A stretch of 64,000 bases of DNA from Anaerolineaceae bacterium oral taxon 439 (lineage in GTDB: Bacteria; Chloroflexota; Anaerolineae; Anaerolineales; Anaerolineaceae). The DNA lies in assembly GCA_001717545.1 (NCBI GenBank), contig CP017039.1:2108001-2172000 (forward strand). The letters are read 5' to 3'. Under the pieces are notes generated by a model. It worked only from the letters and a program-made list of their open reading frames with translations, was not told where the DNA came from and made no database searches. Position numbers and translations under genes: made by a program. Positions 1-64,000 of this stretch are shown here, one piece after another. The first letter of the stretch is position 1; every line of letters begins with the position of its first letter.

Positions 1-677
1 AGAACGTAAATCCGATCCGAAATATTCATTACCACGCGCATGTCATGTTCGATCAGCAGGATCGTATACCCAAGCCCGCGAATATAGCGGATGCAGCTGA
101 GCAGCTCATCCGTTTCCTGCGGATTCATTCCCGCCGCCGGCTCGTCCAGCAGGATCAGTTCCGCCCCGGTTGCGATCGCCCGGGCAATTTCAGCCTTGCG
201 CTGGTCGCCGTACGGAAGATCGCCTGCGTAATCGTCCTTCTTCCCCTCGAGCCCGAGAATCTGAAGAATCTCCAACGCCTTGAGGACCTTCGCGTCCTCT
301 TCCGCGCGGAAACGCTTCGTCCGGAAAGTCGAATCAAATAAACCGTACCCTGTCCGAATATGCGTCCCAACAAGGACATTCTCGATAACGCGCATGTCTT
401 TAAAAAGCCGGATATTCTGAAACGTTCGCGAGATTCCCCGCTGAACGATCGCCTGAGGCTTTTTCCCATCGATCCGCTCCCCTTTGAAGCGAATTTCGCC
501 ATGATCCGGCGTGTACACACCGGTCAGCAGGTTGAAAACCGTCGTCTTCCCCGCCCCGTTCGGACCGATCAGGCTGACGATCTCGTTTTTATGAATTTCC
601 AGGCTGACATTTTTAACCGCGCTGATCCCGCCGAACGAAATCGAGACGCCCGAAACTTTAAGAATCTCTTCGTTCAT
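1..677 (-). CDS. livG: Branched-chain amino-acid ABC transporter ATPase LivG (3' end off window)
   Basis: One of the two cytoplasmic ATPases that power high-affinity uptake of Leu/Ile/Val or related amides. Translating the minus strand from the ATG at 677 gives an uninterrupted frame to the window edge, about 225 residues of a family usually near 255. Walker A GPNGAGKTT lies at residues 38-46. A Q-loop region (SRTFQNIRLF), a signature-like LPYGDQRKAEIARA and Walker B LILLDEPAAGMNP follow, then the switch histidine in LLIEHDM. The AAGMNP tail after Walker B is typical of LivG rather than LivF. The start overlaps the livM stop by 4 bases, so the genes are translationally coupled. A livF gene probably lies beyond the left edge. 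Confidence 0.95.
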   Translation of the reverse strand, partial: MNEEILKVSGVSISFGGISAVKNVSLEIHKNEIVSLIGPNGAGKTTVFNLLTGVYTPDHGEIRFKGERIDGKKPQAIVQRGISRTFQNIRLFKDMRVIENVLVGTHIRTGYGLFDSTFRTKRFRAEEDAKVLKALEILQILGLEGKKDDYAGDLPYGDQRKAEIARAIATGAELILLDEPAAGMNPQETDELLSCIRYIRGLGYTILLIEHDMRVVMNISDRIYV

Positions 678-1717
678 GGTTGATTCCCTTTCGACTCGGT
701 CAGCCGCGATTCGAACTGGGTCAGAACGTCGTCGCGGATCGGATAAGGCGCGCGCGATTTCCAGCCGAGAATCCCCTGCGGACGGAAGCGCATCATCAAA
801 ATCAGGATCAGTCCGTAAATAACGAACCGATAATCCGTCAGCGACCGCGACAGCTCCGGAAGCAGGACCAGGATGACCGAGCCGACGACCATACCCCGGA
901 TCGTCCCCATCCCGCCAAGGATCACGACGCTCAGGATCATCGTCGACATATCGAAGGTAAACGTGTTCTGGTCGATATAGCCCAGCTGGTTCGCGTAGAG
1001 CGAACCGGCGAGCGCGGATATGACCGCCGCCAGGACGAACGCCATAACCTTATAATAGGTCACGTTGATCCCCATCATGACCGCCGCGGTCTCGTCGCCC
1101 TTAATCGCGCGAAAAGCCCGCCCGGTTTTCGAATCGTAGAGAAGCCTGCTGAAAATCATGACCAGAAGCATCAGGATCAGAGAAAGATAGTACAACCCGC
1201 CATTCGCCATTGAAAACGGAATTCCGAAAAGCTCCGGACGGGGAATCCCGCGGATCCCCAGCGGCCCGTTTGTGACCGGTTCCCAGACGATAATCATCGT
1301 CCGGATAATCTCGCCGAAACCCAACGTGATAATCGAAAGGTATGTCCCGGTCAGCCGCAGCGACGGCATCCCGATCAGGATCCCGACGATCGCCGAAACG
1401 ACGACGCAGAGCAGCAGGGAAGCGAAGAAATTCCAGCCGTACGCCTTCGTCAGGACTGTCGTCGTATACGCGCCGACGGCGACGAATCCTGCCTGGCCCA
1501 GCGAGACCAGCCCGACGTACCCGACGAGAATATTCAGGCCCAGCGCCAGCGTAATATAGATCATGACCTTGACAACAATATTCATGATATACGAATTCAG
1601 GCGAAACGCCGGCAAAATCAGTAAAAGCCCGATCGAGAGAAGCTGCGCCATGAAGAGGATCGAAGGTCTGCTTAAGAATCGCAGGATAGATTCAGCCGTT
1701 GTCTTGATAGAGTTCAT
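674..1717 (-). CDS. livM: Branched-chain amino-acid ABC transporter permease LivM
   Basis: Inner-membrane permease of the Liv system, 347 residues, the normal size for LivM. The hydrophobic segments begin near residue 17. The LivM hallmark GLNILVGYVGLVSLGQAGF sits at about residues 39-57, and a cytoplasmic loop with GIRGIPRP follows mid-protein. The C-terminal region MMRFRPQGILG is the usual LivM ending. It pairs with LivH to form the membrane pore. The gene is one base downstream of the livH stop region and overlaps livG by 4 bases, so it sits in the middle of the livKHMG operon. Nothing looks truncated. Confidence 0.95.
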   Translation of the reverse strand: MNSIKTTAESILRFLSRPSILFMAQLLSIGLLLILPAFRLNSYIMNIVVKVMIYITLALGLNILVGYVGLVSLGQAGFVAVGAYTTTVLTKAYGWNFFASLLLCVVVSAIVGILIGMPSLRLTGTYLSIITLGFGEIIRTMIIVWEPVTNGPLGIRGIPRPELFGIPFSMANGGLYYLSLILMLLVMIFSRLLYDSKTGRAFRAIKGDETAAVMMGINVTYYKVMAFVLAAVISALAGSLYANQLGYIDQNTFTFDMSTMILSVVILGGMGTIRGMVVGSVILVLLPELSRSLTDYRFVIYGLILILMMRFRPQGILGWKSRAPYPIRDDVLTQFESRLTESKGNQP

Positions 1718-1718
1718 G

Positions 1719-2594
1719 CTACACCTTCTTAATCGATTTCTTCCCTAAAAATCCGTTGGGACGAATAATTAAAACCAGTATCAAAATAATAAATGACATG
1801 CTGTCCCTGAATTCGGAGCCTAAAACCGAGGCGGCGAACGACTCGCTTATGCCGACGACCAGTCCGCCCAGAAGCGAACCGGGCAGGCTTCCGATCCCGC
1901 CCAGAACCGCCGCGGCGAACGCCTTCAGGCCGGCCGTGTAGCCCATATTCGGGTACGCCATGTTGTAATAACTGCTGACGAGCGAACCGGCGATCGCCGC
2001 CGAGACCCCGCCCAGAAAAAATGTAAAGGAAATAATAAAATTAACGTTAACGCCCATCAATTTCGCGGCGGTGATATTCTGTTCCGACGCGCGCATGGCC
2101 AGCCCGATTTTCGTTTTCTCAACGACCAGGAGCAGCCCGACCAGCAGCGTCAGCGAAATCAGGAACATGCCGATCTGCGAATATGTAAAACTGATTCCTC
2201 CGACGGCGACCGCGCCCGCCGGGAAAAGAGACGGGAAAGATTTCTTCTGACTGCCCAGCCGGGCAATCAGAAGATTCGTAATCACGCTCGAAACGCCGAT
2301 CGTCGTAATCAGCGAGGTAATCCCCTCGGCGCTTTTCTTCCGGAGCGGCTCCAGCGCCGTTTTATCGACAATCACACCCAGAATCCCGGTAATCAGGATC
2401 CCGGTAAGAATCGAAGGAACGATCCCGAAGTTCAACGAAATCAGAAACAGAATCGAATTCGCGCCGAACGCATATACCGAGCCGTGGGAAAAGTTGACCA
2501 GACGCAATATCCCGAAAACCAGCGAATAACCGACCGCAATCAGGGCATAGGTCATCCCGATCGTAATACCGTTCATGATTTGCTGCAATAACAA
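1719..2594 (-). CDS. livH: Branched-chain amino-acid ABC transporter permease LivH
   Basis: Second membrane permease of the Liv system, 291 residues, matching the family length. The N-terminal GMTYALIAVGYSLVFGILR and the following NFSHG are diagnostic for LivH. The C-terminal LGGIGSLPGSLLGGLVVG is the conserved cytoplasmic coupling loop. The chosen start is TTG at 2594 because a strong GGAGAGGAGG ribosome site sits 6 bases upstream. The first ATG (2576) is six codons further in and has no such spacing. The gene lies 41 bases after livK and directly before livM. Confidence 0.93.
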   Translation of the reverse strand: MLLQQIMNGITIGMTYALIAVGYSLVFGILRLVNFSHGSVYAFGANSILFLISLNFGIVPSILTGILITGILGVIVDKTALEPLRKKSAEGITSLITTIGVSSVITNLLIARLGSQKKSFPSLFPAGAVAVGGISFTYSQIGMFLISLTLLVGLLLVVEKTKIGLAMRASEQNITAAKLMGVNVNFIISFTFFLGGVSAAIAGSLVSSYYNMAYPNMGYTAGLKAFAAAVLGGIGSLPGSLLGGLVVGISESFAASVLGSEFRDSMSFIILILVLIIRPNGFLGKKSIKKV

Positions 2595-2635
2595 GGAACG
2601 CCTCCTCTCCTCTTCCCACGCGCCCTGGCCGGGAA

Positions 2636-3832
2636 TTACTCGCCCGAACCGCTCTCCAACAGCACAAATTCGCCGTTTTTAATCGTGACCTTCGTAAACG
2701 ACTTTTCGACATCGCCGTTCGCGTCAAACTTCGTCGTTCCGGTCACGCCCTCGTAACTCATTTCCGCAATCGCGTCCCGGACGGCGGCGGAATCCTGATC
2801 GCTCCCGAGCTTTTCGACGGCGGTAAAATAAATTCCGGCGGAATCGTACGCCTGAGCCGTTAACGCGCTCGGCTCGCTCCCGAATTTCGTCTTGAAATTT
2901 TTGACGAATTCCTGAACCTTCGGATCGTCAGACTTCGAGAAGAAGATAACCGGGAAAGCGACGCCTTCGACCGCCTCGCCGCCCAGCTTGATCAGCTCTT
3001 CGCTGTAAGAATTCGAGAAACCGACGATCCGGATATCCGGGTTGATTTCCTTGTACTGACGCGCGACCGGCGCGACCAGGTTATACATTCCAACGCAGAT
3101 CACGACGTCCGCCCCAGCTTCGTTCAGCTTCGTGATCGCAGGGCGATAATCGTCCGATCCCTCGATAACTTCCTCGTGCGCGACGACCTTCGCGCCGCTG
3201 TCTTCCATCTCGCCGACCAGGTCCTTGACGATCCCGGACGTGCTGACGCCCCAGTCGGTCTTAATCGAAATAATTCCGATATTCTTTTTCCCGAGGTCGT
3301 TAACCGCGATATCGAGACTCGCTTTTGCCTCGCGCATGATCACCGTATTATTCCGGAAAATAAAATCGCCGATCCCGGAATAGTCCGGATGCGACGCAGA
3401 GGGGGAAATTTCGATAATTTTGTTTTCCTGATAGATCGTAGCCGCGGCCATGCAGACGCCCGAAGCGAAATGACCGACGACGCAGTGAATATCCTTATCG
3501 CTGGCGATTTTATTCGCGACCGAAACGCCTTCTTCCGGCGAATTCTTATCGTCGAACTGCACGACGGCAATCTTATTGTTATGGATCCCGCCTTTCTCGT
3601 TCCAGCTCTCCGCCATCATGGAAACCGCGTTATAGAACCCGATCCCATATTCGGAATTATCGCCCGTCAGCGGCGCCGCGACGGCGATCTTAATTTGTCC
3701 GCCGCCCGCCGTTTCGGCGGCTGCGCCCGGATCCTCCGTCGCGGCCGGCTTTTCCGTCCCGCCGCAACCAACCAGCGCCAGCGCCATCATCATAACCAAC
3801 AGCAAGCCGATAAACTTTACAACCTTTTTCAT
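2636..3832 (-). CDS. livK: Branched-chain amino-acid ABC transporter substrate-binding lipoprotein LivK
   Basis: Type I periplasmic-binding-fold receptor (Peripla_BP_6 family) that captures the amino acid outside the membrane. The protein has 398 residues. A lipoprotein signal ends in LALVGCGG, so Cys23 is the likely lipidated residue, followed by a short acidic/Ala linker (to about residue 45). The mature domain starts IKIAVAAPLTGDNSEYG, typical of LivJ/LivK. A ribosome site AAGGAGA lies 5 bases before the ATG. It is the first gene of livKHMG, and a promoter is visible 60 bases upstream. The exact ligand (Leu/Ile/Val, amides or other amino acids) cannot be read from the sequence. Confidence 0.94.
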   Translation of the reverse strand: MKKVVKFIGLLLVMMMALALVGCGGTEKPAATEDPGAAAETAGGGQIKIAVAAPLTGDNSEYGIGFYNAVSMMAESWNEKGGIHNNKIAVVQFDDKNSPEEGVSVANKIASDKDIHCVVGHFASGVCMAAATIYQENKIIEISPSASHPDYSGIGDFIFRNNTVIMREAKASLDIAVNDLGKKNIGIISIKTDWGVSTSGIVKDLVGEMEDSGAKVVAHEEVIEGSDDYRPAITKLNEAGADVVICVGMYNLVAPVARQYKEINPDIRIVGFSNSYSEELIKLGGEAVEGVAFPVIFFSKSDDPKVQEFVKNFKTKFGSEPSALTAQAYDSAGIYFTAVEKLGSDQDSAAVRDAIAEMSYEGVTGTTKFDANGDVEKSFTKVTIKNGEFVLLESGSGE

Positions 3833-3892
3833 GACATCTCCTTATTTTTTGTCCATTCAATCATCCGCTAAATATGATTGATAGTATGATTT

Positions 3893-3921
3893 AGAATAAC
3901 ATCAGCAAAAACCGCTGTCAA
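3893..3921 (-). promoter_or_regulatory. Sigma-70-type promoter of the liv operon
   Basis: On the minus strand TTGACA (3921-3916) is followed after exactly 17 bases by TATTCT (3898-3893), about 60 bases before the livK ATG. The first box is a perfect consensus and the second matches 4 of 6. From about 3930 to 4136 I see no gene or clear signal; base composition becomes A+T-rich here, marking the approach to the foreign island. Confidence 0.7.
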
Positions 3922-4136
3922 TGTTACAAATGTCATATTTATCCGCGCCGGAATTTAGAAAAAAGATGAGAATCATGGAAAAGCTGAAAATCCGGGCATG
4001 TTCTCCAGGCAGCGTTTTGTCAAGTACCTTTTTTGATTTATTGACGCTTTCATTTTGAAAATTGAGTAACAAAAAACAGCAAACCTTTGTGATTTACTGT
4101 TTCAAAAATTTTCTATTCAATTAGATAAACTGGAAT

Positions 4137-4512
4137 TTATTTTTCTCCTGCCCTGATAAAGTTAATAAGTTTCTCAACATCATCAGAGTCATCATAATCG
4201 CCATTAATTCTTTCACGATGATAGACAATGCCTTTCTCTTCATTTCTTTCAAGACAATCAAGAAGTAAAGTCTCTCCGTATCTTTTGACAAACAATGTAA
4301 ATCCGTATGGTTTGATTTTTGACAACAAGCCTTTTCTGCATTCTAATTCGCATTCATAGCAATGTACATAGTTCTTTTCAATAGAGCATTTTCTGTTTTC
4401 ACATCATTCTTTATCTGGATAATCTCCAGAATTGCATCCGCTACAGTGCTCATTTTCAGTACATAGACAACATGCCAGTCCGCATCGTGCTATCCCAAGT
4501 TCTCGCTTCATT
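4137..4512 (-). pseudogene. DUF3795 zinc-ribbon-like protein, broken by a stop and a frameshift
   Basis: The minus strand encodes a Cys-rich protein resembling Firmicute DUF3795 proteins. It has ARCGLACCLC, then NEHCSGC, then CSIEKNYVHCYECE, then the C-terminal half ending LINFIRAGEK at 4137. The frame is interrupted by TGA (about 4408-4410) exactly where relatives have Trp before CENRKC. In addition the ATG at 4512 (MKRE) is one base out of frame with LGIARCG. Two independent lesions make this a pseudogene. It belongs to the decayed mobile element and not to the liv region. The function of DUF3795 is unknown; the cysteines suggest metal binding. Confidence 0.7.
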
Positions 4513-4582
4513 TTATTACTCCCACAAATTCTAATTTGCTCCACTTAATATTTTTAATATTATAATGTATTCTTATTAAGTT

Positions 4583-4869
4583 TTATAGCGCTAACTCTTG
4601 CTTCTTGACCTGTGTTAGTCCTCTGTTTTCTTGCAATAATTTCTCTATGCAGCTTCTAACATTTTCAGCTTGTTCCACTTCTTTTCGTATGTCTACGATT
4701 TGAGAATATAGGTTGTCTTTTTCTTTCTTTCAATGCCGTTACTTCCAATTTCCATTTGGATATATTTAAGGTCTTGCTCGCTCCTAAATGTTCTCTCAGA
4801 TATTTTCTTGCACTTTCAAATAAAATAATCTCTGCGACATGCTCATTATAGAAAGTATCTTGTTTGTTT
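4583..4869 (-). pseudogene. MobA/MobL relaxase, 3' fragment
   Basis: Minus-strand sequence directly next to the left IS copy encodes KQDTFYNEHVAEIILFESA, then KYLREHLG, then ISKWKLEVTALKERK. It continues after a one-base shift as DNLYSQIVDIRKEVEQAENV to a stop at 4583-4585. This matches the C-terminal coiled region of Firmicute MobA/MobL relaxases as I know the family. The matching upstream part lies on the far side of the IS-bounded block (12659-12937). Roughly a hundred residues that should join the two pieces are missing. It is not functional. Confidence 0.65.
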
Positions 4870-5870
4870 TGACCAGCCCCAAAAATTCGTCCACTGAGAA
4901 AGTTAGTCTTTTTCAAATTTACCTCAAAGATGCTGCATACTCGGTTGGGGTGAGATAACCCAGTGTGCTATGCGGACGGGTTTGGTTATAGTCATTTCTC
5001 CAAATTTCAATTATCTCTCTATCCTCTTCCAGATTCCTGAACAGGTTCTGGTTCAAACATTCATCTCTGAATTTTCCATTGAAGCTTTCTATGGTTGCAT
5101 TCTGGATCGGTTTGCCCGGCTCAATAAAAGTCTGCACGATTTGTCTTTCATAATCCCAAATGGTCATGGCCTTGCTGGTAAATTCGGATCCATTGTCACT
5201 GAGCAGTTCTTTTGGATAGCCTCTGGAATAAACCGGCTTTATCCAAAAATCGCCCGACGGCACTTCCAGTGATTGAACCAGCCACTTCAAGAGCCAGACA
5301 CTCTCTGGTGACTTCATCCAATAACGTAAACACGCTGAACTTTCTTCCCAAACTCGTCTTGTCTGAAACGAAGTCCATCGACCAGCGTTCGTTCGCTGCC
5401 ATTTCCTGTGGTCGGGCAGGCATCCCTCGTTTTAGATAAACTTTATTCCGTTTTTTCCTCTCCAAACTCAAGCCTGCCTCATTGTAGAGTCGGTATACCT
5501 TCTTATGGTTCACAATGATGCCCTCCCTCTCGAGCATTACTTGAAGACGGCGATACTCAAAACGTTTCCATTTGGATGCCAGAATAACTAAGCGCTCGCT
5601 GATGCGCTCATTCTCTTTGTTTCGGATGACTTGGTGCCTTTTAGTGCTCCTGGCTATCCCGATTATGAGGCATGCCCGCCGTTCGCTAATGGAGTGCTTT
5701 TGCATGATCTGGTCTGCTTTCTCCCTTTTGGCGGCGGGCTTGATCAGTTTTTTGAGACGATCTCCTTATAGGATCTTGTTCTTCTGTAAATCGTTTTTTC
5801 ATATCGTCGCTCCTGTTTCCATTTTACGCGACTAACATTTCATTTGGTACAGTTTTCGGGGAGCAGGTCA
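4870..5870 (-). mobile_element. IS3-family insertion sequence, copy 1 (defective)
   Basis: A 1001-bp element. Its imperfect terminal inverted repeats begin TGACCTGCTCCCCGAAAA (at 5870, reading minus) and TGACCAGCCCC (at 4870). It is the inverted twin of the copy at 11658-12658; I found only two base differences, both near the orfA end (C/T in the terminal repeat and A/G before orfA). There is no target duplication: the left flank is GTTT and the right flank is CTTA. Both coding regions are damaged, see the transposase entry. Confidence 0.9.
4919..5705 (-). pseudogene. IS3-family transposase (orfB frameshifted; orfA reduced), copy 1
   Basis: The orfB product is split into two overlapping frames. 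Frame one (5705-5196) has RRACLIIGIARST, the helix and YRRLQVMLEREGI region of IS407-like OrfB, and the first catalytic Asp in ERWSMDFVSD. Frame two (5317-4919) carries the second Asp in LLSDNGSEFTS and the Glu in NATIESFNGKFRDE. One base shift lies somewhere between 5317 and 5196. Upstream, orfA (ATG at 5802) is reduced to about 39 codons and keeps only the MKKRFTEEQ start, so most of orfA is deleted. The element is unlikely to make active transposase unless frameshifting restores orfB. Confidence 0.85.
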
Positions 5871-6034
5871 CTTAAGGGTACTTCTGACTCACTCTTTTGT
5901 TAAGGTTCAGCAATTTACAGAAACAATGTTACACTACTAATCCTCGCATCACTTATTGAAATTTTGGCTGTGTTTGATTCTTTTGAAAGAAGTGAAGTTG
6001 GATAATTTTGTTATATGTTTTGCGAATATTGTTA

Positions 6035-6063
6035 TTGTCTTTCCTTGTTCTTATGTGTATATT
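6035..6063 (+). promoter_or_regulatory. Possible promoter of the SDR/ABC sugar module
   Basis: TTGTCT (6035-6040), a 17-base spacer and TATATT (6058-6063) lie 78 bases before the SDR start. The region is A+T-rich, so chance matches are common. It is the best spaced pair between the IS end (5870) and the gene. Confidence 0.4.
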
Positions 6064-6140
6064 ATAAGTACGGTACGATGTCGGTGCGAATATATTGGTT
6101 GTATGGAAAATTTTATTTATAAAACACACAAGGATTCATT

Positions 6141-6926
6141 ATGTCGACAGAACATGTATTAAAACAATTTTCTTTAACAGATCAAGTCGCGATTGTAACC
6201 GGAGGCGGGCAAGGTTTGGGTCGGGAAATGGCATTAGCCCTTTCAGAGGTCGGAGCTAATATTGTTATTGCTGCCCGTCGTACCGAAAGCGCATTTTCTA
6301 CGAAAAAAGAAATTGAATCCAATAATGTCAAATGCCGTGTGATTAAGACTGATATAAGAAACGAATCAGATGTTATATCGATGGCTAATCAAGTTATGGA
6401 TGAATTTGGGCGAATCGATATTCTTGTGAACAATGCGGGAATTTGGCGAGGGGATGACGCGGAAAAGGTTACAAGCGAAGATTGGCGAGAGGTAATTGAT
6501 GTAAACCTGACAGGAGCGTTTATCGTATCCCGCGAGGTTGGCAAAGTAATGTTGGAGAGAGGAAAAGGCAGCATTATTAATGTTTCCTCGATGTCAGGAT
6601 TGATTGTTAATACTCCCCAGAACCAATGTGCTTACAATGCATCAAAAGGGGGCTTGATCATGTTGACAAAGTCTCTTGCGACAGAATGGGCAAAAAGAGG
6701 CGTACGCGTGAATGCAATTTGTCCCGGCTATATGCGTACTGAAATGAGCGAAGATCGATATCAACGTAAAGATCCTGCAATTGATCGTTGGTTTTCAATG
6801 ACTCCGATGGGACGTTCCGGAATGGCAAATGAATTAAAAGGGATTGTTGTGTTTCTTGCTTCCGATGCGTCAAGTTTTGTTACAGGTTCAACGATGTTGA
6901 TTGATGGTGGGTATACCTCATGGTAA
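6141..6926 (+). CDS. Short-chain dehydrogenase/reductase (SDR), probable sugar/polyol oxidoreductase
   Basis: A 261-residue classical SDR with all key motifs: nucleotide-binding TGGGQGLG at residues 20-27, NNAG at 97-100, catalytic Ser150, Tyr165 and Lys169 (YNASK), and the CPGYMRTEM loop. ARRTES after the second strand, with basic residues, could favour NADP(H). The ending GSTMLIDGGYTSW is normal. Overall it resembles gluconate 5-dehydrogenase or polyol/xylulose reductase members. It is followed 51 bases later by a ribose-type transporter, so it likely acts on the imported sugar, polyol or sugar acid. The substrate is unknown. A weak ribosome site AAGG precedes the ATG. Confidence 0.85.
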   Translation: MSTEHVLKQFSLTDQVAIVTGGGQGLGREMALALSEVGANIVIAARRTESAFSTKKEIESNNVKCRVIKTDIRNESDVISMANQVMDEFGRIDILVNNAGIWRGDDAEKVTSEDWREVIDVNLTGAFIVSREVGKVMLERGKGSIINVSSMSGLIVNTPQNQCAYNASKGGLIMLTKSLATEWAKRGVRVNAICPGYMRTEMSEDRYQRKDPAIDRWFSMTPMGRSGMANELKGIVVFLASDASSFVTGSTMLIDGGYTSW

Positions 6927-6977
6927 CAATGAAATTGTTAACAATTTTTTCATGAGAAATAAAAAAGGAGTGAAATC

Positions 6978-7901
6978 ATGAATAAAAATCGTTTACTGTT
7001 TTTTACAAGCATAATCGTTCTTATTATGCTATTGGGTGTTTTCACGATCGGGTCTGCCCAAGAAGTGAAAACTGTCAAAATTGGTGTATCTGTTGCGGAT
7101 CAATCAAATCCTTTCTACATTGAAATTTTAGACGGAATGGAAAGCGCGCTGAAAGATGGCGATAAATTAATCGTTATGGATGCCGCTTTCGATCTGGCTA
7201 AACAAATATCTGATATCGAAGATATGGTTCAGCAGGAAGTAGACGTTATGATGATTGATCCCGTTGATTCGAAAGGAATACAAGCTGCATTAGTTATCTG
7301 CGAGGAAGCCGGTATACCTGTTATTAGTTACAATTCTCCAGTTGAGGATACCTCAATGGTTGTTTCCAATGTCGCAACTGATAACTTCATGGCAGGTCAA
7401 CTTATCGGGGAAGCACTGGGCAAGGCGTTAGATGGTAAAGGTAATGTCATCATGCTCACATACAATGTTGCTCAAGTTTGCCTTGATCGGGCGAATGGTT
7501 TTCTTGATGCCATCGAAAAGTACCCGGAGATTAAAGTCCTTGATCAGCAGGAAATCGAACCAGGTGTAGATACGGCGATGCCGGTCATGGAAAATAAACT
7601 TCAGGCATTTCCCGATATCGATGGCGTTTTCGCGCTGAATGATCCGTCTGCAATTGGCAGTGCCGCTGCTATTGACAGCGCCGGTTTATTGGATCATATA
7701 AAGATCGTTGGCGTCGATGGTTCGGAAGAGGGTAAAAAAGCTATTTGCGAAGGTAAAATGTTAGCTTCAGCGGCTCAACATCCAGTTGAAATAGGTTCAA
7801 TCGCAATTGAAACAGCTTATAAAGTGTTGTCTGGCGAGAAAGTTGAACCTGATATTAAAGTTTCTTCTGAATTGGTAGACATAGGAAATTGCGATAAATA
7901 A
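6978..7901 (+). CDS. Ribose-type ABC transporter substrate-binding protein
   Basis: A 307-residue periplasmic binding protein (Peripla_BP_4, RbsB class). It has an N-terminal signal (LLFFTSIIVLIMLLG, cut likely after GSA) and no lipobox, unlike livK. The mature start KIGVSVADQSNPFYIEI, the MIDPVDSKGI hinge and VGVDGSEEGKKAI near the end are typical of RbsB-like receptors for pentoses, hexoses or sugar alcohols. The ATG has a strong AAAAGGAG site. It is the first transporter gene of the module and is separated from the ATPase gene by a strong hairpin. The ligand cannot be assigned. Confidence 0.9.
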   Translation: MNKNRLLFFTSIIVLIMLLGVFTIGSAQEVKTVKIGVSVADQSNPFYIEILDGMESALKDGDKLIVMDAAFDLAKQISDIEDMVQQEVDVMMIDPVDSKGIQAALVICEEAGIPVISYNSPVEDTSMVVSNVATDNFMAGQLIGEALGKALDGKGNVIMLTYNVAQVCLDRANGFLDAIEKYPEIKVLDQQEIEPGVDTAMPVMENKLQAFPDIDGVFALNDPSAIGSAAAIDSAGLLDHIKIVGVDGSEEGKKAICEGKMLASAAQHPVEIGSIAIETAYKVLSGEKVEPDIKVSSELVDIGNCDK

Positions 7902-7924
7902 TTTTTGTTGAAGTCTTTGATCGT

Positions 7925-7967
7925 GTAGACAGCCTTACGTATTGGAATTTATCGTAAGGCTGTCTAC
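7925..7967 (+). promoter_or_regulatory. Intercistronic 15-bp stem-loop between binding-protein and ATPase genes
   Basis: GTAGACAGCCTTACG (7925-7939) and CGTAAGGCTGTCTAC (7953-7967) form a perfect 15-bp stem with a 13-base loop. No U-run follows, so it is not a classical terminator. In transporter operons such hairpins often protect or partly attenuate mRNA, so the binding protein is made in excess over the membrane parts. Confidence 0.65.
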
Positions 7968-8011
7968 AAACAGCGAATAATACATGAAATAAAGGCTTCA
8001 TGGAGAAACCA

Positions 8012-9541
8012 ATGCCCAGCGAATACTTTTTGGAAATGAGTCGTATCAGTAAAACATTCTCTGGCGTCAAAGTTTTGGATGATATTGATTTCAATATTAA
8101 ACCAGGTGAAATCCGTGCCCTTGTTGGGGAAAATGGTGCAGGTAAATCTACATTAATGAAGATACTTGGCGGCATTTATCAAAGAGATAAGAATTCCGGT
8201 TCTATAAAAATTAACGGTACAGCTGTAGATATAAATTCAGCAGCAGACGCCACGAGACTTGGCATCAGTATTATTCATCAGGAAATTCACTTGGCTGATA
8301 ATATGAGCGTGTACGATAACATGTTCATGGGCTCTGAATTATTGATGGCTCACGATCTGTTTTTGGATGATAATGCGATGATTCACAAAGCTCAGATTGT
8401 TATTGACGATATGGGTATGGATTTAGATGTTAGAGAAAAAGTAAAAGACCTTAGTATAGCTCGACAACAGATGGTTGAGATCAGCCGTTCTCTTTTGTCA
8501 GATGCGAAGTTGATTGTAATGGATGAACCAACGTCTTCCTTGACTGAGAACGAGATAGAACAACTTTTTTCACAAATCAGAAAGCTGAAAAGTACTGGAA
8601 TAGCGATTATTTATATCTCTCATCGTATGCCAGAGATATTTAAACTTTCCGATACAATAACGGTTCTTCGCGACGGGCAATTAATCGGAACTGATTTAAC
8701 TTCGAATTTGGATGAACGGTCTGTTATTTCGATGATGGTGGGTCGCGAAATCTCCGAAATTTACGGATTAAAACCAAATACTTCTTCTGATGAAATTGTT
8801 CTTTCAGTAAAGGACCTATGCAACACCAAAATCCATAACATAGAATTTGATCTTCGAAAAGGTGAAATTTTAGGCTTTGCTGGATTAATTGGCGCAGGGC
8901 GATCTGAATTGGCTCGTGCAATCTTTGGCATAGATAAATTGGATTCAGGAGAAATTTATGTGAATGGTCAAAAGGTCGAAATCCACTCTCCTGCCCAAGC
9001 GATTCAGCATAAAATCAGCTATGTTCCTGAAAATCGAAAAACCGAAGGCTTATTTTTAACTGACTCGGTATCTTTTAATATTACAATTCCTGTTCTGAAT
9101 AAGATTATTCGATTTATTGGAATTAAAAAATCCGCAGAGAATTCAATCATAAATAAATTTATACATGCTTTAAATATTAAGTTGGTATCAGAAGATCAAA
9201 AAGTAATGTTTCTTTCCGGTGGGAATCAACAAAAAATTCTTGTTTCAAAATGGTTAGCAACAAATCCGGACATATTAATCCTTGACGAACCGACGCGGGG
9301 AATTGATATTGGTTCGAAAAGTGAAATCTATCATTTAATGGGTGATTTGGTTCAAAAAGGTGTTGCGATTATTTTTATTTCATCAGAGATTGAAGAAATC
9401 ATAAACCTCAGCGATCGAATTCTGGTTATGAATGGCGGGAAAATTTTCGGCGAATTGGACAATCCGAAGGAAGCAAGGGCTTCCCAAGAAAAAATCATGT
9501 GGTTTGCATCCGGAGGGAGAGATATCGATGGAAATATCTGA
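8012..9541 (+). CDS. Ribose-type ABC transporter, double-domain ATPase (RbsA-like)
   Basis: A 509-residue cytoplasmic ATPase with two fused nucleotide-binding domains, as in RbsA/MglA/XylG. Domain 1 has Walker A GENGAGKST and Walker B LIVMDEPTSSLT. Domain 2 has the usual degenerate P-loop GLIGAGRSEL, the signature LSGGNQQKILVSKWL and Walker B ILILDEPTRGID. The ATG at 8012 is preferred because GGAG lies 7 bases upstream; an in-frame ATG at 8000 is an alternative. The gene end overlaps the permease start by 14 bases. Together with the neighbours it forms a complete sugar importer. Confidence 0.93.
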   Translation: MPSEYFLEMSRISKTFSGVKVLDDIDFNIKPGEIRALVGENGAGKSTLMKILGGIYQRDKNSGSIKINGTAVDINSAADATRLGISIIHQEIHLADNMSVYDNMFMGSELLMAHDLFLDDNAMIHKAQIVIDDMGMDLDVREKVKDLSIARQQMVEISRSLLSDAKLIVMDEPTSSLTENEIEQLFSQIRKLKSTGIAIIYISHRMPEIFKLSDTITVLRDGQLIGTDLTSNLDERSVISMMVGREISEIYGLKPNTSSDEIVLSVKDLCNTKIHNIEFDLRKGEILGFAGLIGAGRSELARAIFGIDKLDSGEIYVNGQKVEIHSPAQAIQHKISYVPENRKTEGLFLTDSVSFNITIPVLNKIIRFIGIKKSAENSIINKFIHALNIKLVSEDQKVMFLSGGNQQKILVSKWLATNPDILILDEPTRGIDIGSKSEIYHLMGDLVQKGVAIIFISSEIEEIINLSDRILVMNGGKIFGELDNPKEARASQEKIMWFASGGRDIDGNI

Positions 9542-10508
9542 ACGTAAAAAAGTTGTCTTAAAAAATAACCCGATATCCAAGTTTATTCGTAATAATATCG
9601 GGACACTTCTGGGTCTTATGATTCTATGTGTTTTGCTTTCGTTTTCTTCCGATTATTTTTTGACCGGTAAAAATCTTTTGACTGTTTTGCGCCAGATTTG
9701 CATTAATGCTCTTTTAGCGTTCGGAATGACTTTTGTTCTGATTATCGGCGGAATTGATTTAACAGTTGGTTCTATTGTCGGAATGAGCGGTGTGGCAGTC
9801 GTTATGCTAATTGAGTATGGTATTCCAATAGTATTGGCTGTTATTATTGCGTTGATTTTAGGCGGATGTGTAGGGATAATAAATGGAGTAATTATCGCAT
9901 ATGCGAAAATGCCTGCCTTTATTGTAACACTATCAATGAGCGGTGTAATCCGAGGTATCGCCTACATTATTACGGATGGTCGCTCTGTTGCCTCAAGCAG
10001 CTCGGTTTTCACGAAAATAGGGAACAGTTATTTTTGGAAAATCCCGATTCCTATTTACATTGTTTTCTTCGTGATTATTCTCATTTCTATTGTCCTCTAT
10101 AAAACGCGCTTTGGAAGAAGAATGTATGCGGTCGGCGGGAATCAAATTGCTGCAAAGTATACCGGTATTGAGATCAAAAGTTTAATGGTGAAAGTTTATG
10201 TTATATCTGGCATGTTAGCATCGCTTGCCGGAATAATTCTTGCTTCCCGCATGTATTCAGGCCAACCAACCGCCGGACAAAATTATGAATCAGACGCAAT
10301 TGCTGCGGCGGTCTTGGGCGGGACAAGTTTTACCGGTGGCATCGGTACGATTGGCGGTACGCTAATCGGTGCGTTGGTTATTGGTGTGTTAGGAAATGGG
10401 CTTAATTTGTTGCATATATCCTCCTATGTTCAAATGGTCATTAAAGGAATTGTGATCATTCTTGCGGTTGGTATCGACTTTTTCAGAAACAGAAATAACG
10501 ATAAATAA
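9528..10508 (+). CDS. Ribose-type ABC transporter permease (RbsC-like)
   Basis: A 326-residue polytopic membrane permease of the BPD_transp_2 family. LLAFGMTFVLIIGGIDLTVG followed by SIVGMSG is the signature region of RbsC/XylH/MglC permeases. AAAVLGGTSFTGGIGTIGGT near the C-terminus is the conserved cytoplasmic loop that contacts the ATPase. The start at 9528 has a GGAGGGAGAG ribosome site and begins MEISERKK; longer in-frame starts lie wholly inside the ATPase gene. It is coupled by overlap to that gene and presumably works as a homodimer. Confidence 0.93.
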   Translation: MEISERKKVVLKNNPISKFIRNNIGTLLGLMILCVLLSFSSDYFLTGKNLLTVLRQICINALLAFGMTFVLIIGGIDLTVGSIVGMSGVAVVMLIEYGIPIVLAVIIALILGGCVGIINGVIIAYAKMPAFIVTLSMSGVIRGIAYIITDGRSVASSSSVFTKIGNSYFWKIPIPIYIVFFVIILISIVLYKTRFGRRMYAVGGNQIAAKYTGIEIKSLMVKVYVISGMLASLAGIILASRMYSGQPTAGQNYESDAIAAAVLGGTSFTGGIGTIGGTLIGALVIGVLGNGLNLLHISSYVQMVIKGIVIILAVGIDFFRNRNNDK

Positions 10509-10647
10509 ATCATTGGCGCTGAATCAACTGTTTATGCTATTATGAGAGTGTAAAAAAGAGCGAAGCAGTTTTGAAGGCAATATAATATTGAAATGACTGC
10601 AAATGGAAATACAACGTGGAAACCTTATAGTAAAGGCTTAGTAGTTT

Positions 10648-11550
10648 ATGGCTAATTATGTTCTTCGAAATGATAATTTAATGGAGAATAGGGTTTTTGG
10701 TGATTACTCGTTCCCTTTAGAAGTATTTTATAATACGCTTTCGAAGATGGTTCACGGTTTCGTAGATCCCCATTGGCATCAGGAGTTGGAATTAACGATT
10801 GTTCAAAATGGAGAAATGGAATATCAGGTTAATGATAAGATTTTCTCTTTAAAGCAGGGAAAAGGTGTTTTTTCTAATTCAAAATGTATCCATACCGCTC
10901 GTCCGTACCCTGATCGAGACTGTATTTTTTATTCAATCGTGTTTAATCCGATATTGATCATGAGCCATGAGAACAGTTCATTGAATCATTATATCGATGA
11001 GGTGGTAGATTCCGCTAATGTTCAATATGTGGAGTTCGACTCGGAAAATGAGTGGCAGCGTGAGATATTAAATCTGTCGGATGAGATTAGTTTGTTATTT
11101 CTTGAAAGAAAACAAGGATATGATTTTCGTATAAAAGGAAAGCTCTTTGAGTTATGGTATTATTTGTACGAAGGTGTTCAACCGCTTTTGAAAGAAAACG
11201 ATTTGCCCGGAACTAAGAATATTCAAATGATTAAACATATGTTGGCTTTTATTCAAGACAATTTTACGGAGAAACTCACGTTGGGCGCCATCGCTGAATC
11301 GGCAAATATTAGTAAAAGTGAGTGCTGTAGGTTATTTAAGGCGATTATGAAAGAGTCGCCATTTACTTATTTGAATAATTATCGAATTCAAAAAAGTATC
11401 CCTCTTTTGCTCTCTAATACTTTTTCTATTTCTCAAATTGCGCAAATGGTCGGTTTTACTCACGCAAGTTATTATGCGGAAGTATTTCGGCGCACAACGA
11501 ATTTTTCCCCATCTGGTTACAAAAAAGTGATGGTTGCAAATCAAGTTTAG
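10648..11550 (+). CDS. AraC-family transcription regulator with cupin sensor domain
   Basis: A 300-residue regulator. The N-terminal cupin domain (about 20-100) contains PHWHQELELTIVQNGE and a Gly-rich turn, a fold that commonly binds sugars. The C-terminal AraC domain holds two helix-turn-helix units (LTLGAIAESANISKSECCRL and FSISQIAQMVGFTHASYYA) and ends FRRTTNFSPSGYKK. Located 140 bases after the permease on the same strand, it most likely controls the SDR/transporter genes in response to their substrate. That role is inferred from position only. Confidence 0.88.
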   Translation: MANYVLRNDNLMENRVFGDYSFPLEVFYNTLSKMVHGFVDPHWHQELELTIVQNGEMEYQVNDKIFSLKQGKGVFSNSKCIHTARPYPDRDCIFYSIVFNPILIMSHENSSLNHYIDEVVDSANVQYVEFDSENEWQREILNLSDEISLLFLERKQGYDFRIKGKLFELWYYLYEGVQPLLKENDLPGTKNIQMIKHMLAFIQDNFTEKLTLGAIAESANISKSECCRLFKAIMKESPFTYLNNYRIQKSIPLLLSNTFSISQIAQMVGFTHASYYAEVFRRTTNFSPSGYKKVMVANQV

Positions 11551-11657
11551 GAAAGTAAACTCTTATTCCGGTTGAATTACCTTATAAATTAATATCCTCA
11601 AGGTCTCATTGTTATCTGACTGTGAATATCGATTTCTTTAAACATTGATAGTTTTTC

Positions 11658-12658
11658 TGACCTGTTCCCCGAAAACTGTACCAAATGAAATGTTAGTCGC
11701 GTAAAATGGGAACAGGAGCGACGATATGAAAAAACGATTTACAGAAGAACAAGATCCTATAAGGAGATCGTCTCAAAAAACTGATCAAGCCCGCCGCCAA
11801 AAGGGAGAAAGCAGACCAGATCATGCAAAAGCACTCCATTAGCGAACGGCGGGCATGCCTCATAATCGGGATAGCCAGGAGCACTAAAAGGCACCAAGTC
11901 ATCCGAAACAAAGAGAATGAGCGCATCAGCGAGCGCTTAGTTATTCTGGCATCCAAATGGAAACGTTTTGAGTATCGCCGTCTTCAAGTAATGCTCGAGA
12001 GGGAGGGCATCATTGTGAACCATAAGAAGGTATACCGACTCTACAATGAGGCAGGCTTGAGTTTGGAGAGGAAAAAACGGAATAAAGTTTATCTAAAACG
12101 AGGGATGCCTGCCCGACCACAGGAAATGGCAGCGAACGAACGCTGGTCGATGGACTTCGTTTCAGACAAGACGAGTTTGGGAAGAAAGTTCAGCGTGTTT
12201 ACGTTATTGGATGAAGTCACCAGAGAGTGTCTGGCTCTTGAAGTGGCTGGTTCAATCACTGGAAGTGCCGTCGGGCGATTTTTGGATAAAGCCGGTTTAT
12301 TCCAGAGGCTATCCAAAAGAACTGCTCAGTGACAATGGATCCGAATTTACCAGCAAGGCCATGACCATTTGGGATTATGAAAGACAAATCGTGCAGACTT
12401 TTATTGAGCCGGGCAAACCGATCCAGAATGCAACCATAGAAAGCTTCAATGGAAAATTCAGAGATGAATGTTTGAACCAGAACCTGTTCAGGAATCTGGA
12501 AGAGGATAGAGAGATAATTGAAATTTGGAGAAATGACTATAACCAAACCCGTCCGCATAGCACACTGGGTTATCTCACCCCAACCGAGTATGCAGCATCT
12601 TTGAGGTAAATTTGAAAAAGACTAACTTTCTCAGTGGACGAATTTTTGGGGCTGGTCA
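11658..12658 (+). mobile_element. IS3-family insertion sequence, copy 2 (defective)
   Basis: A 1001-bp element, inverted relative to copy 1. It runs from TGACCTGTTCCCCGAAAA to GGGGCTGGTCA and matches copy 1 base for base apart from two substitutions in the parts I compared; there are no length differences. Flanks are TTC and ATA, so no target duplication is seen. The right end cuts into the relaxase remnant. Confidence 0.9.
11823..12609 (+). pseudogene. IS3-family transposase (orfB frameshifted; orfA reduced), copy 2
   Basis: Same structure as copy 1. The first frame runs 11823-12332 and the second 12211-12609, and neither alone holds all of D, D and E. The protein sequences of both fragments are identical to copy 1. 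In the orfB frame, recognisable coding (KKLIKPAAKREKADQ) extends upstream of the ATG to about 11764. The shortened orfA remnant is 11726-11842. Because both copies carry the same deletion and the same frameshift, the lesions predate the duplication, or the frameshift is tolerated. Confidence 0.85.
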
Positions 12659-12937
12659 ATACCTTTCTTCTCCATTTGACTTGCCGATACGCCTAAGTGA
12701 ATGGTCGGCATTTGTTCTATACATTGCCTTTGATAGAAACGGTGATCTACTTTTCCCTGTATGCTATTTTCTTCAAGATATTTGTTTGTGATGTCTGCCC
12801 TCGCTTTTCGCCATTGTTCTGCTTTGTCTTGTTCGTTCCAGTCCACTGCATTGATTTTTCTTGTTTTGAAATTGCCATTTTTGAGCTTGACCTTTTCCCC
12901 GTTTTCATTATAGCTTCTTATTTAATTGTTCACTATA
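12659..12937 (-). pseudogene. MobA/MobL relaxase, internal fragment
   Basis: Minus-strand reading from about 12937 gives SYNENGEKVKLKNGNFKTRK, then INAVDWNEQDKAEQWRK, IQGKVDHRFYQRQ and IEQMPTIHLGVSASQMEKKG, ending at the IS border. This is the conserved middle of MobA/MobL (MobQ-type) relaxases. A stop lies in frame just upstream, so the catalytic N-terminal part is gone. The C-terminal part of the same family is at 4583-4869, beyond the IS-bounded block. Confidence 0.7.
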
Positions 12938-12979
12938 AATAGATATGAATTTTAATGCTTATGCTCGTTTCCCGTTTTT

Positions 12980-13687
12980 TTAAAAAGCATTCCATAAAAA
13001 TACAAAAACGAATACACACACCCATGCATTACCTGTAAATTCTTTTACCATAAGCATTCCGTATATAATAATCAAGATGGTGACCATCTCAATTATTCCT
13101 TCGAATGTGACTCCGATAGCTCCATGAATTAGAATGCACATAATAGCACAAAAAATCGCACCCCAATTGATCCATTTGTAATTTGCGGGATAGCGTCTGT
13201 TTATCTTTTCGCTTATTACCACATAATTAAAGCCCTCAAAGAACCCCCACACAGTTGCTGTAATTAGCATACCGATTACATTGATAGGGAAACCGCTTGC
13301 GAGAATTTCTTTTGTCGTCAAAACGCTCTGAAACGGTAAATAGCTGTTGCTCTGCCCCAAAGTAAAAGAAAATACTATATTTGGAACAAAGCACAGAACA
13401 CAAAACAGGGTAGACAAAAATATTCTCTTAGTCTTTAGCCCATAGGAAAAAAAATGCTCTTTCCTTAAAATGCAAACAATTGTAATTCCAAATCCTGCAA
13501 GTCCATACTGAAATAGTGCAACTAACAAAACACGAAATAAAATAGGCAATTCTTCGTTTTTTATGGTTTCATAAATTTCTTTTTGAAATACAATAAATAT
13601 AACTAAACTTACGAATGAAACAGTCATAATAATCCAAAGGTCTATATCAAGTTTTTTCTGCTTTTCATTTAGTTTTATTTTAGGCAT
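12980..13687 (-). CDS. Polytopic membrane protein, CPBP (CAAX-protease-like) related
   Basis: A 235-residue integral membrane protein with about six or seven hydrophobic segments after a charged N-terminus (MPKIKLNEKQKK). Possible CPBP motifs are WGFFEGFNYVVISEKI, in place of the usual EExxxR helix, and ILIHGAIG supplying a His. The first acidic pair is reduced to a single Glu and the Arg is missing, so protease activity is doubtful. The gene is intact. It belongs to the A+T-rich Firmicute-type element and lies between the recombinase and relaxase remnants. Proteins of this kind sometimes accompany bacteriocin or immunity loci, but nothing here supports that. Confidence 0.55.
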   Translation of the reverse strand: MPKIKLNEKQKKLDIDLWIIMTVSFVSLVIFIVFQKEIYETIKNEELPILFRVLLVALFQYGLAGFGITIVCILRKEHFFSYGLKTKRIFLSTLFCVLCFVPNIVFSFTLGQSNSYLPFQSVLTTKEILASGFPINVIGMLITATVWGFFEGFNYVVISEKINRRYPANYKWINWGAIFCAIMCILIHGAIGVTFEGIIEMVTILIIIYGMLMVKEFTGNAWVCVFVFVFLWNAF

Positions 13688-13757
13688 TCCATGATCTCCT
13701 ATTATATAAACAATCTTGCATTAAGTACAAATATTTCTCTCTAAATGCCCGATAATA

Positions 13758-14160
13758 TTATACAACTTTTAAGGCATTTTTTCCACTGTCAGATTTTCTA
13801 CTTACTTCAAGTCTTTCATAGAAACAGATTGGAAAAGAACAGAAATGGCGGATACAAAATCGGTATTCTTTGGAATATTCTCTATGGTAAGCTCGTGATT
13901 CTTCTTTCTTTGCTTCTTCGATTTCTTTCCTCGTCTGTCTGCTCTCTGACAAGACTGCTTTTTACCAATGCTTCAAATTCTTCTTTACTCTCTAATGAAA
14001 ACTTTGCTATTTTTCGTAAAACCTCTGTGAGATTTTCCATAACATCATCGACATCAATACGGTGGGAAGAGTTGCATTTAGGGTGCTTTGTTCCAGTTAT
14101 AGCGGTTTTCTTCATTGAGCGGTCTGCTTTTCGCTGTTCCTCTGCCTTGCTGTTTTAGAT
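13758..14160 (-). pseudogene. Serine recombinase, decayed downstream part
   Basis: The minus strand encodes SKAEEQRKADRSMKKTAI, then HRIDVDDVMENLTEVLRKIA and KFSLESKEEFEALVKSSL, then loses frame and runs into stops. It resembles the coiled region after the zinc-finger domain of TnpX/TndX-type large serine recombinases. It follows the N-terminal fragment without the zinc-finger and DNA-binding middle, so several hundred bases have been deleted. The last part (to about 13758) is too degraded to assign with confidence. Confidence 0.5.
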
Positions 14161-14628
14161 AAGCTGATATCCCTTGTATACCACTCTGACATGATATTTG
14201 ATGAAGGGGGCAAATTCCAATGTGTTTTGGTCTTTGCTGCCTATACCGTTATTGATGGCGATAAAGCGTACATTGTTTCTTAGGAATATCTCCATCGCGT
14301 TTCCTGCTTGGAGATAATCTCGTCCCCGCCTTGTCATATCTTTCATAATGACAATGCCGATTTTCCCACTTTCTACATCGCTTATCATCTGTGTATAGGC
14401 GGAGCGGTCAAAGAACCTACCGCTTTCGTCATCATCGATATAGCGGCGAATATTCATCAGCTTATGCTGTCTTGCATATCGTTCTAAAAATGCCCTTTGA
14501 TTTACAATGCGGTTGCTTTCGCCGCCGTCCCTGTCCTCGTCACCAACTGAAAGGCGGGAGTATAGCGCTGTGATTTTATTTGTATATTCTATCATAGCGT
14601 TATTTCCTTTTTTGTGTCTATATATCAT
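14155..14628 (-). pseudogene. Large serine recombinase, N-terminal catalytic domain (truncated)
   Basis: A 157-residue fragment with the complete resolvase catalytic domain. It has ITALYSRLSVGDEDRDGGES, where the second Ser of YSRLS is the expected nucleophile, then NQRAFLERYARQH, YIDDDESGRFFDRSAY and VIMKDMTRRGRDYLQAGNAM. After TLEFAPFI the reading changes (KYHVRVVYKG) because of one extra A compared with the usual FINIMSEWYAKD, and a stop follows. The sequence is very like Firmicute mobilizable-transposon recombinases (Tn4451/TnpX group). Its gene starts at the right margin of the A+T-rich island, the position expected for the element's own integrase. Confidence 0.8.
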
Positions 14629-14677
14629 TCCTATTTAGTTAATATTATGCAACCCAGGCCCCCACGCCTGCCGCATG

Positions 14678-14710
14678 CAAAAAACCGACGCCCGGATTTG
14701 GGCGTCGGTT
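14678..14710 (-). terminator. Rho-independent terminator after nfo
   Basis: Reading the minus strand, AACCGACGCCC, a 6-base loop and GGGCGTCGGTT form an 11-bp stem followed by a T-run. It lies about 65 bases after the nfo stop and marks the resumption of chromosomal DNA to the right of the island. Confidence 0.85.
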
Positions 14711-14776
14711 CGTGGAAATCCCGCTCATGAACCAACCGTTCTGAAAACTGGGAAAGGGATGCTGATTTATCTTTGT

Positions 14777-15610
14777 CTATCCGCGATAAGCCTCGCGCAG
14801 CATCCGAATCTCATCGGCGTACCCGGAAATCTTTTCATGCGGCGTTTCCAGGTAAAACGGCAGCCCGCGCAGCGCCGGATGATTAATAAAGCGGACGAGC
14901 GCTTCCAGCCCGATCGTCCCAGCCCCGATCGGCGCGTGCCGGTCGAGATGCGAATTAAACGGCTTCATACTGTCGTTTAAATGCAGCGTTTTCAGGCGCT
15001 CCAGCCCGATCGCCTTATCGAACGCCGTCAGGACGCCGTCCAGATCCTGAACGATATCGTATCCGGCGGAATAAATATGGCAGGTATCCATGCACACGCC
15101 CAGCAGGTCCGGACGGTCGACACGATCGATAATCTCGCGGATCTCTTCAAACGTCCGCCCGATCTCGCTCCCCTTCCCTGACATCGTTTCCAGCAGCACC
15201 ATTGTCCGCAACTCCGGATCGAGAACCTGATTCAAATGCGCGACGATCAGCTCGATCCCCGCCTCCGCGCCCTGCCCGACATGGCTTCCCGGATGAAAAT
15301 TATAATAATTTCCCGGAAGCGATTCCAATATCCGCAGGTCATCCTTCATGACCATCAGCGCAAATTCACGAATCCGTTCCTCCGCCGCGGCAGGGTTCAG
15401 CGTATAGGGCGCGTGCGCCAGAATCGGCGCAAAATCGTTCGCCTTCATCAGCTCGATCAGCGCCTCCATATCGCCCGCCGCCGGCGTCTTCGCGGCGCCG
15501 CCGCGCGGATTTCGGGTAAAAAACTGGAAACAATTCGCGTCAATCGAAAGCGCCTCCCGCCCCATATGAGCGTAGCCTTTCGAGACCGACAAATGACACC
15601 CGATTTTCAT
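14777..15610 (-). CDS. nfo: Deoxyribonuclease IV (AP endonuclease)
   Basis: A metal-dependent endonuclease that cuts DNA at abasic sites in base-excision repair. From the ATG at 15610 it has 277 residues, normal for Nfo. It starts MKIGCHLSVSKGY and contains FHPGSHVGQG (zinc His), VLLETMSGKGSEIG (Glu ligand), GVCMDTCHIYSAGYD (Asp and His ligands), LHLNDSM and a C-terminal FYLETPH, the standard trinuclear zinc ligands. An ATG at 15619 with GAGG 6 bases upstream would add three residues and overlap the ricT stop; either start is possible. Transcribed with ricT. Confidence 0.93.
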   Translation of the reverse strand: MKIGCHLSVSKGYAHMGREALSIDANCFQFFTRNPRGGAAKTPAAGDMEALIELMKANDFAPILAHAPYTLNPAAAEERIREFALMVMKDDLRILESLPGNYYNFHPGSHVGQGAEAGIELIVAHLNQVLDPELRTMVLLETMSGKGSEIGRTFEEIREIIDRVDRPDLLGVCMDTCHIYSAGYDIVQDLDGVLTAFDKAIGLERLKTLHLNDSMKPFNSHLDRHAPIGAGTIGLEALVRFINHPALRGLPFYLETPHEKISGYADEIRMLREAYRG

Positions 15611-15611
15611 T

Positions 15612-16532
15612 CTACTCATCTTCGTCCTCGTTCTCCGCGGCAGCCGCAACGGCTCGGTTCTTTCCTTTTCTCCCGCTCTGCTGCGCCGGCTGAGGCGTGG
15701 GCGGCGTATCCTCGTAGGTAATCTGATCTCTGGTAAACTGGCGCCGACCGACTTCCGGAATTTCGACCAGGACCGACAGCGTCATCGGGAACACCTCGAC
15801 GACCTTCCCCTCGCCCTGCGGCGTCATCACCTTCTTCTTTTTCTTCGGGAGGAGCTTCCGATTCTCAACATAAATATCGTTTTCGTACTCCATGCAGCAG
15901 CGCAGACGCCCGCACATTCCGGTAATCTCCGTCGGGGTCAGCGAAATTCCCTGCGCCTTCGCCATGCGGATCGAGATACTGCTGAACTCGACCAGATGCG
16001 CCTTGCAGCAGCACTCCGGCTTTCCGCAGGAGCCGATCCCGCCGATCGCTTTCGCCAGATCGCGCGGGCCCAACTGCTTGATTTCAACGTTTCCAATCGA
16101 AAATTCGCTTTGAATCTCGGAACGGAGCGACTTCAAATCGACCCGCTCGTCTGTCGCCGTCGCGTACGTCAACAACAGATAAGAACGGTCGAAATTGATA
16201 TCGGCGCCGATAAACTTGACTTCGAGAAACTTCTCGCGCTTCGCCCATTCCTTGCAGAATTCCAGGACGTTTCCGGACGTCATCTTAATCGATTCGTTCA
16301 GCGCAAGTTCAGCCGCGTTCGCCCGCCGGAGGACCGGTTTGAGCGGCTCCTGCCCATCGGGCCGGTAATCCTGGATCAGCTTAACCACCTGCCCGACCTG
16401 TTTCCCGCGGTTCGTCTCGACTAAAACGAAATCCCAGGGTTCAATCCCCGGTATTGACGATGCGTCGAAGGAATAAACGCGGCTGCCTTTTGAAAAACGG
16501 ACCCCAACCGCCTGCGGTACGTTTGTCTTCAT
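15612..16532 (-). CDS. ricT: PSP1-domain protein, RicT (YaaT)-like
   Basis: A 306-residue cytoplasmic protein of the RicT/YaaT (PSP1 C-terminal) family. In Bacillus this family joins the Ric complex that carries iron-sulfur clusters and helps RNase Y mature mRNA. The conserved cysteine set is present: GIGSCGKPECCCKAHL and TGMCGRLRCCMEYE (about residues 170-220). The N-terminal PSP1 region QVGQVVKLIQ is also present. The C-terminus adds a KKKKK loop and a Glu/Asp/Ala-rich tail. It lies just upstream of nfo with a one-base gap. Whether RicA and RicF exist in this organism cannot be seen here. Confidence 0.88.
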   Translation of the reverse strand: MKTNVPQAVGVRFSKGSRVYSFDASSIPGIEPWDFVLVETNRGKQVGQVVKLIQDYRPDGQEPLKPVLRRANAAELALNESIKMTSGNVLEFCKEWAKREKFLEVKFIGADINFDRSYLLLTYATATDERVDLKSLRSEIQSEFSIGNVEIKQLGPRDLAKAIGGIGSCGKPECCCKAHLVEFSSISIRMAKAQGISLTPTEITGMCGRLRCCMEYENDIYVENRKLLPKKKKKVMTPQGEGKVVEVFPMTLSVLVEIPEVGRRQFTRDQITYEDTPPTPQPAQQSGRKGKNRAVAAAAENEDEDE

Positions 16533-16579
16533 ATACCCTCTGTTCCCGTCCGGCGAACCGGAACGTTAAATGTTGTAAG

Positions 16580-17221
16580 TTATCTGCGCTGCGCTAGCGC
16601 AAACAAGCCGATCGTCAGCCCCAGAATAAACAACACGATCACGATCAGCCCCATCGGGACCGTCCCGTTATCCGTCCCGGCAGTCGCGCCGACGAACGTC
16701 GGGATAACCAGCGGGGGGGGCTGCGTAAACGTCGCTAAACGCGTCGGTTCGAGCGTCACGATAAACCGCGCCGCCAGCGTCGGGTCGATCGTATTCGTGA
16801 CCCGCGGCGTCGGTGTCCCCGGGACCTCGACGACCGGAAGCTCGCCGAAATAATCGACATACAACCGGTAAACCCAGGCGTAACCGCCCGGACCGCCCGG
16901 ATACTCAATCAACAGCCAGTTTCCGCCCTCCGTCCGTCCGATCGCCGTCGCCTCCTGCCCGATGACCATCGTTCCAACGCGGTCGTACTCCGTTCCCGGA
17001 CCGCCGCGGAGATTGATCTGCGGATTGGCTGGATCGTTCCGAACGGTGACGACGATCCCGCGATCCGTCCCGGTCACCGTCGGGATATGCACTGTTGGAA
17101 TCTGCGCGCCGGCGTCCGCCGCGCTCAGCGGCGATAAAATCAGGATCAACGTCAATAAAAAAAACCACCGCGCGACTCGCGGCCGGAATTCGCGAAAATG
17201 AACCGTACGCAAGAAATTCAT
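16580..17221 (-). CDS. Secreted SH3-domain protein with C-terminal membrane anchor
   Basis: A 213-residue surface protein. It has an N-terminal signal/TM (WFFLLTLILILSPLSAADA) and one bacterial SH3 (SH3_3) domain at about residues 60-125, with VRNDPANPQINLRGGPGTEY and GNWLLIEYPGGPGGYAWVYR. A Thr/Pro linker follows, then a C-terminal helix (GLIVIVLFILGLTIGLFALA) with basic RR end. Extracellular SH3 domains often bind cell-wall peptides or form mechanical linkers. It lies 47 bases upstream of ricT but is functionally unrelated. A TATAGT box 16 bases before its ATG may be its -10 element. Confidence 0.75.
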   Translation of the reverse strand: MNFLRTVHFREFRPRVARWFFLLTLILILSPLSAADAGAQIPTVHIPTVTGTDRGIVVTVRNDPANPQINLRGGPGTEYDRVGTMVIGQEATAIGRTEGGNWLLIEYPGGPGGYAWVYRLYVDYFGELPVVEVPGTPTPRVTNTIDPTLAARFIVTLEPTRLATFTQPPPLVIPTFVGATAGTDNGTVPMGLIVIVLFILGLTIGLFALAQRR

Positions 17222-17460
17222 AGCCCTATTTTACTATACTTCGCGGGCTGACCCTGCGGCGGATATGCGCCGACGCGTATCATCCTGTTAATCTTATCAA
17301 AAAAGTCGGGGATTTTTCGGATAATTCGCTATGAAATCGCGGCGCGCAGAACGTCCCTCAGGTCAGTCCACGCTCCGGTCTCGCGTCAGACTCGATTAAA
17401 ATTATCCAAAACGCAATTCAAATCGCGGCCCTCCGCGATCTACAAGGAGCGAAAACAACA

Positions 17461-18453
17461 ATGAATTACGAATCAATCCATAAAATTCCTGGATTTAAAA
17501 TCGGGCACGCCGAAGATACCGCGACGCTGACCGGCTGCACGGTGATCCTCTGCGATGAGAAGACCTGCGGCGGCGTCGATCAGCGCGGCGGCGCGCCGGG
17601 GACCCGCGAAACCGACCTGCTTCGCCCCATGCATTTAGTCGAGCACGTCAACGCGGTCCTGCTTTCCGGCGGGTCCGCGTTCGGGTTGGACGCGGCGGCC
17701 GGGGTCATGCGCTACTGCGAAGATCAGGGCATGGGGTATCCGGTCGGCCCGACGCGCGTCCCGATCGTCCCCGGGGCGGTCCTGATGGACCTGACCGTCG
17801 GCGATCATCGCGTCCGCCCCGACGCGGCGATGGGGTACGCCGCCTGTCAGGCGGCCAACGACGACGAACCGAAACAGGGAAACGTCGGCGCGGGAACCGG
17901 CGCGACCGTCGGGAAAATCCTCGGCATGGGACAATGCATGAAAGGCGGAATTGGCCATGCCGCGCTCGACCTCGGCGGCGGCCTTTGGATCGGCGCGATC
18001 ATCGCCGTGAACGCGCTCGGAGACGTCGTCGATCCTGACAGCGGGAAAATTCTCGCCGGCGCGCGGACGATTTCGAAAGGGCCAATCCGGATCGGCGAGC
18101 CCGGATATTTCGCCGACACGCTGTCTATCATGCGCTCAACGCTGGGCCAGCGGGCGCTGGCGATGTCCGCTAAGACCAATACCGTCATCGGCGCCATCCT
18201 GACCAATGCCAGACTGACCAGGAACGAAGCGAATAAACTGGCGCAATGCGCGCAAAACGGGCTGGCGCTGACGATCCGACCCGCTCATACCATGTTCGAC
18301 GGGGACACGATCTTCGCGCTCGCCTCCCGGAAAAAAGCCGGGAATATTCATACGCTCGCCGCGCATGCGCCGCTCGTCGTCGCCCGCGCCGTCGTTAACG
18401 CGGTGCGTTTCGCCGAACCTGTTGGAAATATCCCCGCGATCGCGTCGAAATAA
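17461..18453 (+). CDS. P1-family (DmpA/NylC-type) aminopeptidase
   Basis: A 330-residue member of the P1/S58 N-terminal-nucleophile hydrolases, which self-cleave and then act as aminopeptidases, amidases or oligomer hydrolases. Family features are DQRGGAPGTRETDLLRP, AVLLSGGSAFGLDAAAGVM, GNVGAGTGATVGK, and the likely autocleavage site in KTNTVIGAILTNA, where the Thr after Asn is the expected nucleophile as in NylC. The ending AHTMFDGDTIFALAS is typical. The ribosome site is AAGGAG with a 10-base spacing. It is monocistronic and closed by a strong terminator. The natural substrate is unknown. Confidence 0.88.
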   Translation: MNYESIHKIPGFKIGHAEDTATLTGCTVILCDEKTCGGVDQRGGAPGTRETDLLRPMHLVEHVNAVLLSGGSAFGLDAAAGVMRYCEDQGMGYPVGPTRVPIVPGAVLMDLTVGDHRVRPDAAMGYAACQAANDDEPKQGNVGAGTGATVGKILGMGQCMKGGIGHAALDLGGGLWIGAIIAVNALGDVVDPDSGKILAGARTISKGPIRIGEPGYFADTLSIMRSTLGQRALAMSAKTNTVIGAILTNARLTRNEANKLAQCAQNGLALTIRPAHTMFDGDTIFALASRKKAGNIHTLAAHAPLVVARAVVNAVRFAEPVGNIPAIASK

Positions 18454-18479
18454 GCCGCAGGAACCTCCGTACACAGCTG

Positions 18480-18526
18480 AAAGAACCCGGATGATCCGGA
18501 AATACCGGACCGTCCGGGTTCTTTTT
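18480..18526 (+). terminator. Rho-independent terminator after the P1 peptidase
   Basis: AAAGAACCCGGA pairs with TCCGGGTTCTTT around an inner TCCGG/CCGGA stem, followed by further T residues. It separates the peptidase from rpoD. Confidence 0.85.
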
Positions 18527-18665
18527 CCGCGGAATCTTTTCCACGGAGCTGAATGGATCGGATATAATAAACGGTTACGTGCGGGATTTGTGCGCTTTTT
18601 TAAATCTTAACTTCCGAAGAAACGCGATTTCAACCTTCACATGAAAAACTCGTTCAAGTTCATAG

Positions 18666-18694
18666 TTGAAAAACGCAAAAAAGTTTTGTAATAT
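18666..18694 (+). promoter_or_regulatory. Sigma-70-type promoter of rpoD
   Basis: TTGAAA (18666-18671), a 17-base spacer and TAATAT (18689-18694) stand about 40 bases before the rpoD ATG. The spacing is ideal and the A+T-rich spacer stands out from the G+C-rich surroundings. Confidence 0.7.
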
Positions 18695-18735
18695 AGATAT
18701 TGTAATCTCCAAGCGGGCGGAGGAAAAGGTTAAGC

Positions 18736-19944
18736 ATGGAAAATGACATTATTGACGTCGAACTGGATGACGATTCCTACAGCGCGGTAAATCGTCTTCT
18801 CGAAATCGCGCGGAAAAAGACATTCGCGACGATTGACGACATTCTTCAAGTCTTCCCCGAAGCGGAACAGAACGTCGACCAGCTCGAAGAAGCGTTTTCA
18901 GCGCTCCAGAACGTCGGTATCCCCTACATCGAAGATCCCACCGAAGAAGACGAAGTCAGCGCCGACGAGCTGGATTTACTGGCGGACGATTTAGAGATCG
19001 CGCCGAACCTCTATCAGGACGACCTCGCCAATATTGATACGGACGATACGATCGGCCTTTATCTGAAAGAAGTCAGCCGTGTCCCGCTTCTCAGCGCCGA
19101 CGAAGAAGTCGACCTGGCTCAGCGGATCGAACGCGGACGGATCGCACGCGAAGAACTCGCGCATATCAGCGTCACCGATCATCGCCGCAGCGAACTTCGC
19201 CGCAGCATCGAGGACAGCTGGGACGCGCGCGGACATCTCATTACCGCCAACTCGCGTCTCGTAATCAGCGTCGCGAAAAAATACATGGGGCGCGGCGTAC
19301 CCTTCCTGGACCTCATTCAGGAAGGGAATATCGGACTCATCCGCGCGACGAAAAAATTCGATTATCGCCGCGGTCATAAATTCAGCACCTATGCGACATG
19401 GTGGATCCGCCAGGCCGTTACCCGCGCAATCGCCGATCAGGGCCGGACGATCCGCGTCCCCGTGCATATGGGCGACCAGATTAATAAGCTCCTCCGCGTT
19501 CAGCACCAACTGACGCAGAAGCTCGGCCGCGATCCGTCGATCGAAGAAATCGCCGAAACGCTCGACGTCCCAACGAAAAAAGTCGAAAACATGATTCAGG
19601 TTGCGCGCCGGCCGTTATCGCTTGAAACGCCGACTGACGAAGAAGAAGATTCCGTTCTGGGCGATTTTATCGAGGACGAAGAAGCGCCGGCTCCCGCCGA
19701 AACCGCGACGTATAACCTCCTCAAGGAACATCTCGAATCCGTCCTGAAAGATCTTCCCCCGCGCGAAGTCCGGATCCTCCAGCTCCGCTACGGACTCCTC
19801 GACGGGCAAGCGTACACGCTCGAAGAAGTCGGGCGGAAAATGGGGGTGACGCGCGAACGCGTTCGCCAGATCGAAGCGCAGGCCTTAACCCGCCTTCGGC
19901 ATCCGCAGATCCGGAAAATCCTCCGCGACTATCTGGGCGACTGA
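18736..19944 (+). CDS. rpoD: Primary RNA polymerase sigma factor (RpoD/SigA)
   Basis: The 402-residue principal sigma factor that directs RNA polymerase to housekeeping promoters. A short region 1.1-like N-terminus is followed by region 1.2 (TIGLYLKEVSRVPLLSADEE). Region 2 has NSRLVISVAKKYMGRGVPFL, DLIQEGNIGLIRA and the -10 recognition helix FSTYATWWIRQAVTRAI. Region 3 starts GRTIRVPVHM. Region 4 ends YTLEEVGRKMGVTRERVRQI, where the helix contacts the -35 box. The length fits SigA. The ATG has GGAGG 14 bases upstream. The two promoters assigned in this window with TTGACA/TATAAT-like boxes fit this factor. Confidence 0.96.
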   Translation: MENDIIDVELDDDSYSAVNRLLEIARKKTFATIDDILQVFPEAEQNVDQLEEAFSALQNVGIPYIEDPTEEDEVSADELDLLADDLEIAPNLYQDDLANIDTDDTIGLYLKEVSRVPLLSADEEVDLAQRIERGRIAREELAHISVTDHRRSELRRSIEDSWDARGHLITANSRLVISVAKKYMGRGVPFLDLIQEGNIGLIRATKKFDYRRGHKFSTYATWWIRQAVTRAIADQGRTIRVPVHMGDQINKLLRVQHQLTQKLGRDPSIEEIAETLDVPTKKVENMIQVARRPLSLETPTDEEEDSVLGDFIEDEEAPAPAETATYNLLKEHLESVLKDLPPREVRILQLRYGLLDGQAYTLEEVGRKMGVTRERVRQIEAQALTRLRHPQIRKILRDYLGD

Positions 19945-20075
19945 TCTGACGCAAATCAGGGGCGGACGTCGCCTGATAACGACGACCTCCGCCTGAAACG
20001 GGTTCCCCTGCGTCGCGGATTATGCCCTATAATTAGACGGGCAATTCAGCATCACCGCAACAAAGGGCGAACCAC

Positions 20076-21779
20076 GTGGAAAAGAAAACGCTTTCGGAAT
20101 ATTTTCAGCTCATCGATAAGTTCATCGACAACAATCATTTCGAACCCGCGTATCATCACGCAGCTTATCTCCTGACCCAGTTCCCGAAGTCCGTCGCGCT
20201 CTATCAGCAGCTCGGCAGAATCCTGCTCGAATTGAAGCGGTTCGACGACGCCGCGAATATTTACCTGCGGCGCGCCGCGATTCTCCCTGACGATTGGCTG
20301 AATTTCTTTACGCTGGGAATTATTTTTATCGGGAATGATCGCCCGGAGACCGCCGCCCGCTACGCAGCCTACGCTTTTGCGCTCGAACCAAAAATCCCCG
20401 ACGTCCGCGCGCTGAACCGACGATTGAAATCGTATCTCAGCGCGGCGTTCATCGAAGAGCTGAAAATATTCAACGCCGGCCGATCGAAATTGCCCGACGC
20501 CGGAACCCGAAAAAGGGAAAAAACTTTCGCCCCGATTCGAGACAGCGGGTTAAAACTGCTCGCGGACTATTTCCGGTCGCGTCGCGAATCGGACCGTTTC
20601 GACGATCTTCAGAGCGCGAACGAAAACGTGTTGCGGAAGCTCCCTTACTGTAAAAAGACGCTGAGAACGCTATTGGATACCTACGCGAAATATAATGATC
20701 TGACCCGGTTTCAGCGCTGCGCCGACCGGCTCAGCGAACTCGATCCGGAGCTGGTTTATCTTCCCGGAGAAAACGGCACGTTCATTATTGAAGAAAAAAC
20801 AGTTCGGGTGAGCTATTTTGAATGGACCGGGTTCCCAAATATCCGCGGCCGTTCTATCTGGCAGCAGGCGCAATCGCGCTACCTTGCGATCGAACCAGAC
20901 CGCGTCGCTGCGTGTCTCGACCTGGTCGAAGTCCCGGTCGACTTCGTCGTCAGGCCTTCGCAGCCACCCGCTCTGCCCGAAGCCGAAAATCGCCGTCTCT
21001 TTCAGCAGGACAGCTGGAAAAGCCTCGGATCCACCTCGGTCGAGGACGATCTCTTTTTTCAGCAGGATTATTTCGAAACCCAGTCCGCCCGCCTGTCGAC
21101 GCCCGAAGCGGTCCGCCGACGGGACGGGCAAACGCAGAACGCAACGAGCGCCCCAAGCGAAGCGAACCCGGGAAAAATCCTCGAAGACGCGTACGATTTT
21201 CTCGAAAAAGTTGTCACCGAAGGCTTCACGTCCGAAGAATTAAACCCAATCGAATCGATCTTCGGCGACGCAGCGTTCGCGGAGGCGCGCAACAAACACA
21301 GCAAAGAAACGGGAAGCCCAACGGCGCAGGGCGCAGCGGAAGAAATTCGCGCGGAACCGTCGCCATGCGAGCCGCCGGGAACGCCGGACACGGTCAAAAA
21401 TAGCGGCGGAACCGAAGACCAAACGCCGCGCAAAACTGATACCGAAGCGATATGCGAAATTGAGGCCGTCGCAAAATCCGAGCCCGAGAGCGCGGCTAAA
21501 GACCAGACGGACGGACCCAATTCCGCGGTTGGCGGGAAACCGGAAAGAACGCCCGACGGCGCCAGCGAAGCGACCGAAGACGGGCGGAACCCTGCGCGGG
21601 ATGCCTGGAACGCGTTCGTTCAGGGCCGGCGCGAAGAAGCGATCGAAAAATATCGCGCGCTGATCGAGAGCGGAACGGAAACCGATAAAATCCGCGCCGA
21701 CCTGCGGACGTTGAGTATAATTTTCCCTGAAATTGACGCTTTATCCGAGCTGGCCGGCCGGCTCGAAGCGCCGCTATAA
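20076..21779 (+). CDS. TPR-repeat protein with long acidic, low-complexity linker
   Basis: A 567-residue cytoplasmic protein with no signal peptide, starting at GTG (20076) after AAAGGG. The N-terminal 110 residues form TPR-like helix pairs (HHAAYLLTQFPKSVALYQQL, RFDDAANIYLRRAAILPDDW). A second helical region lies at about 170-230 (KLPYCKKTLRTLLDTY). Residues about 350-500 are rich in Glu, Ala, Ser, Thr and Pro and look disordered. A last TPR-like unit (AWNAFVQGRREEAIEKYRAL) ends the protein. It probably works as a scaffold; no enzyme motif is seen. A TATAAT box about 50 bases upstream may be its -10. It lies 26 bases before ndk. Confidence 0.7.
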   Translation: MEKKTLSEYFQLIDKFIDNNHFEPAYHHAAYLLTQFPKSVALYQQLGRILLELKRFDDAANIYLRRAAILPDDWLNFFTLGIIFIGNDRPETAARYAAYAFALEPKIPDVRALNRRLKSYLSAAFIEELKIFNAGRSKLPDAGTRKREKTFAPIRDSGLKLLADYFRSRRESDRFDDLQSANENVLRKLPYCKKTLRTLLDTYAKYNDLTRFQRCADRLSELDPELVYLPGENGTFIIEEKTVRVSYFEWTGFPNIRGRSIWQQAQSRYLAIEPDRVAACLDLVEVPVDFVVRPSQPPALPEAENRRLFQQDSWKSLGSTSVEDDLFFQQDYFETQSARLSTPEAVRRRDGQTQNATSAPSEANPGKILEDAYDFLEKVVTEGFTSEELNPIESIFGDAAFAEARNKHSKETGSPTAQGAAEEIRAEPSPCEPPGTPDTVKNSGGTEDQTPRKTDTEAICEIEAVAKSEPESAAKDQTDGPNSAVGGKPERTPDGASEATEDGRNPARDAWNAFVQGRREEAIEKYRALIESGTETDKIRADLRTLSIIFPEIDALSELAGRLEAPL

Positions 21780-21805
21780 AGATCCGAATAAGGAGAAATG
21801 ATCCC

Positions 21806-22264
21806 ATGGAAAAAACATTTGTCTGCATTAAACCCGACGGCGTCCAGCGCGCCCTGATCGGCGAAGTCATCAAACGGTTCGAAAACCGGGGGCTCGTTCT
21901 CGTCGCCGCGAAGTTCCTTTCCGTGCCGCGCGAACTTGCAGAGAAACATTACGCGGAACACGTCGGGAAACCATTCTACAACGGCCTCGTCAACTATATC
22001 ACCTCCGCGCCTGTTTTCGCGATGGTCTGGGAAGGCGAAGACGCGATCAAGGCCGTCCGCCAGACAGTCGGATCGACCAGGCCAACGGAAGCCGCCCCCG
22101 GAACGATCCGACATGATTTCGCGGCGAAAACTGACCGCAACCTGATCCACGCTTCAGACTCGCCAGAATCCGCCGAACGCGAAATCAATACCTGGTTCAA
22201 TCCGGAAGAAATTGTCGAGTGGCAGCAGATCTCCTACCCCTGGGTCTTCGGCCGCAACTCCTAA
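21806..22264 (+). CDS. ndk: Nucleoside diphosphate kinase
   Basis: Transfers the gamma-phosphate from ATP to NDPs through a phosphohistidine and so balances nucleotide pools. The protein has 152 residues. It has the starting strand TFVCIKPDGVQR, the KPFYNGLVNYITSAP segment, GSTRPTEAAPGTIRHDF, and the catalytic His115 in NLIHASDS. A good AAGGAG ribosome site sits upstream. The stop codon overlaps that of dut in the sequence CTAA, so the two nucleotide-metabolism genes converge tail to tail. Confidence 0.96.
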   Translation: MEKTFVCIKPDGVQRALIGEVIKRFENRGLVLVAAKFLSVPRELAEKHYAEHVGKPFYNGLVNYITSAPVFAMVWEGEDAIKAVRQTVGSTRPTEAAPGTIRHDFAAKTDRNLIHASDSPESAEREINTWFNPEEIVEWQQISYPWVFGRNS

Positions 22265-22686
22265 AGCGGAAGATGGATCCCGCCGCTCGCGCCCCGGTCG
22301 CTGCGGGCGGCGTAGATCGTATTGGCCGGAACTTCGGTTACCGCCGGCGTCACGATCGGCAGGATCAGCAGCTGCGCAATCGCCTGATTCTTTTCTATTC
22401 GCAGCGCTGCGTTCGTCGGGTTGGCAATTTTAATCCGGATTTCGCCCTGATACCCTGCGTCGACAACGCCGGCGCCTAATAAATAATTGCTCCGGCTTTT
22501 CAGGAGGATCAGGCCGACCCAGCCCTTTTCCAGATCAAAGCAAACGCCCGTTCCGACGACAGCGAACGTCCCCGGCTCGATAACGGCCTCTTCCACGGCG
22601 TATAAATCCAGTCCGGCGTCGTCCGCGTGCCGCCGCGTCGGAAGGGCCGCGTCTGGGCGCAGCCTCGCAAACCTGATTTCGTTCAT
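22261..22686 (-). CDS. dut: dUTP diphosphatase (dUTPase), with divergent motifs 2 and 5
   Basis: Trimeric dUTPase hydrolysing dUTP to dUMP and PPi, which keeps uracil out of DNA and supplies dTMP synthesis. From the ATG at 22686 (MNEIRFARL) it has 141 residues. Motif 1 is DAGLDLYA and motif 3 is GAGVVDAGYQGEIRIKIAN, with the catalytic Asp. Motif 2 is SRSN rather than the usual PRSG/S. The C-terminal arm reads RGASGGIHLPL rather than RGxxGFGSTG. The altered arm normally closes over the substrate, so kinetics or specificity may differ. A longer in-frame start at 22704 lacks family support. Confidence 0.82.
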   Translation of the reverse strand: MNEIRFARLRPDAALPTRRHADDAGLDLYAVEEAVIEPGTFAVVGTGVCFDLEKGWVGLILLKSRSNYLLGAGVVDAGYQGEIRIKIANPTNAALRIEKNQAIAQLLILPIVTPAVTEVPANTIYAARSDRGASGGIHLPL

Positions 22687-22870
22687 ACAGATCACGCACC
22701 TCACTTTTCATATCCTCTTCGCTTTGTTATGCAAGTTTGCGTCCAGACGCTGCGCCGGGGCCAACCTTGGTCGCAGTTACTTTGACAGTTCACGAGGCGC
22801 AAGGCCATCATCGAAAAATCAGCGCAGATTCTGTGCATTCATAAAAACATGGTAAAATCGGTATCGTGTT

Positions 22871-22942
22871 GCGCCTATAGTGAAGTGGATATCACGTTAC
22901 CCTCCGGAGGTAAAAGCCTGAGTTCGAGTCTCAGTAGGCGTG
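22871..22942 (+). tRNA. tRNA-Arg (anticodon CCG)
   Basis: A cloverleaf can be drawn by hand. The acceptor GCGCCTA pairs with TAGGCGT. The anticodon stem TTACC/GGTAA encloses loop CTCCGGA, giving anticodon CCG (codon CGG). The T stem CTGAG/CTCAG has loop TTCGAGT. The discriminator is G and CCA is not encoded. It lies 14 bases before a tRNA-Leu gene. Confidence 0.9.
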
Positions 22943-22956
22943 CTTGATGATCAAAT

Positions 22957-23038
22957 GGGGGAGTGCTGGAACAGGCAGACAGGCATGACTTAGGATCATG
23001 TGCCGTAAGGCGTGAGGGTTCGACCCCCTCCTTCCCTA
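22957..23038 (+). tRNA. tRNA-Leu (anticodon TAG)
   Basis: A class II tRNA with a long variable arm (TGCCGTAAGGCG). The acceptor GGGGGAG pairs with CTTCCCT. The anticodon stem CATGA/TCATG has loop CTTAGGA, so the anticodon is TAG (codon CTA). The T arm is GAGGG/CCCTC with GTTCGAC. The discriminator is A. It is followed 78 bases later by tig, and the two tRNAs plus tig may be co-transcribed. Confidence 0.9.
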
Positions 23039-23115
23039 CAGCGTCCGCCGGCAGCACTCCCTTTTTGATAAAACAAACGGATCAAGAACACGACGACAAG
23101 GAAAATTTAAATCGG

Positions 23116-24555
23116 ATGAAAATTGAATCGAAATCCACCGAAAATCACGAAGCAACTTTCGAAGTCTCGGTCACGGCTGAAGAGTTTCAACCGTATAAAC
23201 AGCAGGCTGCCCGGAAAATGGCCGCGCAGGCGAAAATTCCCGGCTTCAGGCCCGGGAAAGCGCCGTACGATATTGTCCAGCGCCTGTACGGCGGCGAAGC
23301 AATCGCGCAGGAAGCGCTTGACCTCTATCTCGAAAAAGAATACAGCCGGCTGATCGACGAAGCTGAAATCGAACCCGGCGGAATGGGGAATTTAACCAAA
23401 GTAGACGCGTTCGATCCGCCCGTCTTCACGGTCCGGATTCCGCTCGCGCCGACGGTCGATCTCGGCGAGTACCGCGAAATTCGTGAAGACTTTGAAGAAG
23501 CGGCCGTCGCCGACGACGAAGTTCAGGAGATGATCGAGAAGCTCAGGGACCAGAACGCGACGACCGAGCCGACCGACTCCGCCGCCGAAAACGGCGACCA
23601 TGTCAGCGTCATGATCAAAGGGGACTATAAGGAAATCGATCCAGATACCGGAAAAACCGACTTCATAGCGGAAACGCCGCAGGATTTCGTCATTGGGCAG
23701 GACGCTGAAAACGGCGGCTGGCCGATCGCAGGTTTCACGAAAAATCTCCTCGGCGTCAAAGCCGGAGACGTCGTCACAACGGAGCATACCTATTCCGAAA
23801 AAGACGCGCCGGTCGAAAGTCTCGCCGGCCGGGAAGTCATTTTTACGACAACGGTCCAAAGCGTCAAGCGTTCCGTTAAGCCGGAAGTCGACGCTGAATT
23901 CATTAAAAATTTCGGCGAATACGAAACCGTCGAAGCGTTTACCGACTTCGTCAGGGAACAGATTCTGCATACCAAGCAGGCCGAATCGCAGAACGCGTAT
24001 ATCGAGAAATTAACCGATAAGCTCGTCGAAGGCGCAAAAATCGAATATGCGCCGGCGACGCTCGAAGCCGAGGCGCAGTCGATGCTGGACAACTTAAAAA
24101 AACGATTAGCGCATGACGGAATCGACTTCGAACTCTACTGTAAGCTTTCCAAGAGCGACCCGGAAACCTTCGTCGAAGAAAAACTCCAGCCCGACGCCGA
24201 GCGCCAGCTGAAACGCCGCCTCACGATTCAGGAATTCGCCCGAACCGAAAAAATCAAGCTCGATTTCGAAAAGTTCAAAACCCTCCTGGGGCAGGTCCAG
24301 AGCGAAGCAGCGGCCGAATACGCGCGAATTAAGCCTAAAAAAGAAAAGGATGCTTTCCTGAACGGACTGACCGACGTAGCGATGAACCAGGCGTTTTCCG
24401 ACGCGATTTTCGACCGCCTGATCGCGATCGGGAAAGGCGAGAATCCGGAAATCGAACCTGCCGCCCCCGCCGCGGAAAGCGTCGTCGAAGGCTCGGCGGC
24501 ACCGTCCGTCTCCGTCGATTCGAACGAGGTTCTCGACGCGAGCGCGGAGATTTAA
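23116..24555 (+). CDS. tig: Trigger factor (ribosome-associated chaperone/prolyl isomerase)
   Basis: Binds the ribosome exit tunnel and shields nascent chains. It has 479 residues with three domains. The N-terminal ribosome-binding domain has the signature region KIPGFRPGKAPYDIV (residues about 37-51). The middle FKBP-like domain (about 150-245) contains GDHVSVMIKGDY. A helical C-terminal chaperone arm follows and ends in an Ala/Glu-rich tail. The start MKIESKSTEN at 23116 is chosen; the open frame continues upstream through tRNA-Leu and cannot be coding there. AAGGAAAA about 8-10 bases upstream is a modest ribosome site. It precedes clpP, a common pairing. Confidence 0.93.
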   Translation: MKIESKSTENHEATFEVSVTAEEFQPYKQQAARKMAAQAKIPGFRPGKAPYDIVQRLYGGEAIAQEALDLYLEKEYSRLIDEAEIEPGGMGNLTKVDAFDPPVFTVRIPLAPTVDLGEYREIREDFEEAAVADDEVQEMIEKLRDQNATTEPTDSAAENGDHVSVMIKGDYKEIDPDTGKTDFIAETPQDFVIGQDAENGGWPIAGFTKNLLGVKAGDVVTTEHTYSEKDAPVESLAGREVIFTTTVQSVKRSVKPEVDAEFIKNFGEYETVEAFTDFVREQILHTKQAESQNAYIEKLTDKLVEGAKIEYAPATLEAEAQSMLDNLKKRLAHDGIDFELYCKLSKSDPETFVEEKLQPDAERQLKRRLTIQEFARTEKIKLDFEKFKTLLGQVQSEAAAEYARIKPKKEKDAFLNGLTDVAMNQAFSDAIFDRLIAIGKGENPEIEPAAPAAESVVEGSAAPSVSVDSNEVLDASAEI

Positions 24556-24576
24556 CCCGTTGAATGAAGTCCAGAG

Positions 24577-24609
24577 CGGGCGTCGAAAATTTCCGGCGCC
24601 CGTTTTTAT
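24577..24609 (+). terminator. Rho-independent terminator after tig
   Basis: CGGGCGTCG and CGGCGCCCG form a G+C-rich stem around AAAATTTC, followed by TTTTTATT. It ends tig transcription 20 bases after the stop, so clpP needs its own promoter or read-through. Confidence 0.85.
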
Positions 24610-24775
24610 TCACCCCTTCCATCAGACGCCGACGTGCCGGCCGTTCGCAGAGCTGGAAAAATTCTAACGCGATTCTATGAAAAATCCGCGCCGCTCCGTG
24701 ATAAGATAAAACAGCGTTGTTAATTGACAGCGCCGGACTGACCGACGAATGACTAATTAAAGAAGGGTATGACTT

Positions 24776-25378
24776 ATGATAAAACCGACAAATACGATCG
24801 TCCCAATGGTCGTTGAGGGCGGCGCATACGGCGAACGCTCCTATGATATTTATTCGCTCCTGCTGAAAGAGCGGATTATTTTCCTGGGAACCGCGATCGA
24901 CGCGCAGGTCGCCAACCTGATCATCGCGCAGCTTTTATACCTGAGCCGCGAGGATTCCGAACGCGATATTCAATTCTATATCAACTCCCCTGGCGGCGTC
25001 GTGTACGCCGGTCTGGCGATTTACGACACGATGCAGATGATCCCCAATCGGATCAATACCGTCGCCTGCGGCGTGACCGCGTCCTTCGGGACCGTCCTCC
25101 TGACCGCCGGATCGAAGGGGCATCGTTTCGCGCTTCCAAACGCCACGATTCATATGCATCAGCCGCTCGGCGGCGCCGAAGGGCAAGCCTCCGACATTGA
25201 GATCCAGGCGAAAGAAATCCTGCGGCTGAAGACCGATCTGACCGCGATCATGTCCAGGCATACCGGGCAGACAACGGAAACGATCCTGCATGATACCGAC
25301 CGCGACCGCTATTTCACCGCGGAACAGGCGGTTGAATACGGCCTGATCGATAAGGTACTGACGTCGAATAAATCTTAA
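24776..25378 (+). CDS. clpP: ATP-dependent Clp protease proteolytic subunit
   Basis: A 200-residue serine protease that forms the 14-mer chamber and works with ClpX/ClpA/ClpC. The catalytic triad is Ser103 ([11 protein letters not shown]), His128 (MHQP) and Asp177 (DTDRDRYF). The Gly-rich hinge region around [19 protein letters not shown] is present. The residue after the catalytic Ser is Phe rather than the common Met, which is conservative. The ribosome site is AAGAAGG. No clpX follows here; instead a terminator does, so the ATPase partner is elsewhere. A second clpP copy in the genome would not be surprising. Confidence 0.95.
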
Positions 25379-25424
25379 GCGGGAAAAGCTCCCGGACCCG
25401 ATCCGTGGATGAACCGAAACGTCC

Positions 25425-25454
25425 GAAAAGCGCCTGTCAGGGCGCTTTTCATTT
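25425..25454 (+). terminator. Rho-independent terminator after clpP
   Basis: GAAAAGCGCC and GGCGCTTTTC form a perfect 10-bp stem around a 6-base loop, with ATTT following. It lies 46 bases past the clpP stop. Confidence 0.85.
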
Positions 25455-25565
25455 CTAAAACCACCCCCGCTCCATAATAAACCGTGGAATCGGCGGAGTC
25501 TCCGGCGAAGAACGGTATAATATTCAAGTTAACTGCTTCAAGCGTTTCGAAAGGACACCCGCCGC

Positions 25566-26375
25566 ATGGCACTTCAGGCATCGAAAATCAAAGCCCTGTT
25601 TCTCGATTTAGACGGCGTCGTCTGGCATGGCGCCAGCCCGATCGGCGATCTCGCCGCGACTTTTCGAAAAATCTATGCGTTGAACCTCCTTCCGCTCGTC
25701 GGGACGAATAACGCAACGCAGACGCCCGAAGCTTACTGCGAAAAGTTTGCATCTTTCGGCGTGGAGATGAAGCCCGAATATATTTTCAGCCCGGCGATCG
25801 GAAGCGCCGAACGCTTCCGCGAAGAATTTCCTTCCAACGTCCGGATCCATGTTCTGGGCTCGGACGCCCTCCGCGATTATTTACGCGGCGCCGGATTCGC
25901 GGTTGTCGACGAGAACGCCGACGTCGTCCTCGCCAGCCTCGATAAACGGCTCACCTACGATAAACTCGCCGCCGCGCAGCGGGAAGTCCTCAACGGAGCA
26001 AAATTCTACGCGACCAACCTCGATAACGTCCTGCTGACCGAAGCGGGGATCCGCCCGGGCGGGGGCGCCGTCGTCGCCGCGCTGTCGAGCTGCACCGGCG
26101 TCGCGCCGATCGTCATCGGGAAGCCCGAACCCTATATGATTCAAATAGCTATGCGCAAGTTTGGATTAATCGCGGAGGAAATCCTCGTCATCGGCGACCG
26201 CTACGATACCGATATTCTCGGCGGACTGAACGCCGGCTGCGCGTCCGTTCTGGTCTTGAGCGGCGTCGACAATCCGCAAACGATCGCGAAATATGATCGC
26301 GCGCCGGATTGGATCTGCGCAGATTTAGGCGCCGCAATCGACCGCCTCGGAATCGAAAAAGGCGAATCCGCCTGA
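25566..26375 (+). CDS. HAD-superfamily phosphatase, NagD/p-nitrophenylphosphatase type
   Basis: A 269-residue hydrolase. HAD motif I is LFLDLDGVVWHG (nucleophile and acid Asp residues). Motif II is VGTNNATQTP and motif III is the Lys of IVIGKPEPYMIQIAM. Motif IV is ILVIGDRYDTDILGGLNAGC. A C2-type cap domain lies at about 85-185, as in NagD, phosphoglycolate phosphatase or sugar-phosphate phosphatases. The substrate could be any of several metabolite phosphates. The start has AAAGGA 8 bases upstream. It leads a run of closely spaced genes through rlmN, ftsY and prfB. Confidence 0.88.
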   Translation: MALQASKIKALFLDLDGVVWHGASPIGDLAATFRKIYALNLLPLVGTNNATQTPEAYCEKFASFGVEMKPEYIFSPAIGSAERFREEFPSNVRIHVLGSDALRDYLRGAGFAVVDENADVVLASLDKRLTYDKLAAAQREVLNGAKFYATNLDNVLLTEAGIRPGGGAVVAALSSCTGVAPIVIGKPEPYMIQIAMRKFGLIAEEILVIGDRYDTDILGGLNAGCASVLVLSGVDNPQTIAKYDRAPDWICADLGAAIDRLGIEKGESA

Positions 26376-26408
26376 AAAGCGCGTTTTATTATAGTAAGGA
26401 ATGACCTG

Positions 26409-27449
26409 ATGACGAAACTGTTCTTCGACGAAACTTTCGCCGGCTTCGCGCGAAACCTGACCGACTGGGGCGAACCTTCGTTCCGCGCCCGACAGATCTG
26501 GGCGGGCGTTTACCGGAACCTGATCTTCGATCCGAACGCAATCTCGAACCTTCCAAAAGGGCTTCGCGAAAAAATCGCCGCCGAGTATTCGTTCGAACCG
26601 CTGTCGACCGTTCGCAGGGTCGTTTCTTCATCCGGGCTGACCGAAAAATACCTTTTCGCGCTGAGCGATAAGGCGAAAATCGAGGCGGTCCTGATGCGCT
26701 ACCGCAATCGGAATACGATCTGTATCTCGACGCAGTCCGGCTGCGCGATGAATTGCGCGTTCTGCGCAACCGGGCAGATGGGCCTGACGCGGAACCTGAC
26801 CGCCGGCGAAATCGCCGGACAGGTTCTTTATTTCGCCGGACGCCTCAAGCGCGAAGAGAAGCAGTTGACCAACGTCGTCGTCATGGGGATGGGCGAGCCG
26901 TTCCATAATTACGAAAACGTCATGCGGGCCATGGACCTGATTAACGATCCGGACGGATTCCGCTTTGGCGAACGCCGCGTTACGATTTCGACCGTCGGGA
27001 TTATCCCCATGATCGAAAAATTTACCAAAGCCAGGCGTCAGATTAACCTCGCGATCTCGCTCCACGCGCCGACGAACTTTCTCCGCGATCAGATTATCCC
27101 GGCCAATAAGAAATACCCGGTCCATGACCTCGTCGAAGCGGCGCGCCGGTACGCCGATTTTACGAAACGCCGCGTCAGTTTCGAATACGCGATGATCGAC
27201 GGGTTCAACGATTCAATCGAACAGGCCGCCCAGCTCGCAAAGCTGCTGCGCGGGACGCTCTGTCATGTTAACCTGATTTCGCTCAACCCGACGCGAAAGT
27301 ACGCCCGATCCGGATCCGGACGGGCGACGATTAACGACTTCCAAGCCGCGCTTGAAAAAGCCGGGATTCCCTGTACGATCCGGCTGTCGCGCGGCGTTGA
27401 TATCGGAGCCGGATGCGGCCAGCTTTTAGCGGAATACAAAGAGAAATAA
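26409..27449 (+). CDS. rlmN: 23S rRNA/tRNA (adenine-C2)-methyltransferase RlmN
   Basis: A radical-SAM enzyme that methylates A2503 of 23S rRNA and A37 of some tRNAs, using a cysteine methyl carrier. It has 346 residues. The cluster ligands are Cys112, Cys116 and Cys119 in SGCAMNCAFCATGQMG. NVVVMGMGEPFHNYENVMRAM is split by the GMGEP SAM motif. The C-terminal SRGVDIGAGCGQL holds the second catalytic Cys. The N-terminal RARQIWAGVY motif is typical. The gap to the HAD gene is 33 bases and to ftsY 32, so they probably form one transcript. Confidence 0.95.
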   Translation: MTKLFFDETFAGFARNLTDWGEPSFRARQIWAGVYRNLIFDPNAISNLPKGLREKIAAEYSFEPLSTVRRVVSSSGLTEKYLFALSDKAKIEAVLMRYRNRNTICISTQSGCAMNCAFCATGQMGLTRNLTAGEIAGQVLYFAGRLKREEKQLTNVVVMGMGEPFHNYENVMRAMDLINDPDGFRFGERRVTISTVGIIPMIEKFTKARRQINLAISLHAPTNFLRDQIIPANKKYPVHDLVEAARRYADFTKRRVSFEYAMIDGFNDSIEQAAQLAKLLRGTLCHVNLISLNPTRKYARSGSGRATINDFQAALEKAGIPCTIRLSRGVDIGAGCGQLLAEYKEK

Positions 27450-27481
27450 TCCTATACGAAAAAGAATTCGGAGAGAAAACA

Positions 27482-28399
27482 ATGCCTGATTTATTCGGAA
27501 ACTGGTTTAAAGGGTTGGACAAAACCCGCCGGGCCGCGTTCTCGCAATTAGCAACGATCCTCGGAACGAACGAAATCGACGACGTCCTCTGGGAGGACCT
27601 CGAAGCGATCCTGATTCAAGCCGATCTCGGCGTCGAAACCTCGGAACGCATCCTGAATCACCTGCGACAGACTGTCCTTGACGAAAAAATTTACCGCGCG
27701 CGCGATTTAGTCAGATACCTGAAAGCCGACCTGATCGAGCTCCTCGACGAAGGAACCGACCCGCTCGCCGAAGTCAGGACCCGGAAACCGTACGTCATCC
27801 TGATGGTCGGCGTAAACGGGTCAGGGAAAACGACGTCAACCGCCAAGCTGGCGAAAAAATACAGCGACGCCGGGAAACGGGTCATGATCGCCGCGGGGGA
27901 TACCTTCCGCGCCGCCGCGATCGACCAGCTCCAGATTTGGGGCGACCGACTGAACATTCCGGTCATCGCCGGGCGGGAAGGCGGAGACGCCGCCGCCGTG
28001 GCGTTCGACGCGGTTCAGTCCGCGCTCGCGCGCAATATCGATATCCTGATTATCGATACCGCCGGCCGGCTCCAATCGCGCTATAACCTGATGGAGGAGC
28101 TGAAAAAGGTGCATCGCGTCATCGGCAAAGCGCTCGACGGCGCGCCGCATGCCGTCTGGATCGTGCTGGACGCGACAACCGGGCAAAACGCGCTGACGCA
28201 GGCGCAGGCGTTCCAAAACACGGTCAGCGTCAACGGCGTCATCCTGGCCAAGCTCGACTCCTCCGCCAAAGGCGGAATGGCCTTCGCGGTGACGCAGTCG
28301 TTAAAACTGCCGATCCTGTACGCCGGGCTTGGCGAACGGGCGGAAGACCTCGTCCGATTCGATCGAGAAAAGTTCGTCGACGGAATCGTCGGCGAGTAA
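27482..28399 (+). CDS. ftsY: Signal recognition particle receptor FtsY
   Basis: The membrane-associated SRP GTPase that delivers ribosomes to the Sec translocon. It has 305 residues from the ATG at 27482, which has GGAGAG 6 bases upstream. The N-terminal helical N domain is followed by the GTPase motifs: GVNGSGKTTSTAKLA (G1), DTFRAAAIDQL, DTAGRLQ (G3), AKLDSSAKGG (TKxD position) and GLGERAEDLVRFD. The short N-terminus lacks the acidic A domain of E. coli FtsY, as in many bacteria. No ffh is near. It sits between rlmN and prfB with 20-32 base gaps. Confidence 0.95.
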   Translation: MPDLFGNWFKGLDKTRRAAFSQLATILGTNEIDDVLWEDLEAILIQADLGVETSERILNHLRQTVLDEKIYRARDLVRYLKADLIELLDEGTDPLAEVRTRKPYVILMVGVNGSGKTTSTAKLAKKYSDAGKRVMIAAGDTFRAAAIDQLQIWGDRLNIPVIAGREGGDAAAVAFDAVQSALARNIDILIIDTAGRLQSRYNLMEELKKVHRVIGKALDGAPHAVWIVLDATTGQNALTQAQAFQNTVSVNGVILAKLDSSAKGGMAFAVTQSLKLPILYAGLGERAEDLVRFDREKFVDGIVGE

Positions 28400-28419
28400 A
28401 AACGGGGGAAACGACGCGA

Positions 28420-29508
28420 ATGCAGGAATATTTAGTCCGAATGACGGCCGCCCGTCAGAAAATCGACGAATTGGCGAAAAAAATCGACCTTCCCAGGCTT
28501 CAGGACGAACGCCTCCTGCTTGAAAAAGAAGCGGAGGCGCCGAATCTCTGGAACGACCGCGAAAAGGCGCAATCGCTCCTGAAACGACTCAACGACATCC
28601 GCAGCGAAATCGACGAATGGGAATCGCTGATCAAGCGCGCCCGCGATACGGTCGAGCTGCTCGAGATGGACGATGAATCGCTTCTCGGAGAATTAGAACC
28701 GGAGATCGGGGCGATCGAAGCCGCTGCCCGCGAAAAAGAGATTTCCGTCCTTTTCTCCGGAAAATACGACCGCGGGAACGCGATTTTAGCGATCCATGCC
28801 GGCGCGGGCGGAACCGAAGCGCATGACTGGGCAGCCATGCTGCAGCGCATGTACTTACGCTGGGCGGAAAATCACCGGTTCACGACCGAAATCGTCGACT
28901 TTACGCCAGGCGAAGAAGCCGGAACGAAAACGATTACGATCTCCGTTGCCGGTCGGTTTGCTTATGGATTCCTGAAATCCGAAAAAGGGACCCACCGCCT
29001 CGTTCGCCTCTCGCCGTTCGACGCGGCACACCGGCGCCATACGTCGTTCGCCATGGTCGAGATCCTTCCCGAAGCGTCGGCCGACGACTCGATCGAAATT
29101 CCTCCCGAGGACGTCCGGATCGACGTTTTTAAATCCTCCGGCGCGGGCGGCCAGAACGTTCAGAAGAACTCAACCGCCGTACGCCTGCTCCACCTGCCCA
29201 CCGGAATTATCGTCACCTGCCAAAACGAGCGGTCACAGACGCAGAACCGGGAAACCGCGATGAAAGTCCTTCGTTCCCGGCTCCTCGATATCCGCGCGCA
29301 GGAGCAGAATCAGGAAATAGAAGAGCTCCGCGGCGAATACGTTAAAGCGGAATGGGGATCGCAGATCCGTTCCTACGTCCTCCATCCCTATCAGCTCGTC
29401 AAGGACAACCGGACCGACTTTGAAACCGGGAATACGCAGGCGGTCCTCGACGGCGACCTCGACGCATTCATGGAAGCGTACCTGAAACGGTTCGCGAAAC
29501 CGTCATAA
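28420..29508 (+). CDS. prfB: Peptide chain release factor 2
   Basis: A 362-residue class I release factor that reads UGA and UAA. The codon-recognition SPF motif is in RLSPFDAAHRRHTSFA and the catalytic GGQ in SSGAGGQNVQKNSTAVRL. The N-terminal helices (ARQKIDELAKKIDLPRLQDE, then APNLWNDREKAQ) align with RF2. Unlike many prfB genes the frame is continuous through the usual frameshift site; there is no in-frame TGA near codon 25. So the autoregulatory +1 frameshift is absent here. It lies 20 bases after ftsY. Confidence 0.95.
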   Translation: MQEYLVRMTAARQKIDELAKKIDLPRLQDERLLLEKEAEAPNLWNDREKAQSLLKRLNDIRSEIDEWESLIKRARDTVELLEMDDESLLGELEPEIGAIEAAAREKEISVLFSGKYDRGNAILAIHAGAGGTEAHDWAAMLQRMYLRWAENHRFTTEIVDFTPGEEAGTKTITISVAGRFAYGFLKSEKGTHRLVRLSPFDAAHRRHTSFAMVEILPEASADDSIEIPPEDVRIDVFKSSGAGGQNVQKNSTAVRLLHLPTGIIVTCQNERSQTQNRETAMKVLRSRLLDIRAQEQNQEIEELRGEYVKAEWGSQIRSYVLHPYQLVKDNRTDFETGNTQAVLDGDLDAFMEAYLKRFAKPS

Positions 29509-29596
29509 GATTTCACGAACCGTTTTATAAAAATCGTTAAAACGTATAATAAAGAGACGACAAATCGCGTTGCCATTACAGATGAGGAATCGCATT

Positions 29597-30034
29597 ATGA
29601 AGAAACTCTGGTCAGAATTTTATGAATTTATTGCCAAAGGCAATGTCATCGGATTAGCCGTCGGTTTGATGATGGGCGCGGCCTTCAACAGCATCATCAC
29701 CTCGATGATCGACGATATCCTGATGCCGATTATCAGCGTTATCACCTCGGGCATCTCGTTCAATCAGTGGTTCATCGCGCTGAACGGGCAGTCGTACGAA
29801 ACCCTCGCGCTTGCGCAGGAAGCCGGCGCGCCGATCATGACGGTCGGGAACTTTATCGCCGCGGTTATTAACTTCCTGATCGTCGCTATCGTCCTCTTCC
29901 TGCTGATGAAGGGCATGACCAGCGCGATGAACGCGGCGAAGAAGAAGGAAGAAGCGGCCGTCGAAGAACCCGCCGAACCGTCCGACGACGTCAAGCTGCT
30001 GACCGAAATCCGCGACCTGCTGGCGAAGAAATAG
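29597..30034 (+). CDS. mscL: Large-conductance mechanosensitive channel MscL
   Basis: An emergency release channel that opens under membrane tension during osmotic downshock. It has 145 residues from the ATG at 29597 (GAGGAAT upstream). Helix S1 is EFYEFIAKGNVIGLAVGLMM, then TM1 with GAAFNSIITSMIDDILMPII. TM2 is GNFIAAVINFLIVAIVLFLL and a cytoplasmic C-terminal helix ends LLTEIRDLLAKK. The Glu/Pro-rich linker before that helix is somewhat long. It has a TATAAT box at 29545-29550 but no clear -35 box. Confidence 0.94.
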   Translation: MKKLWSEFYEFIAKGNVIGLAVGLMMGAAFNSIITSMIDDILMPIISVITSGISFNQWFIALNGQSYETLALAQEAGAPIMTVGNFIAAVINFLIVAIVLFLLMKGMTSAMNAAKKKEEAAVEEPAEPSDDVKLLTEIRDLLAKK

Positions 30035-30518
30035 GAAATTGCCAGTATCGGGAAAACTCCTGACAACCAATATATTCACATCCGCCAAATAATCGGCGCC
30101 AAGGGATCCCCGAAGCGGGGACCGCTCTTGAACGCCGATTTTCTTTATCCGGACGATCCACTCTTACGGACGGTTCATTCTGGATCGGCTGCCGTTCCTC
30201 TCTACGTTTTACCGGCCGAAGCCGCCGCCGAAATCCCCAAAAATTCCCATGATAAAATAAAAAACGGACGGGATCCGCTTCTTCTTCCGGATCCAGGGAA
30301 AAGGCCGACCGTTGAGAAAAAGTGGGAATGGAGAAAGATCACCGAATTCAAAAACGAAAATCAAACTGGAGGGAATATGCGGATCATTCTCGGAACAGCT
30401 TCAATCGTGATCAACAGCGTTTCTTTATTCACGAGAAAGAAATATCAATTCAGGAAAGAGAGAATGCAAATCCCCAATCGTGATATTTCCAAACCATCCG
30501 GTTCGATCGACACTGCGT
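30035..30518. other. 484-bp non-coding stretch with nested hairpins
   Basis: No convincing gene. An open frame on the plus strand (30128-30529) has no family signature and odd composition. Two nested inverted repeats are visible. In the first (about 30095-30144), AATCGGCG...CGCCGATT surrounds TCCCCGAAGCGGGGA and then TTTTC; this is probably the mscL terminator. In the second (about 30263-30314), AACGG...CCGTT surrounds GGATCCG/CGGATCC. The second has no clear role. Confidence 0.5.
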
Positions 30519-32558
30519 ATGAAGACTGAATCCGCCAATACAGCTCAATCCGTTTCATCTGACCCGTCCGGCTCGCTCCCTTGGCTCGGCGCGTTCGCAG
30601 CGACGATCGCCATGATTCATGGGATTTTTATCGGACGGATCGGTTTTTTCTGGGACGATTGGATGATCCTGCTTGTCCGGGAAAAGCTGACCCCCGCGGC
30701 GTATTTTCCCTATTACGCGGTCGACCGCCCGACCTCCGCCTGGGTCAACGCGCTTTTTTATGGGTTGCCCCGGGATAACCCGTCCCTTTGGCGGCTGACG
30801 AGCTGCGCGCTGACGTTCGCAATCGCTGCGCTCCTCTTCAGGCTTCTGAACAGTCTCTGGCGCGAGCGGAGGACCGCCAACGGCGTCGCAGTCCTCATTT
30901 TCCTCGCCGCGCCGCTCTTTTCCCAGACGTATATCACGATTACCTACACGCAGCACCACCTGCAATATATCCTGTTCCTGCTCTCGCTCCTCGCGACGCT
31001 CCGCGCCGGCTCGGCGCAGTGGCAAGCCGCGAAAAGCGGATGGACGGCCGCCGCGCTGGCGCTGATGACGGTCGGGCTGACGGTCACGGAGTTTTTCGCG
31101 TTCGCAGAGCTGGTACGGTTTCCGATCCTGCTGATCCTCGCCATGCGTCGAAACGAGGAAAAGCCCGCTCTGAAATCGCTTCCGTCCGCGCTGAAAAGCT
31201 TCCTGCCGTATGGGCTCGTGTGGGCGGGTTTTGTCCTCTACAGGATGAACTTTGCCCGTTGGTTCCCTATTCTTGAAGCCGACTCGCCGGAGCTGATCCG
31301 GCTTTTCCGGGACGATCCGGCCGACGCGATCCGGGCGGCTTTCGAGCTGCTCTTTACGACGCTTGCCGTTCCCTTTTTCAACTTTCCCGGGAAGATGCTG
31401 ACGCTGGATCTCGTCCGTTTTTTTGAGAAAACGCGCCTCCTGCTGGCTGCGATCGCGGCGGGGGGCGGGTTCGCCCTGTTCCGTTTCCTGCGCGCCCACG
31501 AGGAGGAAGACAAGCCGGAAGCGAAGCGAAAAATCGAAACCGAGCGGATGATCTTCGCGGGATGCCTTCTCCTGACGGGCGTCGCGCCATTCGTACTGAT
31601 CCTGAGCAGCGTATTCAAGCCAGACGACCCTTATCATATCGACCGGACGTACTACGTTGCCGCGCCCGCCGTCGCGATCATCTTTGAGTCCGCGGTCCGC
31701 GCGTTGGTCGAAAAGCCGCGGATGCGCGCCGTCCTCTTCGCCGCGGTTTTCGCGCTCTGCGCGTATCAGCATGAGCTGATCAACGACGAGGCAAGGCTCC
31801 TGACGCTTCGGCAGCAATCCTTCTACCGCCAGATCAAAACGCGCCTTCCCGCGCTCGAAAATCAGACCGCGCTGGTCGATACGAACGTCGTCTTCCCCGA
31901 ACAGGGCGCCGCTTTCACCGCGTCTGCAATCAATATCCTTTACCCCAACCCCTTCACGATCGACGAAGAGATTCCGATCTGGGTCTACGCGGTCGGCGAC
32001 AGGAGCTACGCGGACCACCCCGGGTTCCATACCCGGAAACGGATCTTCCGGTTCAACGCGCCGAAAGAAAACGCGATCCTGATCGATTATGATAACCCGT
32101 TCGCCAACTGCGTCTGGGTCTTCAACGCAGACGACGCCGACCATCCGCATATCAGCGAAATTCAACGCAGCTGGATCGAGCATACCGCGTTGAACCGTGT
32201 CCAGTCCGCGGCGCCGGGCAATCCGGGAACGATCGACGAAAAGTATTTCGGGAAAGAGGACCCCGACGCATGGTGCGGTTATTATCAACGCGCGGCGTAC
32301 GCGCGTCAGGCCGGCGACCTCCGCGCGCTCGCGGAAATAACGAACGCGGCGCTGAGCGCCGGATACCGCCCGGGCCATCGCTCCGCGAATTCGCCGTATG
32401 AATGGATCCCGTTTATTGAAAGCCTCTACGAACAGGGAGAAACTGCGTTAGCCGACGAGCTTCGGCGGGAAGCGCTCGCGGTCGACCCGGCTTACCGTGC
32501 GTCGTTCGACGCCCGTTTCCCGCCTCGAAAAGACGGAGGAAATAAAATAACACAATAA
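30519..32558 (+). CDS. Large polytopic membrane protein, GT-C glycosyltransferase-like
   Basis: About 679 residues. The first ~450 have ten or more hydrophobic segments, beginning LGAFAATIAMIHGIFIGRIG. The first loop contains GFFWDDWMILL and later VDRPTSAW, an acidic DDW pair followed by an aromatic/DRP segment. This is reminiscent of GT-C enzymes that use lipid-linked sugars in cell-surface glycosylation. The last ~200 residues form a soluble, probably extracellular domain with helix pairs (ARQAGDLRALAEITNAALSA) resembling TPR. The start is uncertain: ATG 30519 has little ribosome site, and GTG at 30480 is an alternative. Family assignment is inference. Confidence 0.6.
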   Translation: MKTESANTAQSVSSDPSGSLPWLGAFAATIAMIHGIFIGRIGFFWDDWMILLVREKLTPAAYFPYYAVDRPTSAWVNALFYGLPRDNPSLWRLTSCALTFAIAALLFRLLNSLWRERRTANGVAVLIFLAAPLFSQTYITITYTQHHLQYILFLLSLLATLRAGSAQWQAAKSGWTAAALALMTVGLTVTEFFAFAELVRFPILLILAMRRNEEKPALKSLPSALKSFLPYGLVWAGFVLYRMNFARWFPILEADSPELIRLFRDDPADAIRAAFELLFTTLAVPFFNFPGKMLTLDLVRFFEKTRLLLAAIAAGGGFALFRFLRAHEEEDKPEAKRKIETERMIFAGCLLLTGVAPFVLILSSVFKPDDPYHIDRTYYVAAPAVAIIFESAVRALVEKPRMRAVLFAAVFALCAYQHELINDEARLLTLRQQSFYRQIKTRLPALENQTALVDTNVVFPEQGAAFTASAINILYPNPFTIDEEIPIWVYAVGDRSYADHPGFHTRKRIFRFNAPKENAILIDYDNPFANCVWVFNADDADHPHISEIQRSWIEHTALNRVQSAAPGNPGTIDEKYFGKEDPDAWCGYYQRAAYARQAGDLRALAEITNAALSAGYRPGHRSANSPYEWIPFIESLYEQGETALADELRREALAVDPAYRASFDARFPPRKDGGNKITQ

Positions 32559-32681
32559 TCTTAAACCGTACTATAATAGGATAGCGTTTAGATTCGTTTA
32601 AGTTAGCTGACAGGCAATCATCATCCTGAAGAAAGCGTGACGCATGCCGACAGAATTGAATTTCAAATCAAATCGTACAAG

Positions 32682-32706
32682 ACACAGCTCAATCCTGAGC
32701 TCGTGT
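32682..32706 (+). promoter_or_regulatory. Leader hairpin before the iron/polyamine-type ABC operon
   Basis: ACACAGCTCA, loop ATCC and TGAGCTCGTGT form a stem with one internal mismatch. TTTAATTTATTTT follows and then the GGAGG ribosome site of the binding-protein gene. It could be an attenuator-like terminator or mRNA 5'-end stabiliser. A TATAAT box at about 32571 may be the -10 of the promoter. Confidence 0.45.
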
Positions 32707-32730
32707 TTAATTTATTTTGGAGGAAAACTG

Positions 32731-33777
32731 ATGAAACGTAGTATTTTGCTCTTCTGCCTTCTGGCACTTATCGCGATCGTTCTTCCGGTCTCCGCTCAGA
32801 GCGGGACCCTGAATGTCCTCTGCACGCCGCAGGAAGTCTGGTGCGAAGGAATGGCGGCGGCGTTCGAAGCGAAGTATCCGGAAATTGACGTCGAATGGCT
32901 GCGAATGTCGTCCGGCGAAGCGCTCGCGAAAGTCATGAGCGAGAACGGCGCGCCGACGTACGATATCTGGTGGGGAGGCCCGATGGACAGCTTCGTCGCC
33001 GCGTCAGCCGCCGACCTTCTCGAGGTTTACGATTCTCCGAACTATGAGAATATCCTCGAAGATCAGAAAGACCTTTTTATTTCCCCGAAGAAAGATTACG
33101 TCGGGATTTACGTCGGTTCGCTTTCGTTCAACACGAATACCGAATTCCTCGCGGAATATGACGGGCTTGAAGCGCCGAAATCCTACGAAGACCTGCTGAA
33201 ACCGGAATTCAAGGGACAGATCGTCATGGCGCACCCGTCGACGTCAGGGACGGCGTACACGTTCGTCTCGACCGTGCTGCAGATCATGGGCGAAGAAGCC
33301 GGCTGGGAATACCTGAAGAAATTCAACGATCAGGTTGCAATGTACACGAAATCCGGCGCCGGCGGCGGAAAATTCGTCGCCAATAACGAATTCGGCATGG
33401 TCATCATGTTCTCGCATGACGCCGTCAAGGAAATCGACGACAACGGCGCTCCGCTCGTTATCACCTTCCCGGAAGAAGGAACCGGATTCGAAATCGGTTC
33501 GCAGGCGATCCTCAAAGGCGCGAAGAATCTCGAAAACGCCAAACTCTGGTTCGACTGGGCGATCAGCGCCGAAGCGCAGCAGCTCGGCCCGGAATATCAG
33601 GCCTATCAGGCGCCGACGGTCAAAGGCGTCGAGCTTTCGCATCCGGAGCTCCTCGAAGTCAAGCTGATCGATTACGATTTCGAATGGTCCGGGGAACATC
33701 GGCAGGAATTCCAGGATAAGTTCGCGAACGAAATCCAGAACGCCGAAGCCGACGAAGAAGGCCTGATCAAGAAATAA
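32731..33777 (+). CDS. ABC transporter substrate-binding protein (iron/AfuA-FbpA-like)
   Basis: A 348-residue type II binding protein (SBP_bac_6/8 class). It has a clear signal peptide, ILLFCLLALIAIVLPVSA. The start ATG at 32731 has GGAGG 7 bases upstream; earlier in-frame ATGs lack one. Features include LNVLCTPQEVWCEGMAAAFE, YDIWWGGPMDSFV, GIYVGSLSFNTNTEFL and HPSTSGTAYTFVSTV, all typical of ferric-iron, 2-aminoethylphosphonate or thiamine-type receptors. No tandem Tyr iron-binding motif is clear, so iron is only one option. It is the first of three genes that form an importer. Confidence 0.85.
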   Translation: MKRSILLFCLLALIAIVLPVSAQSGTLNVLCTPQEVWCEGMAAAFEAKYPEIDVEWLRMSSGEALAKVMSENGAPTYDIWWGGPMDSFVAASAADLLEVYDSPNYENILEDQKDLFISPKKDYVGIYVGSLSFNTNTEFLAEYDGLEAPKSYEDLLKPEFKGQIVMAHPSTSGTAYTFVSTVLQIMGEEAGWEYLKKFNDQVAMYTKSGAGGGKFVANNEFGMVIMFSHDAVKEIDDNGAPLVITFPEEGTGFEIGSQAILKGAKNLENAKLWFDWAISAEAQQLGPEYQAYQAPTVKGVELSHPELLEVKLIDYDFEWSGEHRQEFQDKFANEIQNAEADEEGLIKK

Positions 33778-33876
33778 AGCTCTATATATATAACCAATCT
33801 GATTCATACTGCACCCAAAAAGCGCAGTATGAATCTTCATCTCGCTCAACTCTATTCTATATCCCCGGAGGGTCAT

Positions 33877-36300
33877 ATGGATTCATCCGCCGGCTCGTTC
33901 GAATCCAAGCCAAAACTCAATAAGTTTCAGCAAAAACTCGAAGAATTCCGTCTTATCGGACAAGATCCGGTCATGATGATCGCGCTGATTTTTTCCGCAA
34001 TCTTTGTCCTGGTTTTCGTCTTCCTTCCGATCTTCCGAACGATCGGCCGCGGCTTTTATACGGACGCGGGTCAATTCGACCTGACCAACTTTGCGCGTTA
34101 CCTCGAAGGGACCCCGCTCGCCGGAATCAACGCGTATTTCCAGAAGATCGGGCTGATTCTCGGCGAGACGACGAATTACGGACGAACGTACCGGTCGACG
34201 CTTTTCGATACGCTCCTCATGGGGCTCCTGACCGCGACCGCGGGAACCGTCGTCGGCTTTATTTTCGCCTACGCGACCGTTCGCTGCAACATTCCTGGAA
34301 AGAAAATCGTTCACCTGTTAGCGCTGGTTCCAACGGTGTCGCCGCCGTTCGCGGTCGCGATCGCCATGATCCAGCTTTTCGGCCGCAGCGGGCTGATCAC
34401 CAAGCAGCTCCTCGGAATAAAAGTTACTCCCGGAATGAACGATATTTATGGGCTGGACGGCCTGGTCATCGTTCAGACGCTGACGTTCTTCTCGGTCGCA
34501 TACCTGATGCTGCGGTCGATGATGGAGCGGCTCGATTCGTCGATGGAGGAAGCGGCGGAAACGCTCGGCGCCTCCCGGTTCTACATCTTCCGAACGGTAA
34601 CGCTTCCGCTCCTGACGCCCGGAATCGCCGCCTCGTTCATGCTCCTGTTCGTTGAATCGTTAGCCGACCTCGGCAACCCGCAATTTATTTCCGGACAGAA
34701 AACGGTTCTCTCGTCCCAGATCTACATGGCGATCATCGGCGAATTCAATTATCAGAAGGCATCCGCGCTTTCGCTTGTCCTGTTGATTCCGACGCTGATC
34801 GTATATATCTTCCAGCGGTATTATCTTACGAAAAAATCGTATGTTTCCGTAACCGGGAAACCGACGGTCGGACGCGTTTACGAAAAAAGTCCGGTCATTC
34901 GACGGATTTTCGCGGTTTTCGTCTATCTCGTCTGCTTTTTTATTCTCCTCGTCTACGTTACCGTCATCGCCAGCTCATTCGTTAAGAATTGGGGCGTTAA
35001 TTACACGCCGTCGCTGAATAACTGGTCGATGATGTTCGCGCGCGGACTCGAAGCGATTTTAGATACGACGTTCCTGAGTCTCTACGCAACCCCGATCGCG
35101 GCGCTGTTGGGAATGATCATCGCGTATCTCGTCGTGCGGAAAAAGTTCGTCGGCAAAGATATTCTCGATTTCGGTTCAAATATCGGCGGCGCCGTCCCCG
35201 GAACGATCGTCGGCATGGGCTTTATCCTGATTTTCAACTTCCAAACCGTCTGGGTCCTTTGGGTCCTGCTGCTGATTGCGTCCTGGTTCTATCTTAGCTG
35301 CGTATCAAAATCGCCGCGGGAACGGCTTTTGATCCTGATCCCGGGAGTTGTCGTCGGGCTCTTCGCCGGGAGTCTTTCGAACGGCGGCGTTCTTTGGGGA
35401 ACGGGAGGTCTTTTCGGCCCGAATTTTGCGAAGCTGACCGGAATAGCTCCGGACGCCGCGGCGCCGTTCGGGATCGGGCTGCCGGCGTTCTATTACATGA
35501 TCGGCGCGGTCTACCTGATCACGGCGCTGATCCTGCGCGCCGACCCAGGCGCGAAATCGATCGCAAAAATCTCTTTCTGGGTCGGGCTGTACGTCTGCGC
35601 GAATCAGTGGATCCTCTACCTGACGAAGCCGCTCCGAATCTACGGGAAAACGCATTCAATCAAATGGCTGCGGACGCTGCTGGCGTCGCTCGCCGATTAT
35701 CTTGAAGTCCCGTTTTCGCTTCCGCCCTTTTTCCTGGGCGTATGCCTGTTCTTTATCTCCGCGCTGATTATCTATACGTATCGCGGGAAGATGGCGACGG
35801 TCCTCAAAGCGGCGCTGATGATCGCGTCGGTCGCGATGCTGTTCGCGGGGGATCAGCTGAAAATGAACGGGACGGCGTATATTATTATCTTCGCGTTCCT
35901 CGTCCGGTCGCTTCCCGCCTCCGTCCGTTCCGGCGTCGCCTCGCTTCAGCAAATCGATCACTCAATCGAGGAAGCTTCGACGATCATGGGCGGCGACAGC
36001 CAGTACACGTTCCGAAAAGTTACGCTGCCGCTGATTCTTCCGGCGTTCATGACCGGGCTGATTTTCAGCTTCACGCGTCATATGACTTCGCTTTCGGCGA
36101 TCATCTTCCTCGTCAGCTCCAAATGGCAGATTGTCACCGCGTCGATCATGAGCGGCTGGGAACAGGACGGGATCAGCTTTGCCGCGACGTATTCCTCCGT
36201 CATTATTTTCATCGTTCTGATCTTTATCGGCGTCATGGGCCTCGTGACGCGAAAGGTCCTGAAAATTGACTCGAATATCGATATTAACGCCGGAATTTAG
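33877..36300 (+). CDS. ABC transporter permease, fused double-domain (FbpB-like)
   Basis: An 807-residue membrane protein in which two permease units are joined. The first EAA loop is EEAAETLGASRFYIFRTVTL (about residue 220) and the second is EEASTIMGGDSQYTFRKVTL (about 700). So both halves can contact the ATPase, as in FbpB/AfuB. Family members are usually 520-560 residues. Here roughly 250 extra residues with several further TM segments sit in the second half (around PGVVVGLFAGSLSNGG to LPPFFLGVCLFFISALIIYT). The start MDSSAGSFESK has GGAGGG 4-5 bases upstream. No frameshift is seen. Confidence 0.88.
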   Translation: MDSSAGSFESKPKLNKFQQKLEEFRLIGQDPVMMIALIFSAIFVLVFVFLPIFRTIGRGFYTDAGQFDLTNFARYLEGTPLAGINAYFQKIGLILGETTNYGRTYRSTLFDTLLMGLLTATAGTVVGFIFAYATVRCNIPGKKIVHLLALVPTVSPPFAVAIAMIQLFGRSGLITKQLLGIKVTPGMNDIYGLDGLVIVQTLTFFSVAYLMLRSMMERLDSSMEEAAETLGASRFYIFRTVTLPLLTPGIAASFMLLFVESLADLGNPQFISGQKTVLSSQIYMAIIGEFNYQKASALSLVLLIPTLIVYIFQRYYLTKKSYVSVTGKPTVGRVYEKSPVIRRIFAVFVYLVCFFILLVYVTVIASSFVKNWGVNYTPSLNNWSMMFARGLEAILDTTFLSLYATPIAALLGMIIAYLVVRKKFVGKDILDFGSNIGGAVPGTIVGMGFILIFNFQTVWVLWVLLLIASWFYLSCVSKSPRERLLILIPGVVVGLFAGSLSNGGVLWGTGGLFGPNFAKLTGIAPDAAAPFGIGLPAFYYMIGAVYLITALILRADPGAKSIAKISFWVGLYVCANQWILYLTKPLRIYGKTHSIKWLRTLLASLADYLEVPFSLPPFFLGVCLFFISALIIYTYRGKMATVLKAALMIASVAMLFAGDQLKMNGTAYIIIFAFLVRSLPASVRSGVASLQQIDHSIEEASTIMGGDSQYTFRKVTLPLILPAFMTGLIFSFTRHMTSLSAIIFLVSSKWQIVTASIMSGWEQDGISFAATYSSVIIFIVLIFIGVMGLVTRKVLKIDSNIDINAGI

Positions 36301-36315
36301 TCCAGGAGAATGCAA

Positions 36316-37398
36316 ATGTATTTAGAAATTGATGATGTTTCAAAAATCTTTCCGGCCCGAGGCGGCGGGAAAGAGGTCGTCGCCGTCAATCATGTCAGCC
36401 TGAACATTGAAAAAGGCGAATTCGTGACGATGCTGGGGCCGTCCGGCTGCGGAAAAACGACGATGCTGCGGATCGTCGCCGGCTTTGAGTTTCCAACGTC
36501 CGGAAATATTATCCTTGACGGAAGGAATTTGAATCAGGTCCCGACGCACAAGCGCGATATGTCGATGGTTTTCCAAAGCTACGCGATCTTTCCGCATCTC
36601 AACGTACATGATAATATCGCCTATGGGCTCAACGTTCAAAAGGTCCCGGCGGAAGCTCAGAAAAAACGGGTCCGGCGCGTTCTGGAAATGGTTCATCTCG
36701 AAGGCTACGAAAACCGCGCGCCGAACCAGCTCTCCGGCGGACAGCAGCAGCGCGTCGCGCTGGCCCGCGCCCTGATCATGGAGCCGAAGGTGCTGCTGAT
36801 GGACGAGCCGCTGTCCAATCTGGATACAAAACTGCGGGAAGCAATGCGGTTTGAAATCCGTGAGCTCCAGCGAAACCTGGGCTTCACCTGCCTGTACGTT
36901 ACCCATGATCAGCTTGAAGCGATGGTATTATCCGATAAGGCGCTGATTATGAACGCCGGCAGTATCGAGCAGTACGGATCGCCGCGGGAAATTTACCGCT
37001 ACCCGAAAACGCGCTTCGTCGCAGACTTTATCGGACGCGCAAACTTCCTTCCCGGGAAAATCGCCGGTCATGACGGCGACACGGTCCACGCACGCATGGG
37101 CGAACTGACGATCGCGATTTCGGACCCGGTTTATCGCGATCTCGCCGTAGGCGAAGACGTCGACGTCGTGCTGCGCCCTGAGATTATCAAGGTGGACCGC
37201 AACGAGGGAAGCGCCGGCGCGGTCGTACTGCAGTCCGCATATCTGGGCGAATCGGTCGAATATATCCTCGAATACCTGGGGCAGAGGATTTCCGCGAAAG
37301 AAACCGATCCAACCCGGCTGACCGTGATCCCCGCCGGGACGGAAGTCCGGATCTCGTTCCCGGAAAGCTGTGTGCATCTGATTCGAAGAAAGGACTGA
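36316..37398 (+). CDS. ABC transporter ATPase (FbpC/PotA-like)
   Basis: The 360-residue ATPase of the preceding permease. Walker A is GPSGCGKTT, the Q loop is MVFQSYAIFPHL, the signature is LSGGQQQRVALARAL, Walker B is VLLMDEPLSNLD, and the switch His is in YVTHDQLEAM. The C-terminal TOBE domain (about 240-360) is typical of iron, polyamine and sugar importers and may bind a regulator. The ATG at 36316 is favoured because AGGAGA lies 7 bases upstream; ATG 36310 is too close to that site. It closes the SBP-permease-ATPase operon with a 15-base gap. Confidence 0.92.
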   Translation: MYLEIDDVSKIFPARGGGKEVVAVNHVSLNIEKGEFVTMLGPSGCGKTTMLRIVAGFEFPTSGNIILDGRNLNQVPTHKRDMSMVFQSYAIFPHLNVHDNIAYGLNVQKVPAEAQKKRVRRVLEMVHLEGYENRAPNQLSGGQQQRVALARALIMEPKVLLMDEPLSNLDTKLREAMRFEIRELQRNLGFTCLYVTHDQLEAMVLSDKALIMNAGSIEQYGSPREIYRYPKTRFVADFIGRANFLPGKIAGHDGDTVHARMGELTIAISDPVYRDLAVGEDVDVVLRPEIIKVDRNEGSAGAVVLQSAYLGESVEYILEYLGQRISAKETDPTRLTVIPAGTEVRISFPESCVHLIRRKD

Positions 37399-37454
37399 AA
37401 GCGGAAGCGTTCGGATCGGCGCAGCCTCTAAGGGATTAACGGTAAAATACCCGT

Positions 37455-38729
37455 ATGACAACGCACGCGTTAGAAGGCGCCGTATTCGGAAATCCCAGGA
37501 GGCTTCTTTTCCTTCTCCTTTTCGCGCTCGCCGCCTTCCCCGTCAGCGCAGCGGCGCGGCAGACAAACACCGTCTCGGCATGGGACCTGATCGGGCTGAT
37601 CAACGGGCAGCGCGGCGGATACGGATTAAGCCCGCTGGCGACCGATCAGGCCCTGATGAACTGCGCGCAGAGCACGGCGCAAACGATGGCGGATTATCGG
37701 ATGAGCTGGCATATCGGCGACGTTTCCGGACGCGTCGCCCAATTCGGATACAACAACGGCGGCCGCGCCTACGCGACCGAGAATTTCGCGACCGGCCCGT
37801 CCACCCTCGACCAGATCGCCGCGGTCTGGAGCGACGCGACCCACCAGATCGCGTCCTCCGGCGGGAAATACTGCCATATCGGCGCGGGCGTCGCCGAAGC
37901 GAACGGCGTCACCTACTACGTTATCCAGGCCGCATACCCGGCGACGGGAACCGGATGCGGCTACTCTGGATCCGGATCGGCTTCCGGCGGAAGCCCGGGC
38001 GCAGGATCCGGCGGAACCGGCGCTGGCGGCACGGGAACGCTCCCGGTATTCGACATGTCGCAGATCATCGCCAGTATCAAAATCGCGGAGCCAGACGCCG
38101 ACGGAAATACGTACCATGTCGTTCAGAACGGCCAGAGCCTCTGGAGCATTGCGTCGGCGTACGGCGTAAAAATCGAAGACGTCGCCGCGTGGAACAATAT
38201 CAAAGATCCGGCCGCTATTGCGCTGAATCAGAAGCTGTTGATCCCCAGCGCAGAGATGATCGCTAATCGAACGCTGCCGACGACCCCGGCGGTCGTTCTG
38301 CCGACGATGAGCGCGGATGGAAAATTCCGGCATGAAATCTCCGCCGGAGAAACGCTCTGGTCGATCGCGGAATCCTGGAGCGCCGATTTCGCCGAATTGA
38401 AACGAATCAATGGCCTGACCGACGAGACCGCGTTAGGGATCGGGTGGAAACTGTTCATCCCCGTCACGCCGACGGCAACTTCCGAGCCGACGCTGACCGC
38501 GCTTCCGACGCTCGTTCCAACAATGACCGCGACCGCCGATCCGCTCGCCAGTACCGAAACCGCGGCTGAATTCATTCGGGCTGGAACCGCCGCGCCGACC
38601 TTGAAGCCAACGCCCGAACCGTCGCACCTGCCGAAAGCGTCGATGCGCACCTTCATGATCTTAGGGATCGTCGCGTCGATCGTCGTCGGCGCTGGAATTA
38701 TTTCTTACGCGCTAACGAAACAGCGTTAG
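37455..38729 (+). CDS. Secreted CAP-domain protein with two LysM repeats and C-terminal TM anchor
   Basis: A 424-residue surface protein. The signal is RRLLFLLLFALAAFPVSA. The CAP/SCP domain (about 45-165) contains LIGLINGQRGGYGLSPL and HIGDVSGRVAQFGYNNGG. A Gly/Ser-rich linker follows. LysM repeat 1 is YHVVQNGQSLWSIASAYGVK and repeat 2 is FRHEISAGETLWSIAESWSA. A Thr/Pro-rich stretch precedes a C-terminal helix (FMILGIVASIVVGAGIISYA) and KQR. LysM binds glycans such as peptidoglycan; CAP domains have varied roles (lipid binding, protease-like, toxin). It is a tandem paralogue of the next gene, 31 bases downstream. Confidence 0.85.
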   Translation: MTTHALEGAVFGNPRRLLFLLLFALAAFPVSAAARQTNTVSAWDLIGLINGQRGGYGLSPLATDQALMNCAQSTAQTMADYRMSWHIGDVSGRVAQFGYNNGGRAYATENFATGPSTLDQIAAVWSDATHQIASSGGKYCHIGAGVAEANGVTYYVIQAAYPATGTGCGYSGSGSASGGSPGAGSGGTGAGGTGTLPVFDMSQIIASIKIAEPDADGNTYHVVQNGQSLWSIASAYGVKIEDVAAWNNIKDPAAIALNQKLLIPSAEMIANRTLPTTPAVVLPTMSADGKFRHEISAGETLWSIAESWSADFAELKRINGLTDETALGIGWKLFIPVTPTATSEPTLTALPTLVPTMTATADPLASTETAAEFIRAGTAAPTLKPTPEPSHLPKASMRTFMILGIVASIVVGAGIISYALTKQR

Positions 38730-38760
38730 CCGCCAGGAGAACGGTCGAACGGGAGGAAAC

Positions 38761-40074
38761 ATGACAGCAAAGCGTCGTCCGGATCATCAGCAGGCAGCCG
38801 TTTTCAGCTCCGCTCGCCGTCTCAGCCGGGTCGTTTTTACTCTGGTCCTCCTGTTCTTCATGAAGTTCAGCGCGACCGTCTTCGCGCGGCAGGCGACGCC
38901 GACGCTTTCGATTCCGACGCTGACGATAACCCCGACGCAGCTCTACATCGTCACGAAAGATGACCTGATCCGCTGGGTCAACGAATCCCGTTCCAAACTC
39001 GGTTACCGTGGGCTGAAAGCCGACCCGTACCTGATGATCAGCGCTCAGGACTCGGCGCAGATCATGGCCGATCAGGCCATCGGCCATCTCGGCGGTCTCA
39101 AGGACCGGATTCCGCTTTACGGTTACAACAACGGAATGGAAGTCTTCGCGACCGAAAACTACATGACCGGCCCGTTGCCGCTGGAATCGATCCTCGCTAA
39201 CTGGACCGACTGGGAACATCAGCGCATCATCGAGAACCCGCTGTACTGCCATATTGGCGTCGGGATCGCGGAAGGCGCGGACGGAACGGTCTACTATGTC
39301 GTTCAGGCTGCGTACCCCGCTTTTCAGAACAGCTGTGCCTATGCGAAGCCGCCGGCCGGCTCCACACCGCTTCCCGGGATCACGGCGGTTCCAGGCGGCG
39401 TCAGCGCTCCGATCGTCAGCGTCTCACAATACATCGCCGCGGTCCGGATCGCTACCCCGAACGCCGAAGGGCAAACGATCCACGTCGTAAAAAACGGCCA
39501 GAGCCTCTGGAGCATCGCGGCTGCCTACGGTGTCAATTTTGACGACCTGGTCCGCTGGAACCATCTCACCGAATCATCCAAACTAGATCTGGATCAGAAG
39601 CTTCTCATTCCTGATCCGGCGACCGTCAGGGATCAGGCGATCCCGACCGCGATTCCGACGATCCTGCCGACGATGTTTCCCGACGGGAAATTTCGCCACG
39701 TTATTCAGCCCGGCGAGACGCTCTGGTCGATCGCCGATCTCTGGAAGGTCGATCTGGAATCGCTGAAACTGGTGAACGGGCTGACGGACGACGTCTCGCT
39801 GGGCGTCGGATGGCGACTGTTCATCCCGGTTACGCCGACGGCGACTCCGCTTCCGACGCTGACCGCAACGGCAGACCAGCCGGCAACGATCAGCGCCATA
39901 ATCGAAACCGCGGCCGCGCTGACGCTGACCCCCGCGACCGCGTCGTCGATTCCCGAGACGCCGCATGATTCGAGCAAAGGAAGCCAAACCGTCCGCATCT
40001 TCGTTATGATCGGCCTTGGCCTGGCGCTCCTCGCCTGCGGCGCGCTGGTCGGGTACAGCCTTAAGCGCAGGTAA
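38761..40074 (+). CDS. Secreted CAP-domain protein with two LysM repeats and C-terminal TM anchor (paralogue)
   Basis: A 437-residue paralogue of the upstream gene with the same order. It has a signal (VVFTLVLLFFMKFSATVFA), then a CAP domain with LIRWVNESRSKLGYRGLKA and PLYGYNNGMEVFATENYMTG. LysM repeats IHVVKNGQSLWSIAAAYGVN and FRHVIQPGETLWSIADLWKV follow, then a Thr/Ala-rich spacer and the C-terminal helix VRIFVMIGLGLALLACGALV. The LysM parts are closer to the neighbour than the CAP parts. Gene duplication with divergence of the CAP domain is the simplest view. It ends 250 bases before the ATPase genes, which have their own promoter. Confidence 0.85.
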   Translation: MTAKRRPDHQQAAVFSSARRLSRVVFTLVLLFFMKFSATVFARQATPTLSIPTLTITPTQLYIVTKDDLIRWVNESRSKLGYRGLKADPYLMISAQDSAQIMADQAIGHLGGLKDRIPLYGYNNGMEVFATENYMTGPLPLESILANWTDWEHQRIIENPLYCHIGVGIAEGADGTVYYVVQAAYPAFQNSCAYAKPPAGSTPLPGITAVPGGVSAPIVSVSQYIAAVRIATPNAEGQTIHVVKNGQSLWSIAAAYGVNFDDLVRWNHLTESSKLDLDQKLLIPDPATVRDQAIPTAIPTILPTMFPDGKFRHVIQPGETLWSIADLWKVDLESLKLVNGLTDDVSLGVGWRLFIPVTPTATPLPTLTATADQPATISAIIETAAALTLTPATASSIPETPHDSSKGSQTVRIFVMIGLGLALLACGALVGYSLKRR

Positions 40075-40124
40075 AATTCATCCGGCCCTGCGCGAATCGT
40101 TCTAATGATGATAATTCTTTAACC

Positions 40125-40153
40125 TTGACAGAAACGCAGTTTTCAATCATAAT
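40125..40153 (+). promoter_or_regulatory. Promoter of the N-ATPase operon
   Basis: TTGACA (40125-40130), 17 bases, CATAAT (40148-40153). This is the best promoter match in the window, in an A+T-rich patch between G+C-rich genes. It leaves an untranslated leader of about 165 bases before atpD. Confidence 0.75.
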
Positions 40154-40182
40154 ATTTTTGTATACATAAATATTTGTTCCAG

Positions 40183-40198
40183 CCTGGAGCAGGCTCCA
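40183..40198 (+). promoter_or_regulatory. Leader hairpin upstream of atpD
   Basis: CTGGAG, loop CAGG, CTCCAG form a compact perfect stem in the leader of the ATPase mRNA, about 25 bases after the expected transcription start. No T-run follows. It could stabilise the mRNA or serve as a protein target; nothing more can be said. Confidence 0.4.
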
Positions 40199-40215
40199 GC
40201 TTTCGGTCCGAATAA

Positions 40216-42017
<1,802 letters not shown>

Positions 42018-42030
42018 TCGGGAGCGGAGA

Positions 42031-42339
42031 ATGACGAACGAAACGTTCAGGTACCGAAAGCGGAGAAAACCCGAATCAGTCGAGAAAACGAAACGCCGCG
42101 TTTCGACGAAAATTACCGGGCATGAATTTCGCGCGGTTTCGTTAGGCTGGGATATCGCCCTCCCGATCTTCGCCGGGCCGCTCTTCGGCGTCTGGCTCGA
42201 TCATAAACTCGGCTATGAGGGCGTGTTCGTGCTGATCCTGTTAGGAGTCGGCATATTCCTGGCGGTTGTGCAGGTCTGCCGCGCGATTCATCGAGAATCG
42301 GTTTGGACAAGAGAGGAAGAGAGGGAAAATCGAGAATGA
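42031..42339 (+). CDS. atpQ: N-ATPase accessory membrane protein AtpQ (AtpI-like)
   Basis: A 102-residue protein with a basic N-terminus (YRKRRKPESVEKTKRRV) and two TM helices (ALPIFAGPLFGVWLD, then GVFVLILLGVGIFLAVVQVC), similar to AtpI/Atp1 proteins. AtpQ is one of two hallmark accessory proteins of N-ATPases, probably helping c-ring assembly or Mg handling. The basic and acidic tails are strongly charged. It overlaps atpR by 4 bases. Confidence 0.8.
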   Translation: MTNETFRYRKRRKPESVEKTKRRVSTKITGHEFRAVSLGWDIALPIFAGPLFGVWLDHKLGYEGVFVLILLGVGIFLAVVQVCRAIHRESVWTREEERENRE

Positions 42340-42689
42340 GCGGCTGGGCTGTCTGGGGACTGTACGCGGCGCTTTGGGTTCTTGCAGGCGCCGTCGTCGG
42401 CTATTTCTTTATCATCATCATCGAGCTGTCGACGCGCCTGAACGACGGACGGAAGTTTTCATGGGCGGCGATGACTGGCGGATGGCTGGTGCGGACGATC
42501 GGGATCGGCGTTCTGCTGTTTTTCGCAGTGCGCCAGGACGCCGTATACGCGATTCTTTTCGTCGCCGCGTTTACGATCGTGAACAGCGTCCAGGTAGCCA
42601 GAATGCGCCGGTTGGCCGACAGAATGGATCGGGCAAAACGGGAAGCGGCGCCGATTTCGGAAATGGAGAACGATGGAAGTAACGCATAA
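42336..42689 (+). CDS. atpR: N-ATPase accessory membrane protein AtpR
   Basis: A 117-residue membrane protein from ATG 42336 (ATGA overlap with the atpQ stop) with three TM helices: LYAALWVLAGAVVGYFFIII, then FSWAAMTGGWLVRTIGIGVL, then AVYAILFVAAFTIVNSVQVA. An Arg lies inside the second helix (LVRTIG), a feature of AtpR, whose Arg is thought to interact with the c-ring carboxylates. atpR is found only in N-ATPase operons, so this gene is diagnostic. It overlaps atpB by 17 bases. Confidence 0.8.
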   Translation: MSGWAVWGLYAALWVLAGAVVGYFFIIIIELSTRLNDGRKFSWAAMTGGWLVRTIGIGVLLFFAVRQDAVYAILFVAAFTIVNSVQVARMRRLADRMDRAKREAAPISEMENDGSNA

Positions 42690-43371
42690 GATCGTCTTTT
42701 CGGTTTTCGGTATCGGGATCCGCGATACGGTCGTCATGACCTGGATTATGATGGCGCTGATTTCAGCGCTGGTCCTGATCCTGCGCCGCCGAATGCCGGC
42801 GATGATCGACTGGATTTTCAAGATGATCAACGGGATGGTCGGTGGAATCCTCGAAGGCGACGAGATTTCGTCTTATTTGCCGCTGCTTGGGAGCCTGTTT
42901 ATTTTTATTCTCTGCGCGAATTTATTATCCGTGATTCCCGGCCTGACGTCGCCGACCGCGGACGTCAACACGACGTTCGCATTAGCGCTCGTCGTCTTCT
43001 TCGCGGTTCATTTTTACGGGATCCGGCGAAAGGGACTCTGGGTTTACCTGAAGACCTTTGCGAATCCGCCGCTCCTGTTTCCGCTGGAGCTCCTGAGCCA
43101 TTTTTCCCGGACGCTGGCGCTGACGCTCCGTCTTTTCGGGAATATCCTGAGCGGGGACATGATCGTCGCGATCACGTTTTCGCTGGTCCCGCTGATCGTT
43201 CCGATTCCAATGATCGCGCTGAGCATGATGTCCGGCGTGATTCAGGCGTTTATCCTGACGACGCTGGCCTCATTGTATATTTCATCCGCGATTGAAATCG
43301 AAAAGGATGAGGAAAAAATAAAAAATATAGAGCTCGAAGAGAAGACCGGAAAGGAAAAAATTCATGTTTGA
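42673..43371 (+). CDS. atpB: N-ATPase subunit a
   Basis: The stator membrane subunit that forms the ion half-channels. It has 232 residues with five or six TM helices. The essential Arg is in SRTLALTLRLFGNILSGD (residues about 142-159). QAFILTTLASLYISSAIE is the last helix with the usual Gln. The C-terminus is a long charged tail (EKDEEKIKNIELEEKTGKEK) that is unusual for subunit a. It overlaps atpE by 8 bases, so the two are tightly coupled. Confidence 0.93.
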   Translation: MEVTHKIVFSVFGIGIRDTVVMTWIMMALISALVLILRRRMPAMIDWIFKMINGMVGGILEGDEISSYLPLLGSLFIFILCANLLSVIPGLTSPTADVNTTFALALVVFFAVHFYGIRRKGLWVYLKTFANPPLLFPLELLSHFSRTLALTLRLFGNILSGDMIVAITFSLVPLIVPIPMIALSMMSGVIQAFILTTLASLYISSAIEIEKDEEKIKNIELEEKTGKEKIHV

Positions 43372-43648
43372 AATTTTAAATGCAGGACAAATCGCTTCAC
43401 TTGTGTCGATTATCGCGGTCGCGTTCGTTATGGTCGGGGGGACGGTCGCGCCTACGATCATGGAGGGAAAGATCGCGGTCAAGGCGATCGAAGGGATCTC
43501 GCGTCAGCCGGACGCGGCGGGAACGATCCGAATGAGCATGATTATCGGAATGGCGCTGACGGAAACGACGAATATTTATTCGTTGCTGATCGCGCTGATC
43601 CTGATTTTCGCGAACCCGTTGCTGGGCCGATTCTTCGTCGGAGGATAA
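43364..43648 (+). CDS. atpE: N-ATPase subunit c with two membrane carboxylates
   Basis: A 94-residue hairpin protein of the rotor ring. Helix 2 has the ion-binding set E67, T68, T69 and Y72 in MALTETTNIYSLL. Helix 1 has E34 in PTIMEGKIAVKAIEG, aligned with the Gln32 that helps bind sodium in Ilyobacter c rings. The polar loop is SRQPDAAG. Two carboxylates per site are characteristic of N-type c subunits. The Thr-Thr-Tyr set resembles sodium-binding rings, so Na+ or H+ specificity cannot be settled here. Confidence 0.92.
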   Translation: MFEILNAGQIASLVSIIAVAFVMVGGTVAPTIMEGKIAVKAIEGISRQPDAAGTIRMSMIIGMALTETTNIYSLLIALILIFANPLLGRFFVGG

Positions 43649-43651
43649 CGC

Positions 43652-44446
43652 ATGCTTGAATTTGACGGCGTGACGATCCTGCTGGAAATCATCAATTTCT
43701 TAATTATCGCCGCAGCGTTGAATTTCCTGCTCTTTAAACCGGTCGTAAAACGCGCCGAGGCGCAGCGGATCGAACGGGAACGGCTTGAAGCCGAATTAAA
43801 ACGAGACCGGGAGGAAGCGGCGGAAAAGCTGGCGGCGATTAACGAACGGATCGCGAATTTCGAAACCGAACTGGAAGCGATTGCGGACGAAATGTATAAT
43901 CGCGGGAAACAGGTCCAGGAGGACCTGCTGGAAAGCGTCCGCGCCCATGCCGAAACGGTTATCCACGAAGAAGCGATCAAAGCCCGCTACGACGTCATGA
44001 TCGACCGGAAGGAAAACCAGGTCGAAATCGTCGACACGGTCATCTCCATAACCAGCAGCACGCTCCGGAAAGTCCTCCCAGCGAATACGCAGAGCGAATT
44101 GATCGGACGGTTGGTCAAACAGGTCTGGGACCTGGGGAAATCGGATATCAACCAGGTTTACGCCATCCGCGATTCGATCAAAGAGGAAGAACCGATTATC
44201 CGGATCGAAACGGCGGAAGAAATGTCGATCGAAGATAAGGGGAGCCTGGTCCGGACGTTCAGCGCGCTGGCGGATAAGGACGTCGTTCTGGAAATGGGGC
44301 TCGATCCATCGCTGATCGCCGGGATCAAGGTTCGGATCGGCGATATCATTTTAGAAAACTCGATCCAAAAGCATTTGTCAAACGTCCAGAAGGACGTCGT
44401 CCGTTCCGTAGAAAGGATGTTCGCGGATGAATCGGATGAAAGCTGA
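43652..44446 (+). CDS. atpF: N-ATPase subunit b fused to a delta-like domain
   Basis: A 264-residue peripheral stalk protein. One N-terminal TM helix (LLEIINFLIIAAALNFLLF) is followed by the long charged coiled coil of subunit b (about 30-110). The C-terminal part ends VVLEMGLDPSLIAGIKVRIG then DIILENSIQKHL, which matches the C-terminal domain of F-type delta (DPSLIGGxxxxIG). No separate atpH exists in the operon, as usual for N-ATPases, so this fusion supplies the delta function. It overlaps atpA by 20 bases. Confidence 0.88.
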   Translation: MLEFDGVTILLEIINFLIIAAALNFLLFKPVVKRAEAQRIERERLEAELKRDREEAAEKLAAINERIANFETELEAIADEMYNRGKQVQEDLLESVRAHAETVIHEEAIKARYDVMIDRKENQVEIVDTVISITSSTLRKVLPANTQSELIGRLVKQVWDLGKSDINQVYAIRDSIKEEEPIIRIETAEEMSIEDKGSLVRTFSALADKDVVLEMGLDPSLIAGIKVRIGDIILENSIQKHLSNVQKDVVRSVERMFADESDES

Positions 44447-46124
44447 AGACGGGAGACGCGACGTCGGGCTCCTCGCGGCGTATCGCGATCGTTTATCCGC
44501 TGGAGACCTTTTTCATTTAGACCCGCAGCGCCTGTTTTCCGACGTCTACGCCGAGGTTCAGCGGTACCTGGCGATTAAGCGTCCCTACCCGGAACAGGGC
44601 GATTTTTTCAAGTCGCTTTCGGAAGCGGCGGAATCGTTCGACTGCGCGACGTCTGCGACAAGTATCGGAACGGTCTCGTATATCGGGAACGGCGTCGCGA
44701 CGATTTCCGGGCTGCCGCAGGTTAAATCAGAGGAGCTCGTCGAATTCCCCGGCGGCGTTCAGGGAATGGTCCTGAGCCTGGACCGGGATCACGCCGACGT
44801 GATCCTGTTGGGTCGGGATCAGGGGATCCGAGGCGGCGATATCGCGTACGGGACGGGGAAACGCCTTCGGGTCCCGGTCGGCGTCCACTTTTCAGGCAGG
44901 ACGATCGACCCGTTAGGACGGCCGCTCGACGGCGGAAAAGCGATCGTCGCTTCGGAAAACCGCATAATCGAACGGGTCGCGCCGGGAATCGTTGACCGCG
45001 CGCCGATTGACGAACCGATTTACAGTGGAACCAAAGTCATCGACGCGCTGATCCCGATTGGGAAAGGCCAGCGCGAACTGATTCTGGGCGACCGGCAAAC
45101 GGGAAAGACAACGCTGGCGATCGACATGATCTTAAGTCAGAAAAATACGGATGTTAAATGCATCTATGTTTCCATCGCGCAAAAGAAAACGTCGGTCTTA
45201 TCCGCGATCGAGGCTTTTCGCGCCGGCGGAGTTCTCGACCAGACGATCGTGATCGTGGCGGGAGCGGACGACGCCCCCGCGCTGCGCTATATCGCGCCGT
45301 ATTGCGGCGTAACGATGGCGGAGTTCTTCCTGGATCAGGGAATGGACGTCCTGATCGTATATGACGATCTTTCGAAACACGCGGATTCCTATCGCGAATT
45401 AAGCCTGCTGCTGCGCCGGCCTCCCGGACGGGAAGCCTACCCGGGAGATATTTTTTATCTTCATTCCCGCCTGCTGGAGCGGGCCTGCCGCCTGAACCAT
45501 GCGAACGGAGGCGGTTCGATTACCGCGATCCCGATCGCGACGACGCAGGGCGGCAATATTTCCGCGTACATTCCGACGAACCTGATCTCGATTACAGACG
45601 GGCAGATCATGCTGGACGCGGATCGGTTCAATAAGGGACAGAAACCGGCGATCGATATCGGACGGTCGGTTTCGCGCGTCGGCGGTGCGGCGCAGGTCCG
45701 CCTGATGAAGCGGATCGTCGGATCGCTGAAGCTCGAGCTGTCGCAGTATGACGAAATCGCCCGCTTCGCCAAATTCGGGACAGACGTTAACGAAACGACG
45801 AAACGTCAGCTGCGCCGCGGTGAACAGATCATGGCGCTTTTTACGCAGGGTCCGAATCGCCCGGTTCCGCCGGAGATTCAGATCATCGGATATTACGCGC
45901 TGCTGAACGATTTTCTTGAAGAGATTGAGCCTGAAAACGTCCAGGAATTCGTTCAGGACCTGGTCTCGACGATTAATCGTTACGACCGCCAGATTCTCGA
46001 CGAAATCGCCAATACCGGCGAACTCAGCGATCCGTCGGAAGACCAGCTTCAGCTGATTCTGGAACAATTCTGTCAGGAGCGGGAACAGGCGCGCGCCATA
46101 AGCGGCGGGACGGGAGCTGGATGA
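44427..46124 (+). CDS. atpA: N-ATPase subunit alpha
   Basis: The regulatory nucleotide-binding subunit. It has 565 residues, about 55 more than usual F-type alpha. The excess is N-terminal: roughly 75 residues (LAAYRDRLSAGDLFHLDPQR) precede the beta-barrel start SIGTVSYIGNGVATISGLP. The P-loop is GDRQTGKTT (221-229). YCGVTMAEFFLDQGMDVLIV and the Arg-finger region AYIPTNLISITDGQI are normal. The extended N-terminus may meet the b-delta fusion at the top of the hexamer. The stop overlaps the PII-like gene start by 4 bases. Confidence 0.94.
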   Translation: MNRMKAEDGRRDVGLLAAYRDRLSAGDLFHLDPQRLFSDVYAEVQRYLAIKRPYPEQGDFFKSLSEAAESFDCATSATSIGTVSYIGNGVATISGLPQVKSEELVEFPGGVQGMVLSLDRDHADVILLGRDQGIRGGDIAYGTGKRLRVPVGVHFSGRTIDPLGRPLDGGKAIVASENRIIERVAPGIVDRAPIDEPIYSGTKVIDALIPIGKGQRELILGDRQTGKTTLAIDMILSQKNTDVKCIYVSIAQKKTSVLSAIEAFRAGGVLDQTIVIVAGADDAPALRYIAPYCGVTMAEFFLDQGMDVLIVYDDLSKHADSYRELSLLLRRPPGREAYPGDIFYLHSRLLERACRLNHANGGGSITAIPIATTQGGNISAYIPTNLISITDGQIMLDADRFNKGQKPAIDIGRSVSRVGGAAQVRLMKRIVGSLKLELSQYDEIARFAKFGTDVNETTKRQLRRGEQIMALFTQGPNRPVPPEIQIIGYYALLNDFLEEIEPENVQEFVQDLVSTINRYDRQILDEIANTGELSDPSEDQLQLILEQFCQEREQARAISGGTGAG

Positions 46125-46447
46125 TGAAAATGATGATGGCGGTAATCTCGAAACATTCGGGCGAAAAGGTCCTGGAAAAGCTGGTCAGCGAAGGCTACAT
46201 GGCGACGTTTAATGAAACTCGCGGCGGCATGCTCCGACAGAGCCAGCTCTCGATTTTTCTCGGGGTCCAGGACGAGGACGTCGCGAACGTCCTGGCGATG
46301 ATCAAGGCGCACTGCAAGCTTCAGAAAACGATCCATAAGGTTTCGAACGACGAGGCCGAGCCGGCGCTGGTACCCGAAACCGGCCGGTTCCAGCTGGGCG
46401 GCGCGGTCGTTTTCGTCTGGCAGCTCGATCAGATCGAAAAGTATTGA
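46121..46447 (+). CDS. PII-like protein of the cyclic-di-AMP receptor family (PstA/DarA, DUF970)
   Basis: A 108-residue small regulator embedded between atpA and atpG. The ATG is inside the ATGA overlap with atpA. The fold signature of PstA/DarA is clear: KMMMAVISKHSGEKVLEKL, then GYMATFNETRGGMLRQSQL (T-loop base with GG), IFLGVQDEDVANVLAMIKAH and the end FQLGGAVVFVWQLDQIEKY (compare EVGGATVFVLPVDQF in DarA). DarA/PstA trimers bind c-di-AMP and change loop conformation. Of the Asn-Phe-Arg-x-Thr set near residue 25 only the aromatic and Thr remain, as Gly-Tyr-Met-Ala-Thr, so ligand choice may differ. Its place in the operon argues for control of the ATPase. That is inference. Confidence 0.82.
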   Translation: MMKMMMAVISKHSGEKVLEKLVSEGYMATFNETRGGMLRQSQLSIFLGVQDEDVANVLAMIKAHCKLQKTIHKVSNDEAEPALVPETGRFQLGGAVVFVWQLDQIEKY

Positions 46448-46532
46448 TCTCCGGGGAAAAAGCGCGCCCAACCGCCAGTGAGACAGGGCGGCGAATCAGG
46501 ATTTTCAGAGAAAGGGAGGGAAACGGCGATCC

Positions 46533-47510
46533 ATGGCGGATGGGTTAGAACGCACGCTTCAGCGGCTGGATAATTTACAGAAACTGGAACCGCTGATCGC
46601 CGCGATGCGAATATTGGCGCTGCGGACGGTTCAATCTTCTTTGAACCGGCTGGAACGGTTAGCGGATTACCGGTCCGGCTTTACCGATTCGCTGGCCGCG
46701 GTCGAAGCGGTATCAGAGCGTTCGCGGAAAAGAGCTGAAAAAAGCGAGGAGGAAAACGCAACCACAATCGGGAGCGCCGTGTCGAGGCCAACGCTGCTGG
46801 TCGTTTTCGGGAGCGAATCGGGACTCTGCGGCGGGTATGACCGCGCGTTATCAGAGGTCCTGAACCGACGGCTCCAAACCGAAAGCGCGGGGCAGGTCGA
46901 AATCGAGGTTTTCGGGACCAGGATGCTGACGAGGCTGAAATCGGCCTCATTCGCCTTTCGCGCGATGGGCGCGCTGAGCCAGAATGGCACGCCAATCTAT
47001 CGCGCGCTGCATGAACGCGTCCAGGACTGGTCAGCGCGGTTCGAAAAGCGCGACGTTCGCACGGTCGAGCTGATTTCCTATCGCCGAACAAGTTCCGGCG
47101 CCTATCGTCCGGAGATCACGCCGTACCTGAGCCGCGCAAACGAACCGGAATCGTCTCCGCCCCCGCCGTTTGAAATTGAGCCCGCGCCGGAGGGATCCAC
47201 GCGCGATCGGGAAAGCGCGGAAGGCTCGGAAAAGCCGAAAAATTCAGGCTGGCTCCCGCTGATCGAAGGCGACCCGGAACGGATCGCGGAAGAGCTCCGA
47301 CGGGACCTGACGACGATCGAGGCGTACCAGTACCTACTGGAATCGATCGCAGCCGAAAATCAGGCGCGTTTCCGGCTGCTCGACGAAGCGCGAGAAAATA
47401 CCTCCGCGCTGATCGACGAGCTCAAGGTCCAGGCGCAGCTGGAAAAACGCCAGATCATGACGCAGCAGATTCAGGAACTGGCCGTCAGCGCAGGACTGGT
47501 CCGATCCTGA
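46533..47510 (+). CDS. atpG: N-ATPase subunit gamma with Pro/Glu-rich insertion
   Basis: The central rotor shaft, 325 residues. The N-terminal helix RLDNLQKLEPLIAAMRILAL and C-terminal helix TSALIDELKVQAQLEKRQIM form the coiled coil. The Rossmann-like globular part has LLVVFGSESGLCGGYDRALS. Between about residues 205 and 245 lies an insertion rich in Pro, Glu and Ser (SPPPPFEIEPAPEGS, RESAEGSEKPKNSG) that ordinary gamma subunits lack. It ends the operon. A gap of 85 bases separates it from the PII-like gene, unlike the overlaps before it. Confidence 0.9.
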   Translation: MADGLERTLQRLDNLQKLEPLIAAMRILALRTVQSSLNRLERLADYRSGFTDSLAAVEAVSERSRKRAEKSEEENATTIGSAVSRPTLLVVFGSESGLCGGYDRALSEVLNRRLQTESAGQVEIEVFGTRMLTRLKSASFAFRAMGALSQNGTPIYRALHERVQDWSARFEKRDVRTVELISYRRTSSGAYRPEITPYLSRANEPESSPPPPFEIEPAPEGSTRDRESAEGSEKPKNSGWLPLIEGDPERIAEELRRDLTTIEAYQYLLESIAAENQARFRLLDEARENTSALIDELKVQAQLEKRQIMTQQIQELAVSAGLVRS

Positions 47511-47540
47511 GCCGCCCGGCGCTTCCCGGTTCGCAAGGAT

Positions 47541-48863
47541 TCACCGGATCAGGTTTTCCAGATTCTGTTCGGAGACCATGGCTTCGAGAATCCGCGTCGT
47601 CAGCGCTTTCGGACGTTCGATCGGTTTATTGACCGCGCGCGCCCAAACGATATGGCAGGTAAACCCCATCAAGCGGCTCAATCCAAATAGAACGGTATAG
47701 AAACTTGAATGCGTCAGCCCAAAATGGTTGAAGAGAACGCCAGTCAGGGCGTCGACGTTTGGCCATGGATTTTTGACTTTCCCGGTCGCTTTTAAGATCG
47801 CCGGTGCAGTTTTAAAAATCGCTTTGGCGGTTTGGAAGTATGGATCGTCGGCGGCCGTCGCTTTCCCGAATTTATATTCGACGGCGAACCGCGGATCAAT
47901 ACTGCGAAGGACCGCGTGCCCATAGCCCGGAATGACCCGCCCGGACGAAAGCGTTTGCTGAAGATACGCGGTCAGCGAATCCTCATCGGGAACCCCCTGG
48001 AACCGGTCGCAGACCTCCTGAATATATTTAAAGCATTCCTGATTCGCCAGTCCATGCAGCGGGCCGGCCAACCCGTTCAGCCCCGCGGAACACGCTAAAT
48101 AAATATCCGACAGCGCCGAACCGACGAGATGGGCTGTGTGCGCCGAGACATTGGCGTTTTCATGATCGGCCAGCAGCAACAGCGTCATCCGCAGCAGGTC
48201 GTAAACCTGCGGATCATCCAGCCCGACCATATGCGCAAAGTTGGCGGCATAATCCAACCCGGGGTCCGGTTTGATATGCTCATGGTTCCGGTATTTTTTA
48301 TTGTAAATATAAGCACAAATTTCCGGCGCGCGGGCGATCAGGTCCATGCTGTCGTCCAGCATGGGAATCCAATGCTCCTTTTTATCCATACCGTCGGCGT
48401 ACTGCGCCGCGAACTTTGACCCGGACGACATCGACAACAGCGCCGCGGAAAACATCGCCATCGCAGCGGCCCCGTCCGGGAACGCGTCGATAACGTTAAA
48501 AACGACGTCGGGGACCTCGGAACGCGCCCGCCAATCCTCCTCGATTTCGACCGCTCGCGCCACGGTCGAAAGCTCCCCGGTCATCAGTAAATAATATAAC
48601 CCGCCGATATAGGGAAACCGTGAGTCTTCCGGATTGGGGAGCAGGTTGATACATTCGTCGACGGTATAGCCCTGATAGCGAACACCCTTTTCCGGGTCAA
48701 CGTAAGAAATATCGCTGACCTGGATCGGAACGCCGCGGATTCCGGAATAAATCTGCTCAACGGTAACGTTCGAGATAACAAAATCGCCGTGTTCGCGCTT
48801 AAGACAATCGATCCGTTCGCGACGGAGCTGGATTTTTTCCCTGATTTTAGCTTCAAGCGTCAT
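47541..48863 (-). CDS. gltA: Citrate synthase
   Basis: Condenses acetyl-CoA and oxaloacetate to citrate and CoA, the entry to the citrate cycle or to glutamate synthesis. It has 440 residues, longer than the compact bacterial type and closer to the eukaryotic-like Si-synthase group. The catalytic His residues are in LLADHENANVSAHTAHLVGS and VIPGYGHAVLR; the Asp is in NPWPNVDALTGVLFNHFG. ACSAGLNGLAGPLHGLANQE is also diagnostic. The start ATG has AAGGAGA. It is transcribed after the IclR gene, overlapping it by 11 bases, so the regulator likely controls it. It converges with atpG, with only 30 bases between stops. Confidence 0.94.
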   Translation of the reverse strand: MTLEAKIREKIQLRRERIDCLKREHGDFVISNVTVEQIYSGIRGVPIQVSDISYVDPEKGVRYQGYTVDECINLLPNPEDSRFPYIGGLYYLLMTGELSTVARAVEIEEDWRARSEVPDVVFNVIDAFPDGAAAMAMFSAALLSMSSGSKFAAQYADGMDKKEHWIPMLDDSMDLIARAPEICAYIYNKKYRNHEHIKPDPGLDYAANFAHMVGLDDPQVYDLLRMTLLLLADHENANVSAHTAHLVGSALSDIYLACSAGLNGLAGPLHGLANQECFKYIQEVCDRFQGVPDEDSLTAYLQQTLSSGRVIPGYGHAVLRSIDPRFAVEYKFGKATAADDPYFQTAKAIFKTAPAILKATGKVKNPWPNVDALTGVLFNHFGLTHSSFYTVLFGLSRLMGFTCHIVWARAVNKPIERPKALTTRILEAMVSEQNLENLIR

Positions 48864-49647
48864 TTTGTATTTCTCCTTTTCCTGAGTGAATCATCCGGAG
48901 TACCGGCTGGCCGCTGCATGGAGACAGGTCGCGACGGACTTTTTCGAGCGCTTTAACGATTTCGTTCAGCCGTGCGGCGTTTTCGAAACGGCTCGTCGGA
49001 CCAGAGACAGAGATCGAGCCGATCGGTTCGCCGTTATCGCCGAAAACGGGAATCGCGACGCCTGAAGCGTCCGCCGTCGACTCGCCATGACTGACGGCGT
49101 ATCCATGGTCCCGAACCGATTGAAGCTGCCGCCGGAGTCTCTCCCGATCGACCGATACGCCGGTCCGTCCTTCCACGCTTCGCAGGATCGATTCTGCCCG
49201 GTCCTCGGGTAAATAAGCCAGAATCGCCCGCCCACCCGATCCGATATAGAGCTCGAACGCCTGTCCGACGGATTCAACGATCCGGACGCTGCGCCCGCTT
49301 TCGAGCTGATGGATGCAGATACGATGGTCCGCTTCAAGCCGGTAAAGCGAGACGGTCTCGTCCGTCTGTTCAAAAAGCGTCCGCATGTACGGCAGCGCCA
49401 GATCGTTCAGCGGGGAACCGGATCGATACGAATTCGCCCAGTGCAGAACTCTTCCGGAGAGCCGGTACTGTTTGGAAAAGGGATCCTGTTTAAGGACGCC
49501 TTCGTCCCGGAGAATCGAAAAAAGCCGGCCGCAGGTACTCGGCGAAAGATCGATCAGGCGCGCAGCCTCGCGCACACCGATTTCCGGCTTAGCGGCGGAA
49601 AAAATATCGAGAATAGAAAATATCCTTCGAACAAACGAATGATCCAT
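48853..49647 (-). CDS. IclR-family transcription regulator
   Basis: A 264-residue regulator. The N-terminal winged helix (residues about 5-65) has FSILDIFSAAKPEIGVREAA and LIDLSPSTCGRLFSILRDEG. The C-terminal IclR effector domain has TDETVSLYRLEADHRICIHQ, GSGGRAILAYLPEDRA and HGESTADASGVAIPVFGDNG. IclR regulators commonly sense small organic acids such as glyoxylate, pyruvate or aromatic acids. The gene overlaps the citrate synthase start by 11 bases and is transcribed first, which points to control of that gene, perhaps by a TCA-related acid. The effector is unknown. Confidence 0.9.
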   Translation of the reverse strand: MDHSFVRRIFSILDIFSAAKPEIGVREAARLIDLSPSTCGRLFSILRDEGVLKQDPFSKQYRLSGRVLHWANSYRSGSPLNDLALPYMRTLFEQTDETVSLYRLEADHRICIHQLESGRSVRIVESVGQAFELYIGSGGRAILAYLPEDRAESILRSVEGRTGVSVDRERLRRQLQSVRDHGYAVSHGESTADASGVAIPVFGDNGEPIGSISVSGPTSRFENAARLNEIVKALEKVRRDLSPCSGQPVLRMIHSGKGEIQNDA

Positions 49648-49762
49648 GCGGCCTCCGGTCGAGCCGATCGTTCCGATTTATAGGACATCGTATCAGATAG
49701 CGGAACATTTTTAATTATAAGCAGATTCAAAAAAACCACAAGGGCAAATTTCGTTCGGATAT

Positions 49763-49790
49763 AAAAAAAGGCGGATCAAACGACCCGCCC
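49763..49790 (-). terminator. Rho-independent terminator after the PfkB-like gene
   Basis: On the minus strand GGCGGGTC, loop GTTT and GATCCGCC form the stem (one G-T pair), followed directly by a run of seven T. It lies 20-45 bases past the stop. Confidence 0.85.
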
Positions 49791-49807
49791 TTACGATAAG
49801 CTGATCC

Positions 49808-51025
49808 TCAATGGCGGCTGATCAGATAAAGCGCCAGACAGCCGCACAGCATCGCCAGAACCAGCAGCGCCGCAGCAGCCAGAATCCAGATCATCGGCTT
49901 ATTATCGGAGTCCCCAGGCCTTTTTTCGAGAAACGACGGGCTCGCTTCGTCCGTCCGGTCGGGAATTGCGTACGAAATTCGCTCAAGATTAGGCGTATAT
50001 TTCGGGATCGACGATTCAGCGCGACTGGCTTCGGGAACCGAAGCGTTTCCGGCGTCCGCTCGCCCGGTTTCTTTCGTCGAAAGACGAACGATATCGAGCG
50101 TTCCGCGTTCAGAAGCGGCGGCGTCAAACGGCCCAGCCGCGCCATAAACAACCGTCGGATCGAAGCGTTCAGGATCGATCGTTCCGTCCCAGGGACCGTG
50201 TTTCTCCTGCTTCATCGTAGTTACGATTCCGGCGATCCGCGCCGCCTCAGCCGGCGAATGGGTCAGCCGCGCGCCGACGTATGACGTGATGCAGGTGTCG
50301 CCGCGGCCGGTTCTTCCGTCCAGCGAGCGCGGGGTAAACGGACCGCGATAGAATTGCCCGTCGGCGTAAACGAGGACGCCGTCCGACTGCGTCAGGATAA
50401 TTTCTTTGGGCCCATATCCGGCGAGAATACGTGCAGCCTCTTCGAGGTCGGTCTGTCCGGTAAGATGCTCCGCTTCAGCGCGGTCGACCTTAAGATACGT
50501 GACATGTTTTAAGCCTTCGACCATGTCGGGCCACGGACGGAAATTCAGGTCTTTTCCTTCGGGAACGCGGACGAATCCCTGAACGTCGAGCGCGATCGGC
50601 GCGCGTTTCGCCAGCTCAATCAGCGTCGGAAGCGTGATTTCGCCCGCGATGATCGGCGTGATCATGATAACTTTCGCCGATAAATCTTCCGGAATCGATT
50701 CGAGCGGAATTTCGCCGGCGAACCCGTTCAGCTTGCAGATACGCCGTTCCATGTCCGCGGACTGATAAATATTGACGCAGCCGGAGGATTCATCCGCAGC
50801 CTGCGCCGTGATATCGATCCCCAGATCGAGGAGCTCGTCTAAATAATGAAAATCCTCTTCAGCCCCGCGCGTGAAGACGCCGACGGATAAGCCCAGGCGG
50901 CGAAGGACGGCGCTTCCATAGTAGACCGCCCCGCCGGGACTTTCGCGCTCGTTATCGTCAACGATCAGGATATCCTTGGCGAAATGCCCAAACATGAGTA
51001 CGTCATAGAATTTTTTCATGATCAC
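49808..51025 (-). CDS. PfkB-family carbohydrate/nucleoside kinase with C-terminal membrane anchor
   Basis: A 405-residue protein. The first ~290 residues are a ribokinase-like kinase: start YDVLMFGHFAKDILIVDDNE, PGGAVYYGSAVLRRLG (substrate Gly-Gly motif), LKVDRAEAEHLTG, ILTQSDGVLVYADGQ, and the catalytic motif DGRTGRGDTCITSYVG. In that motif the usual GAGD is GRGD with Asp kept. About 85 residues of charged, low-complexity linker follow, then a C-terminal TM helix (MIWILAAAALLVLAMLCGCL) and LYLISRH. A membrane-tethered PfkB kinase is unusual. The substrate is unknown. It has its own terminator and stands alone. Confidence 0.82.
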   Translation of the reverse strand: MIMKKFYDVLMFGHFAKDILIVDDNERESPGGAVYYGSAVLRRLGLSVGVFTRGAEEDFHYLDELLDLGIDITAQAADESSGCVNIYQSADMERRICKLNGFAGEIPLESIPEDLSAKVIMITPIIAGEITLPTLIELAKRAPIALDVQGFVRVPEGKDLNFRPWPDMVEGLKHVTYLKVDRAEAEHLTGQTDLEEAARILAGYGPKEIILTQSDGVLVYADGQFYRGPFTPRSLDGRTGRGDTCITSYVGARLTHSPAEAARIAGIVTTMKQEKHGPWDGTIDPERFDPTVVYGAAGPFDAAASERGTLDIVRLSTKETGRADAGNASVPEASRAESSIPKYTPNLERISYAIPDRTDEASPSFLEKRPGDSDNKPMIWILAAAALLVLAMLCGCLALYLISRH

Positions 51026-51068
51026 CTTTTCTGTATAATGCGTTTCTGTATTGACACGTGCCGACGGC

Positions 51069-52130
51069 CTATCCGCCGGAGCTTCCGGGATCCGGTTCCG
51101 ACGGTTCCGCTGGCGTTGGTTCCGGCGGATCCGTTGGCATTGGTTCCGACGGTTCCGTTGGCGTTGGTTCCGGCGGATCCGTTGGCATTGGTTCCGGCGT
51201 ATCTATTGGCGTTGGTTCCAGCGTATTCGTTGGCGGCACCGTGGTTGGTGTCGCAGGAACCGGCGTCGGGGTCGCCGCGATCGTCGACGTCGCGGTCGGG
51301 TTCAGGACGCCCATCACGTAACAGTTCAGCCGCTGCGGGAACGACACCTGACAAAACGTATCGCAGCCCTGACCCTGCTGAATTGAACGGGCAGGATCGC
51401 TGCACATATATTCGAAATGCCCCATCGGAGTGCCGGTCCGCGTCACCGTAATCGTCGGCGTCAGCGTCCCGATCTGCGGAATGGTTCCTGAATCGCCCGC
51501 GACGATCGTCAGGCTCAGCGGCAGGATCACCGCGTTCCAGGGATCGATGAAGTTGAAATTCTGCGTATAGGTCCCTTTATCCTTCGGCGCGGTCATGTAG
51601 AACGTCGCCGTCCCGGTCTGCCCGTTACCAACGTTTCCATTAAGCGGCGCGGCGTCCGTCGCCGACATTTTCGTTCCGCCGACATGCACGACCTTATAAT
51701 TCGGCGTCCAGACGGTCGTCCCGGTATTTTTCAGCGTAAACGTCAATTGGAAAGCCTGACTGACACGCGCGGTCTGCTGATTGTTCGGGACCATAGAGAT
51801 CAGCTCAGCCCTGTTCCCCGACCCGCCAGCCGCAGGCGCTACCGCCGCGACCGTCGCCGCAGCGGTAGCGGTCGGAGCCGGGTAACGAAGCTGCGTTGGG
51901 AGAACGCGGACGGTCGCGGTAAACTCCGCCGTGGGAGGAAGCTCGGTAAACGTTTCGGTGGGCGGGATCGAAAGCGCCGTCGACGTTTGATTCAGCATGT
52001 CAACAAACGCGGTTTCGGATTCGCGGACGCTCACGCCGTCCGGCGTATTCGCGCACCCGGCCAGATTCAGAATCGTTACGAACGCGACCAGACAGACAAT
52101 CCATCGGGTTTTATGAGTTGGTATGATCAT
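51069..52130 (-). CDS. Lipoprotein with NBR1-type Ig domain and Pro-rich tandem-repeat tail
   Basis: A 353-residue lipoprotein from ATG 52130. The signal is WIVCLVAFVTILNLAGC with Cys as lipid site. A Thr/Pro spacer follows, then an NBR1 (Next-to-BRCA1) central-domain-like Ig fold (about 100-210) with FTLKNTGTTVWTPNYKVVHV and TFYMTAPKDKGTYTQNFNF. After that comes a small four-Cys segment (YMCSDPARSIQQGQGCDTFC, then LNCY). The tail is six degenerate 8-residue units (PEPTPTEP/PEPMPTDP type). Such domains are frequent in Chloroflexota surface proteins; the binding partner is unknown. It lies 26 bases after a related gene. Confidence 0.75.
   Translation of the reverse strand: MIIPTHKTRWIVCLVAFVTILNLAGCANTPDGVSVRESETAFVDMLNQTSTALSIPPTETFTELPPTAEFTATVRVLPTQLRYPAPTATAAATVAAVAPAAGGSGNRAELISMVPNNQQTARVSQAFQLTFTLKNTGTTVWTPNYKVVHVGGTKMSATDAAPLNGNVGNGQTGTATFYMTAPKDKGTYTQNFNFIDPWNAVILPLSLTIVAGDSGTIPQIGTLTPTITVTRTGTPMGHFEYMCSDPARSIQQGQGCDTFCQVSFPQRLNCYVMGVLNPTATSTIAATPTPVPATPTTVPPTNTLEPTPIDTPEPMPTDPPEPTPTEPSEPMPTDPPEPTPAEPSEPDPGSSGG
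51088..51231. repeat. Six tandem 24-bp repeats inside the lipoprotein gene
   Basis: Units of 24 bp alternate between two types, GGCGTTGGTTCCGGCGGATC-CGTT and GGCATTGGTTCCGACGGTTC-CGTT (plus strand). The outermost copies are diverged. They keep the frame and encode Pro/Glu/Thr 8-mers on the minus strand. Near-identical inner units make length change by slippage likely. Confidence 0.85.
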
Positions 52131-52155
52131 AAGTGAGTCTCTTTCTCCATTCATA

Positions 52156-52974
52156 TTAAGGCAGGATTTGAACGCCGTAGGAATAACAGTTTTTATTCCG
52201 CAGCGACATCGTGTACGCGTTATTACGGCAGTATTCGTCGCAGCCCGATCGCTGAATATTCGAACGGTCGGGATCCGAGCACATCCATTCAAGCGTATTC
52301 GGCGTCGAGGTTGCGCTGCTTCCCGGTTCTGTCGTAATAAACGTCTTGTCTCCAACAATAGCGTTGTAATAGATATAGAAGAAGGCGACGCCGTCGGGAC
52401 GCGAGAACTTCCATTCCGACTTATGCGTCCCGTATTCGTTCGGCGCAGTCGCGGGAATACTCAGCGTCATAACCCCGCCCGGAGCGGTCACCGTATCGAT
52501 CGCGACGCTGCTCTGGTTGGCCAGCTGGATACCGCTGCTATAAGAAAGCGAATATTTCCCAGACCAGGTTGCGGTCCCGATATTTTTCAGCGAAATCGTC
52601 CAGGTAAAATGCTGTCCCGGAAGAAACTGGTTCGGACTGGGCCCGATCGCGACAACTTCGGCTTTATACGGATTCTCAACCGGATCGGACTGGGCTGGCG
52701 GCGCGGCCGCCGCTTCCGTCGGGGGAAGAACGATCGACAGCGTCGGCAAAACCATCGGCGCTTCGGTCGGCGCCAGTGTCTCGGTCGGCAGCGGCGTCAT
52801 CGTCGGTTCCGGCGTCGGAGAGAAAGCCGCGGACGTCTGCGTCAGCTGCGCTGCGATCGTTATGGCGGCTTCGGTATAGATGAGCTGATTGTTCGGCCGA
52901 TGGGTACATCCGCCAATCAGAAACAGCGGCACGACGGCGATCAACAGCATAAATCCGAAAGAATAGCGTCTCAT
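52156..52974 (-). CDS. Lipoprotein with NBR1-type Ig domain and four-Cys C-terminus
   Basis: A 272-residue lipoprotein. The signal is FGFMLLIAVVPLFLIGGC and a Thr/Pro/Glu-rich spacer follows (TPEPTMTPLPTETLAPTEAP). The NBR1-type Ig domain (about 110-215) has FTWTISLKNIGTATWSGKYS and LSIPATAPNEYGTHKSEWKF. The C-terminus WMCSDPDRSNIQRSGCDEYC then NKNCYSYGV repeats the four-Cys pattern of the next gene. GGAGGG precedes the ATG and a TATAAT box lies about 40 bases upstream. It is the first gene of a two-gene unit with 51069-52130. Confidence 0.75.
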   Translation of the reverse strand: MRRYSFGFMLLIAVVPLFLIGGCTHRPNNQLIYTEAAITIAAQLTQTSAAFSPTPEPTMTPLPTETLAPTEAPMVLPTLSIVLPPTEAAAAPPAQSDPVENPYKAEVVAIGPSPNQFLPGQHFTWTISLKNIGTATWSGKYSLSYSSGIQLANQSSVAIDTVTAPGGVMTLSIPATAPNEYGTHKSEWKFSRPDGVAFFYIYYNAIVGDKTFITTEPGSSATSTPNTLEWMCSDPDRSNIQRSGCDEYCRNNAYTMSLRNKNCYSYGVQILP

Positions 52975-53181
52975 AGTCCCTCCGTAAATATTTCCGGTTG
53001 ATTAATTATAGTCTATCATGAGAGGTTAGATTTCTATCTCCTATAAGAGTCAGACGCATTCCGAAACGAAAAAGTTCCGGCGACTGACGGGTATAACGTA
53101 AGATATCGGCCGCCCGCTGCGACCATGCAGCCAGATCAAAACCAACTCCGGAGATCGCGTTCGCAAAACCGCGAACGGTTT

Positions 53182-54465
53182 CTATCTCGGCGGAATATCC
53201 GTCAGACGCGGATTCATGAAAATAATCAAATCGTCCGAAGTCACGCCGCCGTTCGCCTGCACTTCGAAAATAATCGTCAGATCCTGATCATGATAACCGA
53301 AATCGCTCAGATTCGTATTCCATTCCGACGTCAGCCCATCGTTCGTTTCATGCGTCTCCGCGACAAACTGCTCCGTTCCGCCGTTCGGAGCGATCAGGAG
53401 ACGGACAAACGCGTCGCAGTGCGGCGAGTTGGGCGGGCAGGAAACGGCAGAGCGCAGCCACGTTCCGCGCGTCACGCGAACCGGACCGAACGAAACCCGC
53501 GTCGTTCCGTTTTCGGCCGCCGGCGGCGCGATCAGGATCGACGGTCCTCCCGCGTAATTACTCTCCATCGTTGGCGAGGCGTTGTAATAAGCCGCTCCGC
53601 GCCCAGAACTCCGATCGCTGCTGCCGCAGAAGAACAACCCGATATCATCCCGGCAGATCGCCCCGCTCAGATTCTCGTAGAAATTATATTGACTTCCGAC
53701 CTGAAAAACCGACGTCAGGTAAACGTTCCCGGCGCTTCCCGAACCGTAAATCTTCCCTCCCGGATTTTTCAGCCCCCAGGTCGTCGAATACTTGCCCTTG
53801 GTTTCCGGCGCGGTTAACGGAACGGAAATCGGCGTGGATTCGCCGGGACGAAGGAGCTTGTCCTCCGTGAAAAGCGGGAATTCTTTCGCCGCCGCGACCT
53901 CGCTCCCGCTGATATAGATAATTTTGTATTGCCTCGTCATGTCGCAGGTCCCGCTGTTGCGAATGTACCAGGTTTTATCGAAGCGCGTATTCGGAAGCGT
54001 CATCGTTCCGTCCGGGAACGTCACATCCGATAAAAACTCAAACCGATCCACGCACTCCCCGGAAACGGCCGTTGCGCCCGAAATGCCGCCGGACCCAACC
54101 GTTGGGATCGGCTGGCTTGCGGACAGGCCAGCGCTGAGCGAGAGCGTCGGCGTCGCGATCCAATACGGCGCGGTCGGCTCAAGTATCCCGGATATCGCGT
54201 CGTCCCCTGCGGAGGACGGTCCTCCCGCCGAAGACAGATCTGATCGCAGCTGATCCAGCTGTATGATGAACTCTCCAGCGATCTGCGTTAAAAGAATGTC
54301 CCGGTCCGCCGCAGCCTTCGTTTCGAGTTGCGTTTCTTTTTCGAGAACCGCCGCGTCGACCGTTGCCTGCATATCCCGCTCCGTCGGCGGATTCGCAATA
54401 CATCCGCAGACCGCCGCCGAAACCGCCGTCGCCATCAGAACCAACCATCGTGCCTGTCGATTCAT
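53182..54465 (-). CDS. Lipoprotein with NBR1-type Ig domain plus C-terminal beta-rich domain
   Basis: A 427-residue lipoprotein from ATG 54465 (GGAGG 5 bases upstream, ATGA overlap with the gene before). The signal is WLVLMATAVSAAVCGC. A helical stretch with DAAVLEKETQLETKAAADRD follows, then an NBR1-type Ig domain (about 145-245) with TWYIRNSGTCDMTRQYKIIY and SVPLTAPETKGKYSTTWGLK. The last ~170 residues form a separate domain with Cys pairs (CRDDIGLFFC; CPPNSPHC) and the ending SDDLIIFMNPRLTDIPPR. That resembles carbohydrate-binding beta-sandwich modules in general composition only. No enzyme motif is seen. Confidence 0.7.
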   Translation of the reverse strand: MNRQARWLVLMATAVSAAVCGCIANPPTERDMQATVDAAVLEKETQLETKAAADRDILLTQIAGEFIIQLDQLRSDLSSAGGPSSAGDDAISGILEPTAPYWIATPTLSLSAGLSASQPIPTVGSGGISGATAVSGECVDRFEFLSDVTFPDGTMTLPNTRFDKTWYIRNSGTCDMTRQYKIIYISGSEVAAAKEFPLFTEDKLLRPGESTPISVPLTAPETKGKYSTTWGLKNPGGKIYGSGSAGNVYLTSVFQVGSQYNFYENLSGAICRDDIGLFFCGSSDRSSGRGAAYYNASPTMESNYAGGPSILIAPPAAENGTTRVSFGPVRVTRGTWLRSAVSCPPNSPHCDAFVRLLIAPNGGTEQFVAETHETNDGLTSEWNTNLSDFGYHDQDLTIIFEVQANGGVTSDDLIIFMNPRLTDIPPR

Positions 54466-55199
54466 TCCACCTCCACTTTCACCCAGAGCGCCTTGCTGCT
54501 GTCCGTTCCAGTTCCGAAACGCCGCCCGGTGCTGTCTTCTAATTTCCAATATCCCGCGTACTCGCCGCGCTTTTCCGGCGCGGTCATGTACACAGATAAT
54601 TCAATCGTCTCGCCCGGCGGAACGACCGTTCCTGAAGGAAGATTCGTCCGCTCCGCCGCCGCCATACTGTCGCCCATATCAAAAACGATCGCGTATCCCT
54701 CGTTCCATTCGCAAGTCCCCGTATTACGGACGCGCCAGGTTTTCGTAAACGGTTTTCCCAACCTGACAGCGGTAAAATCCGGAACCGTCACGTCCGCGAC
54801 AAACGTCATCTGGTTCTCGCAATCCAACCCGGTATCGATTCCACGGCTGGCCGCCGCCTGCTTCGTGCGGATCGCGTCGGGGACGGACGTCACGTCGATT
54901 TTCATCTCATGCGTCCCCGCGTCATCCCCAGCCGTTGAGAGCGGCGTCTCCGCAGCTCGAACGCCGCCGAGCGACGCGATCGCCGTTTCAAATCGCCGGT
55001 CCAGCCCATACGCCAGCTGCGTCGACATTCGCATCGTCGCGTCGTCGACCAGCCAGTACATCGTTTCCGAAAAATCCGGCGTGGGAGCGATCGCCGGCGC
55101 GCCCGTCAGATCAGAAATGATCCTCGAACAGCCGCTCAACCCAATCGCCAGCGCCAACATGAAAACGACGCGCTGGTAAAAAAACGGTCTGCGTTTCAT
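54462..55199 (-). CDS. Lipoprotein with NBR1-type Ig domain
   Basis: A 245-residue lipoprotein. The signal is FMLALAIGLSGC. A helical region of about 100 residues follows, then an NBR1-type Ig domain (about 135-240) with KTWRVRNTGTCEWNEGYAIV, ELSVYMTAPEKRGEYAGYWK and the end SSKALWVKVEVE. It overlaps the next gene by 4 bases, so the two are made together and may form a surface complex. The C-terminal four-Cys piece found in two other paralogues is missing. Confidence 0.72.
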   Translation of the reverse strand: MKRRPFFYQRVVFMLALAIGLSGCSRIISDLTGAPAIAPTPDFSETMYWLVDDATMRMSTQLAYGLDRRFETAIASLGGVRAAETPLSTAGDDAGTHEMKIDVTSVPDAIRTKQAAASRGIDTGLDCENQMTFVADVTVPDFTAVRLGKPFTKTWRVRNTGTCEWNEGYAIVFDMGDSMAAAERTNLPSGTVVPPGETIELSVYMTAPEKRGEYAGYWKLEDSTGRRFGTGTDSSKALWVKVEVE

Positions 55200-55254
55200 T
55201 TAATCCCGGAGCCCATGCGCGCCGTCAGGCCACAGATAATCATTATACCGGCAC

Positions 55255-55782
55255 TCAATCAGCAGCTTCGCTGTAGACAATATTCGGATCCACCATACGG
55301 CAGAAATCCAGCTCGTACGTATCATAATCGCTGGAAATCATCTCGTTATCCTTCAGCGACGCAATCGGTTCAAAATCGCTGCGGCACTTAATCCGGAAAC
55401 GATACCCCGGTTCAATCGCCATGATTTTCAAATCAGTCGTCTTCAAAACAACGTCGGTATCCGGCTGAATATACTTCAACGACGGGGAAATACTGTTGAC
55501 ATGAACCAATACAAGCCCTTTTCCGTCCTGCCACAGGCGCATATTCCCATACCCGTAGATATCGCTGTATTGACGTTCGGTCGAGACGGCGTTCGTTTCC
55601 AAATTGCTCTGAGGATTCCCCAGCATCGTGACATCCAGGTTATAAATTTTATTATCAATATTTGTTCCAAACGTCATTTGCGTACGTCCGGAGTCCGAGA
55701 CGCGCGACTGGCAGCCGGTCAAAACGAAAACGCTCAGAATAAAAAGCGACGCTAAAATAAACGATATGCTTCGATTTTTCAT
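55255..55782 (-). CDS. Small lipoprotein of unknown function
   Basis: A 175-residue lipoprotein. The signal is ISFILASLFILSVFVLTGC with lipid Cys. The mature part begins QSRVSDSGRTQMTFGTNIDN and ends CRMVDPNIVYSEAAD. Two cysteines (RIKCRSDFEP and LDFCRMVD) may form a disulfide. The composition suggests a beta-rich domain (GLVLVHVNSISPSLKYIQPD). No family is recognised. It stands 55 bases upstream of the NBR1-Ig lipoprotein pair in the same direction and may belong to that operon. Confidence 0.6.
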   Translation of the reverse strand: MKNRSISFILASLFILSVFVLTGCQSRVSDSGRTQMTFGTNIDNKIYNLDVTMLGNPQSNLETNAVSTERQYSDIYGYGNMRLWQDGKGLVLVHVNSISPSLKYIQPDTDVVLKTTDLKIMAIEPGYRFRIKCRSDFEPIASLKDNEMISSDYDTYELDFCRMVDPNIVYSEAAD

Positions 55783-55903
55783 GCAGCTTCCTTTCCATCA
55801 CGGGTATACAAAGGTACATCCGTTGAGATTATATCGTATTTTTTTGAGCGCGATTTGGCCTGCGAACGGGTCGCACGACGAAAAAGGAGCGGTATTTTCT
55901 GAA

Positions 55904-56680
55904 TCATCTTTCGTCTAAGAATCCCAGCGCCTGGTCAACGAATTCCTGTGGATGAATCAGGACAAATTCACCATGCATCATGCGCGGAATTTTTACGACC
56001 TCCAGCTGCGGAAGATATTTCTTCGTCCAATCCAGATCTCTGTACCTGGAACCCCATTCATCCGTGCCAACCCAGAACTGGATCTTCGTATCCATCTCCG
56101 GCGCTGTCTTCGGCACCTCATAGTTATTCGCGGACCAGAAAATGTTCCAGATGGTTTTGTCGCTGTAGGTCTTCAAATAAGCTTGCAGCTCCCGATACTC
56201 TTTCCCGGCGTCATGCCCCGGCATCGTAAACCGTTCCGGCGGGAACATCATCTCCATGAATTTTATCGAGGCGATACACAGCTTCATCATCAGGAAATCC
56301 CGCACGCAGATCAGTTTGCAGATCCACTTCGGATACCGATACGGCGCTGTTCCCGCGTCAATAATCGCCTTATCCACAGGCATCGCCCGCGTCGCCAGCA
56401 TCCGGATCACCATGCCGCCGCCAAAGCTGAGGCCGTAAACCGCGTCCAGATGATCGATCCGACGCTCCTTCATCCACGCGATCGCCTGATCAACTGTCTT
56501 TTCCACGGAAATGAAATCGCCCGGATATTCCGGATCGTGTCCGTCCGGGATCAACAGCATCACATGGAACCGCGCCGCCAGCAGCTCCACGGAAGGACGA
56601 AAATAGATCCACGGCTCCGCGCTCCCCGGAAAGAAAAGCAGATGCCGCGGGTGCTCCTGTCCAAATTCACGAATGACCAT
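55904..56680 (-). CDS. Alpha/beta-hydrolase-fold protein
   Basis: A 258-residue cytoplasmic hydrolase. The oxyanion loop is LLFFPGSAEPWIYF, the nucleophile elbow is YGLSFGGGMV with Ser, the likely acid is the Asp in FWVGTDEWG, and the His is in RMMHGEFVLIHP. A lid region with many Met and aromatic residues (LMMKLCIASIKFMEMMFPP) lies between about 130 and 180. It could be an esterase, lipase or thioesterase; no close subfamily is recognised. It is flanked by surface-protein genes but has no signal peptide. Confidence 0.78.
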   Translation of the reverse strand: MVIREFGQEHPRHLLFFPGSAEPWIYFRPSVELLAARFHVMLLIPDGHDPEYPGDFISVEKTVDQAIAWMKERRIDHLDAVYGLSFGGGMVIRMLATRAMPVDKAIIDAGTAPYRYPKWICKLICVRDFLMMKLCIASIKFMEMMFPPERFTMPGHDAGKEYRELQAYLKTYSDKTIWNIFWSANNYEVPKTAPEMDTKIQFWVGTDEWGSRYRDLDWTKKYLPQLEVVKIPRMMHGEFVLIHPQEFVDQALGFLDER

Positions 56681-56812
56681 ATCGTCTTGAGACTCCTAAT
56701 CTATCCCTGAACCAGGCTTTTCGCCGTCAGTCCCGAGAGACTGCGCGCCCGCATGAATCCAGTTTCTCCGCCTGAACCCGTCATCGCGCGAAAAAAGACC
56801 CATCCCATTTTC

Positions 56813-59800
56813 TCAGGGAACGCCGAGGAACGTCCGCCCGGAACGATCGGTCCCAAGCCATCGGCAATCCGGCGCAATCGCACCGTCGGCCTCGATTTTC
56901 AGCGCCGAATCCGCCAACGGCAGCGGCGCTTCCAGCCCCCAGCACTCAGCTTCCACCCCGTCCACACGACAGCGCATCGACATGTCCGGCTGATCACAGT
57001 AAACCGTCAGCGATTCCCAATCGGCGGTCGGATCGATCGCGAGCTCAAAACCGTCAACGGTTAACGACGTTTCGCTCATGACGATATCCGCCGTCGGAAG
57101 CGGTTCGTCCAGGAACGCCAGTTCGAACGGGACGAAGCATGCGTCGCCGGCGAACCGAAGCGTCAGCGATACCAGCGACCGAACCGTCTCCGGATCGAGC
57201 TCCGCCGCCGAAAGCCAATCGCTTTCGCACGTAATCCCATCCGTTAACACGGCTCCTCCTTCGCAGGGAAACGATAAGCGCCGTTCGCCCGCGCCCGTCT
57301 CCAGGATCGCTTCAAGAACGAATCCTTCGTCCTGCGCCCCCAGGCAGCTCCCACTCAAGTCAGCATCCGAAAGCAGCAGCGCGTCCCAAATCTGGAATGC
57401 ATCGAAAAAAGTCCGATCCAGAAAAGCGCGTCCGATTTCCGCCGAAACGGGAACCCCATCTTCGGGGGGAAGGTCCGGCAAAATAATTATATACGGCGCA
57501 AGATTGTCCATTCCGTCAATCGTTTTTTCCGCGGACAACGGGTATCGCTGCTGAACGATCGGGGGACTCACGATCGCCACATCCGAATAAAGATCGCCCC
57601 CGGAGAACTCAGCGCGAAGCTGAACCGAATCGCCGGGGACCGCCTCTTCCAGAACGCAGCCCACCCAGCCCGGTTCCGCCTCCGCTTCACAATCGAACGG
57701 GACTGTTTTGTTCGCAATCGCCCGAATCGTTCCGGATAGAAGAGGTTGCCCTTCGCTCGCGATATAAATCCGCCAGCGAAGTGGTTCACCGCTGAATCGA
57801 ACCGATGGAAGCGTTCCGTCCGACGTCAGCGTCACCGGCCTTCGAGCGATTTCGGCGGGAAGATGAAAAACCGCGGAAGACACGTCTTCGCCGTCCGCCG
57901 AAATAAACCGCGCGTCCCGGATCGTCATCCGAATCTCACGCTCGCCGTCCGATAACGCGCGGATACCTGTCCAGCGCACTCCGCAGCTTTTTTCCCACGT
58001 ACCTTCTCCGGCCGCCGTCCACGGCATGCCGTCCAGATCGGAACAGGTCCCCTCTGCGTCAGCCGCCTGAAATCCCGGCGCATGGATCGAAACGATCTCG
58101 CTCAGGCCTTCGCTGATTCCGAGCTGCGGCGGAACTGCGCTGACGCGGAACGTAAAGAGCGCGTCGGATCCAACTGAAATCGGGTCGCCGAGTCCGGTCG
58201 CGCTGATTTCTTGCGAAAGCGCGATCGCTTCCACCGGCGGCAACGCCAGCGCCGTCACCGGCTCATCCCAACCGTCCACTGCAAAATCCGTCGGCTCCAC
58301 GCCTGTTTCGACCGCGGCCCCCTGGTCCCGTCCGGATACGAATTCGGTCTGCGCTTCGAGCTGCGTCTCGGATTCGGCGATCCTGAATCGGAGTGCCCCG
58401 ACCTGCTCGAACCGCAGCTGGCAAAAATCAGACCGGATACCGATCTGCTTATATTCGTTATTCTCGCAGAGATGCCCACCGAACAGCTTTCCGTCCGGCT
58501 GAAGAATTCGGACCGCTCCGCCCTCCTCGGCGCATCCTTCATTCACGATCCAGTCAAAATCCATCATCACCTTGGGCGTACACGATCCGCAAACGCCCTG
58601 ATACGTATCCAGATATTCCCACCCGGTTCCATTTCCAGATTCAAGCGAAAGCGCTCCATCCGCACCGGCCAATTCAAGGTCTGTCGACCGCGCCCGCGAA
58701 AGCAGCTTCGCCCGGACCGTCAGGCGCCGATTCTCAGGGATCCGCGTGTTGGAAGTCTGGTACCCGCGCGTCGTCGGATCGTCGCAGTCGCGCCCGGCCC
58801 AAACGTTGAAATCCGCGCCCGCGGCGTTAAGCCAATAAACCTCGCCCGGCGCCAACGCGTTCCAGCCCGCCGACGGGATAATCGTCACGACATACTTCTT
58901 CAAGCCAACGTCGATCGGAAATTTAGCCTCCGCGGACGCCTGATAATTCGGATCGTCAATCCCACCTGAAAACGTCAGCCGGCTGGGCTCGGTCAGCCCC
59001 ACCTGCTGGCAGTCAATCCGCCATGAACCGTCCGCGATCGCCGCGTGACAGCGGTCGCCATACCAATTCATCCGGTTCGGCTGCATACGGCGCAAATCGT
59101 TCTCAGGAACGCCTTGATCGCGAATCGCCGCCTGCCATGCTGCGTCCGGGCCAGCCGCGCCGGGGACGCCCTCGGAAACGGATATATCGATCGTCTGAAA
59201 CGAAGGCGCCGGGAACGATTCGTCGAGCGGGACCGCGCAGCGGTTCAATCGATCGCGAACCAGAAACAGGTCAAAGCGGAAAGTCTGGTCCCTGTCCGGC
59301 GCGGCGATCCTGGCGTCCCACCGGACCCGATTTCCAGTCCAATCGATAACGCCCTCCGCCGGAACGAGAATCAGGTTCCCAGGCTGAATCGCGTCGACTT
59401 CCGCGCGCGTTCGGATCCGCCCCAGCGCGGAGTCAGACGCGATAAACGTTACGGTCAGCTCGTAGCGTCCGGCGAGTTTCAGCGCCGGAAGTTTCAGCCG
59501 CGCCGTGAGCCGGTTTTCCCCCGTTCCGTCCGGCAGCGCAGAGACATCGGCCGAATCGACGCACTGATCCGGTGCAATCGAGGGACAAAGTCTGGCGCTG
59601 AACGTTCCCCATGGCGCGGAGAAAAGCCCTGACAGATGCTCAACCACGGCGTCGACGTAGAGGCCCCGCCCGATCTGAAAACGTTCGTCTAAAATGAACC
59701 CCTGCGTAACTGTTTCTCCAGTCTGGATCGGACGCATCGGAACCGGCAACGAAAGGTCGACCGTCCCCTGATCGCAGCCGCCGCCATAGCCTTCCGCGAG

Positions 59801-62755
59801 CAGTTCCAACGCCATTTCCATTATGCGCAAACGAATCGGATGGGGAATGGATTCGGACGATTCAAAATCATTGTCGCCGCTGTAAACCGCGATTATTTCG
59901 GTCGTATTCGGGTCGCTGAGCGTCAACGCGCAGCCAGACTGCGCCGGAAGCGTCAGTTCGCAACGCTGATTCCCGGCATGCAAAGAGACCGTACCGGAAA
60001 GCGATTTTCCTCCGGACGGGGCGAGCGGACGAACGGAAACGGAAACGAAAACGGTTTCATTCAGTTCATACGCGTCCTTAGCCGGATCGATCGTCAGGAT
60101 CTGCGTCTGCGTCTGAATTTTCGCCGCCGGATGGACGCTGATTTCACGGTCGGCAGACGACGGCAGGAACCGATCGTCGCCCGGAAAAGCGGCGGTCAGC
60201 CGTCCCTCTCCCACGGCAATCAGCCGCAGAGAACAATGATTCGTCGTATTCGGCTGCACGGTGCAGTCGGAAATACCGTCGCTGACCCGGATCCGACGCA
60301 CGGTTGAATCGTCGAGGCCTGCCGCGTTGGTCAGCGAAATATAAACCTCGACCGTGTCGCCGACGGTGTAAGCGCTCCGATCGGGATACAGCCGGGTAAT
60401 CGCCAGCGATGTCGCGATTTTCGCCGGGCCTTCCTGCGTTGCCGTCGGCATGGATCCCGCGCGCACCGTTATCGGCAGCGGCGCTGAAATTGCGGAAGAA
60501 AACGTCTCGTCCCCGCCGTACGCCGCCGTCAACTCGCCGAGCTGCGCCCGGATCAATCGCAGCGAGCAATGGTTCGTCGTATTGGGAAGAAAGGTGCATT
60601 CAGAAACGCCGTCGCTGACCCTGACCCGGTTCCGGTACGCTCCTTCGCGTCCGGCGTCGTTCGTCAGCGAGACCGTCACGTCGACCGTGTCGCCGACGAA
60701 ATATTCGCTCTTTTCGGGGAAAAGCTGACGAATCGTCAGCGCGGTCCGAATCGGCAGCGCCGTCGCGCTCGGCTCGATCGGCGAGCTGATCAGCGTCATT
60801 TCCTGACGCGCGTTCAGGTATACGTCGTCGCCGCTGTACTGGACGCTGACGGTCACGCTCCCGGGATCGGGCGCGACCAATTCACATGTATTTCTCGGCA
60901 GCGTCGCCAGACAATTCCGCGCCCCGTCGCTGAAAAAAAGCGTTCCCGTCACCTCGGCAGGCTGAACTTCGGCCTGAAGACGGATTTTCTCGCCAGGGGT
61001 AAAAACCGTCTGACCTCGATACGTCGACAGCGTCAACCGAACCGGCTTCCGCTCGAACGGAAGAACGTTAAGATTAAAATCTGCGGATGTCGGATGGTAG
61101 ATCCGATCGCCGCTGTAACGAATCGTGAAATCGCGTTCGCCGTCCGCGCGAAGCAATAGCTCGCAGCTCTCCCGAGGCAGCGTCATCACGCAGAACGAAA
61201 CCCCGTCGCTGATCAGGATCGACCCCGTCGGCGGGGACTGATTAACAGCGACGCCTTGAAACGCGACGCCGACCAGAATCCGGTCGCCGACGGTATAAGC
61301 CGGGCGATCCGGAAAAATCGTCCGAAGACTGAGCGTCGCCGTCCGCATCCCGTCGTCATTCGCCCGGACCCGAACCGTTTCTGTTTTCGCCGCCGTCTCG
61401 CTCCCGTTTTCAACCTGCAGCATCAGCGTCGTAGTTTCCGAAATCGACAGCCTCCGCAACCCCACCGCCGGCAAATCGAACGCCAACAGCCGCTGATCCT
61501 GATCAATAATTCGAATCTGAGTATACGGACCGCTGACGGACCATGCCACGGTCGTTTCACCACTTTGATCGAGCATTGCCGGATTCGCGCTGAAAAAATC
61601 GATTTTCATCTTCGCCGAAGCCGGCGTCCGCTGGGGTGATTGCGTAGACTGAGCCCCGCTCCACGACGAGACACCGACCGTCGTTCCCATGCGAATTGGA
61701 ATCGACGCGTCGATCCGGTTCCCGTCGCTGAACGCGGTCAAATTGAAATTAACCGGCTGCGTCGGGAGATAAGAAAAAGCCCCTGCATGAGGCAGAAGCC
61801 GGTCCGAAAGCGGCGAGATCGTAACTGAATCCGCGTCCCGTACGTCCCATTCGATTAATAATCGCGAACCCGCCGGCAACGCAGCATTTCGATACTCCTG
61901 AACGCGATACGCGTCCTCGATCCTCCGATCCGGAAAGAGCTCGGCGATTTTTTCAGAAGCCGTCCCATCCGGCTTCTGAAGCCAGACGATGAACTTCACA
62001 ATCCGCGGGTCGCGCTTCCGATAATTCAGGCGAAGACGCTCCGATCTCTCGACCGCGCCGTCCTCCGCGGTCAACTCAATTTCCGTATCAGCGGTAAGCC
62101 GAAGCGTTTCTTCGCTCCGGAACCGCGCTGGATCGAGAGGCTGCGTTTCCGAACCGATAATCAGAAGGACGCGCGCGTCCTTCGGGGCGTCAACCTCCCA
62201 TTTTAACAGATAAGTATTCGGCCCCGTCTCCTCGCTGTCGAGTCGAAGCGAAATTGGCCGCCGCGTCGCCGCGACGGTCGCGGTTGCAGGAACCGTCTTC
62301 GAAAACGAAGGGACTGCCGTTGCGGATACCAAAGCTGAAACCGGCGCGTCGTTTGGAGAACGGTGATCCCTGAGAAAAAGCGCCCAAACGCCGCCAAACA
62401 GGAGCAGGATCGCCGGAATCACCGCAATTAAAGAAAAACGCCGCCCGATAGCGGCCTTTTCAGCTTCAAGATAAAGCTGCGTATTGTCGACCTGAAGCGT
62501 ATCGCCGGGACAAAGCGGTATTTCACGATGTGGAGCGAAAGGAAGCGCTTTTCCGGAACGCGTCACGCTGAGTCGATCTGAAAACGGGATCAGGGAGAAT
62601 CGTCCGTCCTGATTTTTTATCTGGAAATGAAGCGGAAGAATATCCGGTCCTGCTAACGGAACGTCGCACCCCACATGGGTTCCGAATGAAGTCAGGGGCT
62701 GCGTCAGGCGGATTTCTTTCTCCCACCCATTCTCCAAACGAATACGGAGATTCAT
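56813..62755 (-). CDS. Giant FHA-TM-Ig-repeat surface protein (1980 residues)
   Basis: A very large single-pass membrane protein. Residues 1-100 resemble an FHA domain (LTSFGTHVGCDVPLAGPDIL, then PLHFQIKNQDGRFSL, PLCPGDTLQVD). The Arg and Ser that bind phosphothreonine are replaced. One TM helix (LIAVIPAILLLFGGVWALFL, about 109-128) follows, with no signal peptide, so the N-terminus is probably cytoplasmic and the rest outside. The exterior has five Ig-like repeats (about 480-1010) of Big_3/Ig_5 type with YSGDD motifs and a Cys pair in each. About 950 residues of further beta-rich, Cys-containing sequence follow. The likely role is adhesion, surface scaffold or envelope sensing. A good promoter lies upstream. 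Confidence 0.75.
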   Translation of the reverse strand: MNLRIRLENGWEKEIRLTQPLTSFGTHVGCDVPLAGPDILPLHFQIKNQDGRFSLIPFSDRLSVTRSGKALPFAPHREIPLCPGDTLQVDNTQLYLEAEKAAIGRRFSLIAVIPAILLLFGGVWALFLRDHRSPNDAPVSALVSATAVPSFSKTVPATATVAATRRPISLRLDSEETGPNTYLLKWEVDAPKDARVLLIIGSETQPLDPARFRSEETLRLTADTEIELTAEDGAVERSERLRLNYRKRDPRIVKFIVWLQKPDGTASEKIAELFPDRRIEDAYRVQEYRNAALPAGSRLLIEWDVRDADSVTISPLSDRLLPHAGAFSYLPTQPVNFNLTAFSDGNRIDASIPIRMGTTVGVSSWSGAQSTQSPQRTPASAKMKIDFFSANPAMLDQSGETTVAWSVSGPYTQIRIIDQDQRLLAFDLPAVGLRRLSISETTTLMLQVENGSETAAKTETVRVRANDDGMRTATLSLRTIFPDRPAYTVGDRILVGVAFQGVAVNQSPPTGSILISDGVSFCVMTLPRESCELLLRADGERDFTIRYSGDRIYHPTSADFNLNVLPFERKPVRLTLSTYRGQTVFTPGEKIRLQAEVQPAEVTGTLFFSDGARNCLATLPRNTCELVAPDPGSVTVSVQYSGDDVYLNARQEMTLISSPIEPSATALPIRTALTIRQLFPEKSEYFVGDTVDVTVSLTNDAGREGAYRNRVRVSDGVSECTFLPNTTNHCSLRLIRAQLGELTAAYGGDETFSSAISAPLPITVRAGSMPTATQEGPAKIATSLAITRLYPDRSAYTVGDTVEVYISLTNAAGLDDSTVRRIRVSDGISDCTVQPNTTNHCSLRLIAVGEGRLTAAFPGDDRFLPSSADREISVHPAAKIQTQTQILTIDPAKDAYELNETVFVSVSVRPLAPSGGKSLSGTVSLHAGNQRCELTLPAQSGCALTLSDPNTTEIIAVYSGDNDFESSESIPHPIRLRIMEMALELLAEGYGGGCDQGTVDLSLPVPMRPIQTGETVTQGFILDERFQIGRGLYVDAVVEHLSGLFSAPWGTFSARLCPSIAPDQCVDSADVSALPDGTGENRLTARLKLPALKLAGRYELTVTFIASDSALGRIRTRAEVDAIQPGNLILVPAEGVIDWTGNRVRWDARIAAPDRDQTFRFDLFLVRDRLNRCAVPLDESFPAPSFQTIDISVSEGVPGAAGPDAAWQAAIRDQGVPENDLRRMQPNRMNWYGDRCHAAIADGSWRIDCQQVGLTEPSRLTFSGGIDDPNYQASAEAKFPIDVGLKKYVVTIIPSAGWNALAPGEVYWLNAAGADFNVWAGRDCDDPTTRGYQTSNTRIPENRRLTVRAKLLSRARSTDLELAGADGALSLESGNGTGWEYLDTYQGVCGSCTPKVMMDFDWIVNEGCAEEGGAVRILQPDGKLFGGHLCENNEYKQIGIRSDFCQLRFEQVGALRFRIAESETQLEAQTEFVSGRDQGAAVETGVEPTDFAVDGWDEPVTALALPPVEAIALSQEISATGLGDPISVGSDALFTFRVSAVPPQLGISEGLSEIVSIHAPGFQAADAEGTCSDLDGMPWTAAGEGTWEKSCGVRWTGIRALSDGEREIRMTIRDARFISADGEDVSSAVFHLPAEIARRPVTLTSDGTLPSVRFSGEPLRWRIYIASEGQPLLSGTIRAIANKTVPFDCEAEAEPGWVGCVLEEAVPGDSVQLRAEFSGGDLYSDVAIVSPPIVQQRYPLSAEKTIDGMDNLAPYIIILPDLPPEDGVPVSAEIGRAFLDRTFFDAFQIWDALLLSDADLSGSCLGAQDEGFVLEAILETGAGERRLSFPCEGGAVLTDGITCESDWLSAAELDPETVRSLVSLTLRFAGDACFVPFELAFLDEPLPTADIVMSETSLTVDGFELAIDPTADWESLTVYCDQPDMSMRCRVDGVEAECWGLEAPLPLADSALKIEADGAIAPDCRWLGTDRSGRTFLGVP

Positions 62756-62806
62756 GCGTCCCTACCTTTCTATAAATCCATATGATTGTTTCCTATAAGG
62801 AATCAT

Positions 62807-62835
62807 AGTATAGCAGGACTGCAGCGTTTTGGCAA
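62807..62835 (-). promoter_or_regulatory. Promoter of the giant surface-protein gene
   Basis: On the minus strand TTGCCA (62835-62830), 17 bases, TATACT (62812-62807), about 50 bases before the ATG at 62755. The -35 box lies just 5 bases from the target duplication of the neighbouring IS, so the insertion may change what drives or regulates the gene. Confidence 0.65.
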
Positions 62836-62839
62836 GGGT

Positions 62840-62864
62840 ATTCGTGGAATGAAATTTAAACTTT
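62840..62864 (+). repeat. 25-bp direct repeat, left (target duplication of IS481-like element)
   Basis: The sequence from ATTCGTGGAATG to AAACTTT is identical to 63927-63951 and ends exactly at the left terminus of the IS. Confidence 0.9.
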
Positions 62865-62975
62865 TGTAGGATTACCATAGATGCGTTACAAATTAGAGAA
62901 AAAGAAAAGCGAATGAAGAAATCTCGTTTATAGTTGAGTCTGCGAAAACCAAAGAAAAGGAGATACCCATTCGCT

Positions 62976-63905
62976 ATGAAGACGATAACACAAATTCTTA
63001 GATTCAGGGAGTCCATAGTAAAGTATTGTGAAAAGCATGGAGTTAGTGAAACAGCAAGAAAATACAAGGTCAGCCGCCCAACTGTATACAGATGGATGAA
63101 ACGGTATGACGGGACACAAGATTCTTTGCGGGATTTCTCTCATAAACCTAAAAGTCATCCGAATCAGCATACAGAAGAAGAGCTCAAGCTGATTCATAAC
63201 ATGCGAAAACGGAATCCGCATGCCGGATTAGTCGTATTCTGGGTAAAACTGCGCCAGCGAGGATATACCCGCACCATAACAGGTTTGTACCGCATCCTCT
63301 GTAAAAGTGGAAAAATGGCGATCAAGGTCAAAAATCCAAAATATATTCCTAAGACATACGAAGCGATGCAATATCCGGGACAACGCGTTCAAATTGATGT
63401 CAAGCACGTTCCTCCCGCTTGTATTGCTTCTAATTCATTCGGAAGTAAGAAATACTACCAATATACTGCTATCGATGAATATTCTCGCTTTCGTTACGTT
63501 GAAGGCTTCGATGAGCTGAGTACCTTTTCCTCTGCTGCCTTCCTGGAGAATATGCTTAAAGCCTTCAAATTCAAGGTTGAATGCGTTCAAACCGATAACG
63601 GTTCCGAATTCACAAACCGATTTACCTCGAATCGCGATCGCCCCACGCTGTTTGAGCAGCTGCTCAAACAGCGTGGTATCGTCCACAAACTCATTCGTCC
63701 CTATACCCCTCGTCATAACGGTAAGGTCGAACGTTCACACCGTAAAGATAATGAGTACTTTTACGCAACTCATCGCTTCTATTCGCTAAACGATTTTAAG
63801 AAACAACTGAAGGTTCATAACCATTGGTACAACAATTTCCCGATGCGTCCTCTCGCCTGGCTTTCACCTTCTCAGTTCCTTAAGATTCATCTTTCAAACT
63901 TGTAA
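62976..63905 (+). CDS. IS481-like DDE transposase
   Basis: A 309-residue transposase from ATG 62976 (AAGGAG about 14 bases upstream). N-terminal helix-turn-helix region: VKYCEKHGVSETARKYKVSR then PTVYRWMKRYDG. Integrase core: first Asp in QRVQIDVKHVPP, second Asp in VQTDNGSEFTNRF, Glu in PRHNGKVERSHRKD, the D-D-E triad. The end LAWLSPSQFLKI is typical for IS481/IS3-type enzymes. There is no stop or frameshift, so it is likely active. It carries a perfect palindrome in the stretch between the second Asp and the Glu. Its A+T content differs from the neighbouring chromosome. Confidence 0.9.
   Translation: MKTITQILRFRESIVKYCEKHGVSETARKYKVSRPTVYRWMKRYDGTQDSLRDFSHKPKSHPNQHTEEELKLIHNMRKRNPHAGLVVFWVKLRQRGYTRTITGLYRILCKSGKMAIKVKNPKYIPKTYEAMQYPGQRVQIDVKHVPPACIASNSFGSKKYYQYTAIDEYSRFRYVEGFDELSTFSSAAFLENMLKAFKFKVECVQTDNGSEFTNRFTSNRDRPTLFEQLLKQRGIVHKLIRPYTPRHNGKVERSHRKDNEYFYATHRFYSLNDFKKQLKVHNHWYNNFPMRPLAWLSPSQFLKIHLSNL
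63643..63676. repeat. Perfect 34-bp palindrome in the transposase gene
   Basis: CCACGCTGTTTGAGCAG is followed immediately by its exact reverse complement CTGCTCAAACAGCGTGG, with no spacer. It encodes the TLFEQLLKQRG part of the transposase. Confidence 0.95.
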
Positions 63906-63926
63906 CGCATCATTGATAAACCAACA

Positions 63927-63951
63927 ATTCGTGGAATGAAATTTAAACTTT
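63927..63951 (+). repeat. 25-bp direct repeat, right (target duplication of IS481-like element)
   Basis: Identical to 62840-62864 and begins at the base after the right IS terminus. The remaining 49 bases to the window edge show no recognisable gene. Confidence 0.9.
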
Positions 63952-64000
63952 GTGATTAGTTTGTGGTATTGTCTTAGAGAAGTTTTTTGGAGCCTTCTGT

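Follow-up and report, generated by a model that had tools for sequence, protein, structure and literature searches.

A membrane-tailed PfkB-family kinase with a GRGD motif in Anaerolineaceae bacterium oral taxon 439: a candidate PPi-using inositol kinase fused to part of a neighbouring membrane protein

The stretch of DNA analysed here (hereafter the window) comprises 64,000 nucleotides of contig CP017039.1 of Anaerolineaceae bacterium oral taxon 439. On its minus strand, an open reading frame (ORF) at 49808–51025 encodes 405 aa when started at GTG. The starts of relatives align with aa 3, so the ATG at that position (51019), which gives a 403-aa product, is the likelier and probably the true start. 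The following features were recognised:

50141..51019, minus strand: PfkB/ribokinase-fold kinase domain, approximately aa 3–295 (Pfam, match to TM0415, model plus Foldseek, and the ends of orthologues at 292–294 aa)
50297..50317, minus strand: GRTGRGD, aa 237–243 (alignment to TM0415; invariant in the relatives' alignment)
49892..50140, minus strand: linker, aa 296–378, disordered in the model (composition, AlphaFold)
49988..50011, minus strand: SIPKYTPN, aa 339–346 (aligns with IPxYxP of the relatives' separate proteins)
49820..49891, minus strand: predicted C-terminal transmembrane (TM) helix, aa 379–402 (hydropathy, model helix at 378–404, TM helices of relatives)
49767..49792, minus strand: terminator-like hairpin with a T-run, just 3′ of the kinase ORF (11-pair stem)

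An earlier note on this DNA had described a PfkB kinase with GRGD, a charged linker and a C-terminal TM helix, and Pfam, hydropathy and AlphaFold all agree with that description. The PfkB match scores 35.4 bits (cut-off 25.8). D, E, K and R make up 31% of linker residues 296–376, and the Kyte–Doolittle 19-residue maximum is 2.77 at aa 381, compared with at most 1.57 for spans starting before aa 365. The AlphaFold model, built on a 31-row alignment, has a confident kinase core (pLDDT at least 90 at 261 residues), pLDDT below 50 at aa 317–377 and a tail helix with 10-residue pLDDT means of 86, 92 and 82 from aa 381. Hydropathy and model thus place one hydrophobic helix, at the C-terminus, as in a tail anchor; we infer membrane insertion of this kind, with the kinase on the cytoplasmic side. 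Terminator-like sites are not in excess across the region as a whole (two found, 2.5 expected).

Several neighbouring ORFs of the window are recorded here for orientation. Upstream of the kinase (51069–54549, minus strand) lie three consecutive ORFs with an N_BRCA1_IG domain, lipoprotein-like by eye, and similar ORFs also precede the kinase in those relatives whose loci were read. A 1980-aa ORF (56813–62755, minus strand) lies near these lipoprotein-like ORFs. Two 169-aa ORFs with identical first 60 residues (5196–5705, minus strand, and 11823–12332, plus strand) stand in opposite orientation around transporter-like genes; they resemble insertion-sequence genes.

We compared the locus with those of related genomes. 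The genus is called Flexilinea here, as F. flocculi TC1 (L042) is among its genomes, some records being named otherwise. A kinase orthologue with at least 66% identity is present in 11 of the 14 genus genomes, that of taxon 439 included, and was not found in G002, G003 and G011, two of which are only about 80% complete. In all ten other orthologues the kinase stops at 292–294 aa and is followed, 9–53 nt past the stop, by a separate ORF of 158–418 aa (in the same frame in 9/10), itself preceded by what looks by eye like a ribosome-site-like stretch. The C-terminal parts of these separate proteins contain an IPxYxP motif (9/10; lacking in L011), a charged spacer and a TM helix, and in the window tail SIPKYTPN, a spacer and the helix follow one another in that order. 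The separate proteins (e.g. L042 6910–7488 of F. flocculi) share these elements and the post-kinase position with the window tail, but stand alone and carry an N-terminal zinc-ribbon-like region (three proteins) or apolipoprotein-like charged coil (seven; Pfam matches, most below cut-off) that the window lacks. In the downstream membrane proteins of L010, L012 and L015–L019, which are 196 to 418 aa long, charged repeats match the Pfam apolipoprotein family with scores that reach 87.4 bits, below its cut-off of 90.

Missing from the window are the kinase stop, the gap, the partner's start and its N-terminal domain, the last not seen in any frame across the junction; the remainder is joined in frame, and the open frame continues to the partner's natural end. 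The tail, as judged from this comparison, is a derived fusion, most simply by in-frame deletion. A profile of the ten relatives' downstream proteins scored 19.3 bits on the window tail and at best 13.2 bits on 500 shuffles in which linker and helix were shuffled apart; the linker alone scored 10.3 bits. The tail exceeds chance hydrophobicity; the score margin is modest, and adjacency to the kinase carries most weight.

The fusion is present in one genome only (1/14 of the genus). The same fusion, which the earlier note had proposed to look for in relatives, occurs in none of the 79 assessable loci among the best 80 of 94 relatives (the one left aside, L104, is cut short by the end of its contig); the 80 named loci include the same ten genus genomes and are not an independent second sample. 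The long tblastn spans of L050, L071, L086 and L098 each resolved into a pair of kinase genes lying close to each other, and matches to residues 346 and 349 in L076 and L102 lie in frames that end 49 and 60 residues past the motif; neither set was accepted as fusions. A class-wide profile search (298 genomes) gave no match to the window tail or its genome at E 0.001; matches in 35 of the genomes were not counted as homologues, the best ones covering mainly the last part of the profile with the TM helix.

The earlier note had named absence of linker and helix from orthologues as counting against its reading. Taken literally this is what is seen, since as part of the same chain they are absent from all ten orthologues; as a similar anchor encoded by the adjacent gene they are present in all ten. 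The membrane link may therefore be older than the fusion. It is possible, if somewhat doubtful, that the fusion is neutral, with anchor and kinase functionally unlinked and the tail of no use. Its restriction to one genus genome would fit this, as would the in-frame position of the neighbour in 9/10 relatives, which makes fusion by deletion easy; however, adjacency is kept in 10/10 relatives despite very different N-terminal halves of the separate proteins, and the IPxYxP-like linker motif and the helix survive in the fused protein. This 'Rosetta stone'-like fusion to a genus-conserved neighbour hints that the kinase and an uncharacterised membrane protein work together.

The nearest solved relative of the kinase by sequence is TM0415 of Thermotoga maritima (aa 9–278, E 5.9e-39; 90 of 265 aligned residues identical). 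TM0415 structures (5ysq_B, 5ysp_A and 1vk4) are also the best Foldseek matches of the window model, with TM-scores of up to 0.90 of the target and 32–34% identity to 5ysq_B and 5ysp_A. With this ribokinase fold, the Pfam match and a GXGD motif present as GRGD with its catalytic Asp, the protein belongs to the PfkB/ribokinase family. An NCBIfam scan for the substrate gave only a weak match, to 2-dehydro-3-deoxygluconokinase (20.4 bits; cut-off 400).

According to Nagata et al. 2018 (PMC5931981), TM0415 is a myo-inositol 1-kinase that uses pyrophosphate (PPi), and neither ATP nor ADP. PPi is recognised by K171, R229 and R232; F221, R232 (the Arg of GRGD) and M266 block the ATP pocket; and 3–11% of activity remains when each of the three basic residues is changed to Ala. 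The authors suggest that RXGRGD marks the PPi-dependent members, and they show that homologues from Levilinea saccharolytica (Chloroflexi) and from Acanthamoeba use PPi as well. TM0415 is not named in the passages of PMC10248530 consulted. TM0415 (PDB 1vk4, 5ysp and 5ysq) and the window kinase have in common the fold, RXGRGD, K171, F221 and the Mg and catalytic residues. They differ in that TM0415 is described as a soluble monomer (PMC5931981) whereas the window kinase has a predicted membrane tail, and in that M266, I76, S89 and L116 of TM0415 correspond to Q, C, C and I. The myo-inositol 3-kinase of Thermococcus kodakarensis (3w4s) is a weaker match that shares the ribokinase fold and an inositol acceptor; according to PMC5931981 it is ATP-dependent and, unlike the window kinase, is without RXGRGD.

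Two lines of evidence support an inositol-type acceptor: (i) the inositol contacts and (ii) co-occurrence with iolG. The residues that contact inositol in TM0415 (D11, N78, Q141 and R145) are the same in the window kinase and in 10/10 genus orthologues, which also share the I76C, S89C and L116I substitutions. Homologue No. 49 of L. saccharolytica, of the same phylum, is described as PPi-dependent and has RXGRGD like the window kinase, whereas its acceptor site has L78, L89 and S116 where the window kinase has N78, C89 and I116 (PMC5931981). The Levilinea type (L78, L89, S116) also occurs in L022–L024, and PDB 7e4l is, from its title, an N78L/S89L mutant.

Five loci (L039–L042 and L107) have the order kinase, separate membrane-protein gene, SUI1, EttA and iolG (with other ORFs between in some), followed by iolB and iolD where the locus extends far enough; these genes were named by similarity to scanned proteins of the taxon 439 genome, and iolG also by genome search. 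In five of the ten orthologue genomes (G004, G005, G006, G012 and G013) the contig that carries the kinase has no iolG. In taxon 439, SUI1–EttA lies ∼5 kb from an iolG–iolB–iolD–iolE cluster (iolG, iolD and iolE above the NCBIfam cut-offs, iolB below) and the kinase 160 kb from iolG. Of 147 family genomes, 41 have the kinase (E below 1e-40), and 36 of these also have iolG (threshold E 1e-90), as against 11 of the 106 that lack the kinase; this comparison makes no correction for kinship, and its kinase set mixes window-type and Levilinea-like subgroups. By genus the tally is weaker (9/12 versus 8/28, p 0.013). The same contig carries iolG for 22 of the 52 kinase matches, within 30 kb in 19 of these 22.

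The acceptor could instead be another polyol or a keto-sugar, which we regard as a real if lesser possibility. The myo-inositol Km of TM0415 is high, at 12 mM, and other acceptors are considered in the same study (PMC5931981); the differences at I76, S89 and L116 point the same way. Against this, the four myo-inositol contacts are conserved, and the kinase gene co-occurs with iolG.

For the phosphate donor, we aligned to TM0415 the window kinase, its ten orthologues from the genus, six other relatives and eight of the 14 paralogues matched in the taxon 439 genome. Window R238 and R241 correspond to R229 and R232, and D243 to the catalytic D234. K171, F221, R229, R232 and D234 (TM0415 numbering), as well as D173 and E176 of the Mg site, are kept in the window and in 10/10 genus orthologues, and both motif glycines are intact. 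In all eight aligned paralogues the motif reads GAGD or GVGD, and the three basic PPi residues are missing. Across the best 80 of 94 relatives, R[ST]GRGD occurs in 80/80 named loci. Neither of the two scan patterns for these loci included this motif, and on this conservation the GRGD of the window kinase is not random decay. One pattern held the K171 stretch, so conservation of K171 was partly selected for and that of the Arg positions was not. Of these 80 loci, 78 gave a total of 86 frame hits, which may count one ORF more than once; in these hits K171, R229, R232 and D234 are invariant, and position 221 is F in 83.

The window kinase has four of the five residues of the PPi signature of Nagata et al. 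2018. The exception is M266, which is Gln in the window (aa 273) and in 10/10 genus orthologues. Among the same 86 frame hits, drawn from the best 80 of 94 relatives, 63 have Q at position 266, 12 have M, 10 have L and one has a gap. We know of no assayed enzyme with Gln at this position. Because of this Gln we do not file the window kinase as a strict member of the PPi-dependent group; that it works like that group remains the best reading, with PPi rather than ATP probably the donor. It is unlikely, in our estimate, that ATP or another compound is the donor and that RXGRGD with Gln 266 marks a separate donor class. The Gln itself speaks for such a class, and two of four assayed homologues with the full signature were inactive on the acceptors tried (PMC5931981); on the other hand, the same source places the GRGD Arg in the space that the nucleotide occupies in ATP-dependent members, and the three basic residues and F221 are all kept. 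PPi-dependent kinases are few in number, and the large Gln-266 subgroup could show whether the five-residue signature, as published, is stricter than necessary.

Two other readings fare worse. It is very unlikely that a sequencing or assembly artefact deleted a stop codon: the fusion is known from one assembly, but a single-base error would not suffice, since the partner's N-terminal half is absent in every frame and a longer deletion would be needed, and the frame is open as far as the partner's natural end. We give almost no credence to the earlier suggestion of a pseudoenzyme sensor, prompted by GRGD in place of GAGD, since GRGD is also the motif of TM0415, a kinase of published activity (PMC5931981), the catalytic Asp, motif glycines, Mg-site Asp/Glu, inositol contacts and PPi residues are intact, and differences from four orthologues are mostly silent (pN 0.16–0.21 versus pS 0.77–0.83, pS being saturated). 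The companion idea, that the Arg alters phosphate handling, is supported by analogy: the corresponding Arg of TM0415 binds PPi and blocks the pocket for ATP (PMC5931981).

Taken together, we favour, with reasonable confidence, an inositol kinase that is catalytically competent, probably uses PPi and is held at the membrane in cis by fusion with an adjacent membrane protein. At the sequence level, the case is strong for the kinase domain, four of five signature residues, the acceptor residues, the helix and the separate gene in relatives; PPi as donor, inositol as acceptor, tail anchoring and the pairing of kinase and partner are inferred. By analogy with TM0415, K179, R238 and R241 would hold the distal phosphate of PPi and D243 would be the catalytic Asp, and the kinase would phosphorylate myo-inositol or a close inositol-pathway compound. 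An in-frame deletion would have joined it to the C-terminal part of the neighbouring membrane protein, and the flexible linker would keep it mobile next to the membrane. A literature search, covering its sources in part, found no membrane-tethered PPi-dependent kinase. This reading makes the site of inositol phosphorylation in these bacteria testable.

A wider and distinctly speculative proposal is that in this genus a PPi-powered inositol kinase acts at the membrane, paired with a tail-anchored protein dedicated to it (in trans for most species, in cis here), and supplies inositol phosphate to a membrane enzyme that couples it to lipid. If true, inositol lipids would be reached here by a route driven by PPi. 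INO1, which usually makes inositol phosphate, was found in 0/14 genus and 0/147 family genomes; in a control, the search gave matches in 5/14 known genomes, with three of them over cut-off. The taxon 439 genome has a single CDP-alcohol phosphotransferase match, which scores 126.5 bits as phosphatidylinositol-phosphate synthase (PIPS; cut-off 170) and 22.4 as PgsA; its seven PDB matches comprise PIPS, PIPS fusions, AF2299 and a DIPP-synthase-type enzyme. The kinase could feed a membrane lipid enzyme because this lone transferase resembles PIPS. A transferase frame was recovered by pattern in 12/18 loci, and six proteins were scanned (that of taxon 439 and five others). Two points argue against the lipid route: the transferase score is below the curated cut-off, and G002, G003 and G011 have a similar transferase without an orthologous kinase having been found. 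The sole transferase of taxon 439 might instead make phosphatidylglycerol phosphate. H+-PPase is present in 13/14 genus genomes and PFK-family matches in 14/14, which is compatible with a PPi economy and not specific to it.

Two RXGRGD kinase genes lie close together in L050, L071, L086 and L098, and also in L051 and L111; in several of these loci one gene of the pair has RTGRGD and the other RSGRGD.
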